From Billgrantia antri (lineage in GTDB: Bacteria; Pseudomonadota; Gammaproteobacteria; Pseudomonadales; Halomonadaceae), in contig NZ_JAHYCA010000002.1 in the NCBI RefSeq assembly GCF_019430905.1, forward strand, positions 124,001 through 188,000: a stretch of DNA of 64,000 nucleotides. Reading direction: 5' to 3'. The notes under the pieces were generated by a model that was not told the DNA's origin, made no database searches, and worked only from the letters and a program-made list of their open reading frames with translations. Positions 1 to 64,000 of this stretch are shown one piece after another (positions within the stretch are counted from its first letter, which is position 1; every line of letters begins with the position of its first letter). The position numbers and the translations under genes were made by a program.

Positions 1-251
1 TCCAGGGCCTGCTCGAGCACGCGCACGTTGAATTGCAGGTGCGAGAGTTCGCGGTTGAAGTACAGCGCCGGATCGCTCAGGTCGGCCACGGCATCGGGCT
101 GCGGCTTGGGCTTGATGCCGGCATGGCTCTGGTTGAGGCGTGGAGCGACCGTCTCACTGGCCGTCTCGTCGGTGATGCCGGCGGACACGCCGCCGGACGC
201 TACGAGGTCTGTGGGGTCAAAGGGGCCACCAGGGCCGGGCACGTCTACCAT
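1..251 (-). CDS. ppk1: Polyphosphate kinase, N-terminal fragment (cut by window edge)
   Basis: This is the first 83 codons of a minus-strand gene that runs off the left edge. Ppk1 makes inorganic polyphosphate from the gamma phosphate of ATP. After a low-complexity Gly/Pro/Ala-rich lead of about 55 residues, the translation contains YFNRELSHLQFNVRVLEQAL, which matches the start of the Ppk1 N domain (E. coli has a similar EL-S-L-FN-RVL stretch). The ATG is at 249-251. The neighbour hemB is on the same strand 51 bp upstream of it, the ppk-hemB pairing known from Pseudomonas. The catalytic histidines lie outside the window, so activity cannot be judged. The N-terminal extension before the conserved part is longer than in E. 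coli. Confidence 0.85.
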   Translation of the reverse strand, partial: MVDVPGPGGPFDPTDLVASGGVSAGITDETASETVAPRLNQSHAGIKPKPQPDAVADLSDPALYFNRELSHLQFNVRVLEQAL

Positions 252-302
252 AACGCTCTCTCGTGGCTAAGCGGCAGAGTGCCCAGAGACCGGGTCCCGC
301 CG

Positions 303-1316
<1,014 letters not shown>

Positions 1317-1406
1317 CTACTCCAACTGGGGGCCACATCCGCCTTGAGATCAACTGGCGGCAGTGTGCCTGGAAAGAATGACGATTCGATGACAAGCATT
1401 GTGTCG

Positions 1407-1415
1407 AGTATATCA
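1407..1415 (-). promoter_or_regulatory. Candidate extended -10 promoter for hemB
   Basis: On the minus strand this reads TGATATACT, an extended -10 (TG-N-TATACT), about 105 bp upstream of the hemB start. No good -35 is visible, which is usual for extended -10 promoters. The rest of the 232-bp hemB/elbB divergent gap shows nothing else I can name. Confidence 0.35.
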
Positions 1416-1533
1416 GTGCCGATCGAAGCGAAAAGCCGCGCCTTGTCGCACCCGGCACGACTCTCTAAAGTGTTGGCTTCGGGATTCGAGGCATGGCCCA
1501 TCATTCGAGGCGCCTGACTACAAGGAGAAAGGC

Positions 1534-2196
1534 ATGAGCAAACAAGTGGCGGTCATCCTGTCGGGGTGCGGGGTTCAGGATGGCTCGGAGATCTACGAGA
1601 CCACCCTGACCTTGCTGCGTCTGGATCAACTGGGCATCGGCTATCGCTGCTTTGCGCCGGATATCATGCAGTACCATGTGATCGACCACCGCAACGGCGA
1701 GGCGATCGAGGGCGAGTCGCGCAATGTGCTGCTGGAATCGGCGCGCCTGGCGCGGGGCAACATCGCACCGCTGGAGGAACTCGAGGCCGACGAGTTCGAC
1801 GCCGTGATTCTGCCCGGCGGCTTCGGCGCAGCCAAGAACCTGTCCAACTTCGCCGAAGCGGGCAGCGACATGGAGCCTCTCCCGGCACTGGTCGAGGCCG
1901 TGGCCCCCTTCCACGAGGCGCGCAAGCCGATCGGGCTGATGTGCATTGCGCCGGCGCTGGTGCCAAAGCTGCTGGGCCCGGGCATTGCCGTGACCATCGG
2001 CCACGACCCCGGTGTTTCAGGAGCGATCAGTTCGATGGGCGGCCTGCATCGCAGCTGCGGCGTCGAGGACATCGTAGTGGACTTCGAGAACCGCGTGGTG
2101 ACCACGCCGGCCTACATGCTCGCCACCCGCATCGGCGAGGCCGCCACTGGGATCTTCAAGCTGGTCGAGCGTATCGACGAGCTGATGGACCTGTAA
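1534..2196 (+). CDS. elbB: ElbB-type glyoxalase (DJ-1/PfpI superfamily)
   Basis: A 220-residue class I glutamine-amidotransferase-like protein of the DJ-1/PfpI superfamily. E. coli ElbB has glyoxalase activity and was linked to isoprenoid synthesis by genetics; the physiological substrate is not settled. The N-terminus VAVILSGCGVQDGSEIYE, the VILPGGFGAAKNLSNFA block and the nucleophile-elbow cysteine in GLMCIAPALVPKLLG (near residue 135) are characteristic. I chose the ATG at 1534 because AAGGAGAAAGGC just upstream is a good ribosome-binding site; the frame stays open to 1399. It is monocistronic, between divergent hemB and convergent tatC. Confidence 0.93.
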   Translation: MSKQVAVILSGCGVQDGSEIYETTLTLLRLDQLGIGYRCFAPDIMQYHVIDHRNGEAIEGESRNVLLESARLARGNIAPLEELEADEFDAVILPGGFGAAKNLSNFAEAGSDMEPLPALVEAVAPFHEARKPIGLMCIAPALVPKLLGPGIAVTIGHDPGVSGAISSMGGLHRSCGVEDIVVDFENRVVTTPAYMLATRIGEAATGIFKLVERIDELMDL

Positions 2197-2216
2197 CCAC
2201 CGCACCGTAAAAGCAC

Positions 2217-2250
2217 AGCGCCCCTCGTTCCCGGCGAAACGAGGGGCGCT
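2217..2250. terminator. Bidirectional terminator between elbB and tatC
   Basis: A perfect 13-bp inverted repeat (2217-2229 with 2238-2250, 8-nt loop) lies between two convergent genes. There is no long T tract on either side, so efficiency is uncertain. Confidence 0.7.
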
Positions 2251-2275
2251 TGCGGTTCAAGGCTTGGCTGCTCTG

Positions 2276-3061
2276 TCAGACGTCGTCGCGCTCTTCGACC
2301 GGGGTGGTCGGCTCCGAGCCTTGTCGCTTGCGTCGCACCAGGCGGCCGAACAGGATGCCCACCTCGTAGAGCAGGTACATGGGGATGGCCAGCAGGCTCT
2401 GGGAGATCACATCCGGCGGTGTCAGCAGCATACCGATCACGAAGCAGCCGAGGATGATGTAGGGCCGCTTCTTCGTCAGGCTCTCCACCGTGGTGGCGCC
2501 GGACAGAATCAGCAGGAAGGTGGCGATGGGGATCTCGAAGGCCACGCCGAAGGCGAAGAACATCTTGAGGACGAAGTTCAGGTATTGATTGATGTCGGTC
2601 ATCACCGCCACGTCTTCCGGCCCGGTCTGAGTGAAAAACTGGAACAGCAGCGGGAAGACGACGTAGTAGGCAAAGGCGGCGCCGGTATAGAACAGCCCCA
2701 CGCTGGAAGCCAGCAGCGGCAGGGCCAGAGACTTCTCGTTGTCGTAGAGGCCGGGCGCGACGAAGGCCCACGCCTGGTGTAGCACATAGGGAATGGCGAC
2801 GAATACCGCGGCCACCAGCGTCAGTTTGAAAGGCGCCAGAAAAGGCGAGGCCACTTCGGTGGCAATCATCTGCGAGCCTTCCGGCAGCAGCGCCATGAGC
2901 GGCTGGGCCACGAAGGTATAGATCTCGTTGGCGAAGGGATAGAGCCCCAGGAAGATGACGAGAACCGCCACCACGGCGCGCAGCAGGCGCGAGCGTAGCT
3001 CGACCAGATGCTCGATCAGCGGGGCCTGGCCAAGTTCCTGCTTGTTGTCGGAGTCGCTCAT
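2276..3061 (-). CDS. tatC: Twin-arginine translocase subunit TatC
   Basis: A 261-residue inner-membrane protein and the receptor for twin-arginine signal peptides, which exports folded proteins. It starts with the typical LIEHLVELRSRLLRAV motif on the cytoplasmic side before the first membrane helix, and six hydrophobic segments follow. The conserved segments ASPFLAPFKL and FGVAFEIPI are present. Its ATG overlaps the tatB stop (ATGA), so the two are translationally coupled. It is the last gene of the ubiE-ubiJ-ubiB-hisE-tatABC run. Confidence 0.98.
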   Translation of the reverse strand: MSDSDNKQELGQAPLIEHLVELRSRLLRAVVAVLVIFLGLYPFANEIYTFVAQPLMALLPEGSQMIATEVASPFLAPFKLTLVAAVFVAIPYVLHQAWAFVAPGLYDNEKSLALPLLASSVGLFYTGAAFAYYVVFPLLFQFFTQTGPEDVAVMTDINQYLNFVLKMFFAFGVAFEIPIATFLLILSGATTVESLTKKRPYIILGCFVIGMLLTPPDVISQSLLAIPMYLLYEVGILFGRLVRRKRQGSEPTTPVEERDDV

Positions 3062-3492
3062 CGGGAAGCGGCACCCTTGTCGTCTTGGTCTTGGGGGGAG
3101 TCGGGTTCAGCGGTATCGCGGGCGTCGGCAAGAGCGTCGTCCAGGCGCGCCGCAGCCGGCTTGGGAGGCTCCTGCGCTTCATCCTGCCCCGGCACGGATT
3201 GAGCATCAGGTGACACTGTCGAAGACGATGGCGTTTCGGCGATGCTCTCGACGTCGCGCTTGGCCTTGTTCAGGCTCTCATCGAGCTTGGTCTGCTGCTC
3301 CTTGAGCTTCTGACGCAGCTCCTCCGCTTCGAGCTGCGAGTTGATCTCCCGCTGCATGCTCGACACGGTGCGCTTGATCTTGCCGACCCACAGTCCCACG
3401 GTGCGAGCCGCCTTGGGCAAGCGCTCCGGGCCGAGCACCAGCAACCCCACGATCCCGATGATCAGGAGTTCGAGAAAGCCGATATCGAACAT
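3058..3492 (-). CDS. tatB: Twin-arginine translocase subunit TatB
   Basis: A 144-residue protein with one N-terminal membrane helix (MFDIGFLELLIIGIVGLLVL), the conserved GPERLPKAARTVG hinge and an amphipathic helix rich in Lys and Glu, followed by a disordered acidic/proline tail. TatB forms the substrate-receptor complex with TatC. The Glu in the transmembrane segment (residue 8) distinguishes it from TatA. It lies 6 bp after tatA and overlaps tatC by 4 bp. Confidence 0.97.
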   Translation of the reverse strand: MFDIGFLELLIIGIVGLLVLGPERLPKAARTVGLWVGKIKRTVSSMQREINSQLEAEELRQKLKEQQTKLDESLNKAKRDVESIAETPSSSTVSPDAQSVPGQDEAQEPPKPAAARLDDALADARDTAEPDSPQDQDDKGAASR

Positions 3493-3498
3493 GGAAGT

Positions 3499-3768
3499 TT
3501 ACTTGCGCTCTTCCCGGTCCTCGACCTCGTTCGCCGTCTTCTTCTCCTCGGCTCGAACGTCGTAGGTGTTGGGCTGCTCCTCGTGGGTCACCTTGGCCTG
3601 CGTCTTACTGTCCTTGCCTTCCTTGTCTTCCTCGTTGACGGCCTGCTTGAAGCCCTTGACCGCGCCACCCAGGTCGGAGCCGACGTTGCGCAGCTTCTTG
3701 GTGCCGAAGATCAGGATGATGATGCCGAGAACGATCAGCAGTTGCCAGATACTGATGCCACCTAACAT
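3499..3768 (-). CDS. tatA: Twin-arginine translocase subunit TatA
   Basis: An 89-residue pore-forming Tat subunit. It has a short N-terminal transmembrane helix (about residues 5-21), the invariant [21 protein letters not shown] hinge and amphipathic helix, and a charged hydrophilic tail of about 45 residues. TatA oligomerises around TatBC to form the translocation path. It is the first tat gene and follows hisE by 47 bp. Confidence 0.97.
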
Positions 3769-3815
3769 GTAGCGTTACCTCTGAGTCGGGTTTCCGGCGG
3801 ATCCGGAAGCCAATT

Positions 3816-4151
3816 TCACTTTGACCTTGCGGCCTTCTCTTCGTGCCCGGAGATTCCGAAACGGCGGGCCAACTCGTCTAGCACGTCCCGGTGGTCGAGT
3901 CCGAGATGCGACAGCATCACCAGGCTATGAAACCACAGGTCGGCGGTTTCGGCGACCACTGCCTTGCGCTCGGCGTCGCCGCCGGTTTCGGCGTCCTTGG
4001 CCGCCAGCAGGGTTTCCGTTGCTTCCTCGCCGACTTTCTCGAGTATCTTGTTGAGCCCCTTGTCATGCAAGGCGGCCACGTAGGACTCGGCGGGGTCGGC
4101 GCTGCGGCGCTGGCGGAGTACGTCGAAGAGTTCATCGAGAATATCATGCAT
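3816..4151 (-). CDS. hisE: Phosphoribosyl-ATP pyrophosphatase
   Basis: A 111-residue MazG-fold enzyme that hydrolyses phosphoribosyl-ATP to phosphoribosyl-AMP, the second step of histidine synthesis. The motif [15 protein letters not shown] supplies the metal-binding glutamates, and [13 protein letters not shown] gives the second acidic helix. I chose the ATG at 4149-4151 because GGAG sits 7-8 nt upstream and the protein then starts like its relatives. A GTG at 4184, overlapping the ubiB stop (GTGA), would add 11 residues and cannot be excluded. In Pseudomonas hisI lies directly before hisE; here ubiB abuts hisE and hisI is absent. Confidence 0.95.
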
Positions 4152-4180
4152 GCGGCGGCTCCGGTTGAGGTGGATCAAGT

Positions 4181-5806
4181 TCACTGCCAGGCCAGCAGTA
4201 CCAGGCCCAGCCCGGCCAGCAGCAGTACCGGCCAGGGCTGGCTCGCGGCCCAGTCGGTCAGCGGTTGCCAGGCCAACGCCACACCGGCCAGCAGCAGCCC
4301 CAGGCGCAGGCGGCGTCCACTGCGCCGGCTTTCGCCCAGCTGCTGCTGGATGCCACCGAGTGCCTGAGCCTGACGGCGGCGCTGGCGATGCTCATGCTCG
4401 ATGCGGCTGAGCGCCTGATGGGCCACGGAAGGCAGCTCGGGCAGTTGACGCGACAGCTCCGGCGCCTGGCGCTTGAGCGACTCCCACAGACCCACCGCAC
4501 CGGCGCGCTCATGCATCCAGCGCTCCAGATAGGGCTTGGCGGTGCTCCACAGATCGAGGTCGGGGTAGAGCTGGCGTCCCAGGCCCTCGATGTTGAGCAG
4601 GGTCTTCTGCAGCAGCACCAACTGCGGCTGCACCTCCATGTTGAAGCGTCGTGCGGTCTGGAACAGGCCCAGCAGCACCTGACCGAAGGAGATGTCCTTG
4701 AGCGGCTTCTCCAGAATCGGTTCGCACACCGTGCGAATGGCAGCAGCAAACTCGTTGGCACGGGTGTCTTCGCCGACCCAACCCGACTCGATATGCAGCG
4801 CGGCGACTTCGTAGTAGTCCTGACGGAAGAAGGCGAGCAGATTGCGTGCCAGGTAGTCCTGGTCCTCGCGTGTCAGGCTGCCGACGATGCCGCAGTCGAT
4901 GGCGATGTACTGGGGATCGTGAGGGTGTTCGCGGGCGACGAAGATATTGCCCGGATGCATGTCGGCGTGGAAGAAGTTGTCGCGGAACACCTGGGTGAAG
5001 AAAATCTCCACGCCGCGTTCGGCAAGGCGCTTGAGGTCGGTACCCTGGGCACGCAGCGCGGCGATGTCGGCTACCGGGATGCCATGGATTCGCTCCTGCA
5101 CCATGACCCGGCGGCGGGTGTGTGACCAATGCACCGTGGGCACGTGGAGCAGCGGCGAATCCTTGAAGTTACGCTTGAGCTGCGAGGTGTTGGCGGCTTC
5201 CTTGTGCAGGTCGAGCTCGTCGAAAAGGGTGGCTTCGTAGTCGCGCACCACTTCCACCGGGCGCAGCCGGCGCGCCTCGGGCAGCAGGGTCAGCAGACCG
5301 GCCACCCGGTACATCAGTGCCATGTCCTGACGCATCACCCGGTCGATGGCGGGGCGGATGATCTTGACCACAACGTCTTCACCGCTATGCAGGCGAGCGG
5401 CATGCACCTGGGCGATGGAGGCCGATGCCAGCGACTCCGGCTCGAAATGGGCAAAGGCGACGTCGAGAGGCATGCGCAGCTCGGCCTCGACCAGCGCCTT
5501 CGCTTCTTCGCCGGGAAAAGGCGGTACCTGATCTTGCAGGCGTCTGAGCTCATCGGCGACCTCCTCGGGCAGCAGGTCGCGGCGGGTGGAGAGTAACTGG
5601 CCGAACTTGACGAAGATCGGGCCCAGCGACTCCAGCGCCAGGCGCAGGCGCTCGCCGCCCGTCCGTCGACCCACCGGCACCAGGCGCAGCGGCGAGAGCA
5701 GGAAGGCCAGGCGCAGCCACCAGGGCAGCCGTTGAAGCGGTAGCAGGGTATCGAGGCGGTAGCGGGTGATCACCCAGATGATGCGCAGCAGGCGGAGCCC
5801 CATCAT
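4181..5806 (-). CDS. ubiB: UbiB, ABC1/ADCK-family ubiquinone biosynthesis protein
   Basis: A 541-residue atypical protein kinase-like ATPase needed for aerobic ubiquinone synthesis. The family-defining KxGQ motif is at residues 67-70 (KFGQ) in a conserved segment that continues [10 protein letters not shown]. The remnant catalytic block [10 protein letters not shown] and the following IDCGIVG are present. Two hydrophobic helices at the extreme C-terminus anchor it to the inner membrane. The start overlaps the ubiJ stop (ATGA). An ATG-ATG pair offers two adjacent starts. Confidence 0.97.
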
Positions 5807-6441
5807 GACGCGGCCTCGCGTTCCAATCGGCGGCGCAGCCTGGCCAGGCGGGCCTCGAGGCGGTCAGTGGCTATCTCCAGCTCGGTGAGATGGTCGCGCA
5901 GGTTCTCCAGTTGCCGGCGTCCGGGAAGCAAGCGCGCCTCCTCGAACACATACTCGGCGATGTCGGCGCGCATCTCCTCCTGGGCACGCAGGCCCCAGCG
6001 GGCCAGGCTGCGCAGCCCTTCGGCGAGACTGTGGGCGGGTACGTCGCCCAGCCAGCGGGCCAGCTCCGCTTCCCAGTCGATATCGAGGTCGAGAAACAGG
6101 TCGCGCACCTCCTCGAGCAGGTGCACGCGGCCGCGCACGGCCAGGCGCCCACGAAACATCAGTCGCTCCATCGATTCGCCGCCGAGCAGCTCGCCCAGCG
6201 CTTCGGTATCGAGCTCGACGACGGTATCGGCAGCGCTCTCGTCGGGCTCGTCCTGGCGCATCAGGTCGACACCGTGCGGGTGGAAGCTCAGCAGCAGCGT
6301 CAGGGCAGGGCGCTCCAGTCGCAGCAGCAGCCGGCTGCCTGACAGCCGGGCCAGACGTGAGGGCGCAGCCAGGTCTCGTGCGAGCAGGGCATTGAGCGTG
6401 CGTTCGATGCCGGCCAGCAGCAGGGGCGGGGTCAGCGACAT
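5803..6441 (-). CDS. ubiJ: UbiJ, SCP2-domain ubiquinone biosynthesis accessory protein
   Basis: A 212-residue protein with an N-terminal sterol-carrier-protein-2-like domain (about residues 10-110, including [11 protein letters not shown]) and a C-terminal coiled coil rich in Leu, Glu and Arg (about 170-210). In E. coli UbiJ with UbiK forms the lipid-binding accessory factor of the ubiquinone metabolon. Location between ubiE and ubiB is the usual one. The sequence is much less conserved than its neighbours, so identification relies on both fold signature and position. Confidence 0.92.
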
Positions 6442-6448
6442 TACGACC

Positions 6449-7216
6449 TCAGAGCTTGATGCCGCGATGCAGGGCGACGATGCCCCCGGTGAGATTGGTG
6501 TATTCGACCCGCTCCAGCCCCGCTGTCTCCATCATTGCCTTGAGCGTCTCCTGGTCGGGATGCATGCGTATCGACTCGGCCAGGTAACGGTAGCTGTCGG
6601 CGTCGCCAGCTACCATCTGACCCATCACGGGCAGCAGACGGAAGGAGTACTCGTCGTAGGCGCGGGTCAGCACGGGGTTGTTCGGCTTGGAGAATTCCAG
6701 CACCAGCAGGCGACCGCCGGGCTTGAGCACTCGCGTCATTGAGCGCAGCGCGGCGTCCTTGTCGGTGACGTTGCGCAGGCCGAAGGCGATGGTGATGCAG
6801 TCGAAGCTGTTATCGGGGAAGGGCAGGCACTCGGCATTGGCCTGCACGTATTCGACGTTGCCACCGACGCCGTTGTCGAGCAGCTTGTCGCGGCCGACCC
6901 GCAGCATCGATTCATTGATGTCGGCCAGTACCACTCGACCGCGAGGCCCGACCAGACGCGAGAACTTGAGCGTCAAATCCCCGGTGCCACCGGCAATGTC
7001 GAGCACGCTGTGGCCGGGGCGCACACCGGCGCGCTCGATCGTGAGCCGTTTCCACAGCCGGTGGATGCCCAGTGACATGAGGTCGTTCATGACGTCGTAA
7101 CGTGCCGCCACGGAGTGGAAGACGTCGGCCACGCGTGAGGCCTTTTCCGCTATCGGCACCTCCTGGTAGCCGAAATGGGTGGTGCGCTGCTCCCCTGGGG
7201 TGGAGTGAGGGCTCAT
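6449..7216 (-). CDS. ubiE: Ubiquinone/menaquinone C-methyltransferase UbiE
   Basis: A 255-residue class I SAM-dependent methyltransferase that methylates C2 of demethoxy-ubiquinol (and demethylmenaquinol where present). The SAM-binding glycine loop [10 protein letters not shown] is at residues 72-81, and the family signatures [18 protein letters not shown] and [13 protein letters not shown] are present. I take the ATG at 7214-7216; the frame remains open far upstream through the next gene's antisense strand, but that extension has no family similarity. It leads the ubiE-ubiJ-ubiB-hisE-tatABC series. Confidence 0.97.
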
Positions 7217-7314
7217 GCGAAAGGGCTCCCGAATCGCTGCGGAAAGGTGAGGCGGGCCTCGTTCAGGGCCACATTGTAGCCTTCGGCAACGGTGCTTGTC
7301 TTGACGCCCGTCTC

Positions 7315-7698
7315 CTACAGCTGCTTGATTTCGATGCCCAACGGCTCGCGGCTGGCGCCGGCCTTCTCCAGTCGCGCGAGATAGTCGGCCCAGTAGGCCT
7401 CGCGGTTCTGGATCAGCTCGTGAAGGTAGTCCCAGCTGTAGATGCCGCTGTCGTGGCCGTCGTCGAAGACAAGTTTGACGGCATAGCGGCCCACCGGCTC
7501 GATGTTCTTCAGGCCGACGTCCTTCTTGCCCACCTGCAGCACGGCCTGGCTGGGATGGTGGCCGCGCACCTCGGCGGAGGGGGAGTAGACCCGCAGGTAC
7601 TCCACCGCCAGGCGATGGCTCTCGCCGTCGGGGTAGCTGAGCTCCAGCTCGCGGGCCTTCTTGTGGTAGTGGATCTTGCTGGGGATGGGGGCGGTCAT
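7315..7698 (-). CDS. DUF971-domain protein
   Basis: A 127-residue cytoplasmic protein consisting of a single DUF971 domain, the fold also found at the N-terminus of gamma-butyrobetaine hydroxylase. [20 protein letters not shown] and [12 protein letters not shown] are typical. Stand-alone members are found beside hslVU in Pseudomonas and related bacteria, and some are linked to iron-sulfur cluster work, but its biochemical role is not established. The ATG at 7696-7698 follows GGAG with 6-nt spacing; an upstream in-frame ATG has no such signal. It lies between hslU and ubiE on the same strand. Confidence 0.88.
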
Positions 7699-7742
7699 GC
7701 AGGACTCCGCTTGCATTGGTGAAGCGCAGCTGGCCGGCGACA

Positions 7743-7820
7743 GGCACCCGGGGTGCCGTACCATCGCGGAGGGGCTGTGAACCCATCCTTGGGCGCTACA
7801 TTCGCCATCCCTGGCGAATG
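7743..7820. repeat. Two adjacent intergenic palindromes (REP-like)
   Basis: The 192-bp gap between hslU and the DUF971 gene carries two inverted repeats: GGCACC-CGG-GGTGCC at 7743-7757 and CATTCGCCA-TCCC-TGGCGAATG at 7799-7820 (9-bp stem). Neither is followed by a T tract. The second has the look of a dispersed palindromic element, but only one copy was seen in this window. Confidence 0.45.
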
Positions 7821-7890
7821 AGCTCCGCTTCGACCTGTCCCCGGCGCTGCACTCATGTAGGCCTTTGCTGCCGCGAGGTGCAGCCCACGA

Positions 7891-9213
7891 TTAAAGAATA
7901 TACCGCGACAGATCCTCGTCCATCGCCAGCTCGCCGAGCTGGGAGTCGACGTAGGCGGCGTCGATTGCCAGCGGGCTGCCGAGGTCGGCGCCCTTGAACG
8001 AGGCCTCTTCCAGCAGTCGCTCCATTACCGTATGCAGGCGCCGTGCGCCGATATTCTCGGTGCCTTCGTTGACCTTCCAGGCGATCTCGGCGATGCGCTC
8101 GATACCGTCCTCGGTGAAGTCGATGTCGAGCCCCTCGGTGGCCAGCAGCGCCTTGTACTGCTTGGTCAGCGCGGCGGAGGGCTCGGTGAGGATGCGCTTG
8201 AAGTCCTCCGGGGTCAGCGCTTCGAGCTCGACCCGGATCGGCAGGCGGCCCTGCAGTTCGGGGATCAGGTCGGAGGGGCGTGACAGGTGGAAAGCACCGG
8301 AGGCGATGAACAGGATGTGGTCGGTCTTGACCATGCCGTACTTGGTCGAGACGGTCGAGCCCTCGATCAGCGGCAGCAGGTCACGCTGCACGCCCTCGCG
8401 GGAAACCTCGCCACCGCTGGACTGGCCGCCGCCCTTGGCCACCTTGTCGATCTCGTCGAGGAAGACGATACCGTTCTGCTCCACCGCGTCGATGGCGCGA
8501 TGCTTGATCTCCTCTTCGTTGACCAGCTTGGCGGCCTCTTCGTCACGCAGCAGGGCGAAGGCATCCTTGACCTTGACCCGGCGGGTCTCGGTCTTCTGGC
8601 GGCCCATGTTGGAGAACAGGCTCTGCAGCTGGCTGGTCATCTCCTCCATGCCTGGCGGCGTCATGATATCGATGCCCGGCCCCTGGGGGGTGATCTCGAT
8701 GTCGATTTCCTTGTCGTCGAGATCGCCCTCGCGCAGTTTCTTGCGGAAGGTCTGGCGCGTCGAGCTGTCGGCGCGAGGGCTGTCCTCCTGGCCGCGGGGC
8801 GGCGGCAGCAGGGCGTCGAGGATGCGATCCTCGGCGGCATCCTCGGCGCGATGGCGCACTTCGTCCTTGGCCTGTTCGCGCACCAGCTTGATCGCGGCCT
8901 CGGTGAGATCGCGGATGATCGATTCGACGTCGCGGCCGACATAGCCCACCTCGGTGAACTTGGTCGCCTCGACCTTGATGAAGGGCGCACGGGCAAGCTT
9001 GGCCAGGCGCCGGGCAATCTCGGTCTTGCCCACCCCGGTGGGGCCGATCATGAGGATGTTCTTGGGCGTGACCTCGGGACGCAGGTCATCGTCGAGCTGC
9101 ATGCGCCGCCAGCGATTGCGCAGGGCGATGGCGACGGCACGCTTGGCATCCTGCTGGCCGACGATGAACTGATCCAGGGCGTGGACGATCTCGCGGGGGG
9201 TCATCTGGGACAT
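7891..9213 (-). CDS. hslU: HslU, ATPase subunit of the HslVU protease
   Basis: A 440-residue AAA+ unfoldase that feeds substrates to HslV. Walker A is GPTGVGKT at residues 57-64 and Walker B is in GIVFLDEID. The pore-loop GYVGRDVES and the C-terminal sensor-2 region [18 protein letters not shown] are intact, and the protein ends LSRYIL, the conserved tail that docks into HslV. Length matches E. coli (443). It lies 11 bp after hslV, an operon arrangement. Confidence 0.98.
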
Positions 9214-9224
9214 GAGGGCGGCCT

Positions 9225-9743
9225 TCAGAGCGTTTCGAGGGTGACGTGATGGTTGGTGAACACGCAGATGTCACCGGCGATCTCGAGCGATTTCTCGGTA
9301 ATTTCCTGGGCCGAGAGGTCGGTGTTTTCCAGCAGTGCACGCGCCGCGGCCAGGGCGAAGTTGCCGCCCGAGCCGATGGCGATGATGCCGCGCTCCGGCT
9401 CCACCACGTCACCATTGCCGGTGATGATCAAAGAGGCGTTCTTGTCGGCCACGGCGAGCAGCGCCTCGAGCCGGCGCAGGGCGCGATCGGTGCGCCAGTC
9501 CTTGGCCAGCTCCACGGCCGCCTTGACCAGGTTGCCCTGGTACTTCTCCAACTGCGCCTCGAAGCGCTCGAACAAAGTGAAGGCATCGGCGGTGCCGCCG
9601 GCGAAACCCGCCAGTACCTGGCCGCGATAGAGGCGACGCACCTTGCTGGCGTTGCCCTTCATCACGGTGTTGCCCAGCGATACCTGGCCGTCGCCGGCCA
9701 GGGCCACCTGGTCACCGCGGCGCACGGAAACGATCGTGGTCAT
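9225..9743 (-). CDS. hslV: HslV, peptidase subunit of the HslVU protease
   Basis: A 172-residue proteasome-beta-type peptidase. The mature enzyme starts at Thr2 ([10 protein letters not shown]), the catalytic nucleophile after Met removal. [16 protein letters not shown] and the central [13 protein letters not shown] segment follow the family closely. I chose the ATG at 9741-9743 so that the catalytic threonine is N-terminal; longer in-frame extensions would bury it. Directly upstream of hslU. Confidence 0.98.
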
Positions 9744-9787
9744 GGAGAGTAACTCCGTAACGGGGAGCCGGGGCTCCCGGTGACTTT

Positions 9788-9811
9788 CGGTCCCCGGCTG
9801 GCCGGGGACCG
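9788..9811 (-). terminator. Hairpin between the SPOR gene and hslV
   Basis: A perfect 10-bp stem (9788-9797 with 9802-9811) with loop CTGG lies in the 157-bp gap upstream of hslV. It may end the argS-SPOR transcript. A second GGGAGCC/GGCTCCC repeat is adjacent (about 9764-9780). No clear T run on the minus strand. Confidence 0.5.
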
Positions 9812-9900
9812 TGAAAGAGCATCCAGGGTAGGTGCGGGCGGCTGGGGGGGAATTCAAGCGCCATCGGCTATGTGGTCCTGTTGCCCGCCGCCAGTTCGGC

Positions 9901-10626
9901 TCAGTTGGTGGCGCGGTGGCGCAGCGGGGTTATGCCCTGGGTCACCATCAGATCCTCGGCGCGGTTGAGCTCACGGGTATCGTCATAGGGGCCGACCATG
10001 ACCCGGTGCCAGGTCTCGCCGTCGGCGGCCTGTACCTGGCTGACCTGGGCCATCAGGCTCAGGTTGCGCAGGCGCTGGCGCAACTGCTCGGCGTCCTCGG
10101 GCTGGCGGAACGATGCCGCCTGCAGCATGTAGCGCGTGCCCGCCGGTGCCGCCGCCTCGCTGGCCGGTGTGGCATTTACTTCCTCACGCAAGTTGGCGGC
10201 AATCACCTGCGCGATGGGGTCGTCGGTGGACGCCTGCTCGGCAGCGGCGTCGTTGTCATCGGCTGGCGGTGGCTCGACCGCCAGCTCCGGCGGCGAGGCA
10301 GTCGAGGCGACGTCTTTGGGGGCCACGACTTCCTCAGGCAGCAGGGTATAGAACTCGAAGGTGGGCATGGGAGGGTCGCGCGGCTCGACGGTCGGCGTGG
10401 GTTCGCTCACTTCGGTTGGCGTGCGCGGGATCAGCTTGGCCAAGGGCGAGTCGCTGCCCGCCTGCCAAGGCGCGGTGCCGTGCTGATGTTGAGCCAGCAG
10501 AAAGCCTGCGATGACGCCACCCAGGCCCCATAGCCAACCGGGCAGGCGGAAGCCTTGGCGCCGGGCAGGAGCGCGCTTGCGGCTGGTAGTGGCGCCACGC
10601 TTGCTGGGCGTACGACGGGCGGCCAT
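9901..10626 (-). CDS. SPOR-domain inner-membrane protein (FtsN-like)
   Basis: A 241-residue bitopic protein. A basic N-terminus ([20 protein letters not shown]) precedes one membrane helix at about 27-47, then a Pro/Ala/Glu-rich periplasmic linker, then a C-terminal SPOR domain (about 165-238, [20 protein letters not shown] to [10 protein letters not shown]). SPOR domains bind septal peptidoglycan lacking stem peptides. The gene sits between argS and hslV, as in Pseudomonas, where the product is annotated FtsN-like. Whether it is the true FtsN cannot be told here. Confidence 0.87.
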
Positions 10627-10629
10627 GGA

Positions 10630-12315
10630 TCACATCTCCTCGGGGGCGCCGACGCCCAGCAGGTCGAGGCCGTTGCGCAGCACCTGACGCGTGGCCAGGC
10701 CCAGGGCCAGCCGGGCGTTGCGCAGCTCGTCATCGTCGACCATGACCTTCACCGCGTTGTAGCAGGAGTGGAACTCGGCGGCGAGGTCGAGCAGATACTG
10801 GGCGACCTGCTGCGGCTCTCGTGATGCGGCGGCGTGGTCGACGACCTCGGGGAAGCGCGCCAGGCGGTTCATTACCGCCTTCTCCTGGTCCGCGTCGAGC
10901 TTCGCCAGGCTGACCATCGCCAGGTCATGGTCGAAGCCGAGTCCCTGGGCCTCGGCCTTGCGCAGCATGCTGCATACCCGGGCATGGGCGTACTGCACGT
11001 AGTAGACGGGATTGTCGTTGGATTGCGAGCGTGCCAGGTCGATGTCGAAGGTGAGCTGCGAATCGGCACGCCGCGCGGCGAGGAAGAAGCGCGTGGCATC
11101 GCGCCCCACCTCGTCGATCAGGTCGCGCACGGTAACGTAGCTGCCGGCGCGCTTGGAAAGCTTCACCTCCACGCCGGAGCGGGTCACCATGACCATCTGG
11201 TGCAGCACGTAGTCGGGCCAGCCCCGGGGAATACCGGCTTCCAGCGCCTGCAGCCCGGCGCGCACTCGGGTCACCGTGGAGTGGTGGTCGGCCCCTTGCT
11301 CGTTGATCACGGTCGTGAAGCCGCGCTGCCACTTGTTCAGGTGGTAGGCCACGTCGGGCAGGAAGTAGGTATAGCTGCCATCGGACTTGCGCATCACCCG
11401 GTCCTTGTCGTCGCCGAAGTCGGTGGTGCGCAACCACAGGGCGCCGTCCTGCTCGTAGGTGTGGCCCTTCTCGATCAGCCGCTCGACCGCCTCCTCGACC
11501 TTGCCTTCACGGTAAAGCGAGGATTCCAGGAAATAGACGTCGAACGAGACGCCGAAGGCCTTGAGATCGAGATCCTGCTCGCGGCGCAGCCAGGCCACGG
11601 CAAATTCGCGGATGGCATCGAGGTCGTCGGGGTCGGCCTTGGCGATGACGTGACGGTCGTCGGCGTGGACCGTCTCGCCGGCCAGGTAATCGTTAGCTAC
11701 CTCGATGATGTAGTCGCCGCGGTAGCCGTCTGCGGGCCAGGCGTCGTCATCGGGCGTGAGGCCCTTGGCGCGGGCCTGCACGGACAGCGCCAGGTTGGCG
11801 ATCTGGGCGCCGGCGTCGTTGTAGTAGAACTCGCGAGTCACATCGAAGCCGGTGGCTTCGAGCAGCCGGCTGATACAGTCGCCAATGGCGGCACCACGCC
11901 CATGGCCGACGTGCAGCGGCCCGGTGGGGTTGGCGGAGACGAACTCGACCTGGACCTTCTGGCCGCGTCCGGCCAGGCTGCGGCCGAAAGTATCGCCGGC
12001 GTCGAGCACCTGGCGTACGACCTGAGCCGCGGCATCGGTGGCGGCGAAGAAGTTGATAAAGCCGGGGCCAGCGATCTCCACCTTTTCCACGGCGTCGCTT
12101 GCGGGCAGTGCCGCGATCAGCGCCTCGGCCAGATCGCGCGGTTTCCGGCCGGCCGGCTTGGCCAACAGGAGCGCCAGGTTGCTGGCGTAGTCGCCATGGG
12201 CCTTGTCCTTGGTCGGGTCGACCTTGATGGTCGGCTCGATATCGGCGGGCAGCGTGCCTTGCTGCTTGAGCGTATCGAGGGCGTTCTCGAGCAGGGAGAT
12301 GATCGTCTCTTTCAT
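10630..12315 (-). CDS. argS: Arginyl-tRNA synthetase
   Basis: A 561-residue class I aminoacyl-tRNA synthetase that charges tRNA-Arg. The N-terminal Add1 domain is followed by the HIGH-type motif in [15 protein letters not shown] and the KMSKS-equivalent [12 protein letters not shown]; the C-terminal anticodon-binding DALR domain ends the protein. I chose the ATG at 12313-12315 ([13 protein letters not shown]); an upstream in-frame extension looks non-coding. It ends 3 bp before the SPOR gene on the same strand. Confidence 0.98.
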
Positions 12316-12453
12316 GAAGCGGTTATGTCCTGTTGCGACGGGCGCACGAGGTGATGACGAAGCCAGAGGCACTCGCGAAGGGCGCGGCCACGATGAAAAT
12401 GGGGCTGGTCGACCATTATCGGCAATTGTGCAGCGGCTTTAAAGGCCGCACGT

Positions 12454-14691
12454 TCAGCTGAGTGACTGCGGGTCGACGTCCAGCGACCAGCGCACCCGGC
12501 GCGCCTCGGGCGACGCCTCGAGCCAGACGGTGAGTCGGGCACAGGCGGCATGCAGCTGGCTGCGCCGGCCGGCGCTGAGCAGCAGGTGGACATGGTAGCG
12601 GTTCTGACGCCGCTCCATGGGGGCCGGCACCGGTCCCAGGCAGCTCACGTCGGGGGCGTGCTCGGCGACCCACTGACGCATCAGCAAGGCCGCTTCGCGG
12701 CCGAGTGAGGTGGCCGCTTCCTCGCGCGGGCTTTCCAGGCGCAGTAGGGCGAGGTGGCGGAAGGGCGGCAGCGCGGCGGCGCGACGCTCGGCCAGCAGTT
12801 GGCCGGCCAGGGCGTCGTAGCCGTGCTCGGCGAGCAGGCGCAGGTGTGGGTCATCGGTGTGCAGGGTCTGCACCAGCACCCGACCGGGATGTGCGGCGCG
12901 GCCGGCGCGACCGGCAACCTGGGTGAGCAGCTGGGCGCTGTGCTCCAGGGCTCGGAAGTCGCTGGCATAGAGCCCGGCGTCGGCGTTGACCACGACCACC
13001 AGCGTGACGTGGGGCAGGTGGTGTCCCTTGGCCAGCATCTGGGTTCCGACCAGCAGGCAGGGGGCACCGCGCCTCACCTCGCCGAGGGTCTGCTCGAAGG
13101 CATCGCGTCGCCGCGTGCTGTCGCGATCGATACGGTGAACCGGTACCTTGGGAAAGAGCGCCGCCAGGGTCTCTTCGGTGCGCTCGGTACCGCTGCCCAG
13201 TGGGCGCAGGTCGGCGCTGCCGCACTCGGGGCAGGCATCCGGCACCGGGCGGTGCTTGTCGCAGTGATGGCAGGCCAGCATCGGTGGCTGGCGATGCAGC
13301 GTCATGTGCGCGTCGCAGGCGTCACAGTCGGCCAGCCAGCCGCAGGTGTGACAGGCCAGCGTCGGCGCGAAACCGCGGCGGTTGATGAACACCAGCACCT
13401 GGTGTCCGGCCGCGAGCGTCTCGCGAATCGCCTCGATCGTCGGCGGGATCAGGCCACCCTGGCGCTGACGGCCGCGCAGGTCGATCAGCTCCAGCCGGGC
13501 CGGGGCGTAGCGGCTGGCGCGGCGGGTCAGGCGCAGGTGCCGGTAGTTGCCGCGCTCGGCATGGTAGAGGCTCTCCAGTGACGGTGTGGCGCTACCCAGC
13601 ACCAGCGGGATGTCGTGGTGCTTGGCGCGGGCCACGGCCAGGTCGCGAGCGTGGTAGCGTAGCCCGTCCTGCTGCTTGAACGAGCCGTCATGCTCCTCGT
13701 CGACGATGATCGCGCCGGGCCGTGCCAGCGGCACGAAGATTGCCGAGCGGGTGCCGATGACGATGGGCGCGCGGCCGCTGGCCACTGCTTCCCAGGCGTC
13801 GAGGCGCTCGTTGTCGGTGAGTCCCGAGTGCAGTGCCACCACCGCTACCCGGAAGCGACTGCGAAAACGTGCCAGGGTCTGCGGCGTCAGGCCGATCTCC
13901 GGCACCAGCAGCAGCGCCTGGCGTCCGCGAGCGACTACCGCCTCGATCAACTGCAGATATACTTCGGTCTTGCCGCTGCCGGTGACGCCATGCAGCAGGC
14001 AGGGGTGAAAGGCATCGAAGCGCTCATGAATCGCCGCCAGTGCCGTGGCTTGCTCGCGGTTGAGCGGTAGCGCCGGCTCGGCCAGCAGCTGGGTCGTGGC
14101 GGGCGCGGCGCCGGCGAGCGGTATCTCGTGCCGCTCGGCCAGCGCTTTCTCCACCAGCGAAAGCAGTTGGTCGCGAGTAAAGCCCTGGGCCACGATCGCC
14201 TGGGTGGGCAGTCCATGGGGGTGTTGGCGCAGCATGGACAGCAGCTCGGCCTGGCGTGGCGCTCGCTTCAGGCGCGCATCGCCATCACGGCTGGCGGCCA
14301 GGGCCCGCCAGTGCTCGCGTTGGCGTCCGGCCAGCGGGCGACCCTGGCGCAGCAGCACGGGCATCGCCTGATGCAGGGTGTCACCCAGAGAATGCTGATA
14401 GTAGCGCGCGGTGAAGCGGCACAGCCACAGCCAGTCCTCGGGCAGCGGCTCGGCGTCCAGCCAGGCCTCCACCGGTTTCAGCCGGTCCAGGGGGTAGTCG
14501 CTGCGGTTGTCGCACGCCATCACCACGCCGACCACCTGGCGGCGTCCGAAGGGCACTCGAACGCGCAAGCCTGCCTGCCAGCCGCCGGGGGGCGCTTCGC
14601 GGCACGGGCGGTAATCGAACAGGCGCCTCAGGGGCGTGGGCACCGCCACGCGCAGCACGCGAGGCGGAGGCGAAGAGGGGGAATCGAGCAA
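12454..14691 (-). CDS. priA: Primosomal protein PriA (replication-restart helicase)
   Basis: A 745-residue superfamily-2 3'-to-5' helicase that reloads the replisome at stalled forks. An N-terminal DNA-binding domain (LRVAVPTPLRRLFDYRP) is followed by Walker A GVTGSGKT at 235-242 and DEEH at 331-334, a zinc-binding region with eight cysteines between about 440 and 495, and a C-terminal helicase domain with QVAGRAGR. The first start is TTG at 14689-14691, backed by GGAGG four bases upstream; a GTG at codon 12 is the alternative. Divergent from rpmE. Confidence 0.96.
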   Translation of the reverse strand: MLDSPSSPPPRVLRVAVPTPLRRLFDYRPCREAPPGGWQAGLRVRVPFGRRQVVGVVMACDNRSDYPLDRLKPVEAWLDAEPLPEDWLWLCRFTARYYQHSLGDTLHQAMPVLLRQGRPLAGRQREHWRALAASRDGDARLKRAPRQAELLSMLRQHPHGLPTQAIVAQGFTRDQLLSLVEKALAERHEIPLAGAAPATTQLLAEPALPLNREQATALAAIHERFDAFHPCLLHGVTGSGKTEVYLQLIEAVVARGRQALLLVPEIGLTPQTLARFRSRFRVAVVALHSGLTDNERLDAWEAVASGRAPIVIGTRSAIFVPLARPGAIIVDEEHDGSFKQQDGLRYHARDLAVARAKHHDIPLVLGSATPSLESLYHAERGNYRHLRLTRRASRYAPARLELIDLRGRQRQGGLIPPTIEAIRETLAAGHQVLVFINRRGFAPTLACHTCGWLADCDACDAHMTLHRQPPMLACHHCDKHRPVPDACPECGSADLRPLGSGTERTEETLAALFPKVPVHRIDRDSTRRRDAFEQTLGEVRRGAPCLLVGTQMLAKGHHLPHVTLVVVVNADAGLYASDFRALEHSAQLLTQVAGRAGRAAHPGRVLVQTLHTDDPHLRLLAEHGYDALAGQLLAERRAAALPPFRHLALLRLESPREEAATSLGREAALLMRQWVAEHAPDVSCLGPVPAPMERRQNRYHVHLLLSAGRRSQLHAACARLTVWLEASPEARRVRWSLDVDPQSLS

Positions 14692-14720
14692 TTGGCCTCC
14701 GGCGTCGGCTCTGCTAGAAT
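14692..14720 (+). promoter_or_regulatory. Promoter of rpmE
   Basis: TTGGCC at 14692-14697 and TAGAAT at 14715-14720, 17 bp apart, with an extended TG two bases before the -10. It directs transcription toward rpmE with an untranslated leader of about 150 nt. Confidence 0.6.
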
Positions 14721-14875
14721 ATCCGGCCGTCGTGGCACCTGGCTTTCCGAGAAGCAGGCCTGGCGGCTACCGGTTGGTTGAACGACTAATGTTGAACGAG
14801 TAGCGACGACAGACAACCCGTATGCGGTGCCTGGCAATGGATCAGGTGGCGGCATACCGCTCCATGAGGCTCAAG

Positions 14876-15091
14876 ATGAAACAAGGTATTCACCCGGATT
14901 ACAAGATGGTCACCGCGACCTGTTCCTGCGGCGCGACCTTCGAGGTCGGCACTACTGCCGGCCATGACCTGTCACTGGACGTCTGCTCCCAGTGCCATCC
15001 TTTCTACACCGGCAAGCAGAAGCAGGCGACCACCGGCGGCCGCGTCGAGCGTTTCAACAAGCGTTTCGGTGCCGCCATCAAGCGTGGCTGA
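14876..15091 (+). CDS. rpmE: Ribosomal protein bL31
   Basis: A 71-residue large-subunit ribosomal protein. It is the zinc-binding (C+) form: Cys16, Cys18, Cys37 and Cys40 are all present (CSC and CSQC). MKQGIHPDY is the standard N-terminus, so I chose the ATG at 14876 although another in-frame ATG lies four codons upstream; GAGG sits 8 nt before the chosen start. Divergent from priA, as in many gammaproteobacteria. Zinc-form L31 is typically exchanged for a zinc-free paralogue under zinc starvation; no paralogue is in this window. Confidence 0.97.
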
Positions 15092-15117
15092 TTCGCCCTG
15101 CTACGGCGATACGCCTC

Positions 15118-15150
15118 GAAAACCCGCCTTCACGGCGGGTTTTCTCGTTT
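15118..15150 (+). terminator. Rho-independent terminator of rpmE
   Basis: An 11-bp stem GAAAACCCGCC (15118-15128) pairs with GGCGGGTTTTC (15134-15144) across a 5-nt loop, followed by TCGTTTT. It begins 27 bp after the rpmE stop. Confidence 0.85.
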
Positions 15151-15273
15151 TGGGGCAAGGGAAGATGCCGCTGGGTGATAAGGAAAGGGTTATGGTTGCG
15201 GTGTCTGGTATAAGTTGCAGTAAATGGTGGCGATTGTTCGCGAACGAGCGTTCAAAAGCGGCGAATGGTGCGC

Positions 15274-15303
15274 TTGTTGAGTAGTGGAAGCTTTTTCTAT
15301 ATT
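15274..15303 (+). promoter_or_regulatory. Candidate promoter of malic enzyme
   Basis: TTGTTG at 15274-15279 and TATATT at 15298-15303, 18 bp apart, 43 bp before the start codon in a locally AT-rich stretch. The -10 is good and the -35 moderate. Confidence 0.4.
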
Positions 15304-15345
15304 GTAGAGGCCCTTACCCAAAAGTATGGATACCGGACTCTCAGC

Positions 15346-16617
15346 ATGACAGACGCCAAGAAGCAGGCAGCGCTGGACTATCACGCCAAGCCCATCCCCG
15401 GAAAGCTCTCCGTGGAACTGACCAAGCCCACCGCTACCGCTCGTGATCTCTCCCTGGCCTACAGTCCTGGTGTCGCCGAGCCGGTGCGCGAGATCGCTCG
15501 AGATCCGGAGAACGCCTATCGCTACACCGGCAAGGGCAACCTGGTGGCGGTGATCTCCGACGGCAGCGCGATTCTCGGCCTGGGCAACCTGGGGCCGCTG
15601 GCCAGCAAGCCGGTGATGGAAGGCAAGGGCGTGCTGTTCAAATGCTTTGCCGGCATCAACTCGGTGGATGTCGAGGTCAATGCCGAGAGTCCGCAGGCCT
15701 TCATCGATACCGTGGCGCGCATCGCCGACACTTGGGGCGGCATCAACCTCGAGGACATCAAGGCCCCTGAGTGCTTCGAGATCGAGCAGGCGCTGATCGA
15801 GCAGTGCAGTATTCCCGTGTTCCACGACGATCAGCACGGCACCGCCATCGTCACCGCGGCCGGCATGCTCAATGCGCTGGAGATCGCCGGCAAACGCCTG
15901 GAGGAGGCCAAGATCGTCTGCTTGGGTGCCGGCGCGGCGGCGATCGCCTGCATGAAGCTGCTGGTTTCCTGCGGGGCTCGCTCCGAGAATCTGATAATGC
16001 TCGATCGTCGCGGCGTGATCCATGCCGGCCGTGAGGGGCTCAACCCCTACAAGGCGGTCTTCGCGGTGGACACCGACAAGCGCACGCTGGACGATGCCAT
16101 CGAGGGCGCCGATGTGTTCATCGGCCTTTCCGGTCCCAACCTGATGACCGCCGAGCACATGCGCAAGATGGCGCCGAACCCCATCGTCTTTGCCTGTACT
16201 AACCCCGATCCGGAGATTCATCCAGACGTGGCACGCGAGGCGCGCCCCGACGTGATCATGGCCACCGGTCGCTCCGATTACCCCAACCAGGTCAACAACG
16301 TGCTGGGCTTCCCGTTCATCTTCCGCGGGGCGCTGGACGTGCGTGCCACGCGCATCAACGAAGAGATGAAAGTGGCGGCGGTGCATGCGCTCAAGGACCT
16401 GGCTCGCGAGCCGGTCCCCCAGGCGGTGCTCGACGCCTATGAGCGCGATCACATGGCGTTCGGCCCCGAGTACATCATCCCCACGCCGGTCGACGTGCGG
16501 CTGCTGGAGCGGATCCCGGCGGCGGTGGCCCAGGCCGCGGTGGATTCCGGGGTGGCGCGTCGTCCCTACCCGGCGCACTATCCGCTGAAGACCGTGGATG
16601 ACGTCTACGGCGGCTGA
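15346..16617 (+). CDS. Malic enzyme (short form, NAD(P)-dependent)
   Basis: A 423-residue malic enzyme that oxidatively decarboxylates malate to pyruvate, linking the TCA cycle to gluconeogenic and biosynthetic pools. The N-terminal malic domain has [11 protein letters not shown] and [11 protein letters not shown]; the NAD-binding domain has the Rossmann loop [14 protein letters not shown]. It lacks the C-terminal phosphotransacetylase-like domain of E. coli MaeB, which is normal for the approximately 420-residue Pseudomonas form. Cofactor preference cannot be decided by eye. Start at 15346 ([13 protein letters not shown]) because the upstream in-frame part overlaps the promoter. Confidence 0.95.
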
Positions 16618-16643
16618 CGCTGGAACGTGCAACGACTGACGCA

Positions 16644-16675
16644 GCAGTACGCCGGCCTTCGGGCCGGCGTACTGC
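16644..16675. terminator. Bidirectional terminator with TTCG tetraloop
   Basis: A perfect 14-bp stem (16644-16657 with 16662-16675) closed by TTCG lies between two convergent genes, malic enzyme and the DUF481 gene. Confidence 0.8.
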
Positions 16676-16698
16676 ATGTTGGGCGTATTGAGGTGGGT

Positions 16699-17445
16699 TT
16701 ACCAGCTGTAGAGCAGGGTCACGTTGCTGGTGTGGTCGGTATTCGCATCCGCCGTCTCGGGTGGGCTGGAGTTGTGCTTGATCTCGTGAGAGAGGCGCAG
16801 CGAGAGCCGCGAGTTGAGCTTGGCGGTGAGTGACGATACCGACCGCGACGTGGTGTTCTTGTCGGTCGCTTCCACCGACATCTCCTGGCGCAGATGAGAG
16901 TAGTCGGAGAAGGTCCATTGATAGTCCAGGGCGCTGTAGATCACGCCGAGGCTGTCGCTTCCGCCGTCCTCGAACTGATCGTGGCGGAATCCCGGTCCTC
17001 CCTCGAGCGAGAGGCGATGTCGGCCGGTGTCGATGACGTCGCGCCCGTAGCCGCCGATGGTGGTGATCTGCTGGTCGTAGCCACTGAAGCGGTCCTTCTC
17101 CCAGCGAGCGAAGCCGAACAGATAGTGCGGCCCGCTGAAGTCGTAGCGTTCCCGACCCGAGAGCAGATATTGTTCGGCGCTGGTCTCGCCATCGCGGGCC
17201 ACGTTGCGTACCTCGGCGCGCAGCGTGTGGGTCAAGCTCCCCGTCAGCCAGGTCAGGCGGCTCTTGCCGATCAGGGTCTGGCTATTGGTGTTTCCGGAGA
17301 GGTGAGTGTAGCCGAGCTCGGCTTCGCCGCTGAAGGTGGGGCTGTCCTCTTCGGGTTGCGGAGGCGCATAGAAGACACTGTTGGCAAGGGCGGTGCCCGG
17401 CAATAGCGTCAGGCCAATGAAACACCATGGTAGAAGGCGTGGCAT
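16699..17445 (-). CDS. DUF481 (YdiY-like) outer-membrane beta-barrel protein
   Basis: A 248-residue protein with a clear signal peptide (MPRLLPWCFIGLTLLPGTALA, cleavage before NSVFY) followed by alternating beta strands: GEAELGYTHLSGNTNSQTL, the YLLSGRERYDF segment, GYGRDVIDTGRHRLSLEGGPGFRHD and a final NVTLLYSW ending in an aromatic residue, as in outer-membrane barrels. The pattern matches DUF481/YdiY proteins; their function is unknown, with acid induction reported for E. coli YdiY. I chose the ATG at 17443-17445 for the signal peptide. Confidence 0.85.
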   Translation of the reverse strand: MPRLLPWCFIGLTLLPGTALANSVFYAPPQPEEDSPTFSGEAELGYTHLSGNTNSQTLIGKSRLTWLTGSLTHTLRAEVRNVARDGETSAEQYLLSGRERYDFSGPHYLFGFARWEKDRFSGYDQQITTIGGYGRDVIDTGRHRLSLEGGPGFRHDQFEDGGSDSLGVIYSALDYQWTFSDYSHLRQEMSVEATDKNTTSRSVSSLTAKLNSRLSLRLSHEIKHNSSPPETADANTDHTSNVTLLYSW

Positions 17446-17573
17446 AGCAACGAACCTGTCCTGTTGTCCCGGTAACGGACCGCCTGGGTGAGCGGCTGTA
17501 TGACGGTTGGCAAGACGGTGGGCGGCGTCCCTGCCGCCCTCGCACATACACTCCGTTAGAAAAGTGCTTTCGT

Positions 17574-20099
17574 TCAGAAGATTGCTTCGTAGCTGCCGGT
17601 ACCCTGCGAGCCGCTGCGTTGCTCGATCTCCTGCTCGATCCGGCGCGGCTCCATGTCGGGCAGGTGATCGGGATGAAATATTTCAGTGATCCCCCCGGCT
17701 TGGCCATCGGCCAGGCGTCGCCCGGTCTGCTCGTCGATGCGTGCCCTGACCAGCTCCTCGGGCTCTTCGGGCAACGCCTCGGGACGCCCCTCCAACGCGC
17801 TGCCCATGAAGTCGATCCAGATGGGCAGGGCGGCATTGCCGCCATACTCGGCAATCGACTCGTTATCGTCCTTGCCGACCCATACGGTAGCGACCAGATC
17901 GTCGTTGTAGCCGGCGAACCAGGCGTCGCGGAAGCCGTTGGTGGTACCGGTCTTGCCCACCACGTCGCTGCGATTGAGCGACAGTGCGGCGCGTCCAGTG
18001 CCGCTCTCGATCACGTCGCGCAGCATGTCGCGCAGAATATAGACGGCCGTCGGGTCGGCGACCCGGGGCGCCACATCGTAGCGCTGGCCGTCGATTTCGA
18101 CCTCGGTCTGACCCTCGCGACAGTCGCGGCAGGCGATGGCGGGGCGGGCTTCACTGATGATCTGATCGTCGCTGCCGCGGGTGACGCGCTCGATGAACCA
18201 GGGGGAGACCTGGAAGCCGCCGTTGGCCAATACGGCATAGGCGTTGGTCATCTCCAGAGGCGTCAGGTCGGCACTGCCAAGCGCCAGTGACAGGCCCCGC
18301 GGTAGCCGGCTGGGGCTGAAGCCGAAGCCCTCCAGGTACTCGATGGTGTTGTCGAGACCAAGGGTCTGCAGGATGCGGATCGTCACCAGGTTGCGTGAAC
18401 GTGCCAGCGCCACGCGTAGCCGGGTCGGGCCGAGGAAGTCGCCGCTGGAGTTCACCGGTCGCCAGACCTCGTCGCTGCCGTCCTGCATCACCACCGGCGC
18501 GTCGTTGACCACCGAGGAGGCGGTCATCAGGCCGGTGTCGAGAGCGGCGAGATAGACGAAGGGCTTGAAGATCGAGCCCGACTGACGCTGCGCCTGGACG
18601 GCACGGTTGAACTTGCTGGCATTGAAACTGAAGCCGCCCTGCAGTGCCAGAATCGCGCCGTTGCTGGGGTTCATTACCACCAGCGAACCCTCGGCGTCGG
18701 GGCGCTGGGAGAGACGCCAGCTGCCGTCGTCGCGTTGCAGGATGCGCACCAGGTCGCCGGTATCGGCGATCTCGGCGGCGGAGCTTGGCTCGGCGCCGCG
18801 TGCCCGCGGGCTGCGGTACTCGCGTGCCCAGGAGAGGCCATCCCAGCCCAGGGTGACGAGTTCGCCTTCCCGGCTCAGCACGCGCATCTCGCGCTCCTGG
18901 CTCTCGACCACGATGGCGGGCTGCAGGGGGCCGAAGCCGGGCGTGCGCTCGAGTACGCGCAGCCAGTTGCTGACGTCGCCCTCGATGCCCTCGATGCGCG
19001 TCTGGCTGCGCTGCGCGGCCTGGCGGGCGGTCTGCATGATTTCGGGGGACTCGTCGAGCTCCTCTTCCAGGCCGCGGCGTTCGGTGCGCTCCTGGGCCTC
19101 GGCCAGGCTGGCGGGAATTTCGCGCTCCTCCGGCCCGCGCCAGCCGTGGCGGGTATCATAATCGATCAGACCGCGGGCCAGGGCCTCGCGGGCAAAGGGC
19201 TGCAGGTCGCTGTCTAGCGTGGTGTGGATGCGGTAGCCGCCGGTGTAGGCCTCTTCGCCGAAGCGCTCTATGGCGTACTGGCGTGCCATCTCCGCCACGT
19301 AATCGGCATCTACCTCAACCTGCGCCACGTAGCGACGGGCAGTGGTGGGCTCCTGCACGGCGGCCTCGTAGGTGGCCTGGTCGATGTAGCCGAGCTCGCG
19401 CATGCGGTAGAGGATCCAGTTGCGGCGGATCAACGAGCGCTCGGGGTTGGCCAGCGGGTTGAACGACGACGGCGCCTTGGGCAGCCCGGCGATCATCGCC
19501 TTCTGCGCCAGCGACAGCTCGTCGAGTGGCTTGTTGTAGTAGACCTCCGCGGCGGCGGCGATGCCGTAGGCACGGTGGCCGAGGAAGATCTTGTTGACGT
19601 AGAGCTCGAGGATCTCCTCTTTCGACAGGATGGTCTCCATCTCCAGTGCCAGCAGGATCTCGCGGATCTTGCGGGTGAAGGTTCGATCCAGCGTCAGCAG
19701 GTAGTTGCGCGCCACCTGCATGGTAATGGTGGAGCCGCCCGACTGGATGTCGCCGCTGGCGACCAGCTCCAGGGCGGCGCGCGCCAGGCCCTTGGGATCG
19801 ACCCCACGATGATCGAAGAAGGAGGCATCCTCGGCGGCCAGCAGGGCCTGGAGGAAGTCCTCGGGAATCTCGTCGAAGGTGACCGGCATGCGGCGTTCCT
19901 CGCCGTACTCGCCGATCAGTTTGCCATCACGGGTGAAGATGCGCAGCGGGGTATGCAGTTCGAAATCCTGCAGCTGGCGAACGTCGGGCAGGCCCGGCGA
20001 GAAATAGAGGGCTGCGCCGGCCACGCTGAGCAGGGCCGCGGCGAATAGCGAGACCAGTAACCAGAAGGCCGAAAGAACCAGAGTCTTTATCCACTTCAT
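17574..20099 (-). CDS. mrcA: Penicillin-binding protein 1A (bifunctional)
   Basis: An 841-residue class A PBP that polymerises glycan strands and cross-links peptides. A single N-terminal membrane helix (about 8-30) anchors it. The GT51 glycosyltransferase domain carries AAEDASFFDHRGVD (catalytic Glu) and GGSTITMQVARN. An OB-like insert follows, then the transpeptidase domain with SxxK in QSGSIFKPF and KTGTTNGFRD. The gene is divergent from pilM, as ponA is in Pseudomonas. Confidence 0.97.
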   Translation of the reverse strand: MKWIKTLVLSAFWLLVSLFAAALLSVAGAALYFSPGLPDVRQLQDFELHTPLRIFTRDGKLIGEYGEERRMPVTFDEIPEDFLQALLAAEDASFFDHRGVDPKGLARAALELVASGDIQSGGSTITMQVARNYLLTLDRTFTRKIREILLALEMETILSKEEILELYVNKIFLGHRAYGIAAAAEVYYNKPLDELSLAQKAMIAGLPKAPSSFNPLANPERSLIRRNWILYRMRELGYIDQATYEAAVQEPTTARRYVAQVEVDADYVAEMARQYAIERFGEEAYTGGYRIHTTLDSDLQPFAREALARGLIDYDTRHGWRGPEEREIPASLAEAQERTERRGLEEELDESPEIMQTARQAAQRSQTRIEGIEGDVSNWLRVLERTPGFGPLQPAIVVESQEREMRVLSREGELVTLGWDGLSWAREYRSPRARGAEPSSAAEIADTGDLVRILQRDDGSWRLSQRPDAEGSLVVMNPSNGAILALQGGFSFNASKFNRAVQAQRQSGSIFKPFVYLAALDTGLMTASSVVNDAPVVMQDGSDEVWRPVNSSGDFLGPTRLRVALARSRNLVTIRILQTLGLDNTIEYLEGFGFSPSRLPRGLSLALGSADLTPLEMTNAYAVLANGGFQVSPWFIERVTRGSDDQIISEARPAIACRDCREGQTEVEIDGQRYDVAPRVADPTAVYILRDMLRDVIESGTGRAALSLNRSDVVGKTGTTNGFRDAWFAGYNDDLVATVWVGKDDNESIAEYGGNAALPIWIDFMGSALEGRPEALPEEPEELVRARIDEQTGRRLADGQAGGITEIFHPDHLPDMEPRRIEQEIEQRSGSQGTGSYEAIF

Positions 20100-20171
20100 G
20101 AAAAGGCGTTATCCGTGGTGAGAGCAGGAAGGGGATGGCGATGAAAGTGTGCCTTCATTGGCGTGGGGGCC

Positions 20172-20177
20172 ATTATA
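20172..20177 (-). promoter_or_regulatory. Candidate -10 element of mrcA
   Basis: On the minus strand this is TATAAT, 73 bp upstream of the mrcA start in the 276-bp divergent gap shared with pilM. No convincing -35 at 17 bp. A TATGAT at 20277-20282 on the plus strand could serve pilM. Confidence 0.35.
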
Positions 20178-20375
20178 GAGAACCTGAGCCGTTCGCCACC
20201 AGCGTTGAGACTCCGCCCCGTCCAACTTTGTGTGCAGTGACGAATTATCATGTAACCTCGTTCCTAGTAATGCGGGTATGATCGTTCTCAGCCTTCGCGC
20301 TCCGGTGCACAAGGCATACAAGAGCGGGATGATAACTAGCGACTATCGCGATGGCTTACGCAAGGGCAACGATTG

Positions 20376-21437
20376 ATGCGACTCAGGCCCTCCGGCAAGG
20401 GGTTGATCGGTGTCGATATCACCTCGGCAACGGTCAAGCTGATCGAGCTCAAGCGAGTGGGCTCCCATTACCAGATCGAAAGCTATGCCGTCAGGCCGCT
20501 GCGCGAAGGTGCCGTGGTCGAGCGACGCATTCGCGATATGGGCGAAGTGGCCGATGCGCTGCGCCGCGCGGTCGAGAGTGCCAAACCCTCCTCTCGGCTG
20601 GCTGCGGCCGCGGTGCCGGCCAGCGCCGCCATCACCAAGACCCTGACGCTACCCGCTTCGCTCAACGATGACGAGATCGAAGCGCGTATTCAACTCGAAT
20701 CAGACAAGCACATTCCGTTTCCGTTCAGCGAGGTCGCCTTCGATTTCCAGCGGTTGGGACTCAATGCCCGCTACGGTGATCAGCAGGACGTGTTGCTGGT
20801 GGCGTGCCGCCAGCAGGATGTCGTCCAGCTCACCGATGCCCTGCACCAGTCCGGGCTTTCGCCGGCGGCGGTGGACGTCGAGACTTTCGCCATGGAGCGC
20901 GCCTTCGGCGAGCTACGCCAACAGCTGCCGCCGGCCGCCGGCGATGACGACTGCGTGGCGCTGGTCGACATCGGGGCCACCATGAATGCCTTTCACGTGC
21001 TGCGCGGTGGGCGCATTGTCTACAGTCGCGACACTGTCTTCGGCGGGCGCCAGCTTACCGAGGAGATACGGACGCGCTATGGCCTGACGCTGGAAGAGGC
21101 CGGCCTGGCCAAGAAGCGCGGCGGTTTGCCGGAGGATTACCGGACCAGCGTGCTCGAGCCTTTCATCGATACCCTGGTCCAGCAGGTCGGACGCTCGCTG
21201 CAGCTCTATTACACCGCGGGTCGCAAGCAGGAGGTGCGGCGCATGGTGCTGGCCGGTGGCTCCAGCGTCATCCCCGGCCTTGCCGAGCGGCTCGCCCGTG
21301 AGAGTGCGATGCAGGTGGTGATCGCCAACCCCTTCCTGCGCATGAGGATAAATTCGCGTATCGACGTCCAGACGCTGGCCAGCGATGCGCCGGCCATGGT
21401 CACCGCCTGCGGCCTCGCCATGAGGTCCCCGTCATGA
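20376..21437 (+). CDS. pilM: Type IV pilus assembly protein PilM
   Basis: A 353-residue cytoplasmic actin-like ATPase that binds the N-terminus of PilN and couples the inner-membrane alignment subcomplex to the pilus motor. IGVDITSATVKLIELKR at the N-terminus and the phosphate loop VALVDIGATMNAFHVLRGG are the actin-fold signatures, and MVLAGGSSVIPGLAERLARE is the adenosine motif. Start taken as the ATG at 20376; an adjacent TTG would add one residue. First gene of pilMNOPQ; its stop overlaps the pilN ATG (ATGA). Confidence 0.96.
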   Translation: MRLRPSGKGLIGVDITSATVKLIELKRVGSHYQIESYAVRPLREGAVVERRIRDMGEVADALRRAVESAKPSSRLAAAAVPASAAITKTLTLPASLNDDEIEARIQLESDKHIPFPFSEVAFDFQRLGLNARYGDQQDVLLVACRQQDVVQLTDALHQSGLSPAAVDVETFAMERAFGELRQQLPPAAGDDDCVALVDIGATMNAFHVLRGGRIVYSRDTVFGGRQLTEEIRTRYGLTLEEAGLAKKRGGLPEDYRTSVLEPFIDTLVQQVGRSLQLYYTAGRKQEVRRMVLAGGSSVIPGLAERLARESAMQVVIANPFLRMRINSRIDVQTLASDAPAMVTACGLAMRSPS

Positions 21438-22009
21438 CCATCGAAATCAACCTGCTGGGCTGGCGTGAGCAGCAACGGGCTCGCCGCAGTCGCCGCTTCT
21501 ATCTGGCCCTGGCGTTCATGGCTGTGCTCGGTGGGGCAGGTGGCCTGGGTTTGACCTATCACTACGACGCGGCACTGGACGCCCAGCGCGAGCGCAATGC
21601 ACATATACAGGCGCGCATGCAGCAGCTCGATGGTGATATCCGTTCGATCGGCGAGTATGAAGCCATACGCGAGCGCATGATCGGTCAGGTCCAGGTGTTC
21701 GGTGATCTGCAGCAGGGGCGTGCGCAGACGGTCGAGGTCTTTCGTGACCTCACGCTGAGCCTGGTCGACGGGGTGCACTACGTTCAGCTGAGTCGCCAGG
21801 GCGACCAGCTGCGCCTGACCGGGCGCGCCGAGAGCAATCACCGTGTCTCGGAGCAGATGCGCGCGCTGCAGACAGCGCCGGCCTTCTCCGAGCCGGTGCT
21901 GTCGGAAGTGGAGTCCGACGGCGGTGCGCGGCGACGCTTCAGTCTCGGCGTGACGCAGCTCGCCAACGGCATGCCGCCTCCGGGGGATGAAGAGGAGGGC
22001 GGGCCATGA
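21434..22009 (+). CDS. pilN: Type IV pilus assembly protein PilN
   Basis: A 191-residue bitopic inner-membrane protein. The N-terminal IEINLLGWREQQRARRS is the conserved INLLPWR-type motif that docks into PilM. A membrane helix follows (about 20-45), then a coiled coil and a ferredoxin-like periplasmic fold that pairs with PilO. Four-base overlaps with pilM and pilO indicate coupled translation. Confidence 0.95.
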   Translation: MTIEINLLGWREQQRARRSRRFYLALAFMAVLGGAGGLGLTYHYDAALDAQRERNAHIQARMQQLDGDIRSIGEYEAIRERMIGQVQVFGDLQQGRAQTVEVFRDLTLSLVDGVHYVQLSRQGDQLRLTGRAESNHRVSEQMRALQTAPAFSEPVLSEVESDGGARRRFSLGVTQLANGMPPPGDEEEGGP

Positions 22010-22632
22010 ACCTGCGTGCCGAGATACGCCGCCTACGCGAAGTTGACTGGCGTGGGCTGGACCTGAAGGAGTCCGGCGCCTGGCCGCTGCTGCTGCAATG
22101 GCTGTGCTGCCTGCTGGTCCTTGGCGTGACCTTTGCCGGTACCTACTGGTACCTGGCAGGCCCCAAGGCGGCCGAGCTCGAGCGCGCCGCAGCGGAGGAG
22201 GAGCGGCTTCTGCTCGACTATCGCAATCGCGCCGCACAGGCCGCTCGCCTGCCCGACATGCTCGAGCAACTGGCCCAGCTCGAGTCGCGCATGGACGAAC
22301 TCATGGCGATGCTGCCCTCCGGCGCGGAGATTCCCTCGCTGATCGACAGCATCAGCGAGAGCGCCCTCAACCATCACCTGAGCATCGACTTCATTCGCTT
22401 GCGCAGCACCGTCGAGCGTGATTTCTACATCGAGCGTCCGTTCGACATCCAGGTGGAGGGAGAGTACCACCATATCGCCGGCTTCCTGGCCAGCGTGGCG
22501 GCGCTGCCGCGAATCGTCACGCTGCATGATTTCATCCTGGCGCCGGTGGAGGGCAGCGATCGCCTGCGGCTGTCGATGCTGGCGCGAACATACAGCTACC
22601 GTGCCCAGGCCGATGAGGAGGCGACGCCATGA
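22006..22632 (+). CDS. pilO: Type IV pilus assembly protein PilO
   Basis: A 208-residue inner-membrane protein with one membrane helix (about 27-50), a coiled coil (about 60-105) and a periplasmic ferredoxin-like domain (FDIQVEGEYHHIAGFLASVAALPRIVTLHDF). It heterodimerises with PilN in the alignment complex. Overlaps pilN and pilP by 4 bp each. Confidence 0.95.
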   Translation: MNLRAEIRRLREVDWRGLDLKESGAWPLLLQWLCCLLVLGVTFAGTYWYLAGPKAAELERAAAEEERLLLDYRNRAAQAARLPDMLEQLAQLESRMDELMAMLPSGAEIPSLIDSISESALNHHLSIDFIRLRSTVERDFYIERPFDIQVEGEYHHIAGFLASVAALPRIVTLHDFILAPVEGSDRLRLSMLARTYSYRAQADEEATP

Positions 22633-23153
22633 AGCAAGCGTCGGTGGCGCTCACGGTCGGCCTGCTGCTGGTGGGCTGTGCCGATCCCCGTCTGGGCGAA
22701 CTGGACCGGCGGCTGAGCGATATCCGCGCCAATCCGGGCGCGCCGCGAGTGCTGGAGATGCCGGAGGTGCCCCGCTACGAGTCGGTACCCTACGAGGCCA
22801 GCGATCATCGCAGTCCTTTCCGCCCCCAGTTGCCGGAGCCGGAACAGGCGCCTGCAGGCGATAGCGACCTGACGCCCGACTTCGAGCGGCAGCGGGAGCC
22901 GCTCGAGGCATACGACCTCGAGGCGCTGAGTCTGGTGGGCATCCTGACCATGAGGGGGCAGACCCATGCCTTGGTCAGGGAGCCCGAGGGCGAGGTGCAC
23001 CGCCTGCGCACCGGCAACTACCTGGGTCGCAATCATGGTCGCATCGTCAGCATCACCGATTCGACGGTACAGTTGGTTGAGCTGGTGCCCACTGGCGGGG
23101 GCGGCTGGATGGAGCGCACGACACGCATGGCATTGGAAGAGACGAAGCGCTGA
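22629..23153 (+). CDS. pilP: Type IV pilus lipoprotein PilP
   Basis: A 174-residue periplasmic lipoprotein. The signal peptide ends in the lipobox LLVGC with Cys17 as the acylated residue. The disordered N-terminal half is followed by a small beta domain (YDLEALSLVGILTMRGQTHALV to RTGNYLGRNHGRIVSI). PilP links PilNO to the secretin PilQ. It overlaps pilO by 4 bp and is 56 bp before pilQ. Confidence 0.95.
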   Translation: MKQASVALTVGLLLVGCADPRLGELDRRLSDIRANPGAPRVLEMPEVPRYESVPYEASDHRSPFRPQLPEPEQAPAGDSDLTPDFERQREPLEAYDLEALSLVGILTMRGQTHALVREPEGEVHRLRTGNYLGRNHGRIVSITDSTVQLVELVPTGGGGWMERTTRMALEETKR

Positions 23154-23209
23154 CAGCGTTCGCGGTCGCTCGTGGCAGGGCACTTGAAACAGGCAGGAGT
23201 AGGGCAACG

Positions 23210-25333
23210 ATGAAACATGTGATTCGCACACTGACGATACTCTGCCTGGTGTTGGCGGCGATGCCTGCCCTGGCGGCCACCACGCTCACCGATCTGGACT
23301 TTCGCCAGGGCGAGCGAGGTGAGCTGCTGGTCGACCTGACCTTCAGCGGCGGCGTACCGGAAGTTCGTGGCTATCGGCTGGACGCGCCGGCGCGACTGAC
23401 CATCGACCTGGTGGATACGACCAATGCATTGGAGCGACGCAACATCGACCTTGGGGTCGGCGGCGTCGAACAGGTCACCGCCTTGGAAGCCGGCTCGCGC
23501 ACGCGTCTGGTCTTTAATATGGAAGGTCCGCTGCCCTACGATACCGTGCAGCAGGGCGACCGGTTGAGGCTGGCCATAGGTGGGGGCGCGTCCGTCTCGG
23601 CCACACCGGCGGCGAGCAGTACGCCGGCCGCATCTCCCCGGTCCGCAGCGGCCGCCACGGGTGCCAGTCCGACCATTACCGATATCGATTTTCGCCGCGG
23701 CCAGGAGGGAGCGGGGCGATTGATCGTCACCTTCGACCGTGCCGGCGTCGAGGCCCGGGTACGCGAGCCGGGCCGCCATCGCATCGTCGCCGAGCTCAGC
23801 GGTGTCGAACTGCCGGAGGCGCACAACCAGGTGCTCGATGTCAGCGACTTCGGCACACCGATACGCCGTATCACGCCGCGTGTCGGCCGCGACGGCGTCA
23901 CTCTCGAGATAGAAGGCAGTGACGAATTCGCCATGCTATCCACCCAGAGCGGACGCCAGCTCACCATCGAGGCGCAACCGATCACCCCGCAGGAGCGCGA
24001 GCAGCGCGTACGCCAGCAGTTTCCCTACACCGGCGAGCGCATCACGCTCAATTTTCAGAACATCGAGGTGCGCTCGGTGCTGGCGATCATCGCCGACTTC
24101 ACAGGGCTCAACCTGGTCGCCAGCGACAGCGTGACCGGCGAGGTGACCCTCAACCTTGAGGACGTGCCGTGGGACCAGGCGCTGGATCTGGTGCTCAAGA
24201 GCCATGGCCTGGCCAGTCGCCAGGAAGGCAATGTCATCGTCGTGGCGCCGGCCAGCGAGCTGGCCAATATCGAGCGTCAGCAGCTGGAGGCGCGGGCCCA
24301 GGCCGAGACGCTGGCGCCGCTGGTGTCGGAGTACGTTCAGGTCAAGTATGCGCGCGCGGAAGATCTGGCCCAGTTGCTGCGGGGCGGCGAGGGCTTCGGT
24401 CTGCTCTCGGAGCGTGGTCGGGTGGCGGTGGACGGGCGCACCAACACACTGCTGATTCAGGATACCGCCGATCAGATACAGGAGATTCTCGCCACGCTCG
24501 ACCAGCTGGATGTCGCCGTGCGCCAGGTGCAAATCGAGGCGCGCATCGTCATCGCCCGCGACGGCGTGACCCAGGAACTCGGCGTCAACTGGGGGGCCTC
24601 AGGCGGTGGCAGCCGCTTCAACCTGGGCGGGGCCTCGACCGGCACGCCGATCGCCGGTTTCGGCGATGGCCTCACCGGCCAGCGCGATAGTCGCGGGCAA
24701 TTCACCGGTGAGTTCGACGACCCCACCGGCAGCCGCTTCGAGCGCGGCGGGCTCGCGGTTGACCTGGGTAGTGCCAACCCCATGACCAGCTTCAGTTTCG
24801 GCTATCTCTCCGGCGACATCCTGCTCGACCTCGAGCTGCGCGCGCTGGAGAGCGAGAACAAGAGTCAGACGATTTCTCAGCCCCGCGTGATCACCGCCAA
24901 CCAGCGCAAGGCGACCATCATCCAGGGCGAGGAGCGCGCCTTCCAGTCCATCGGCGAGGGCAATGTGCCGCAGACCGAGTTCAAGGAGGCCGAGCTGTCG
25001 CTCGAAGTGACGCCGCAGATCACGCCGGACAACCGCATCATCATGGATCTGGTGGTCAAGAACGACAGCTTCCGCGAGGCGGCGCCGGGCCAGGCGCCGC
25101 CCATCGACACCAACCGCATCGAGACCCAGGTGCTGGTCGACAATGGCGAGACGGTGGTGCTGGGCGGCATCCTCACCACCGAGCAGCTCAGCCGTCTGGC
25201 CAAGACGCCGTTCCTGGGGGACCTGCCTGTGCTGGGTAGGCTTTTCCGGTACAATGAGTCGAGCAACCAGAAAGTGGAGCTGCTGGTGTTCATCACTCCA
25301 CGGATACTCGAGGACGGCCTGGCGATTCGCTGA
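23210..25333 (+). CDS. pilQ: Type IV pilus secretin PilQ
   Basis: A 707-residue outer-membrane secretin through which the pilus exits. The signal peptide is about 23 residues, ending ALAA. Two AMIN domains (about 25-120 and 155-245) bind peptidoglycan; N0 and N1 domains (about 275-440) precede the secretin core with [20 protein letters not shown] and the C-terminal [12 protein letters not shown] and [22 protein letters not shown]-rich gate segments are present. Its stop overlaps the aroK start by one base (TGATG). Confidence 0.97.
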
Positions 25334-25875
25334 TGCAGGACTTGCCCAATTTGATACTGGTCGGCCCCATGGGGGCCGGCAAGAGCACCATCGGCCGCCT
25401 TCTGGCGGCCGAGCTTTCCCGCGACTTCTTAGACAGCGACCATGAGATTCAGGCCCGCTGCGGTGCCGACATTCCGTGGATTTTCGACGTCGAGGGCGAA
25501 GCGGGCTTTCGCCAGCGCGAGATGCAGATGATCGAGGAGCTGACCGCGCTCGAGGGCGTGGTGCTCGCCACCGGCGGAGGCGCGGTGCTGCGTGAGGAGA
25601 ACCGCCGGCGGCTGCGCGAGCGGGGCACCGTGATCTATCTCTTCACCACCGTCGAGCAGCAGCTCAAGCGCGTGGCCAAGGATCGCAACCGCCCCCTGCT
25701 GCAGCGTCCTGACCGCGAGCAGGTGCTGCGTGAGATGTTCGAGCTGCGCGATCCGCTCTACCGTGCCACGGCCGATGTCGTGGTGCGTACCGACCGGCGC
25801 AGTCCACGCGGCGTGGTCAACGAGATCGTGCGTCGTGTGCAGCGAATCATCGACCCCCTACAAGCCAAGGCCTGA
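25333..25875 (+). CDS. aroK: Shikimate kinase
   Basis: A 180-residue kinase that phosphorylates shikimate at the 3-hydroxyl for aromatic amino acid synthesis. Walker [10 protein letters not shown] is at residues 11-19, the shikimate-binding DSDHEI and GFRQRE follow, and the substrate loop is in [14 protein letters not shown]. Length is typical (E. coli 173). Translationally coupled to pilQ and 2 bp before aroB. Confidence 0.97.
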
Positions 25876-25877
25876 CC

Positions 25878-26990
25878 ATGTTCACGAGCGAACCCCAAGC
25901 GAGCCGGTGCCGCCTGCAGGTGGCGTTGGGCGAGCGCAGCTACCCCATCCATATCGGCACCGGCCTGCTGGGCGATTCCGCCTGCCTCGCGCCTTATCTG
26001 GCCGGGCGCCAGGTCATGGTCGTGACCAACGAGACGGTGGCGCCCCTGTACCTGGCTCGCCTGCGTGAAGGGCTGCCCGCCGATGCCGAGGTGCGCGAGC
26101 TGGTATTGCCCGACGGCGAGGCGACCAAGACCCTGGCCAGCGTCGGCCGCATCTGGGACGCGCTGCTGGAAGCCGGGTTCAATCGCCGCTGCACCCTGAT
26201 CGCCCTGGGCGGCGGCGTGATAGGCGACATGGTCGGGTTCGCCGCTGCCTGTTACCAGCGCGGCGTCGCCTTCCTCCAGGTGCCTACCACGCTGCTCTCC
26301 CAGGTGGACTCCTCGGTAGGTGGCAAGACCGGCGTCAACCATCCGCTGGGCAAGAACATGATCGGTGCCTTCTGGCAGCCGCGGGCGGTGCTGATCGATA
26401 CCGATACCCTGAAAACCCTGCCGGCAAGGGAGCTCTCGGCAGGGCTCGCCGAGGTGATCAAGTACGGCCTGATCCGCGACGCCGATTTCCTGGCCTGGCT
26501 GGAGGGTGAGATGACTGCGTTGAGAGCCCTTGAGCCCCAGGCGCTGGCCTGGGCTATCGAGCGCAGCTGCCAGCTCAAGGCTGAGATCGTCGCAGCGGAT
26601 GAAACCGAGCAAGGCGTGCGAGCCCTGCTCAACTTGGGACACACCTTCGGTCACGCCATCGAAGCGCACCAAGGCTATGGCAAGTGGCTACACGGCGAGG
26701 CGGTGGGGGCGGGCATGCTGATGGCCGCCGAGCTGTCGCAACGTCTCGGCTGGCTGGCCGCAGCGGAGGTCGAGCGTATCGCCGCCATCATTGCCTCGGC
26801 CGGTCTACCGCTGGCGGCTCCCGCCGACATGGGGGTCGAGGATTTCCTCGTGCGGATGCGCCTGGACAAGAAGAACGTCGACTCGCGCCTGCGCCTTGTC
26901 CTGCTCGAGACCCCGGGCCGGGCGGTGATCCACGATGAAACCCCTCAGCCGCTGCTCGAGGAGCTGTTGGCGGCCTTTCCTCGCCGCTGA
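25878..26990 (+). CDS. aroB: 3-Dehydroquinate synthase
   Basis: A 370-residue NAD- and zinc- or cobalt-dependent enzyme converting DAHP to 3-dehydroquinate, the second shikimate step. [19 protein letters not shown] and [25 protein letters not shown] carry nucleotide and substrate contacts; metal ligands are in [10 protein letters not shown] and the histidines of [12 protein letters not shown] and LHGEAVG. Start ATG 25878. In Pseudomonas a damX-like gene follows aroB; here a terminator and gltB follow instead. Confidence 0.97.
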
Positions 26991-27039
26991 CCGCATCTCG
27001 CTTCGCTCTTTTCGCTCTGGCCGGTACGACGCCCAGCAG

Positions 27040-27067
27040 GCCGCACGAAGACTCGTGCGGCTTTTTT
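27040..27067 (+). terminator. Rho-independent terminator of the pil-aroKB operon
   Basis: A 9-bp stem GCCGCACGA (27040-27048) with TCGTGCGGC (27053-27061), loop AGAC, then six T residues (27062-27067). Confidence 0.92.
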
Positions 27068-27460
27068 ACGTGGCCCAGTATGTCGGTGCCTAGTGAGCGC
27101 TTTGCACTTTCAGCATTGAATCCGTATGCCTCATGCCGTATCGGCATGGGGAAAAAGGCCGGTTGTCGACTAAAGTCGTATGCCTTGTTTTGTACGTTTG
27201 CAATCCGTTTATGAGCCACGCAAGTCTTTGAACTGGTGGTTTTTTTTGTTTTGATTCATTCAGCAAGTTGCGGATTTGACGAAGGTTTTGCCAGCGGGCG
27301 GGAAGGCGGGAGATTGCGCGGCAGGGCGGTAAGTGTCTATGCTGGTCGTCCTTTTTACGCGACGGCAGCAGGCTGTTCTCGACAGCCAGAATAAAAAGAA
27401 AACATACCAAAATACACAACTGATGCCGTTTGGTCAATAGACACTCTTTGAGGCACGCCC
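27068..27460 (+). promoter_or_regulatory. Long AT-richer upstream region of gltB with small dyads
   Basis: A 393-bp stretch with no gene that is noticeably richer in A and T than its surroundings. It holds CATGCCG-TAT-CGGCATG (27132-27148), a CGACT/AGTCG dyad shortly after, a run of eight T residues near 27239-27246, and GGCTGT-TCTCG-ACAGCC (27371-27387) followed by an A-rich tract. The glt genes are usually regulated by nitrogen or Lrp/LysR-type factors, so operators are expected here; I cannot assign the dyads to a specific protein. Confidence 0.4.
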
Positions 27461-33358
<5,898 letters not shown>

Positions 33359-33392
33359 GCGCCTTCGAACGCCTCGCTCTTTCTGCTCGGTC

Positions 33393-33421
33393 CGCCCCGG
33401 CCTGATGTGCCGGGGCGTTTT
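33393..33421 (+). terminator. Rho-independent terminator of gltBD
   Basis: Stem CGCCCCGGC (33393-33401) with GCCGGGGCG (33409-33417) and a 7-nt loop, followed by TTTT, 35 bp after the gltD stop. Confidence 0.9.
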
Positions 33422-33483
33422 CGTTCTACGCCGTATTTTTCTAGACTCTGGGCAGATTCCCAACCTGCCGACGAGGAGCGATC

Positions 33484-34038
33484 ATGGACGAGACGCGACT
33501 GGAGCTGGGGCTTGCCGACGCACAGGGCGACCCGGTTGCCCCCGAGCGGATGGTGTTCGCCGATGACGAGCGCATTCCCAACAGCCGGCTGGCGACGCTG
33601 GCCTTTCGTTCGCGTGGCGTGAGCCCGGTGCTCGACCGTGAGGCGATTGCCGAGCGCTTCGAGCGGCTGTTCGACGCCAACGGCTGGCGGCCGAGCTGGT
33701 GCGGCGGAGTTTACGACTACCATCACTACCACTCCATCGCCCACGAAGCGTTCGGCGTGCTCTCGGGCTGGGGCAGGCTGCGCCTGGGCGGAGAGCGGGG
33801 CGACGACCTCGAGCTGCACACCGGCGATGCTCTGGTGCTGCCCGCGGGTACCGGTCATTGCCACCTGGAGGCGAGCGATGACTTCCTGTTGCTCGCCGCT
33901 TACCCGCAGGATCAGCGCGAACTCGATCTGCTGCCGGCCGACCCCGCCGAGCACGATGCGGCGGTGGCACGTATCGCCCAGGTATCGCGCCTGTCGCGCG
34001 ATCCTCTGGGAGGCGATACGGCGCGCTGGTGGTCGTGA
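33484..34038 (+). CDS. Cupin-domain protein
   Basis: A 184-residue cytoplasmic protein with one cupin barrel. The histidine cluster YDYHHYHSIAHE (about residues 78-89) and the second motif LHTGDALVLPAGTGHCHLEAS (about 118-138) are the two metal-binding cupin motifs, so a bound divalent metal is likely. It resembles the YjlB-type small cupins, whose substrates are unknown. The gene stands alone between the gltBD terminator and pyrG. ATG at 33484 follows GAGGAGCGATC. Confidence 0.85.
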   Translation: MDETRLELGLADAQGDPVAPERMVFADDERIPNSRLATLAFRSRGVSPVLDREAIAERFERLFDANGWRPSWCGGVYDYHHYHSIAHEAFGVLSGWGRLRLGGERGDDLELHTGDALVLPAGTGHCHLEASDDFLLLAAYPQDQRELDLLPADPAEHDAAVARIAQVSRLSRDPLGGDTARWWS

Positions 34039-34129
34039 TGCCGGGACGCCAGCGTCGAAATTGAGCCATTGGTCGTAATCTGCTACGCTGTTGTCCCATC
34101 CTGGCGCGGCTTTCTGCCACGCCTCATGA

Positions 34130-36678
<2,549 letters not shown>

Positions 36679-36739
36679 CGGCTACCCAGGCAATTTTGCT
36701 CCATAAGCCGAGAGAGAACATCGACTCAATCAACGCTGA

Positions 36740-38053
<1,314 letters not shown>

Positions 38054-38097
38054 GCGCATCGTTTATGGCTACCGGCCGACGATATCGCTGACATTTT

Positions 38098-38115
38098 TGT
38101 AGGATATTGACTACA
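38098..38115 (+). promoter_or_regulatory. Possible GacA/UvrY-type upstream activating site
   Basis: TGTAGGATATTGACTACA is an 18-bp imperfect palindrome (TGTAG-N8-CTACA). It agrees at 9 of 12 fixed positions with the published GacA box TGTAAG-N6-CTTACA, which lies upstream of rsm/csr small-RNA genes. It sits about 120 bp before the proposed start of the RNA at 38221-38465, within the usual distance range. The eno terminator lies in between, so the site is not for eno. Confidence 0.35.
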
Positions 38116-38149
38116 AAAAGGCGAAGATCTAAGCCCGCATAGCTGCAAG

Positions 38150-38180
38150 AAGGTCGATACCAAAGGTGTCGGCCTTTTTT
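38150..38180 (+). terminator. Rho-independent terminator of eno
   Basis: A 12-bp stem with two G-U pairs (38150-38161 with 38165-38176), loop AAA, and six T residues ending at 38180. Confidence 0.88.
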
Positions 38181-38220
38181 AATTCCTTGTTTTTACTCAC
38201 TTTACGCAATGGGTTGTTAA

Positions 38221-38465
38221 CCTCGAGAAGGCCTCGAGGTTGTTTGGTGGCTGCTTGCGCCTGTTGGCGGACATGCCAGAATGCACGTGGGACAAGGCAG
38301 AGCGGGAGGCTCTCCGGCAGGATGCAACGGGATGCTATCTACATGGCACGCTCGGTGCGACAGGACGTCGCCTCCGGGCAGGGACGTTGCCGCAGGAGAG
38401 AGGGCGGAGGGAACCGCCCAAGGAAATGCTGGGAGCCGGGCGACCTGAGGGGTCGCCTTTTTTTT
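38221..38465 (+). ncRNA. rsmZ: CsrB/RsmZ-family small RNA candidate (CsrA sponge)
   Basis: This 497-bp gap between eno and fdxA has no plausible protein gene but a clear RNA signature. Twelve GGA triplets occur on the plus strand between 38269 and 38434, against two on the minus strand. Several are in loops: AGAGC-GGGAG-GCTCT (38299-38313), GCGAC-AGGAC-GTCGC (38357-38371), GGCA-GGGACGT-TGCC (38377-38391) and GGGCGG-AGGGAA-CCGCCC (38402-38419), the last a perfect ANGGAN hexaloop on a 6-bp stem, the canonical CsrA site. The RNA ends in a strong terminator. The 5' end is uncertain; a weak TTTACT-17-TGTTAA promoter would start it near 38227, and a CCTCGAG hairpin opens the region. Position next to fdxA and mutS matches rsmZ of Pseudomonas. 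Family membership is inferred, not searched. Confidence 0.8.
38439..38465 (+). terminator. Terminator of the CsrB/RsmZ-like RNA
   Basis: GGCGACC (38439-38445) pairs with GGTCGCC (38451-38457) over a 5-nt loop, followed directly by eight T residues (38458-38465). The T tract is only on the plus strand, which fixes the direction of transcription. Confidence 0.9.
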
Positions 38466-38550
38466 GCCCGGCGTTTGGCCTGGGCAGGCTCGCCAAGGCG
38501 CCGAATGCCGGCTGGCATGCGGCGCGGGAACAGGCCGGCTTGCGCTGCGC

Positions 38551-38874
38551 TCAGCGCTCGAGGTATTGCAGTTTGCCGGGCTTGCCGTCCCACTCCTCGG
38601 CATCGGCCGGGGGATCCTTCTTTTCCGCAATGTTGGGCCACACTTCGGAGAGTTCGGCATTGATGGCGATGAACTCCTCCTGCCCCTCGGGTAGTTCATC
38701 CTCCGAGAAGATTGCCTCGGCGGGGCACTCGGGCTCGCACAGGGCGCAATCGATGCACTCGTCCGGATGGATCACCAGAAAATTGGGGCCTTCGTAAAAG
38801 CAGTCCACCGGGCAGACCTCGACGCAGTCGGTGTACTTGCACTTGATGCAGTTTTCGGTGACGACAAAGGTCAT
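38551..38874 (-). CDS. fdxA: Seven-iron ferredoxin FdxA
   Basis: A 107-residue electron carrier with one 3Fe-4S and one 4Fe-4S cluster, like Azotobacter ferredoxin I. The cysteines fall as expected: Cys9, Cys17 and Cys50 for the 3Fe cluster, Cys21, Cys40, Cys43 and Cys46 for the 4Fe cluster, with Cys12 and Cys25 extra. The C-terminal extension of about 50 residues ([16 protein letters not shown]) is typical. It lies downstream of mutS on the same strand with a 223-bp gap. The physiological partner is not evident. Confidence 0.96.
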
Positions 38875-39010
38875 GCCTGTCTCCCTCCTCGCAGCCGGGT
38901 CGTGACCTCCCGGTTGGTAATGTACGGATCAGTCTTGGAAAAGCACTGCACAAAATACCTGCGCTTCTTCTCGCCCGGCGATCTGTTCAGCACTTTCTTA
39001 GGTCTTTAAG

Positions 39011-39034
39011 TTATAAAAAACTAACTTTTTATAA
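39011..39034. promoter_or_regulatory. AT-rich palindrome upstream of fdxA
   Basis: TTATAAAAA (39011-39019) and TTTTTATAA (39026-39034) form a 9-bp inverted repeat with a 6-nt spacer. It stands out in GC-rich surroundings and lies 137 bp upstream of the fdxA start. It may overlap a promoter (TTATAA cores) or be a regulator site; no family is assigned. Confidence 0.35.
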
Positions 39035-39097
39035 GGGGTGCATAATTGGACGCTTCATTCTAGTCATGCCTCCCCGTGTGAGCAAGCGCCGTCGTGG

Positions 39098-41686
39098 CTA
39101 CAACCTCTCGCGCCAGGCATAGATCAACTCCAGTGCTCGCCGCGGCGTCAGCTCATCCGGGTCGAGGCCGGCCAAGTCGTCGAGCAGGGGGTGTGGCGCC
39201 GTGGCAAACAGGTCGTTCTGCAGCGGGGCCGGTCCGCTATCGTGCCTAGGGGTGCCGCGATGGCTCTGGTCGACTTCCTGCTGCTCGAGTTGCGCCAGCT
39301 TGTCCCGAGCCCGCGCGATCACTGATGGCGGCACGCCGGCCAGCTGTGCCACCTGCAGACCGTAGCTCTGGCTGGCAGGGCCTTCCTCCACGCGGTGCAT
39401 AAAGACGATGCCGTCGCGGTGCTCGGCGGCGGTGAGGTGCACGTTGGCAACCCCCTCAGCCTGGTCGGTCAGCGCGGTCATCTCGAAGTAGTGGGTGGCG
39501 AACAGCGTGAAGGCGCGCGTGCGAGTCAGGTGCTCGGCGCTGGCCCAGGCCAGCGACAGGCCGTCGAAGGTGCTGGTGCCGCGGCCAATCTCGTCCATCA
39601 GCACCAGGCTGTGGTCGGTGGCGTTGTGCAAGATGCTGGCTGTCTCGGTCATCTCCACCATGAAGGTGGAGCGGCCGCCGGCGAGGTCATCCGATGAGCC
39701 GATGCGGGTGAAGATGCGGTCCACCGGACCGATGCAGGCCTCGTCGGCAGGGACGAAACTGCCGGTATGCGCGAGCAGCACGATCAGTGCCGCCTGGCGC
39801 ATGTAGGTCGACTTGCCGCCCATGTTGGGGCCGGTGATGACCAGCATGCGACGGCGCTCGTCGAGCACCAGGTCGTTGGGCACGAAGGGCGCGTCGCTGA
39901 CGTGCTCGACCACCGGGTGGCGGCCGCCGCGAATCTCGATACCCGGCGCCTCGGCGAGGCGGGGGCGCGAGAAGCCGAGCGCCTGGGCGCGCTCGGCGAA
40001 GGCCGCCAGCACGTCCAGGGCGGCCAGGGCGCGACCGGTGCCCTGGAGTGCATTGAGTTCGGCGTTGAGCGAATCGAGCAGGCCGTCGTAGAGCAGTTTC
40101 TCGCGGGCCAGGGCGCGCGACTTGGCCGACAGTGCCTTGTCCTCGAACTCCTTGAGTTCGGGAATGATGAAGCGTTCGGCGTTCTTCAGGGTCTGGCGCC
40201 GGATGTAGTCGACCGGCGCCTCGCGGGCCTGGGCGCGGGGAATCTCGATGTAGTAGCCGTGCACCCGGTTGTAGCCCACCTTGAGGCCGGCGAGGCCGGT
40301 GCGTTCTCGCTCGCGGGCCTCGAGCTGCACCAGGTAGTCGCCGGCGTGCTCGGCCAGCCCGCGGTAGTCGTCGAGCTCGGCATCGAAGCCTTCGCGGATC
40401 ACGCCGCCGTCGCGGATCACCACCGGCGGGTTGTCGACCAGCCCGCGGGTGAGCAGGTCGGCGAGTTCGGGGTAGGGGCGGATATGGTGGGCCAGATCGT
40501 CCAGCGCGGTGCCGTCGCTGTAGTCGGCGAGTTCGCGCTCCAGCGCCGGCAGGGCCAGCAGGGCGTCGCGCAGGCGGGCGAGATCCCGTGGCCGTGCACT
40601 GTAGAGCGCCACGCGCGCCAGGATGCGCTCGACGTCGCCGATCGCCTTGAGCTGCTCGCGCAGGGCCACGAAGCCCTCCCGCTCGAGCAGCAGGGCGACG
40701 GCTGCCTGGCGCCCTTGCACCTGGCTGCGGTCGCGCAGCGGGCGGTTGAGCCAACGCTTGAGCAGTCGCGAGCCCATGGCGGTGGCGGTAGTATCGAGCA
40801 CGCTGGCCAGGGTGTTGTCGCTGCTGCCGCCGAGATTGATGTCGATCTCGAGGTTGCGCCGGCTGGCGGCATCGATCACCACGGCGTCGTCGCGGTTCTC
40901 GACACCCAAGGCGGTGACGTGGGGCAGCCGCGAACGCTGGGTGTCGCGGGCGTACTCGACCAGCACCCCGGCGGCGGTAAGTGCCGCTTCGAGGTGGGCG
41001 CAGCCGAAGCCGCGCAGATCCTGCACCTGGAACTGGTCGCACAGCAGGCGGGTGGCGGATTCGAGGTCGAACAGCCAGTCGCTCTGGCGGCGCAGGCCCT
41101 GTCGGCCCTCCAGGGCGGGTGGCAGCGGCAGGCTCTCGGGCAGGAGCAGTTCCGCCGGGTCGAGGCGCTGCAGCTCGGCCAGCATGTCGCCTTCTCCCTC
41201 CACTTCGAGCACGCTGAAGCGGCCACTGGAGAGTTCCAGCCAGGCGATGCCCCAGCAATCACCGGCCGGATGCACCGCCACCAGCAAGTTGTCGCGGCGG
41301 GCGTCGAGCAGCGCCTCGTCATAGAGGGTGCCGGGGGTGACGATACGCACCACGCGGCGCTCCACCGGCCCCTTGCTCGTCGCCGGATCGCCGATCTGCT
41401 CGCAGATCGCCACCGACTCCCCAGCCTTCACCAGGCGTGCCAGATACCCTTCGGCACTGTGGTAGGGCACTCCGGCCATGGGAATCGGCTTGCCCGCGGA
41501 CTGGCCGCGCTGGGTCAGGGTAATGTCGAGCAGCGCGGCGGCGCGCCTGGCGTCGTCGAAGAACAGCTCGTAGAAATCGCCCATTCGATAGAACAGCAGC
41601 ACCTCGGGGTGCTCGCGCTTGATCTTCAGGTACTGGGCCATCATCGGCGTATGGCTCGGCACATCCGTCTTGACCGCGTCGTTCAT
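39098..41686 (-). CDS. mutS: DNA mismatch repair protein MutS
   Basis: An 862-residue mismatch-recognition ATPase. The N-terminal domain carries the mismatch-wedge motif in [14 protein letters not shown] (Phe-X-Glu as FYE). The ATPase domain has Walker [10 protein letters not shown] at roughly residue 620 and Walker [14 protein letters not shown], followed by FATHYFEMT. The C-terminal tetramerisation tail is present ([19 protein letters not shown]). I chose the ATG at 41684-41686, which gives [23 protein letters not shown]; the upstream in-frame extension is not conserved. Confidence 0.98.
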
Positions 41687-41880
41687 GCTTTCTCGGCTGG
41701 CTCGTCGGTTGTGTGGGGCATGGAAGAGAGCAAGGTTACCACGCCCCATGCGGCGTCGACACGATACAAGCTGATGGCCTGCTGTCGAGGGCAAGGATAC
41801 GCTATGGTAAGGCTGTTGCAGGACATGCGGTCGGTGCCGCGGCTCTCTGCCCCCGACCCTACCGACAAAGGAGCGATACC

Positions 41881-42393
41881 ATGCCCCACAGTGCCTCCAG
41901 CCTGGCCAACCTCGACCTCGCCACGCTCGCCGAGCGGCTCGGACGGCGCTGCCGCGAGCATGGCGTCAGCGTCACCACGGCTGAATCCTGTACCGGCGGC
42001 GGGGTGGCCAGCGCCATCACTTCGGTGGCCGGCAGCTCGGACTACTTCGAAACCGGCTACGTCACCTATTCCAACGCCGCCAAGGCGCGCCTGCTGGGTG
42101 TGCCCGAGGCACTGATTGCCCAGCACGGGGCGGTCAGCCGTGAAGTCGTGGAGGCCATGGTGGCCGGCGCCTGCCGCGACAGCGGCGCCAAGCTCGGCGT
42201 GGCAATCAGCGGGGTGGCCGGACCCGACGGTGGCACGCCCGAGAAGCCGGTGGGCACCGTGTGGCTGGCCTGGGGCAGCGAGGCGCAACAACAGGCCGAG
42301 CGCTTCCAGTTCCCTGGCGACCGACGGGCAGTGCGTGAGCGCGCGGTACGCGAGGCCATCGTCGGGTTGATTCGTTACCTCGAAACCGACTAG
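41881..42393 (+). CDS. pncC: Nicotinamide-nucleotide amidase (CinA C-terminal type)
   Basis: A 170-residue stand-alone CinA C-terminal domain that deamidates nicotinamide mononucleotide to nicotinate mononucleotide, recycling NAD. The motifs [26 protein letters not shown] and [24 protein letters not shown] are those of PncC/YgaD. ATG 41881 follows AAAGGAGCGATACC. It precedes recA on the same strand, as in E. coli and Pseudomonas. Confidence 0.95.
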
Positions 42394-42418
42394 TCGCGCG
42401 GCGAATTTTTCGTCATAC

Positions 42419-42438
42419 TACTGTCCAACCATACAGTG
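42419..42438 (+). promoter_or_regulatory. LexA box of recA
   Basis: TACTGTCCAACCATACAGTG contains the exact CTGT-N8-ACAG half-site pair at 42421-42436, 80 bp before the recA start. This places recA under LexA (SOS) control. Confidence 0.92.
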
Positions 42439-42515
42439 TCCGGGCGAGCTCCCCGTTGGCAGCCCGCCATCCATCTGCACCTGCAAGCGTCTGCGAGTTC
42501 TGCGAGGAGAGCCTC

Positions 42516-43580
42516 ATGGCACAGGATGAAAATCGTTCCAAGGCATTGAATGCCGCCCTTTCCCAGATCGAGCGCCAGTTCGGCAAGGGTACCGTGATGC
42601 GCCTGGGCGATACGCCGCGAGTGGTGATGCCATCGGTATCCACCGGCTCGCTGGGGCTCGACATCGCACTGGGTATCGGCGGCCTGCCCTACGGCCGGGT
42701 GGTGGAGATCTTCGGCCCGGAATCCTCGGGCAAGACCACCCTGACCCTGTCGGTGATCGCCCAGGCCCAGCGCCAGGGCAAGACCTGCGCCTTCATCGAC
42801 GCCGAGCACGCGCTGGACCCGAGCTACGCCGAGAAGCTCGGCGTCAACCTCGACGACCTGCTGGTGTCGCAGCCCGACACCGGCGAGCAGGCACTCGAGA
42901 TCTGCGACATGCTGGTGCGCTCCGGCGGGGTCGACGTGATCATCATCGACTCGGTGGCGGCGCTGACCCCGCGGGCCGAGATCGAAGGCGAGATGGGCGA
43001 CTCCCACGTCGGCCTGCAAGCGCGTCTGATGTCTCAGGCCCTGCGCAAGATCACTGGCCACATCAAGAACGCCAACTGCATGGTGGTGTTCATCAACCAG
43101 ATCCGCATGAAGATCGGCGTCATGTTCGGCAGCCCCGAAACCACTACCGGCGGCAATGCGCTCAAGTTCTACGCCAGCGTGCGCCTCGACATCCGCCGCA
43201 CGGGCTCGGTGAAGCAGGGTGACGAGGTGACCGGCAACGAGACCCGGGTGAAGGTGGTCAAGAACAAGGTGGCGCCGCCGTTCCGTCAGGCCGAGTTCCA
43301 GATCCTCTACGGCAAGGGTATCTACCATGCCGGCGAGGTGGTCGACCTGGGCGTGCAGTGCAACCTGATCGACAAGGCCGGTGCCTGGTACAGCTACCAG
43401 GGCAACAAGATCGGTCAGGGCAAGGCCAACGCTGCCCAGTTCCTCGAGGACAACCCGGCGGTGATGGAGGAGATCGAGAGCCAGATCCGCGGCCAACTGC
43501 TGGCCACGGGCGCGCCCAAGGAAGAAGAGGCCGAGGAGCCGGTGGCCGCCGACGCCGAGCGCGAGGACGACCTGCTCTAA
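42516..43580 (+). CDS. recA: Recombinase RecA
   Basis: A 354-residue recombinase and SOS co-protease. Walker A is GPESSGKTT at residues 67-75 and Walker B is [11 protein letters not shown]; loops L1 ([24 protein letters not shown]) and L2 ([19 protein letters not shown]) are intact. The acidic C-terminus ([19 protein letters not shown]) is typical. I chose the ATG at 42516, which follows GAGGAGAGCCTC. recX begins 3 bp after the stop. Confidence 0.99.
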
Positions 43581-43583
43581 GTC

Positions 43584-44063
43584 ATGCCTGCCCAGCCCGA
43601 AGCGCATGCGTCGTCCCCGCGGGACGACGCCATTCGTCTGCTGGCCCGGCGCGAGTACTCGCGCGCCGAGCTGGCGCAGCGGCTGGCGTCCCGGGCACAC
43701 CCTCCCGAGGCGATCGACGCCTGCCTCGACGCGCTGGCCGAGGACGGCCTGCAGTCCGACGCGCGTTTCGCCGAGAGCTTTCTGCGCTCGCGAATGATGC
43801 GCGGTCAGGGGCCGCTCAAGGTGCGCGGCGAGCTGGAGCGGCGCGGCGTCGAGCGCACGCTGGTTGCCACTACGCTGGCCGCAGCCGAGCAGGACGGCGA
43901 GGTCGACTGGTTCGAGCTGGCCGCCGAAGCGCTATCCCGGCGCTTCACCCACCCCGGCGACTCCCCTCGCGAACGCGCCCGACGCGAGCGTTTTCTGGCC
44001 TCGCGAGGCTTCGATTTCGACCAGATCCGCCATGCCCTGGAGCGGCTCGGCGCAACCGAATGA
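43584..44063 (+). CDS. recX: Regulatory protein RecX
   Basis: A 159-residue all-helical inhibitor that caps and destabilises RecA filaments. AIRLLARREYSRAELAQRLASR is the first three-helix repeat, and SFLRSRMMRGQGPLKVRGELERRGV is the typical second repeat. The third repeat is near the C-terminus (RRERFLASRGFDFDQIRHAL). Directly after recA, so transcription is probably by read-through from the SOS promoter. Confidence 0.95.
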   Translation: MPAQPEAHASSPRDDAIRLLARREYSRAELAQRLASRAHPPEAIDACLDALAEDGLQSDARFAESFLRSRMMRGQGPLKVRGELERRGVERTLVATTLAAAEQDGEVDWFELAAEALSRRFTHPGDSPRERARRERFLASRGFDFDQIRHALERLGATE

Positions 44064-44085
44064 CGCTCAGCTTGGGCGCCTCCCC

Positions 44086-44113
44086 TTCAGTCGCTTGACA
44101 TCTGCGTTATAAT
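44086..44113 (+). promoter_or_regulatory. Promoter of alaS
   Basis: A consensus TATAAT at 44108-44113. The best-spaced -35 is TTCAGT at 44086-44091 (16 bp). A perfect TTGACA at 44095-44100 is only 7 bp from the -10 and cannot pair with it. The leader to the start codon is about 118 nt. Confidence 0.5.
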
Positions 44114-44237
44114 GCCTCCCTTTGTGAACGCCCTTGGTGGCGCTCCTGACACGTCAAGGCGTGCGATTCGGCCAGGTGGAAACGGTGCCGGACGCGCCTG
44201 CCCGTCGGGTGACCACGCTCATCGCCACGGATACCCC

Positions 44238-46847
44238 ATGAAAAGCGCAGACATCAGACAGGCCTTTCTGAGTTACTTCGAGGAGCACGGCCACACCATC
44301 GTACCGTCGAGCTCCCTGGTGCCGGGCAATGACCCGACGCTGCTGTTCACCAACGCCGGCATGGTACCGTTCAAGGACGTCTTCCTCGGTCGCGACCCGC
44401 GTCCCTACGTGCGCGCGACCTCGGCGCAGCGCTGCGTGCGCGCCGGTGGCAAGCACAACGACCTCGACAACGTCGGCTATACCGCGCGTCATCACACCTT
44501 CTTCGAGATGCTGGGAAACTTCAGCTTCGGTGACTATTTCAAGCGCGACGCCATCCGCTTCGCCTGGGAGTTCCTCACCCAGCGCCTGGGACTGCCGGCC
44601 GAGAAGCTGTGGGTCACGGTGCACGTCAGCGACGACGAGGCGGAGAAGATCTGGAAAGAGGAGATCGGCGTCGACCCGGCGCGTTTCTCCAAGCTCGACG
44701 AGGACAACTTCTGGCAGATGGGCGATACCGGCCCCTGCGGGCCGAGCTCGGAGATTTTCTTCGACCACGGCCCCGATGTGTGGGGCGGCCCTCCCGGCAG
44801 CCCCGAGGAGGACGGCGACCGCTACATCGAGATCTGGAACCTGGTGTTCATGCAGTTCGACCGCGATGCGGCCGGCAACCTGAACCCGCTGCCCAAGCCC
44901 TCCATCGACACCGGCATGGGGCTGGAGCGCGTGGCGGCGGTGCTGCAGGGCGTGCATTCCAACTACGAGATCGACCTGTTCCAGAACCTGCTCGAGGCCG
45001 CAGCCCGCCACACCGGCCACGCGGATACCACCACGCCCTCGCTGCGGGTGATCGCCGACCATATCCGTTCCTGCGCCTTCCTGATCGCCGACGGCGTGCT
45101 GCCTTCCAACGAGGGGCGCGGCTACGTGCTGCGCCGGATCATTCGTCGCGCCATTCGTCACGGCAACAAGCTGGGCGCCAAGGGTAACTTCTTCCACAAG
45201 CTCGTCGGCGCCCTCGATGTCGAGATGGGCGAGGCCTATCCCGAGCTGCGCGAGGCGCGCCATCAGATCGAGCGCATCCTGCTCAAGGAGGAGGAGCAGT
45301 TCGCCCGTACCCTCGAGCACGGCATGCGTCTGCTGGAAGAGGCGCTGGCCGATCTCGACGGCGACGTACTGCCGGGCGAGACGGTATTCAAGCTCTACGA
45401 CACCTACGGCTTCCCCTATGACCTGACCGCCGACGTCTGCCGCGAGCGCAGCGTGACCCTCGACGAGGCCGGCTTCGAGCGCGAGCTCGAGGCCCAGCGC
45501 GAGCGCGCCCGCGCCGCCAGCCAGTTCGGTGCCGACTACGGCGCGGCGCTGGAACTCGAGGGCGAGACCGCCTTCACCGGCTATGACCAGCTCGAGGATC
45601 GTGCTGCCGTGACCGCCATCGTCGATCGCGAGGGCAACGCCCTGGCGGCGCTGGAGCCCGAGCAGCGCGGCATGGTGGTGCTCGACCGCACGCCGTTCTA
45701 CGGCGAATCCGGCGGCCAGGTGGGTGATACCGGCTACCTGCTCGCCGAGGGTGGCCGTTTCCTGGTCACCGATACCCAAAAGCAGGGCGGCCACCACCTG
45801 CACCACGGCGTACTGCTGGAAGGCAGCCTCGCCGTAGGTGCCGAGGTGCGTCCCCAGGTCGACGCCGGGCTGCGTGCGGCCACCGTGCGTAACCATTCTG
45901 CCACCCACCTGATGCACAAGGCGCTGCGCATGGTGCTGGGCGATCACGTGCAGCAGAAGGGCTCGCTGGTGACACCCGAACGGCTGCGCTTCGACTTCAG
46001 CCACTTCGAGGCCATGACGCCCGAGCAGCTCGGCGAAGTGGAGCGCCTGGTCAACGAGCAGATCCTCGCCAACGCGCCGACTCGCATCGAGCAGATGACC
46101 CTCGACCAGGCCAAGGCCAAGGGCGCGGCGGCGCTGTTCGAGGCCAAGTACGCCGACAGCGTGCGGGTGCTGACCATCGGCGCCGACGACTTCTCCATCG
46201 AACTGTGCGGCGGCACCCACGTGGCCCGTAGCGGCGACATCGGTTGCTTCCATATCGTCGGCGAGCAGGGCATCGCCGCCGGGGTGCGCCGTATCGAGGC
46301 GATCACCGGCGAGGGGGCGCTGGCCTATTTCCGCGAGCAGGAGGCACGACTGGCGCGTATCGGCGAGCGTCTCAAGGCCAAGCCGGAGCAGGTCGAGGAG
46401 CGCGTCGAGGCGCTGGCCGAGCGCAACCGCAGCCTGGAGAAGGAGCTCGAGCGGCTCAAGGCCAAGCTGGCCAGCGCTGCCGGTAGCGATATGCTCAGTC
46501 AGGCTCGCGAGGTCAGCGGCATCAAGGTGCTGGCGACCCGGCTCGAGGGCGTGTCCGCCAAGGAGCTGCGCGGCGTACTCGACCAGCTCAAGAACAAGCT
46601 GGGCTCGGGCATCGTGGTGCTCGGCGTCGCGGACAGCGATGCCGGCAAGGTGAGCCTGATCGCCGGCGTCACCGATGATCTGACGGCCCGCGTGAAGGCC
46701 GGCGAGCTGGTCAACCACGTCGCCTCCCAGGTCGGCGGCAAGGGCGGTGGCCGGGCCGACATGGCCCAGGCCGGCGGCAGCGACGTCGGGGCTCTGCCGG
46801 CGGCGCTGGAGAGCGTGCCCGCCTGGGTCGAGCAGCGCCTGCAGTAA
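44238..46847 (+). CDS. alaS: Alanyl-tRNA synthetase
   Basis: An 869-residue class II synthetase with an editing domain. The N-terminus [19 protein letters not shown] is standard, motif 2 has [16 protein letters not shown], and the editing/zinc site is formed by HSATHLMH and CGGTHV (roughly residues 555 and 655). The C-terminal C-Ala domain with [15 protein letters not shown] is complete. I chose the ATG at 44238; an in-frame extension to 44112 overlaps the promoter region. Confidence 0.98.
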
Positions 46848-46855
46848 TGCGAGAC

Positions 46856-46886
46856 AGGGCCGGTGACCGCGATGTCCCGGCCCTTT
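46856..46886 (+). terminator. Terminator-like hairpin after alaS
   Basis: AGGGCCGG (46856-46863) pairs with CCGGCCCT (46877-46884), followed by TT. It starts 9 bp after the alaS stop. The loop is 13 nt and the T tract is short. Confidence 0.6.
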
Positions 46887-46947
46887 GACTTTGACGACTT
46901 TCACTCATCCGGGCGCGTTGCGCTCGACATGCGAGGGAAAACCGTAG

Positions 46948-48198
46948 ATGGCACTATACGTACAGAAATTCGGCGGCACCTCGGTAGGCTCCGTGGAGCG
47001 CATCAAGGCCGTGGCCGAAAAGGTCAAGGGCTTCCGTGACGATGGCCATCAGGTCGTGGTCGTGGTTTCCGCCATGAGCGGCGAAACCAACCGCCTGATC
47101 GGCATGGCCAACGAGATCAACGACGAGCCCACGCCGCGAGAGATGGACATGCTGGTCTCCACCGGCGAGCAGGTGACCATCTCGCTGCTGGCGCTGGCCC
47201 TGCACAAGCTCGGCGTGCCCGCGACCTCCTATACCGGCTCCCAGGTCGGTATTCTCACCGACAGCGCTCACACCAAGGCGCGTATCCAGCGTATTGAAAC
47301 CGACGAGATGCGCGAGGATCTCGACGAAGGCAAGGTGGTCGTGGTGGCCGGCTTCCAGGGGGTCGACGAGGAGGGCAACATCACCACGCTCGGGCGCGGC
47401 GGCTCGGACACTACCGGCGTGGCACTGGCGGCGGCGCTGGGTGCCGACGAGTGTCAGATCTACACCGACGTTGACGGCGTCTACACCACCGATCCGAGGG
47501 TGTGCTCCAAGGCCCAGCGCCTCGACAGCATTACCGTCGAGGAGATGCTGGAGCTTGCCAGCCTCGGCTCCAAGGTGCTGCAGATCCGCTCGGTGGAGTT
47601 TGCCGGCAAGTACAATGTCCCGCTGCGCGTGCTGTCCAGTTTCCAGGACGGCCCCGGCACCCTGATCGTTGCTGAATCCGACCAAGACGAGGACTCCATG
47701 GAAGAACCACTGATCTCCGGTATCGCCTTCACCGCCAACGAGGCCAAGCTGACGCTGCTCAACACGCCCGACGTGCCGGGCGTGGCCTCACGCATCCTCG
47801 GTCCGATTGCCGACGCCAATATCGAAGTCGACATGATCGTGCAGAACGTGGCGCCGGCCGGTGATTACACCGACTTCACCTTCACCGTGGCCAAGGGTGA
47901 CTACAAGAAGACCCTGAAGATCCTCGAGGAACAGGTGATACCCGATCTGGGCGGTGGCGAGGTCAACGGCGATGACAACATCGCCAAGGTGTCACTGGTC
48001 GGGGTCGGCATGCGCTCCCATGCGGGCGTGGCCTCCAAGATGTTCCGCGTCCTGGCGGACGAGAACATCAATATTCGTATGGTTTCCACCTCTGAAATCA
48101 AGATCTCGGTGGTGATCGACGAGAAGCAGATGGAGCTCGCCGTGCGTGCCCTGCATACCGCTTTCGGTCTGGACAAGTCCGATATCGAGAGCGAATAG
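46948..48198 (+). CDS. lysC: Aspartokinase
   Basis: A 416-residue kinase phosphorylating aspartate, the first step to lysine, threonine, methionine and, in halophiles, ectoine. The catalytic domain starts [12 protein letters not shown] with [16 protein letters not shown]; two ACT domains (about 268-330 and 345-410) bind feedback inhibitors. An in-frame ATG at 47698 with its own GAGG could give a separate beta subunit consisting of the ACT domains, as known for several lysC genes. ATG 46948. Followed by csrA, the usual Pseudomonas order. Confidence 0.97.
47689..47700 (+). promoter_or_regulatory. Internal ribosome-binding site and start for a LysC beta subunit
   Basis: GAGG at 47689-47692 is 5 nt before an in-frame ATG at 47698-47700. 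Translation from it would give a 166-residue protein starting [18 protein letters not shown], exactly the regulatory ACT-domain half. Overlapping alpha/beta aspartokinases are established in Bacillus and Corynebacterium; use of this start is an inference. Confidence 0.45.
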
Positions 48199-48428
48199 GC
48201 AAACACAAGAAATTTAACAAGATCCGGACGACTTTTAGGAGGACCCTGTTCTACGCTGGGGGGAGTCTGCTGCGATGAGCGGTCTGGCTTCCCTTCAACG
48301 CTGTCATGGTGTCATGGTGGGGTTGGTGGTGGTGCACAGTGGTTCATTTGTTACATAATGCAAGCAGCAACTAAGCGTCGGGGATCGACGCGCATCCCGT
48401 TGCTAGTCGTCTGAGAAGGAGATCAGTC

Positions 48429-48629
48429 ATGCTCATCCTGACCCGCCGAGTCGGAGAAACGCTGATGATCGGTGATGACATCACCGTGACCGTCCTTGGC
48501 GTCAAGGGCAACCAGGTCCGCATTGGCGTCAATGCGCCGAAGGATGTCGCCGTACATCGTGAAGAGATCTATCAGCGCATTCAGCGCGAGAAGTCCGACG
48601 ACGATGGGGGGAGCAACCCCGCCTCGTGA
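48429..48629 (+). CDS. csrA: Carbon storage regulator CsrA
   Basis: A 66-residue RNA-binding dimer that blocks or activates translation at GGA-containing leaders. The key RNA-contact residues are present: Leu4 and Arg6 in the first strand ([11 protein letters not shown]) and Arg44 in VHREEIY. The Shine-Dalgarno sequence AAGGAG is strong. The 230-bp gap upstream of it holds TTACATAATG (near 48351-48360), a possible -10. Followed by tRNA-Ser and tRNA-Arg, as in Pseudomonas. Its activity is probably titrated by the GGA-rich RNA at 38221-38465. Confidence 0.98.
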
Positions 48630-48681
48630 AGCCGTGACCTCTCCCGACGTTTGGTGTTGAGAAACAAATAGCTGAATACGC

Positions 48682-48710
48682 TGGACAAAGGGGAGCGGAA
48701 ACGATAGGAT
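48682..48710 (+). promoter_or_regulatory. Promoter of the tRNA-Ser/tRNA-Arg cluster
   Basis: TGGACA at 48682-48687 and TAGGAT at 48705-48710 with 17-bp spacing, placing transcription start near 48717, a dozen bases before the tRNA-Ser. Confidence 0.6.
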
Positions 48711-48728
48711 ATGCGCCGTGTCGTTGAG

Positions 48729-48821
48729 GGAGAGGTGGCCGAGTGGCTGAAGGCGCTCCCCTGCTAAGGGAGTATGGGGTTTATAGCCCCATCGAGGGTT
48801 CGAATCCCTCCCTCTCCGCCA
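48729..48821 (+). tRNA. tRNA-Ser(GCT)
   Basis: A 93-nt class II tRNA with a long variable arm. Acceptor GGAGAGG pairs with CCTCTCC; the anticodon loop CTGCTAA gives anticodon GCT at 48763-48765 for AGC/AGU. GGTTCGAATCC is the T arm, and CCA is encoded at 48819-48821. Confidence 0.97.
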
Positions 48822-48855
48822 TGCGACACGTTGTCGTTGTTCGAAGCGTGATGAT

Positions 48856-48932
48856 GCGCCCGTAGCTCAGCTGGATAGAGTACCTGACTACGAATCAGGT
48901 GGTCGGAGGTTCGAATCCTCCCGGGCGCGCCA
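48856..48932 (+). tRNA. tRNA-Arg(ACG), copy 1
   Basis: A 77-nt tRNA. Acceptor GCGCCCG pairs with CGGGCGC; anticodon stem CCTGA/TCAGG encloses CTACGAA with anticodon ACG at 48890-48892, normally edited to ICG to read CGU, CGC and CGA. CCA is encoded. Identical to the next copy. Confidence 0.97.
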
Positions 48933-49034
48933 CGATTGGCGAAGTGAGCGCAAGCATTCGGAGTCGGGTGCCTAGGTTTCTCGTCGTACGGTTCGAAGAT
49001 GGCATCGTTTGCAAGATCGCCGATCTTGATGTTA

Positions 49035-49111
49035 GCGCCCGTAGCTCAGCTGGATAGAGTACCTGACTACGAATCAGGTGGTCGGAGGTTCGAATCCTCC
49101 CGGGCGCGCCA
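49035..49111 (+). tRNA. tRNA-Arg(ACG), copy 2
   Basis: Base-for-base the same 77 nt as the copy 179 bp upstream, including encoded CCA. The 102-bp spacer between the copies is not duplicated. Two terminators follow. Confidence 0.97.
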
Positions 49112-49117
49112 GTTTGT

Positions 49118-49152
49118 GACCCGCTCTCGCTCGAGGGCGGGTCTTCTGTTTT
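49118..49152 (+). terminator. Terminator after the tRNA cluster
   Basis: GACCCGC (49118-49124) pairs with GCGGGTC (49137-49143), followed by TTCTGTTTT. Confidence 0.8.
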
Positions 49153-49228
49153 GGTCCAGCGCATATCGCAGGACCTGCTTGTCGACTAGCCGAGCCGGCA
49201 TGGGATGATGCCGGTCGCGCGATCGTTT

Positions 49229-49262
49229 GGGTGCCCTCGTGACGCGATGGGCACCCTTTTTT
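49229..49262 (+). terminator. Second terminator between the tRNAs and dusC
   Basis: GGGTGCCC (49229-49236) pairs with GGGCACCC (49249-49256) and is followed by six T residues. It faces the convergent dusC gene. Confidence 0.85.
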
Positions 49263-49318
49263 ATCTCCTTCTCTTGCCTTGCCGTCTTGCCCCGCCCCGC
49301 TCTGTATACCCGGGGGGG

Positions 49319-50335
49319 TCAGGCGGGCTCGGGCTGGCTGCGTGCGCGCTCCTCACGTGCGGCGCCGAGGCCTGTCAGCAGCGTCTCCAGATCATTGATG
49401 CGCTTGACTGCGTGGAAGCGACGAGCGGCCTCGGCATCGCGCTGACGCATGTGGTTCAGCCACTGCTTGACCAGGGAGGTGACAACCCGTTCGGGAAGTG
49501 TGGTACGCTGCAATGCAGCAAATTCCGCCAGGATGGCGCCGCGTGCCTGCCACGGTGTGGTGGGTAGCGTCTCGCCGGTCGTCAGCCAATGGCGGATGCG
49601 CTGGGCCAGCCAGGGGTCGGCCAGGGCGCCGCGCCCGAGCATGACGTCGCGACAGCCAGATAGGGTGCGTGCCTTCCAGTAGTCCTCGAGGCTCCAGATG
49701 TCGCCATTGGCGACGACGGGAATGCCCAGGTGGCGGCGAATGCGACCGATCCACTCCCAGTGGGCCGGGGGGCGGTAGCCCTCGTCGCGGGTGCGCGCAT
49801 GGACGACGAGCTGTGTGGCGCCGCCATCTTCCGCCGCCTTGGCGCAGTCGAGCGCCAGGCGGCGGTGCGAAAAGCCCAGGCGGATCTTGGCCGTGACCGG
49901 GATGTCGCTACCTACGGCGGCATGTACGGCCGCCACGGCGGCGTGCACGCGCTGCGGGTCGCGCAGCAGCGAAGCGCCACCGTCGTGGCGATTGACCAGC
50001 TTGGCCGGGCAGCCGAAGTTGAGGTCGATGGCAGTGGCGCCGAGCTTTCTGGCCTGCTCGGCATTGGCGGCCAGAGCGGCCGGGTCGCTGCCGAGCAGCT
50101 GCAGTGCCACCGGCACCCCGGAGGGGGTCGTCACTCCGTCGTCGAGTTCGGGGCAGTGGCGCCGAAACACTCTCGGCGGCAGGCGTGCGTCGACGACGCG
50201 AACGAACTCCGTGACCGTCCAGTCGAAACCGGGGCGGCGGGTCAGCAGGGCGCGGGTGTGGGCATCGATCACGCCCTCCATGGGGGCGAGCCCGATCCGG
50301 CCTTGTAGTAAAACAACAACTTTGTCTTCCACCAT
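49319..50335 (-). CDS. dusC: tRNA-dihydrouridine(16) synthase DusC
   Basis: A 338-residue FMN-dependent TIM-barrel reductase that makes dihydrouridine in the tRNA D loop. APMEGVIDAHTRALL, the catalytic-cysteine motif DLNFGCPAKLVNRHDGGASLL and the FMN phosphate site VMLGRGALADPWLA are present. APMEGV at the N-terminus is characteristic of the DusC subfamily, where DusA/B have other residues, so position 16 is the inferred target. Divergent from oadG. Confidence 0.93.
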   Translation of the reverse strand: MVEDKVVVLLQGRIGLAPMEGVIDAHTRALLTRRPGFDWTVTEFVRVVDARLPPRVFRRHCPELDDGVTTPSGVPVALQLLGSDPAALAANAEQARKLGATAIDLNFGCPAKLVNRHDGGASLLRDPQRVHAAVAAVHAAVGSDIPVTAKIRLGFSHRRLALDCAKAAEDGGATQLVVHARTRDEGYRPPAHWEWIGRIRRHLGIPVVANGDIWSLEDYWKARTLSGCRDVMLGRGALADPWLAQRIRHWLTTGETLPTTPWQARGAILAEFAALQRTTLPERVVTSLVKQWLNHMRQRDAEAARRFHAVKRINDLETLLTGLGAAREERARSQPEPA

Positions 50336-50449
50336 GACGCGCTTGCAATAAATCCAGAGTGTGGCAGTTTATAGGGCCGACATTTTGCCGCTTGGTGACA
50401 AGTTTGCGGCTTTTCGCTGGCAGGTCGTGAAAAATCAGGGGGATAGCGC

Positions 50450-50701
50450 ATGCAGGACAAGCAGTTGTTGCTCGAGGGTCTGGCCCTGATGGGGGTCGGT
50501 ATGGGATTCGTTTTTGTTTTTCTTACAATCCTCGTGCTGATCACGACCCTGATGTCGAAAATCATCTGTCGCTTGGCGCCAGCACCCGTATCCCCGGCCC
50601 CGATGCCGGTCCCCACTGCTTCCGACAAGGCCGATGACGCCCAGCTCACGGCCGTCATCAGCGCCGCCGTTCACCGCTACCGCCGTCGCCGTCGCCGCTG
50701 A
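50450..50701 (+). CDS. oadG: Oxaloacetate decarboxylase gamma subunit
   Basis: An 83-residue small membrane subunit of the sodium-pumping decarboxylase. One N-terminal membrane helix ([23 protein letters not shown]) is followed by a Pro-rich linker and a C-terminal helix ending [15 protein letters not shown]; the C-terminal histidine region binds zinc and holds the alpha subunit in family members. The run of six arginines at the extreme end is longer than usual. First gene of oadGAB, 56 bp before oadA. Confidence 0.93.
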
Positions 50702-50757
50702 TCGGTGGCGCGAAGCCTCATACTACTACACAAAACGCCATCCACGGGGTCATCTTT

Positions 50758-52593
50758 ATGAGTGAGACCAAGCGCCCGCTGGGCATCACCGACGTCGTAC
50801 TGCGCGACGCCCACCAGTCGCTGTTCGCCACCCGCCTGAGGCTCGACGACATGCTGCCGATCGCCGAAAAGCTCGATCGGGTCGGCTTCTGGTCGCTCGA
50901 ATCCTGGGGCGGCGCCACCTTCGACGCCTGTATCCGCTACCTCGGCGAAGACCCGTGGGAGCGGATACGGGCGTTGAAGGAAGCCATGCCCAACACTCCC
51001 CAACAGATGCTGCTGCGCGGGCAGAACCTGCTCGGCTACCGTCACTACGCCGATGACGTGGTCGACCGTTTCGTCGAGCGGGCCAAGACCAACGGTGTCG
51101 ACGTATTCCGCGTGTTCGATGCGATGAACGACCCGCGCAACCTGGAGCGGGCGATCCGCGCGGTGCGCAAGGTGGGCGGTCATGCCCAGGGCACCATTTC
51201 CTACACCGTGAGCCCGGTACACACCCTCGACAGCTGGGTGGAGCTCGCCGAGACCATCGCCGACATGGGTGCCGACTCGCTGGCGATCAAGGACATGGCC
51301 GGCCTGCTGGCCCCCTATGACGCCTTCGAGCTGGTCGGTCGCCTCAAGAAGGCGCTGGACATCCCCATCCACATGCAGTGCCATGCCACCACGGGGCTCT
51401 CCACCGCCACCTACCTCAAGGCGATCGAAGCCGGTATCGACAACGTCGACACGGCCATCTCCTCGATGTCGATGACCTACGGTCACAGCCCGACCGAGTC
51501 GGTCGTGGCCATCCTCAAGGGCACCGAGCGCGACACCAACCTCGATCTCGAGCTGCTCGAGGACATCGCCGGTTATTTCCGCGAGGTGCGCAAGAAGTAC
51601 GCTGCCTTCGAAGGCTCGCTGAAGGGCATCGATTCGCGCATCCTGGTCGCCCAGGTGCCGGGCGGCATGCTCACCAACATGGAGAACCAGCTCAAGGAGC
51701 AGGGCGCCGGCGACAAGCTCGACGACGTGCTGGCCGAGATTCCGCGCGTGCGCGAGGATCTGGGCTTCATCCCGCTGGTCACGCCCACCTCCCAGATCGT
51801 CGGCACCCAGGCGGTGATGAACGTGATGATGGGTGAACGCTACAAGTCGATCTCCAAGGAGGTCCAGGCACTGCTCAAGGGTGAGTACGGCGCTGCCCCG
51901 GCACCCTTCGACAAGGCATTGCAGAGCCGCGTGCTCGAGGGTGGCGAGCCGATCACCTGTCGCCCTGCCGACCTGCTCGAGCCCGAGATGGAGCGCCTGG
52001 CCGCCGAGCTCCGGGAGAAGGCCAAGGCCGACGGCATTCGCCTGGCCGAGGGTGAGCGCGAGATTGACGATGTGCTGACGTATGCGCTGTTCCCGCAGAT
52101 CGGGCTCAAGTTCCTCAAGAACCGCGACAATCCCGACGCTTTCGAGCCCGCTCCCCGGGCGCCCGGCCAGGAAGCGACTGCGACCAATGTGCCGGTCTCT
52201 TCACAGAAGGGCGGGGCCGAGGCCAAGGCGCCGGCAACCCAGGCCGGCACATCCGCCGGTCCCGAGACCTATACCGTCACGGTCAACGGCAAGCAGTACG
52301 TCGTCGAGGTCGCCGAGGGCGGCGAGATCGGTGCGGTACAGGAGCAGGCCCAGCCCGCCTCCGCCCCCGCGGCGGCCTCCAGCGGCGAGAGCATCGACGC
52401 CCCATTGGCGGGCAACATCTTCAAGGTCAACGTGCGCCCCGGCGACACGGTCAAGGAGGGGGACGTGGTGATCATCCTCGAGGCCATGAAGATGGAAACC
52501 GAAGTGCGCGCTGCCAGCGGCGGTACCGTGTCCGAGGTCAGAGTCAGCGAGGGTGACAGCGTCACCGTCGGCGACACGCTGATCGTGCTCTAA
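50758..52593 (+). CDS. oadA: Oxaloacetate decarboxylase alpha subunit (biotin-dependent)
   Basis: A 611-residue cytoplasmic carboxyltransferase subunit. The N-terminal HMGL-like barrel begins [21 protein letters not shown] and includes the catalytic lysine and metal region near [14 protein letters not shown]; a conserved carboxylase domain follows. A Pro/Ala linker leads to the biotinyl domain with EAMKMET, biotinyl lysine at residue 578. It removes CO2 from oxaloacetate onto biotin, and OadB then releases CO2 coupled to sodium export. Confidence 0.97.
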
Positions 52594-52605
52594 GGGTCTA
52601 AGCCA

Positions 52606-53928
52606 ATGGACAAGCTATTGACCCTGTGGGAAGGCTCCGGCCTGTATAACCTGACGCTGGGCCAGGCGGTCATGATCGCGGTCGGCCTGTTGTTGCTCTA
52701 CCTGGCCATCTACAAGAAGTTCGAGCCGCTGCTGCTGGTGCCGATCGGTTTCGGCGGCATCCTGGCCAACATTCCCGAGGCCGGGCTGGCGCTGTCGGCG
52801 GCCGAGCAGGCCGCGCATCTGGCACGCCCCGGCGTGCTGGAGCAACTGGCTGCGGTACTCGACGTGGATCTGGCCGCCGGCGCTTCCGTCGATGCCTGGC
52901 GCCACGCCATCAGCGCGGCGCTGCATGGCGACATCACGCCTCAGGCCTACCGGGCGGCCAGCGACGTGGCGATGGACGCCGGCTACGGCAACGGCATGCT
53001 GTACCAGTTCTACAGCGTGGCGATCGCCTCGGGCATTGCGCCGCTGGTGATCTTCATGGGCGTCGGTGCAATGACCGACTTCGGCCCGCTGCTGGCCAAC
53101 CCGCGTACCCTGTTCCTCGGGGCGGCGGCACAGTTCGGCATCTTCGCCACCCTGCTCGGTGCGGTGGGTCTCTCGGCGCTGGGCGTAATGGACTTCTCGC
53201 TCAACCAGGCCGCCGCCATCGGTATCATCGGCGGCGCCGACGGCCCCACCTCGATCTACGTGTCGAGCGTGCTGGCACCGGAGCTGCTGGGTGCCATCGC
53301 CGTGGCCGCCTACGCCTACATGGCGCTGGTGCCGTTGATTCAGCCACCGATCATGCGCCTGCTGACCACACAGAAGGAGCGTGCGATCGTCATGACCCAG
53401 CTGCGCCCGGTGTCGAAGCTCGAGAAGATCGTCTTCCCGGTGTCGCTGCTGCTGCTGGTGGCGCTGTTCCTGCCTGATGCCGCGCCGCTGCTGGGGATGT
53501 TCTGCTTCGGCAACCTGATGCGCGAGTGCGGCGTGGTCGAGCGCCTCTCCGATACCGCGCAGAACGCCCTGATCAACATCGTCACCATCTTCCTGGGGCT
53601 CTCGGTGGGCTCCAAGCTGATGGCCGAGAGTTTCCTTGCGGTGGAGACCCTGGGCATCCTGGGACTGGGCATCGTGGCCTTCGGCATCGGTACCGCGGCC
53701 GGCGTGCTGATGGCCAAGCTGATGAACCTCGTCAGCCACATGCCGATCAACCCGCTGATCGGTTCGGCCGGCGTCTCGGCGGTGCCGATGGCGGCACGGG
53801 TCTCCAACAAGGTCGGCCTGGAAGCCAACCCGCACAACTTCCTGCTGATGCATGCCATGGGGCCCAACGTGGCCGGGGTGATCGGCTCGGCGGTGGCCGC
53901 CGGGGTGATGATCAAGTACCTCGGCTGA
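52606..53928 (+). CDS. oadB: Oxaloacetate decarboxylase beta subunit (sodium pump)
   Basis: A 440-residue polytopic membrane protein that decarboxylates carboxybiotin and exports Na+. The sodium-site motif [21 protein letters not shown] and the C-terminal [48 protein letters not shown] are typical. An insert of about 70 residues after the second helix ([11 protein letters not shown]-like, Ala-rich) is also known from marine homologues. Starts 12 bp after oadA and ends at a strong terminator. Confidence 0.97.
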
Positions 53929-53945
53929 ACGCGCCTAGGCCGAAT

Positions 53946-53988
53946 AGCGATGCGCTCACTAGTCGGGAAGGTGGGCGCGTCGCTTTTT
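53946..53988 (+). terminator. Terminator of oadGAB
   Basis: A 14-bp stem with two G-U pairs (53946-53959 with 53971-53984) and an 11-nt loop, followed by a run of T to 53988. Confidence 0.85.
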
Positions 53989-54017
53989 GTCGATTATTCA
54001 GGCGTCGCGAGGGTTGC

Positions 54018-54359
54018 TCAGGATGTCGTGACGGTCCCCGAGCGGTTCTGGCCGACAGTGCCGGCAGGGCTCTCCTGGGCCAGTTCCAGATCCTCTTCAA
54101 CCCACAGCTGGCAGGCCAGCCGGTAGCCCTGTTCAAGCCGGCTGCCGAGCATTTTCTTCTCTTTCCAGTTGGGTTCAGGCAGCGCTTCGCCACCCTTGAC
54201 CACCTTGCACATGCACTTGGCACATTTGCCCATGCCGCAGCCGTAGCTGAGATGGGGATAGGGAAACTGGCGGATACCGGCACGCACCACCAGATTGGTG
54301 TTGGGCTGGACTTCACCTTCGAAGACTTCGCCATTCTTGTAAATCTTGATCAGGGGCAT
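54018..54359 (-). CDS. 2Fe-2S plant-type ferredoxin
   Basis: A 113-residue cytoplasmic electron carrier. The four cluster ligands are Cys41, Cys46, Cys49 (pattern C-X4-C-X2-C in GCGMGKCAKC) and Cys83 in YRLACQL. The C-terminal tail after LELAQE is short and polar. ATG at 54357-54359. It is monocistronic, and its promoter region carries a TGGTATACCA palindrome, which ties it to the putative GntR regulon rather than to oadGAB. Redox partner not identifiable here. Confidence 0.93.
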   Translation of the reverse strand: MPLIKIYKNGEVFEGEVQPNTNLVVRAGIRQFPYPHLSYGCGMGKCAKCMCKVVKGGEALPEPNWKEKKMLGSRLEQGYRLACQLWVEEDLELAQESPAGTVGQNRSGTVTTS

Positions 54360-54428
54360 GGTGTTCACCTGGCTCACTGCTGAATCGGGACTCGCACGGC
54401 GCTTTTGTTGCACTCGTGCCGAAGCTGT

Positions 54429-54440
54429 ATGGTATACCAT
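54429..54440. promoter_or_regulatory. Palindromic operator A (ATGGTATACCAT)
   Basis: A perfect 12-bp palindrome 70 bp upstream of the ferredoxin start. It shares TGGTATACCA with five other sites in the next 9 kb and is a candidate operator for the GntR/FCD regulator at 62322. The 402-bp gap from 54360 to 54761 holds this site, operator B and the mpsC promoter; nothing else is apparent. Confidence 0.6.
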
Positions 54441-54669
54441 GTGCCAAAATGGAGTGTCCGTCAACTGAATGTAGGCGAGTCGTCGCCATTGCCAAAGCAT
54501 CTATGCAAGCGAGCGTGAGTCGACTTCAGTCAGCCGGACTCCCGACAGCGATTCAGGTCATAACAATTTTCGAGAAGGCGACCCCTGCCTGGTTTTCTTA
54601 GGCCTATCGGCAGCTTGCTGCCACGACTACCTGACATCGGTATTGAGGGGAATAATCGATTTTTCCTGG

Positions 54670-54698
54670 TTGACAGGTTTTTACCGGTTGGCTAACCT
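54670..54698 (+). promoter_or_regulatory. Promoter of the MpsC-family gene
   Basis: A perfect TTGACA at 54670-54675 and TAACCT at 54693-54698, 17 bp apart. Operator B begins 17 bp after the -10, so a bound repressor would lie at the start of the transcript. Confidence 0.6.
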
Positions 54699-54714
54699 CA
54701 GTGACGTGCGATGT

Positions 54715-54724
54715 TGGTATACCA
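54715..54724. promoter_or_regulatory. Palindromic operator B (TGGTATACCA)
   Basis: An exact copy of the palindrome just downstream of the predicted mpsC transcription start and 38 bp before the start codon. Confidence 0.6.
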
Positions 54725-54761
54725 GGTGGCGAGAGCCAGCCGAACCCATGCGAGGTCGACC

Positions 54762-55145
54762 ATGAGCGCCTTGGACACTCACTCTTCGGGCACCCATTCA
54801 CTGGGGCAGTTCAAGCAGGAGCTGATCAAGGACTACAACGAGGTCAATCATCGTATCTTTGGTATCGGCGTGGTGCGCCAGAAGGTCGACGTGCAGGGTG
54901 ACAAGATACTCATCGTCGCGCTGCACAAGCGGGTTCCCTCGCTGGCGTATCTGAATACGCTGAACAGCAACGTGAGCGAGCTGGCCGACCACTATTTGAT
55001 CAAGGGCTTCAAGAACGAATTCAAGCAGCTGCTGGTAGAGAAGTACGGCTTCGAGATCGTTTCCATCTTCAAGGACTACGACGCGCAGGCCGAGCTTTCC
55101 GCTACCGTGGTGTTGTTGCAACGAGACGTGCGCGACTACCTCTGA
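54762..55145 (+). CDS. MpsC-family (DUF2294) protein
   Basis: A 127-residue soluble protein matching the DUF2294 family, annotated elsewhere as 'Na-translocating system protein MpsC'. Features are LGQFKQELIKDYNEVNHRIFGIGV, the conserved KILIVALHKRVPSLAYL strand and FKQLLVEKYGFEIVSIFKDYD. No membrane helix is visible and no other Mps gene is nearby, so a direct role in ion transport is doubtful and function is unknown. ATG 54762 with GAGG before it; an upstream in-frame start would overlap operator B. Confidence 0.82.
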   Translation: MSALDTHSSGTHSLGQFKQELIKDYNEVNHRIFGIGVVRQKVDVQGDKILIVALHKRVPSLAYLNTLNSNVSELADHYLIKGFKNEFKQLLVEKYGFEIVSIFKDYDAQAELSATVVLLQRDVRDYL

Positions 55146-55206
55146 CCTCGACGTCAGGGCATAGGCCGCAAGTCCGTACAGGAAAGACCGTTGACTGGTG
55201 ATGTGA

Positions 55207-55286
55207 ACTCGTCCTGACAGGACGAGTGCTCGAGACCGTCAGCGCAGTGGGAGGCAAAGGCCTCTCGCTGTGCTGGCGGTTTTTTT
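55207..55286 (+). terminator. Tandem hairpins, the second a very strong terminator
   Basis: Hairpin 1 is ACTCGTCCT-GAC-AGGACGAGT (55207-55227). Hairpin 2 has a 21-bp stem with four G-U pairs (55235-55255 with 55260-55280), loop AAAG, and T residues to 55286. It closes the mpsC transcript, but only 37 bp separate it from the next start codon, so it may also act as an attenuator for that gene. Confidence 0.85.
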
Positions 55287-55323
55287 GTGGTCCAGGTTGC
55301 GACCGGAATAGAGGAGAGAGCCG

Positions 55324-56346
55324 ATGGCCAAGGTAGCGGATATCGTCAATGCGATGAGCGTGATCACGGGCGGTAGAACGGTGTCGTCCATGGAGGAGGT
55401 GAAGCGAGGGGATCACCCGTTCGTGATCCTGAAGTCCTCGGGCATCTACGGCAAGGAAGTGCTGGAAATCCCGGGGCTGATCTATGGTGACCCGAACAAG
55501 GAAGTGAAGAAGATCGCCGTGTGCATGACCATGACCGAGCTGGTGATCGAACTGGCGGGCGCCACCGGGGTGGATGCCGTCGTGGCGCATCACCCCATCG
55601 CCGATGCCGCCAGCTGCGGCGGGGTGACGCTGAAGAATTATCTCGACCTCTACGACGTGGCGGGGCTGGAGTGCCACGAGGCCTTTCACGGCCTGCACCC
55701 CGGCATTCCTTACCTGCACGGTCACAAGGTGCTGAAAGGCAGCATTTCTTACGGTGGCGTGCATGGCAATATCATGTTCGTGGGTCGTGCACTGCCGGGT
55801 ATCGCCACCCTTGGCGACATTCTCGACCGCCTGGACGGCTTCATGGCGCTGGACCAGGATCGTGCCCTGCTTGCCGAAGAGCGCCTGGTGCGCGGCATCG
55901 AGGAGATTCGCGAAACCAGCGTGGAGACCCGTGGCTTCATCCACCTCGGCGAGCGCGACAGCCGGGTCGAGAACGTGCTGCACATCTTCCCTCATACCGG
56001 CTTCTCGCCGGAGAACTTGCGCCAGGCCGTGGCCGAGAACCCCGATGTGGATACCGTGCTGGCTTCGATCAGCCGCGTCTACGCCGGACATGAGCTGATC
56101 GAGACGGCCCGTGAGCTGGGGCTCAACTTCCTGGTCGGCAACTGCCACGTGATGGAGATTCTGGAAAACGGACTGCCACTGGCCCACGCTCTCGACGAGT
56201 TGCTGGAGGGGGTCGAGGTTGTGCTGTTCCGCGACCGGGTCACCTCCACGCCGGTGCGCCGGGTAGGCAATGAGGCAATGCAGGCTTATGCCCGGGAGAT
56301 GGCGTCAAGCCACCTGTTGGGCAAGCATGCATTGAGCGAAACCTAG
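55324..56346 (+). CDS. Nif3-like (DUF34) putative metal-dependent protein
   Basis: A 340-residue cytoplasmic protein. DAVVAHHPIADAASCGG holds the HHP motif typical of the Nif3/DUF34 dinuclear-metal family, and further His/Glu clusters (GLECHEAFHGLHPGIPYLHGHK and VENVLHIFPHTGF) could complete a metal site. Similarity to classic Nif3 is limited and the protein is longer than the usual 250, so family assignment is tentative and activity unknown. ATG 55324 follows GAGGAGAGAGCC. It precedes a nucleoside-recognition membrane protein on the same strand. Confidence 0.6.
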   Translation: MAKVADIVNAMSVITGGRTVSSMEEVKRGDHPFVILKSSGIYGKEVLEIPGLIYGDPNKEVKKIAVCMTMTELVIELAGATGVDAVVAHHPIADAASCGGVTLKNYLDLYDVAGLECHEAFHGLHPGIPYLHGHKVLKGSISYGGVHGNIMFVGRALPGIATLGDILDRLDGFMALDQDRALLAEERLVRGIEEIRETSVETRGFIHLGERDSRVENVLHIFPHTGFSPENLRQAVAENPDVDTVLASISRVYAGHELIETARELGLNFLVGNCHVMEILENGLPLAHALDELLEGVEVVLFRDRVTSTPVRRVGNEAMQAYAREMASSHLLGKHALSET

Positions 56347-56430
56347 ACAGTTAATGACAGAATGGGCACAAGTTATCCACAAGTGCCAGATCAAAAACAA
56401 GGTCCATCTAAAAACAACAGAGGCACCGAC

Positions 56431-57534
56431 ATGAAGACCTCAGTCACTACCCCTGAAGCGAAACCCGCCCTGCCTGCGAGCAAGCGGGCATGGAAGCGCA
56501 TCGAAGTGGTCGGCATCGTACTGCTGTGCATCTGCCTGCTGATGCTGCTGCTCTCTCCGACCAGTCTTTCCGGCCTGTTCAACTCGATTCTCGATTCCGT
56601 GCGACCCGTGGTGGTCGACGTCTTCCTCACCGGTGTGGTCGGCACGGCGATCATCGTCAGCGTGATCGTTGGTCGGCTACTGGAGCGGCTGGGCTTCACC
56701 GATGCCCTGGTTCGCATCTTCGTGCCGGCCATGAAGCTCTTAGGCGTCAACCCGGCGGTAATCATCCCCAGTGTCTACAACATCTTCGGCGACATCAACG
56801 CGGCGGGTAAGATCTCCGGACCTATCCTGAAGAAGGCGGGTGCCACCAAGGACGAGCAGAAGCTCGCCGTGGCTACCATGGTGCAGTCGCAGCAGTCGTT
56901 CTCCACCTTCATGCTGGGGCTGATGGCGCTGACCTTTGCCGGGGTGAACGTCTTTGCCGTGGTGCTGCTGGCGGTGTTCCTGCCGCTGGTGATTTCGCCG
57001 CTGATCCTGTCGAAGGTGCTCTATCGCGACGTCAAGCGGGTCGAAATCGGTCACCTGCCGACCTTTACCCCCGAGCGCGACTTCATGCCCACGCTGTTCA
57101 GCGCGGCGCGGGAGGGCGTCGAGCTGCTCCTGTTGATCCTGATTCCCGCCGTGGCGCTGGTCTTCGCCGTGATCGGCGTACTCGATTACATCGGCATCTG
57201 GGCGCCGATCGAGGCGGGGCTCGGCAAGGTCATGCTGCTGTTCAACATCCACCCGGAAACCGGGGTGCTGTCGGTGCTGGTGAGCCCGACCCTGGCCATG
57301 GGCCAGCTGCAGAGCATTGCCGCCGAACTCGATCCATCGCTGGTGGTAGGCTCCTTCGTGCTGGCTTCCTCGGGCCTGCCGCTCTCCGCCGTATTCGGCC
57401 AGGTGCCGGTGGTCTGGGCGGAAAGCTCCGACCTATCCGAGCGCGAGGCCATGGGCGCCGCTGTGCTGGGCATCGTCATGCGCCTGGCGACGGCGTTCCT
57501 GATCGCCTTCTTCGTCACTCCGCTGGTGGTATAG
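56431..57534 (+). CDS. Nucleoside-recognition (Gate) domain membrane protein, YjiH-like
   Basis: A 367-residue polytopic inner-membrane protein with about eight hydrophobic segments arranged as two Gate (nucleoside-recognition) repeats: NPAVIIPSVYNIFGDINAAGKISGPILKKAG in the first and FNIHPETGVLSVLVSPTLAMGQLQSI in the second. YjiH/YjiG and spore-maturation proteins share this domain; the transported or sensed molecule is unknown. I chose the ATG at 56431 because of GAGG 7 nt upstream. It lies 84 bp after the Nif3-like gene, probably in one operon with it. Confidence 0.8.
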   Translation: MKTSVTTPEAKPALPASKRAWKRIEVVGIVLLCICLLMLLLSPTSLSGLFNSILDSVRPVVVDVFLTGVVGTAIIVSVIVGRLLERLGFTDALVRIFVPAMKLLGVNPAVIIPSVYNIFGDINAAGKISGPILKKAGATKDEQKLAVATMVQSQQSFSTFMLGLMALTFAGVNVFAVVLLAVFLPLVISPLILSKVLYRDVKRVEIGHLPTFTPERDFMPTLFSAAREGVELLLLILIPAVALVFAVIGVLDYIGIWAPIEAGLGKVMLLFNIHPETGVLSVLVSPTLAMGQLQSIAAELDPSLVVGSFVLASSGLPLSAVFGQVPVVWAESSDLSEREAMGAAVLGIVMRLATAFLIAFFVTPLVV

Positions 57535-57543
57535 GAGCATGCT

Positions 57544-57575
57544 GGCCGACCGGAGGGGGGGGGCTCCGGCCGGCC
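57544..57575. terminator. GC-rich inverted repeat after the YjiH-like gene
   Basis: GGCC-GA-CCGGAG and CTCCGG-CC-GGCC flank a loop of eight G; with the last stem G this makes a run of nine G (57555-57563). It begins 9 bp after the stop codon. No T tract. Confidence 0.45.
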
Positions 57576-57721
57576 ATGCCTGGGTCAACAGAGCTCTGAA
57601 CTCTAGCTATTCCAGTAGCACTTGCGCATCTCGTTCTCATGCGTCTGGTCCATGGCGATGCGAGGAAGGCTATCAAGGCCTGTCGTGCAGTGCGCGGTGT
57701 CGTCATTGCCATGAATGCAGG

Positions 57722-57745
57722 AAAAACCCCGCCCAGAGGGCGGGG
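57722..57745 (-). terminator. Terminator of the porin gene
   Basis: Read on the minus strand, an 8-bp stem of CCCCGCCC with GGGCGGGG (57727-57745, loop of 3) is followed by five T residues (57722-57726). Confidence 0.85.
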
Positions 57746-57789
57746 AAGGAGTAACTCAGTATCAAACGGATAATGCGTCTTGCCGGAGC

Positions 57790-58923
57790 TTAGAAGCTAT
57801 ACATCACCATCGCCTGCACGCGAGAGGCATAGCCCTCCCGGCCGTTCACCGTCTCGCGCTTGTTCCAATTGGCTTCGATACCGTAGCTGATGCGCTCGCT
57901 CAGTGCGGGCGACCAGATATAGTTGATCCAGGCGGCTTCGTAGGAATCGTCATTTGTGAGGAAGGCGGGATTGTTATCGAGGTCGGCGGTGATACGGCTG
58001 TAGGCGGCGTTGATGGCGCCCGGCCCCACCGCAAGGCTGGCCCCAAGAGTGCCGCCGGTCGACTCGATGGTTTCCAGTTCACCCTCGGAAGTGGCGAATG
58101 CAGGGGCGATCTGGGGGTTGCCCTGGTTGTAGCCGCCAATGCCATCGCCATGGGTCAGGGCGCCGCGTATCGTCAAGTCATCACTGACTTTCATGGCGAC
58201 CTCGGCCCCCAGTCCCCAGCCAAACGCAGAGTCGCTGGCAGCGGGCGTCTCGATACCGGCGCTATCGAATTCGAGGTATCGAGCGACCCCTGAGAAGGAG
58301 TAATGAAAGGTTCCCTCCGTGTCGGTATAGCGCAGCGTGACGTCAGGAAGCTGGCTCTTGGCGCCCGGAGCCGACACTTGACCGCCTTCATCGGCTGGAT
58401 TTTCCAGCGCCATGGAGAGTTTGCCTGAGGTGTAGCGGAGCTGAGGCTGGCGCTCAACGGCGGGCCGGCCGGTTGGACCGGTAAAGGAGATCAGCGGCGT
58501 GCTGGAGACGAAACCCGCGAAGTTGGTCCAGGTCTGGCCGGCCAGCAGATGGTTCCATTTGCCATAGGCATGACGTAGCCGAAAAGCGGAGCTATCGCCG
58601 TAGAAATCCCCTTCGATGGTGGTCTCGAGATTGCTGCCTGCAACTGGGGTGGATGTGCCAAAGCCGATACGGCTTTCGCGGGCATGCATGGTGAAATGGC
58701 CGTTGGGCCCCTCTTCCCCTTCCAGACGTGGGGCGGAGCGATCAACCGTATCGCCCAGTGCGTTATCGAAATCGTAGATCACATCCAGCTTGACGTAGCC
58801 ATAAATGGACGCGGTCGTATCCCCCACTTGGAGCTCGTAAGCGAACGAGCCTGCTGAAACCGCCAGCGTCATGGCGCCGATGGAGGAAATGGCAAACTGC
58901 TTGACGTTGTTGTGTATTGTCAC
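57790..58923 (-). CDS. DcaP-like outer-membrane porin
   Basis: A 377-residue beta-barrel porin. The signal peptide (MTIHNNVKQFAISSIGAMTLAVSAGSFA) is followed by YGYVKLDVIYDFDNALGD, a typical DcaP start, then ARESRIGFGTST, the LAGQTWTNF strand and a C-terminal MVMYSF ending in Phe. DcaP porins import negatively charged small molecules such as dicarboxylates. The start is GTG at 58921-58923 with AAAGGA at 8 nt; the next in-frame ATG (MTLAV) would remove half of the signal peptide. The 418-bp upstream region carries operator C. Confidence 0.85.
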   Translation of the reverse strand: MTIHNNVKQFAISSIGAMTLAVSAGSFAYELQVGDTTASIYGYVKLDVIYDFDNALGDTVDRSAPRLEGEEGPNGHFTMHARESRIGFGTSTPVAGSNLETTIEGDFYGDSSAFRLRHAYGKWNHLLAGQTWTNFAGFVSSTPLISFTGPTGRPAVERQPQLRYTSGKLSMALENPADEGGQVSAPGAKSQLPDVTLRYTDTEGTFHYSFSGVARYLEFDSAGIETPAASDSAFGWGLGAEVAMKVSDDLTIRGALTHGDGIGGYNQGNPQIAPAFATSEGELETIESTGGTLGASLAVGPGAINAAYSRITADLDNNPAFLTNDDSYEAAWINYIWSPALSERISYGIEANWNKRETVNGREGYASRVQAMVMYSF

Positions 58924-59258
58924 TGTCTGGTCCTTTGATGTCGGATTGGTAGTCCTGCCCGAGCGTCTCGAAACCTGGCTTCGATGCGCCCGGAAGGGTT
59001 CGAGTAGTATCGGCGCTCTCTCGGGTCTCCTTTCGTTGGCAAAAGCATTTCCCGCCTCGATGTTGGGCACCGAGACGAAAACCGAGCTGCGCTTCGCAGC
59101 GGTTGGATGTGGACATGTCGTTATCCAGGTCGACCCGGTTCCGGTGGCATGAAGATGTTGTGAAGCCAGCGGGTCGACCTGGGTTGTTAGCGGACTGACA
59201 TGTAAGTCAGGGATGTGAAAAGCGCTGCTTTCATAAGCTGCTAGGCAAAAATGGCATA

Positions 59259-59268
59259 TGGTGTACCA
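59259..59268. promoter_or_regulatory. Palindromic operator C (TGGTGTACCA)
   Basis: A one-base variant of the TGGTATACCA palindrome in the gap between the porin start and the end of the transporter gene. On the minus strand a TATAAG -10-like element (59274-59279) lies just upstream, so the site would overlap the transcription start of the porin, which would then have a leader of about 340 nt. Confidence 0.55.
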
Positions 59269-59341
59269 AATAGCTTATAGCTTGGTGCTTCTTGAGCATG
59301 CTGGTGAATCTCGGCGCTTGCACACATGCCGGGTCACCAAG

Positions 59342-60820
59342 CTACATCAGTAGAATTGCAAGGAGCGCAGCCACGACGATGCCGGAAATCACCGGTACGA
59401 AATTGCGTCTTACCAGCGCCGAGGGGCTGACGCCCGCGATACCGGCATCCGCAGCTACGCCGAAGGCCCAGGCAGCCAGCGTGCCACCACCGGCGAAGAT
59501 GGCCGCCACCTGGCCCAGGGCTGCCAGCACGTGCACATCTACACCGGCACCGGTGCCCAGCGCACCGGACAGCGAACCTACCAGTGGCAGGCCGGAGAAA
59601 CCCGAGCCGTCCATGCCGGAGAGCAGACCGATAAAGGCCATGCCGAAGGCCAGTAGGAAGACGTTGCCATCGATGTATTGACCGATATTGTGGCCGATAT
59701 CGAACAGGTAGCCGGCGGCATTGGTACCGATGACCTGGGCGGAGTGCTCTGGGTGGCCGAGGAAGAAGAAGCCGGCGATCGGGATGATCGGGGCGAAGAT
59801 CTTGATGGCGAAGAAGAAGCCTTCGCGGGTGTAGCTGCTGATGCCATCCAGGGCGTGATGGCCGTGGGAAGCAAGCGAGGAGAGCACCAGCAGCAAGGTG
59901 GCCGTGCCGCCCAGCAGTGCCGTGGCACCGCCGCCTCGAATTGCCTGGTCGGGAAGGAACAGGGCGCGATAGATCATCAGCCCGGCTATGCCAAGCAGGA
60001 TCACTGGTACGGCGATGGCAAAGAGGCGCGCATAGGGGCCGGCAGCCGGTTCGTCCTCTTCGTTGACCGTATTGGCCTGGACGGCGGCAGCTCCTGCCGA
60101 GCGAGGTGCGAAGACGGCATCGCCCCGGGGGATCTCCAGCGCCCCCGAGCGCATGTCACGGCGCAGGTGTAGGCAGGCGAGGGTAATTGCCACGGCACCG
60201 ACTATCAAGGAAAACAGCAAGGTATAGGGAATTAGCGTCGAAGTCTCGATACCTGCGGCACCGGCGGTCAAACGGCTGGCACCTTGGATCACCGGGTCAG
60301 CGGAAAGCGCCATGCCATGACCGAACAGGTTGACCGCCATGGCCGCGCCGATAGCCGGCAGGCCCACTTGCATGGCGACGGGGATCAGCACGGTGCCGAC
60401 CAGAGCTACGGCCGGTGTCGGCCAGAAGAAGGCAGCGGCGAGATACATGGTGATGCCGAGGGCGAAAAACGCTGTCCAAGGACCGATCATCAGTTTCTTC
60501 ATCGGTGCCACCATCAAGCGATCGGCGCCCTGGTGCTGCAGCGACTTGAGCATGGCCACCATCAGCGCTATGACCAGCATGATGTCGAAGAGCTCGTTGC
60601 CGGCATTGAGCAGGGCGCGGAAGACTACCTGAACGGCGAAGATCAGCTGGTTGAGCCCACCATCGTGGGGCGCTTCGGCCAACAAGCCCAGCATGAAGAT
60701 ACCGGCAATGGAAGGAATGATGACGCCCTTGCGGAAGCCGATGGAAACGAAGATCGCCAGGATCACAAGAAGGAAGACCCAGTGCGACGCGGTAAGTTGT
60801 ACCTGTTCGAGTTGTTCCAT
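59342..60820 (-). CDS. Secondary transporter of unassigned substrate (ion-transporter type)
   Basis: A 492-residue polytopic protein with about twelve membrane segments in two halves. A cytoplasmic stretch around 225-260 (RDMRSGALEIPRGDAVF to NEEDEPAAGPYA) joins them. The conserved segments AAFFWPTPAVALVGTVLIPVAMQ and LSGMDGSGFSGLPLVGSLSGALGTG resemble carboxylate/proton or sodium symporters, but I cannot place it in a defined family. It lies upstream of the porin on the same strand, which suggests outer- and inner-membrane steps for one substrate. Confidence 0.7.
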   Translation of the reverse strand: MEQLEQVQLTASHWVFLLVILAIFVSIGFRKGVIIPSIAGIFMLGLLAEAPHDGGLNQLIFAVQVVFRALLNAGNELFDIMLVIALMVAMLKSLQHQGADRLMVAPMKKLMIGPWTAFFALGITMYLAAAFFWPTPAVALVGTVLIPVAMQVGLPAIGAAMAVNLFGHGMALSADPVIQGASRLTAGAAGIETSTLIPYTLLFSLIVGAVAITLACLHLRRDMRSGALEIPRGDAVFAPRSAGAAAVQANTVNEEDEPAAGPYARLFAIAVPVILLGIAGLMIYRALFLPDQAIRGGGATALLGGTATLLLVLSSLASHGHHALDGISSYTREGFFFAIKIFAPIIPIAGFFFLGHPEHSAQVIGTNAAGYLFDIGHNIGQYIDGNVFLLAFGMAFIGLLSGMDGSGFSGLPLVGSLSGALGTGAGVDVHVLAALGQVAAIFAGGGTLAAWAFGVAADAGIAGVSPSALVRRNFVPVISGIVVAALLAILLM

Positions 60821-61049
60821 GTTGTACCTTGTCGTGTCGTCAGGCTTGGCGATGGCGGAGCCGGAGGTATCGGGCGGACCATCGGGAGCTTGTAGTTGTC
60901 GATTGCTGTACTGCCACGGATGTGTTTGCCTTGCATGTCACGAAAGTGTCGCTGTCGACCTACGTGCATGGAGTGGCTGGTTTATTGTCGTCGCATGTCA
61001 TCTCCTGTCGTTTCGTAAAGGCACTCGGCAAGCAGCCTGCATGTCTTGG

Positions 61050-61580
61050 TTAGCCCAGCAGCAGACCGCCATAAGCCAGCGAGGCGGCGATCACAAGGGC
61101 AGGATGCAGCCTGAAGAGAAGCAGGGCGATTGCTGCCATTGCTGCAATCAGCAGCGTGTGAAGTAGTCCCGCCCCATCCAGGCTCTCGAAGAAGAAGCTC
61201 ACCACCAGGCCAGCCATCATCATCGCGATGACCGGACGAACCCACTGGCTCATGCGCTTCACGCGTGGCGAGTCGCGATAGCGATAAAGCAGCCCCAGGG
61301 CGCCCAGCATGATCAGCAGCGTGGGCACGACGGTGGCGAAGACGGCGACCGTCGCGCCGCCGATACCCGCCACTTCATAGCCGACATAGCCGGCCATCTT
61401 GGTGGCTATCGGGCTTGGCAGTGCATTACCCAGGCCCAGCACCTCGGCGAACTCCTGACCGCTCATCCAGCCGTAGCGGCCCACCACTTCCGCCTCGATC
61501 AGCGGGATAATGGCCGGGCCCCCGCCATAGCCGACTATGTTGGGAATGAAAAAGGCGAGAAAAAGCTCGAGGTAGATCAT
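61050..61580 (-). CDS. Chromate-transporter-family (CHR) short protein, second of a pair
   Basis: A 176-residue membrane protein with about six hydrophobic segments. It begins with the CHR motif FFIPNIVGYGGGPAIIPLIEAEVVGRYGWMSGQEF and has GLGNALPSPIATKMAGYVGYEVAGIGGA. Short-chain CHR proteins act as heterodimers with opposite orientation; its ATG overlaps the stop of the partner gene (ATGA). Substrates of such pairs may be chromate/sulfate or other anions. Confidence 0.88.
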   Translation of the reverse strand: MIYLELFLAFFIPNIVGYGGGPAIIPLIEAEVVGRYGWMSGQEFAEVLGLGNALPSPIATKMAGYVGYEVAGIGGATVAVFATVVPTLLIMLGALGLLYRYRDSPRVKRMSQWVRPVIAMMMAGLVVSFFFESLDGAGLLHTLLIAAMAAIALLLFRLHPALVIAASLAYGGLLLG

Positions 61581-62149
61581 CGCGTTGCCTCTTTGACGGC
61601 TTTGCCTTGCGTCAAGGGCGGGAGCAGGGCAGCTCCCAGAAGCGCGCCAATGACCAGGCCTGGGTGAATATCCAGCCAGTAGATCAGCCCGCCCGCCATG
61701 CCGGCCATTACCAGGCTGACCGCCCAGCCCAGTGCCAGTCGTGACTTGTTGAGAAAGTCCCAGGTGAGCTGGCCCATCATCACCATGACTACCGGCACCA
61801 CTCCTTGTCCCATGCCGTGAATCCAGCTCACATCCCGATAGCGGCTGAAGAGCCCCAGCATCAGAATCATGGCGATGATCATTGGCAGTATCACGGCTAG
61901 CACTGCGTTGATGCAGCCGAGCGTGCCACCGACCCGAAAACCGATATAGCCAGGCATCTTGGTGGCGATGGGGCCCGGCAGAGTGTTGGCGATAGCCAGT
62001 ACATCGGCGAACTCTTCATCCTGCATCCAGGCATGACGCTTGACGACTTCTTGGTGTACCAAAGGGATCATCGAGGGGCCTCCACCGAACCCGAGTAGGC
62101 CGATTCGGAGAAAGGAAAAGAACAACTTGCCCTGTAGTGATGCTGTCAT
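61577..62149 (-). CDS. Chromate-transporter-family (CHR) short protein, first of a pair
   Basis: A 190-residue membrane protein with the CHR signature FLRIGLLGFGGGPSMIPLVHQEVVKRHAWMQDEEFADVLAIANTLPGPIATKMPGYIGF. It resembles the partner at 61050, so the two look like halves of a duplicated transporter. It is divergent from the gntR gene. An operator-like palindrome lies inside its first 100 bp. Confidence 0.88.
   Translation of the reverse strand: MTASLQGKLFFSFLRIGLLGFGGGPSMIPLVHQEVVKRHAWMQDEEFADVLAIANTLPGPIATKMPGYIGFRVGGTLGCINAVLAVILPMIIAMILMLGLFSRYRDVSWIHGMGQGVVPVVMVMMGQLTWDFLNKSRLALGWAVSLVMAGMAGGLIYWLDIHPGLVIGALLGAALLPPLTQGKAVKEATR
62052..62061. promoter_or_regulatory. Palindrome D (TGGTGTACCA) inside the chr gene
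   Basis: A variant copy of the operator 88-97 bp downstream of the chr start codon. It encodes part of LVHQE, so it may be a chance match, but it is centred 232 bp from operator E across the divergent promoter region, a spacing compatible with a DNA loop. Confidence 0.35.
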
Positions 62150-62182
62150 GTCAGCCGATGTCCTAGTCTGTGCGTCTCACCC

Positions 62183-62210
62183 TATGCTTAAAAACAATCG
62201 CTTAAGCATA
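62183..62210. promoter_or_regulatory. Dyad in the chr/gntR divergent promoter
   Basis: TATGCTTAA (62183-62191) and TTAAGCATA (62202-62210) form a 9-bp inverted repeat with a 10-nt spacer in the 172-bp divergent gap. It is unrelated in sequence to the TGGTATACCA sites, so it may bind a second regulator. Confidence 0.4.
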
Positions 62211-62283
62211 AGAGAAAGCTATTTTTCTAGTAAAAATCGATTATTTGACCTAGATTATGTCTCACAGCTTCAAGCGTCAAGCT

Positions 62284-62293
62284 CGGTATACCA
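62284..62293. promoter_or_regulatory. Palindromic operator E (CGGTATACCA)
   Basis: A copy of the palindrome with one mismatch, 29 bp before the gntR start codon. This position suggests autoregulation. Confidence 0.55.
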
Positions 62294-62321
62294 AATTCCA
62301 TAAAGAGAATGGAGTCACGCC

Positions 62322-62978
62322 ATGAATGAAGTGCTCAAGCAGGGCAGTGCCACGACGGCCAGCAGGATCTACGAAATGCTCCGCCAGGATCTGCTCGATG
62401 GCCGCTACGCTGCCGGCGAGCGGCTGTCGATCGCATTGCTGCGAGAAACCTATCAGGTGGGCCTGAGTCCGCTGCGCGAGGCGCTGAACCGTCTGGCGGC
62501 CTATGGTCTGCTGCGCCAGGAGAACCAGCGCGGCTTTCGCGTGCTGGAGTTGAGCCGCGACGAGCTTGCCGATATCACCGAAATGCGCCGTCAGCTAGAG
62601 GGCAAGGCGTTGGAGCTTGCCGTCAAGCATGGCGATGAAGAGTGGGAATCCCAGCTTTTGGCCGCGAATCATCGCCTATCGAAGGTCTGCGCTCATACGC
62701 CGGTCGTGGAGTGGGAGCAACTGCACTCGCGCTTCCACAATGCCCTCGTCGCCCCTTGTGGTTCGGTCTGGTTGTTGCGCTTCATCTCGCAGCTGCACGA
62801 CCAATTCGATCGCTATCGGCGCGTGGCGCCACGCGCCCAGGAGCTGCGTCATCAGCTCGATGCCCAGCATCAAGAACTGGTGGACCTGGCTCTGGCTCGC
62901 AATGCTAGCGGTGCCCGGGAATTGCTGGAGGAGCACATCACGCTTTCCAGCGAAGTGGCGCAGAAGAGCTGCCGCTAG
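62322..62978 (+). CDS. GntR-family transcriptional regulator (FCD/FadR subfamily)
   Basis: A 218-residue regulator. The N-terminal winged helix (about 15-78) has RLSIALLRETYQVGLSPLREALNRLAAYGLL and the wing ENQRGFRV. The C-terminal all-helical FCD domain (about 85-215) binds a ligand, often an organic acid, in a pocket that frequently holds a metal through histidines (candidates in LHSRFHNALV, QLHDQF and AQHQELVDL). It begins 29 bp after operator E and is divergent from the chr pair. FCD regulators commonly bind short GGT-ACC palindromes, which fits the sites in this cluster. Ligand unknown. Confidence 0.93.
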   Translation: MNEVLKQGSATTASRIYEMLRQDLLDGRYAAGERLSIALLRETYQVGLSPLREALNRLAAYGLLRQENQRGFRVLELSRDELADITEMRRQLEGKALELAVKHGDEEWESQLLAANHRLSKVCAHTPVVEWEQLHSRFHNALVAPCGSVWLLRFISQLHDQFDRYRRVAPRAQELRHQLDAQHQELVDLALARNASGARELLEEHITLSSEVAQKSCR

Positions 62979-63063
62979 GCAGCCCTGGCGCGGCGTACTG
63001 AAGTCCTTTGCCGTAGCCCCCCCCTCTTTACAGGGGCGGTTAGCTTCGGCTAGTGTTGGTTTA

Positions 63064-63073
63064 TGGTATACCA
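63064..63073. promoter_or_regulatory. Palindromic operator F (TGGTATACCA)
   Basis: An exact copy 81 bp before the chosen start of the creatininase-family gene, in the 175-bp gap after gntR. Confidence 0.6.
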
Positions 63074-63153
63074 ATTACACCTGTATCATGCCATAGACCA
63101 CAACACGCGACCAGGCGTTGAAGTTCGCCGCGCAGGTGCCGAGGGAGAGCGGG

Positions 63154-63984
63154 ATGGAAGGTCAGAGTGAGAATCAGAAGAGCCAGGTAGATAGCTATGT
63201 GTTAACGGAGATGACCTGGCCGGAGGTCGAGGAGGCGCTCAAGACCGTCAAGATGGCCATCGTGCCGGTCGGAGCGCACGAGCAGCATGGACCGCACATG
63301 AACGAGAGCTGCGATGCAGTACTTGCCATCGAGATGGCCAAGCGCCTCGCCGCTGTGCTGCACCCACAGGTGCTGGTGACGCCCACGGTCAACATGGGAG
63401 TCTCCCCGCACCACCTGAACTTTCCCGGCACCATCAGCCTGCGCCCCGAAACCCTGCTGGCCGTGCTGCGCGACATGGTCGTCTCGCTGCAGCGTCACGG
63501 AATCGACAAGGTGTTGTTCCTCAATAGTCATGGTGGAAATCAAGCCACGCTTGGCCTGGCCTGTGCCAGCTTCATTCAGGAATTAGGCGTGGCGTGCTAC
63601 TACGCCAAGACCACCGCTTCCGCCAAGAAGGCCATGAAGGAGCACATTTCCTCAACCCTGTTCGGCCATAGCTGCGAGCGCGAGGTTTCCGAGGCGTACT
63701 ATCTAGCTCCCCACCTGGTGCGCTCGGAACGGCTCGAAAAGGGCGACATCGTGCACGGAGGCTATTGGGAGGGATTGCGCCCGGGCAACCCTCTCCAGGG
63801 CTTTTACTACTACGAAGAAATGACCCGCAACGGCTGCATCGGCGACGCCACCCGGGCAAGCCATGCCATCGGCAAGGCCATCGTCGAGGAGGCGCTCGAG
63901 GAGCTATCGGCGGCGCTGCGGCCGCTGCTTTCCGAAACTGTCCAAGCCCAGGCTGAGCACGATGATAGAGAGCTTGCCACCTGA
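63154..63984 (+). CDS. Creatininase-family amidohydrolase
   Basis: A 276-residue metal-dependent hydrolase of the creatininase superfamily. The metal ligands are visible: Glu and His in VPVGAHEQHGPHM, Asp in SCDAVLAIEMAKRL, His in LNSHGGNQATL and Glu in GHSCEREVSEAYY. The family hydrolyses cyclic amides or amidines (creatinine, formamidopyrimidine) or peptides (MftE), so the substrate is not defined. I prefer the ATG at 63154 with GAGAGCGGG before it over a TTG at 63118. Under operator F and next to the GntR regulator, which points to induction by its own substrate or product. Confidence 0.88.
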   Translation: MEGQSENQKSQVDSYVLTEMTWPEVEEALKTVKMAIVPVGAHEQHGPHMNESCDAVLAIEMAKRLAAVLHPQVLVTPTVNMGVSPHHLNFPGTISLRPETLLAVLRDMVVSLQRHGIDKVLFLNSHGGNQATLGLACASFIQELGVACYYAKTTASAKKAMKEHISSTLFGHSCEREVSEAYYLAPHLVRSERLEKGDIVHGGYWEGLRPGNPLQGFYYYEEMTRNGCIGDATRASHAIGKAIVEEALEELSAALRPLLSETVQAQAEHDDRELAT

Positions 63985-64000
63985 AGGGGTACTGACAAGA

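Follow-up and report, generated by a model that had tools for sequence, protein, structure and literature searches.

The window analysed here is a stretch of 64,000 nucleotides of the Billgrantia antri genome, and the question that it raises is what is encoded in the GGA-rich gap between eno and fdxA. A sequence-only reading had proposed a CsrB/RsmZ-type RNA next to fdxA, titrating the CsrA encoded about 10 kb further on. After comparison with homologous loci, we consider that positions 38289 to 38465 very probably specify an RsmZ-type, CsrA-sequestering RNA of the Halomonadaceae, which would be switched on by GacA and would free CsrA-repressed mRNAs. A sponge RNA is ordinary in principle, its kind being well known in related bacteria; the expansion of a second family of such RNAs in the same genome was unexpected.

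Composition and borders of the element

The putative RNA gene lies between eno and fdxA, and this interval was inspected base by base (Table 1). The count of 12 GGA triplets on the plus strand vs. two on the minus strand (TCC) within 38269-38434 proved exact, and no second segment of 166 nt anywhere in the window reaches that number on either strand (maximum of nine on the other strand). The G content of the segment is 40%. Mononucleotide shuffles of it contained 6.1 GGA on average and reached 12 in 20 of 5000 cases; composition alone is therefore a weak argument, while conservation is a strong one.

Both the beginning of the RNA and its GGA content had to be corrected. The start had been placed at 38221, and was rejected because the hairpin at 38221-38239 is not conserved among the homologues listed in the gap alignment. 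Among these, the palindrome, the eno terminator, the promoter and the RNA form separate conserved blocks. The conserved promoter sets the predicted +1 at about 38289 (7 nt past the -10 element, where GGGA is usual). Consequently, the GGA at 38269 falls in the promoter spacer, outside the RNA, which holds 11 of the 12 triplets. The other border stood as described, a 7-bp hairpin followed by eight T residues.

Four ORFs of 100-185 aa overlap the segment. Each of the six reading frames is open throughout in merely 10-19 of the 33 homologues, and the net indel relative to the window is not a multiple of three in 18 of 32, in agreement with the earlier statement that no protein gene fits. Judged from sequence, the element is non-coding and has its own promoter and intrinsic terminator.

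Table 1. Coordinates of the features at the eno-fdxA locus and of the related elements (window positions, unless a contig is given).
Feature	Position	Strand	Remarks
eno, upstream neighbour	36761..38053	+	TIGR01060, 675.8 bits
GacA/UvrY-type upstream activating palindrome TGTAGG-N6-ACTACA	38098..38115	+	18 bp; centre 182.5 bp before predicted +1
Intrinsic terminator of eno	38150..38180	+	between palindrome and promoter
-35 element TTGCGC	38255..38260	+	promoter pattern found in 36/37
-10 element CAGAAT	38277..38282	+	CAGAAT, GAGAAT, CACAAT or CACACT in 36/37
Predicted RsmZ-type small RNA	38289..38465	+	about 177 nt, 11 GGA; terminator gives the end, promoter and conservation the start
5' hairpin AGAGC-GGGAG-GCTCT	38299..38313	+	helix 1; GGA in loop; stem covaries between species
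Long hairpin	38344..38392	+	stem 38344-38348/38388-38392 and 38350-38355/38374-38379
Long-hairpin tip GCGAC-AGGAC-GTCGC	38357..38371	+	GGA in loop
Hairpin GGGCGG-AGGGAA-CCGCCC	38402..38419	+	ANGGAN hexaloop; helix 4, 99.5% paired
Intrinsic terminator of the RNA	38439..38465	+	7-bp stem 38439-38457, eight T 38458-38465; helix 5, 96.6% paired
fdxA, convergent downstream neighbour	38551..38874	-	NF045490, 176.6 bits
csrA, presumed target	48429..48629	+	NF002469, 122.6 bits
R2 RNAs, array of four	C8:254987-256527 (1.6 kb)	-	R2 match
R2 RNA	C8:120376-120509		R2 match, outside training set
R2 RNAs, two	C9:83536-83675 and 90131-90267		R2 match

Conservation and fold

BLASTN of 38060-38480 against 58 genomes, among them the own genome, gave matches in 36, all within the genus (36 of 37, vs. 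0 of 21 in other genera). In the genus genome left over, G001, the gap contains a shorter, GGA-rich form of the element, which scored 79.9 bits with R1, a covariance model built from 33 RNAs with G001 excluded. Every one of the 37 genus genomes thus carries a homologue downstream of eno, detected by BLAST in 36 and by R1 in G001; as relatives, these genomes do not count as independent cases. Beyond the RNA, fdxA is convergent with it in all 35 genomes where it is visible; it is out of view at two loci where the contig stops, L006 and L034, the latter also with runs of N. Within the own genome, this locus is the single strong R1 match, the row after it having E 0.063.

R1 was also run, under stricter filters, on 390 genomes drawn from across the order. 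It matched, once each, 17 of the 18 family members in the resulting list, which leaves out 345 genomes without a match. The same search gave weak hits beyond the family, eight in number (E 4.6e-5 to 4.3e-4). As homologues, these were rejected: the six inspected (all except those in G204 and G353) lack fdxA, eno and the palindrome, contain 2-5 GGA, and were accordingly attributed to fortuitous resemblance of terminators and of the ends of coding regions. Nine loci named Halomonas, Salinicola, Modicisalibacter, Vreelandella, Larsenimonas or Cobetia were also searched; six match R1 (E 5.8e-13 or better), and no match was obtained at two Salinicola loci or at that of Modicisalibacter ilicicola. 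In Salinicola corii and S. tamaricis (L040, L041) eno is close to fdxA, with no R1 match between them.

The fold was derived from a plain MAFFT alignment (A1) of 33 of the 37 genus RNAs, from which three long forms (L030, L034, L037) and the promoterless L038 were left out. RNAalifold gave 36 pairs, 15 of them with changes on both sides, and the 5' hairpin was added by hand before the covariation test (38 pairs). In this consensus 93.0% of cells are paired and 20 of the 38 pairs changed on both sides (108 cells vs. 32.4 in shuffles). Related sequences can beat shuffles; here, on four of five measures none of 500 shuffles came up to the alignment, and on the fifth, the number of pair types, 4 of 500 did. 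Pairing fell to 38-51% when partners were slid by 1-3 columns, a control that flatters a consensus structure derived from the same sequences. The compensatory changes support the predicted fold of the RNA. Helices 2 and 3, which form the long hairpin, are 95.0 and 97.8% paired, with 10 of 16 pairs changed on both sides. Helix 1 is just 76.9% paired, which we attribute to its varying loop length and to alignment slips. The hairpin with the ANGGAN hexaloop, already pointed out from the window alone, is present in its entirety; its loop GGA occurs in 33 of 33 homologues and A-N-GGA is invariant in all of them.

Across the 33 homologues, 318 of 374 GGA triplets (85%) are wholly unpaired in the consensus fold, compared to 43% of all triplets, so that several are predicted to be exposed in loops or linkers. 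The median is 11 GGA per RNA, and eight GGA sites keep their alignment column in 31-33 of the 33 sequences. A near-invariant stretch at about 38315-38335 contains two of the triplets. Folding energy by itself is ordinary (relative to shuffles, z -1.92 for the RNA and -2.02 for the interval of the sequence-only reading), and the minimum-energy fold of the window's own RNA pairs the outer parts differently from the consensus.

Variants of the RNA were observed at several loci. The long forms (L030, L034 and L037, from G033, G035 and G029) have an insertion in the 5' half and 13-15 GGA, and measure 302-323 nt in the two with a visible terminator. In Larsenimonas suaedae the eno-fdxA gap is occupied by the fdxA-type RNA in four tandem copies (L073:2692-3409, minus strand), with a clear T-run in the last copy only and no good palindrome found; the array is possibly one long multi-unit sponge. 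In Cobetia amphilecti there are two R1-like units (L075:2720-2880 and 3280-3439, minus strand; 62.7 and 22.5 bits), and a perfect palindrome precedes the distal unit by 184.5 bp.

Promoter, regulation and relation to known RNAs

The promoter pattern was drawn up after inspection of the alignment, with spacers of 14-18 bp allowed; the spacer is 16 bp in all 36 genus homologues that have the pattern. The window palindrome agrees with the consensus at 11 of 12 positions, and the best upstream matches reach 10-12 of 12 in 36 of 36 homologues having the promoter. The palindrome pattern by itself is no evidence, since with at most one mismatch it occurs at 20 places in the own genome vs. 11 for a backwards-pattern control. 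A hairpin and T-run at the position of the eno terminator are present in the homologues listed in the gap alignment, except L038. The distance from palindrome to predicted +1 has a median of 182.5 bp (179.5-184.5 bp in 23 genomes, 191.5-198.5 bp in 13). Of these distances, 23 cluster near 182 bp and 13 near 194 bp, an offset of about 11 bp; a separation of about one helical turn suggests phasing and, the species being related, is a lead.

At eight Pseudomonas rsmZ genes located by Rfam, the palindrome is 171.5-183.5 bp upstream of the start, with a tie at one of them (L049), where an equally good match is 42.5 bp upstream. The centres of the csrB palindromes are given as -183/-182 in E. coli and -182/-181 in Salmonella (PMC4682653, excerpt). 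A palindrome-to-start distance of about 182 bp is common to the Halomonadaceae RNA, Pseudomonas rsmZ and enterobacterial csrB. In csrB, IHF has been proposed to bend the DNA between palindrome and promoter (PMC4682653, excerpt). An IHF-like site with at least 8 of 9 positions of the IHF consensus was found in this interval in 23 of 36 homologues vs. 15.7% of shuffles, often at the same place, but the window's own best match lies at a different one. An IHF site upstream of the RNA promoter is a lead only.

In the own genome gacA is directly before uvrC (NF007018, 289.1 bits, cut-off 280), and a GacA orthologue (70-100% identity) is encoded in 36 of 37 genus genomes. G001 (2.9 Mb, 99% complete) gave no GacA match at E <= 1e-30, and its uvrC has no gacA before it. 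The RNA of this genome (L038) was kept with its hairpins, yet without a recognisable palindrome or promoter. Thus gacA, palindrome and promoter are jointly absent in one genome, a single case; either another activator is at work there, or the RNA is in early decay. As for the presumed target, csrA is the sole PF02599 match in the own genome (G000), and CsrA is single in 35 of 37 genus genomes (none was found in two of 86-87% completeness).

The mechanism that we infer follows RsmZ and CsrB, where it is established. Phosphorylated GacA would bind the 18-bp palindrome 182 bp upstream and switch on the promoter at 38255-38282. The resulting RNA of about 177 nt, with some ten GGA motifs presented on its loops and linkers, would capture several CsrA dimers, and CsrA-repressed mRNAs would be freed by this titration.

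No Rfam family reached its gathering score at the window RNA, and the best score within the Csr clan was noise (RsmW, 13.9 bits, E 6.3). The three families against which a check had been suggested were all negative: RF00166 stayed short of its gathering score (44 bits), with no match up to E 10 in 38050-38560, and RF00018 (CsrB) and RF00195 (RsmY) fell short of theirs and gave no useful match at relaxed thresholds either. The window RNA is consequently not placed in RF00166. It does occupy an RF00166-type locus, antisense and downstream of fdxA with mutS beyond. In Pseudomonas, rsmZ had been said to lie beside fdxA; indeed, all eight of the Pseudomonas-named loci in a scan of 20 have an RF00166 match in the corresponding position and orientation. 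R1 gave weak antisense scores just past fdxA in 11 of 20 Pseudomonas-named loci (10.8-20.6 bits; 12 with L052, further out), and these were rejected as signs of homology, being no better than a stray match on the plus strand of L086 (22.1 bits). Position alone therefore counts, and sequence homology is not claimed. RsmZ-type RNA, the positional counterpart of rsmZ in the Halomonadaceae, is the fitting name. The neighbouring eno, fdxA, mutS, recA and csrA pass NCBIfam equivalog cut-offs. The supposed flanking order mutS-pncC-recA-recX stood in part: mutS and recA are confirmed at equivalog level, pncC passes the PncC domain model only, and recX is below the RecX cut-offs.

The window RNA and Pseudomonas RsmZ (RF00166) are alike in being convergent with an adjoining fdxA, with mutS beyond and a palindrome about 180 bp upstream, and in having many GGA in hairpins and an intrinsic terminator. 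They differ in length (177 nt vs. a model of 133 positions) and in that the window RNA has no RF00166 score. The E. coli and Salmonella CsrB RNAs have repeated GGA hairpins like the window RNA and are encoded at another genomic locus. The UvrY palindrome of CsrB (RF00018) is at a similar distance (PMC4682653, excerpt), whereas the window RNA is half as long (RF00018 model, 356 positions) and has no Rfam match. RsmZ of P. fluorescens SS101 is reported to have eight GGA, compared to 11 here, and the upstream neighbour here is eno, while rpoS is drawn in the Pseudomonas rsmZ region (PMC4353343, excerpt and figure legend). Pseudomonas RsmX and RsmY have the role proposed here; unlike them, the window RNA has a distant palindrome and no Rfam RsmY match.

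A GacS/GacA system governing quorum sensing has been reported for Halomonas anticariensis (PMC4187203, excerpt). In a 2020 table this species is listed with GacS-GacA and CsrA, controlling quorum sensing, exopolysaccharide and biofilm, and its antagonist RNA is given as 'Unknown' (PMC7366521, excerpt). The CsrA of Halomonas hydrothermalis is included in a 2026 preprint (PMC12889724, excerpt). No such RNA for Halomonas was found among the open papers listed for Halomonas or Chromohalobacter or in excerpts of PMC7366521, PMC12889724, PMC13414033, PMC6471967, PMC4187203 and PMC9049629, and a report in a subscription journal is possible. The RNA described here is a concrete candidate for this antagonist across the Halomonadaceae, and R1 provides a covariance model absent from the searched Rfam release. 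Halomonadaceae are in industrial use for the production of polyesters and ectoine.

Three other explanations were weighed. That the segment is a G-rich intergenic or coding remnant without a transcript, its GGA count an effect of composition, could draw on the G content, the shuffles that reach 12 GGA and the overlapping ORFs, but the compensatory changes, the conserved promoter and palindrome and the frame-breaking indels make it barely credible. A GacA-controlled RNA acting by base pairing with mRNAs, with incidental GGA, is very improbable. GacA does affect other small RNAs, such as Pseudomonas RgsA, which has one GGA, does not relieve hcnA repression and is under GacA control that is called indirect (PMC2375449, excerpt), and the near-invariant stretch could be a seed. 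However, the GGA triplets are the conserved part, located in loops and linkers of covarying hairpins, and that stretch itself includes two of them. The remaining alternative, compatible with the RsmZ-type reading, is that promoter and RNA are real but that the RNA is now a minor sponge in its clade, with other GGA-rich RNAs carrying the load. We regard this as unlikely: seven other such RNAs exist in the own genome, but the fdxA RNA is present throughout the genus, vs. strong second-family matches in 10 of 37 genomes. A CsrB/RsmZ-type RNA by fdxA remains the best reading, given its rsmZ place and strand, the palindrome distance, the compensatory changes, the single csrA and the joint absence in G001.

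A second family of GGA-rich RNAs

The palindrome search of the own genome led to GGA-rich RNAs on contig C8. A covariance model, R2, was built from 28 GGA-rich elements of eight genomes (alignment A3); 30 had been chosen by eye, and one in L144 and one in L160 were left out as another type. In the own genome R2 gave seven matches at E <= 4.2e-20, all outside the window. Matches in the eight A3 genomes are partly training data (six of these seven are in A3, C8:120376 is not). Four further rows had E 0.01-0.1, of which one is C1:278569 and three are partial matches on the opposite strand of genes already found. The second-family RNAs are about 135 nt long with CCGGGC-T type terminators. Five of the seven have a palindrome (11 of 12 positions) ahead of the 5' end of the R2 match, at 59.5-60.5 bp (three) or 83.5-84.5 bp (two); the other two have no palindrome as good within 250 bp.

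The ten genus genomes with strong R2 matches are the own genome and the nine most similar to it in the fdxA RNA. G012 has 11 full matches and one partial, and G000, G030 and G032 have seven each. Weak matches (E 2.1e-4 to 7.4e-4) were obtained in one more genus genome (G026) and in 3 of 21 from other genera. R2 also scored weakly on the window RNA (16.1 bits, E 0.0043) and on its fdxA-linked counterparts at many loci, with a highest score of 26.9 bits in L030. As such scores occur elsewhere too (L066, 21.4 bits), they do not establish that either family descends from the other.

On balance we favour, with some reserve, the view that one Halomonas clade multiplied its CsrA sponges, with eight in the own genome (the fdxA RNA and seven of about 135 nt) and twelve in G012 vs. 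one CsrA, in two layouts (palindrome at about -182, or about 60/84 bp before the model 5' end). If true, the twelve of G012 would top the sponge RNAs of Azotobacter vinelandii, of which nine (PMC7366521, excerpt) or eight (PMC9049629, excerpt) are given, and the clade would be a ready-made dosage series in which to study why the sponges, but not CsrA, increase in copy number. Copies of rsmX in tandem, controlled by GacA, have been described (PMC7911923, excerpt), an arrangement that the second family resembles.

The array of four RNAs (L144, G000:C8:254500-257600, minus strand) has in its vicinity a gene with a match to NF007621, a UmuD-type model. Inside it, a further GGA-rich element without R2 match was observed (L144:1194-1312, minus strand), with a similar element at L160:1599-1711; the former is perhaps a third RNA type.
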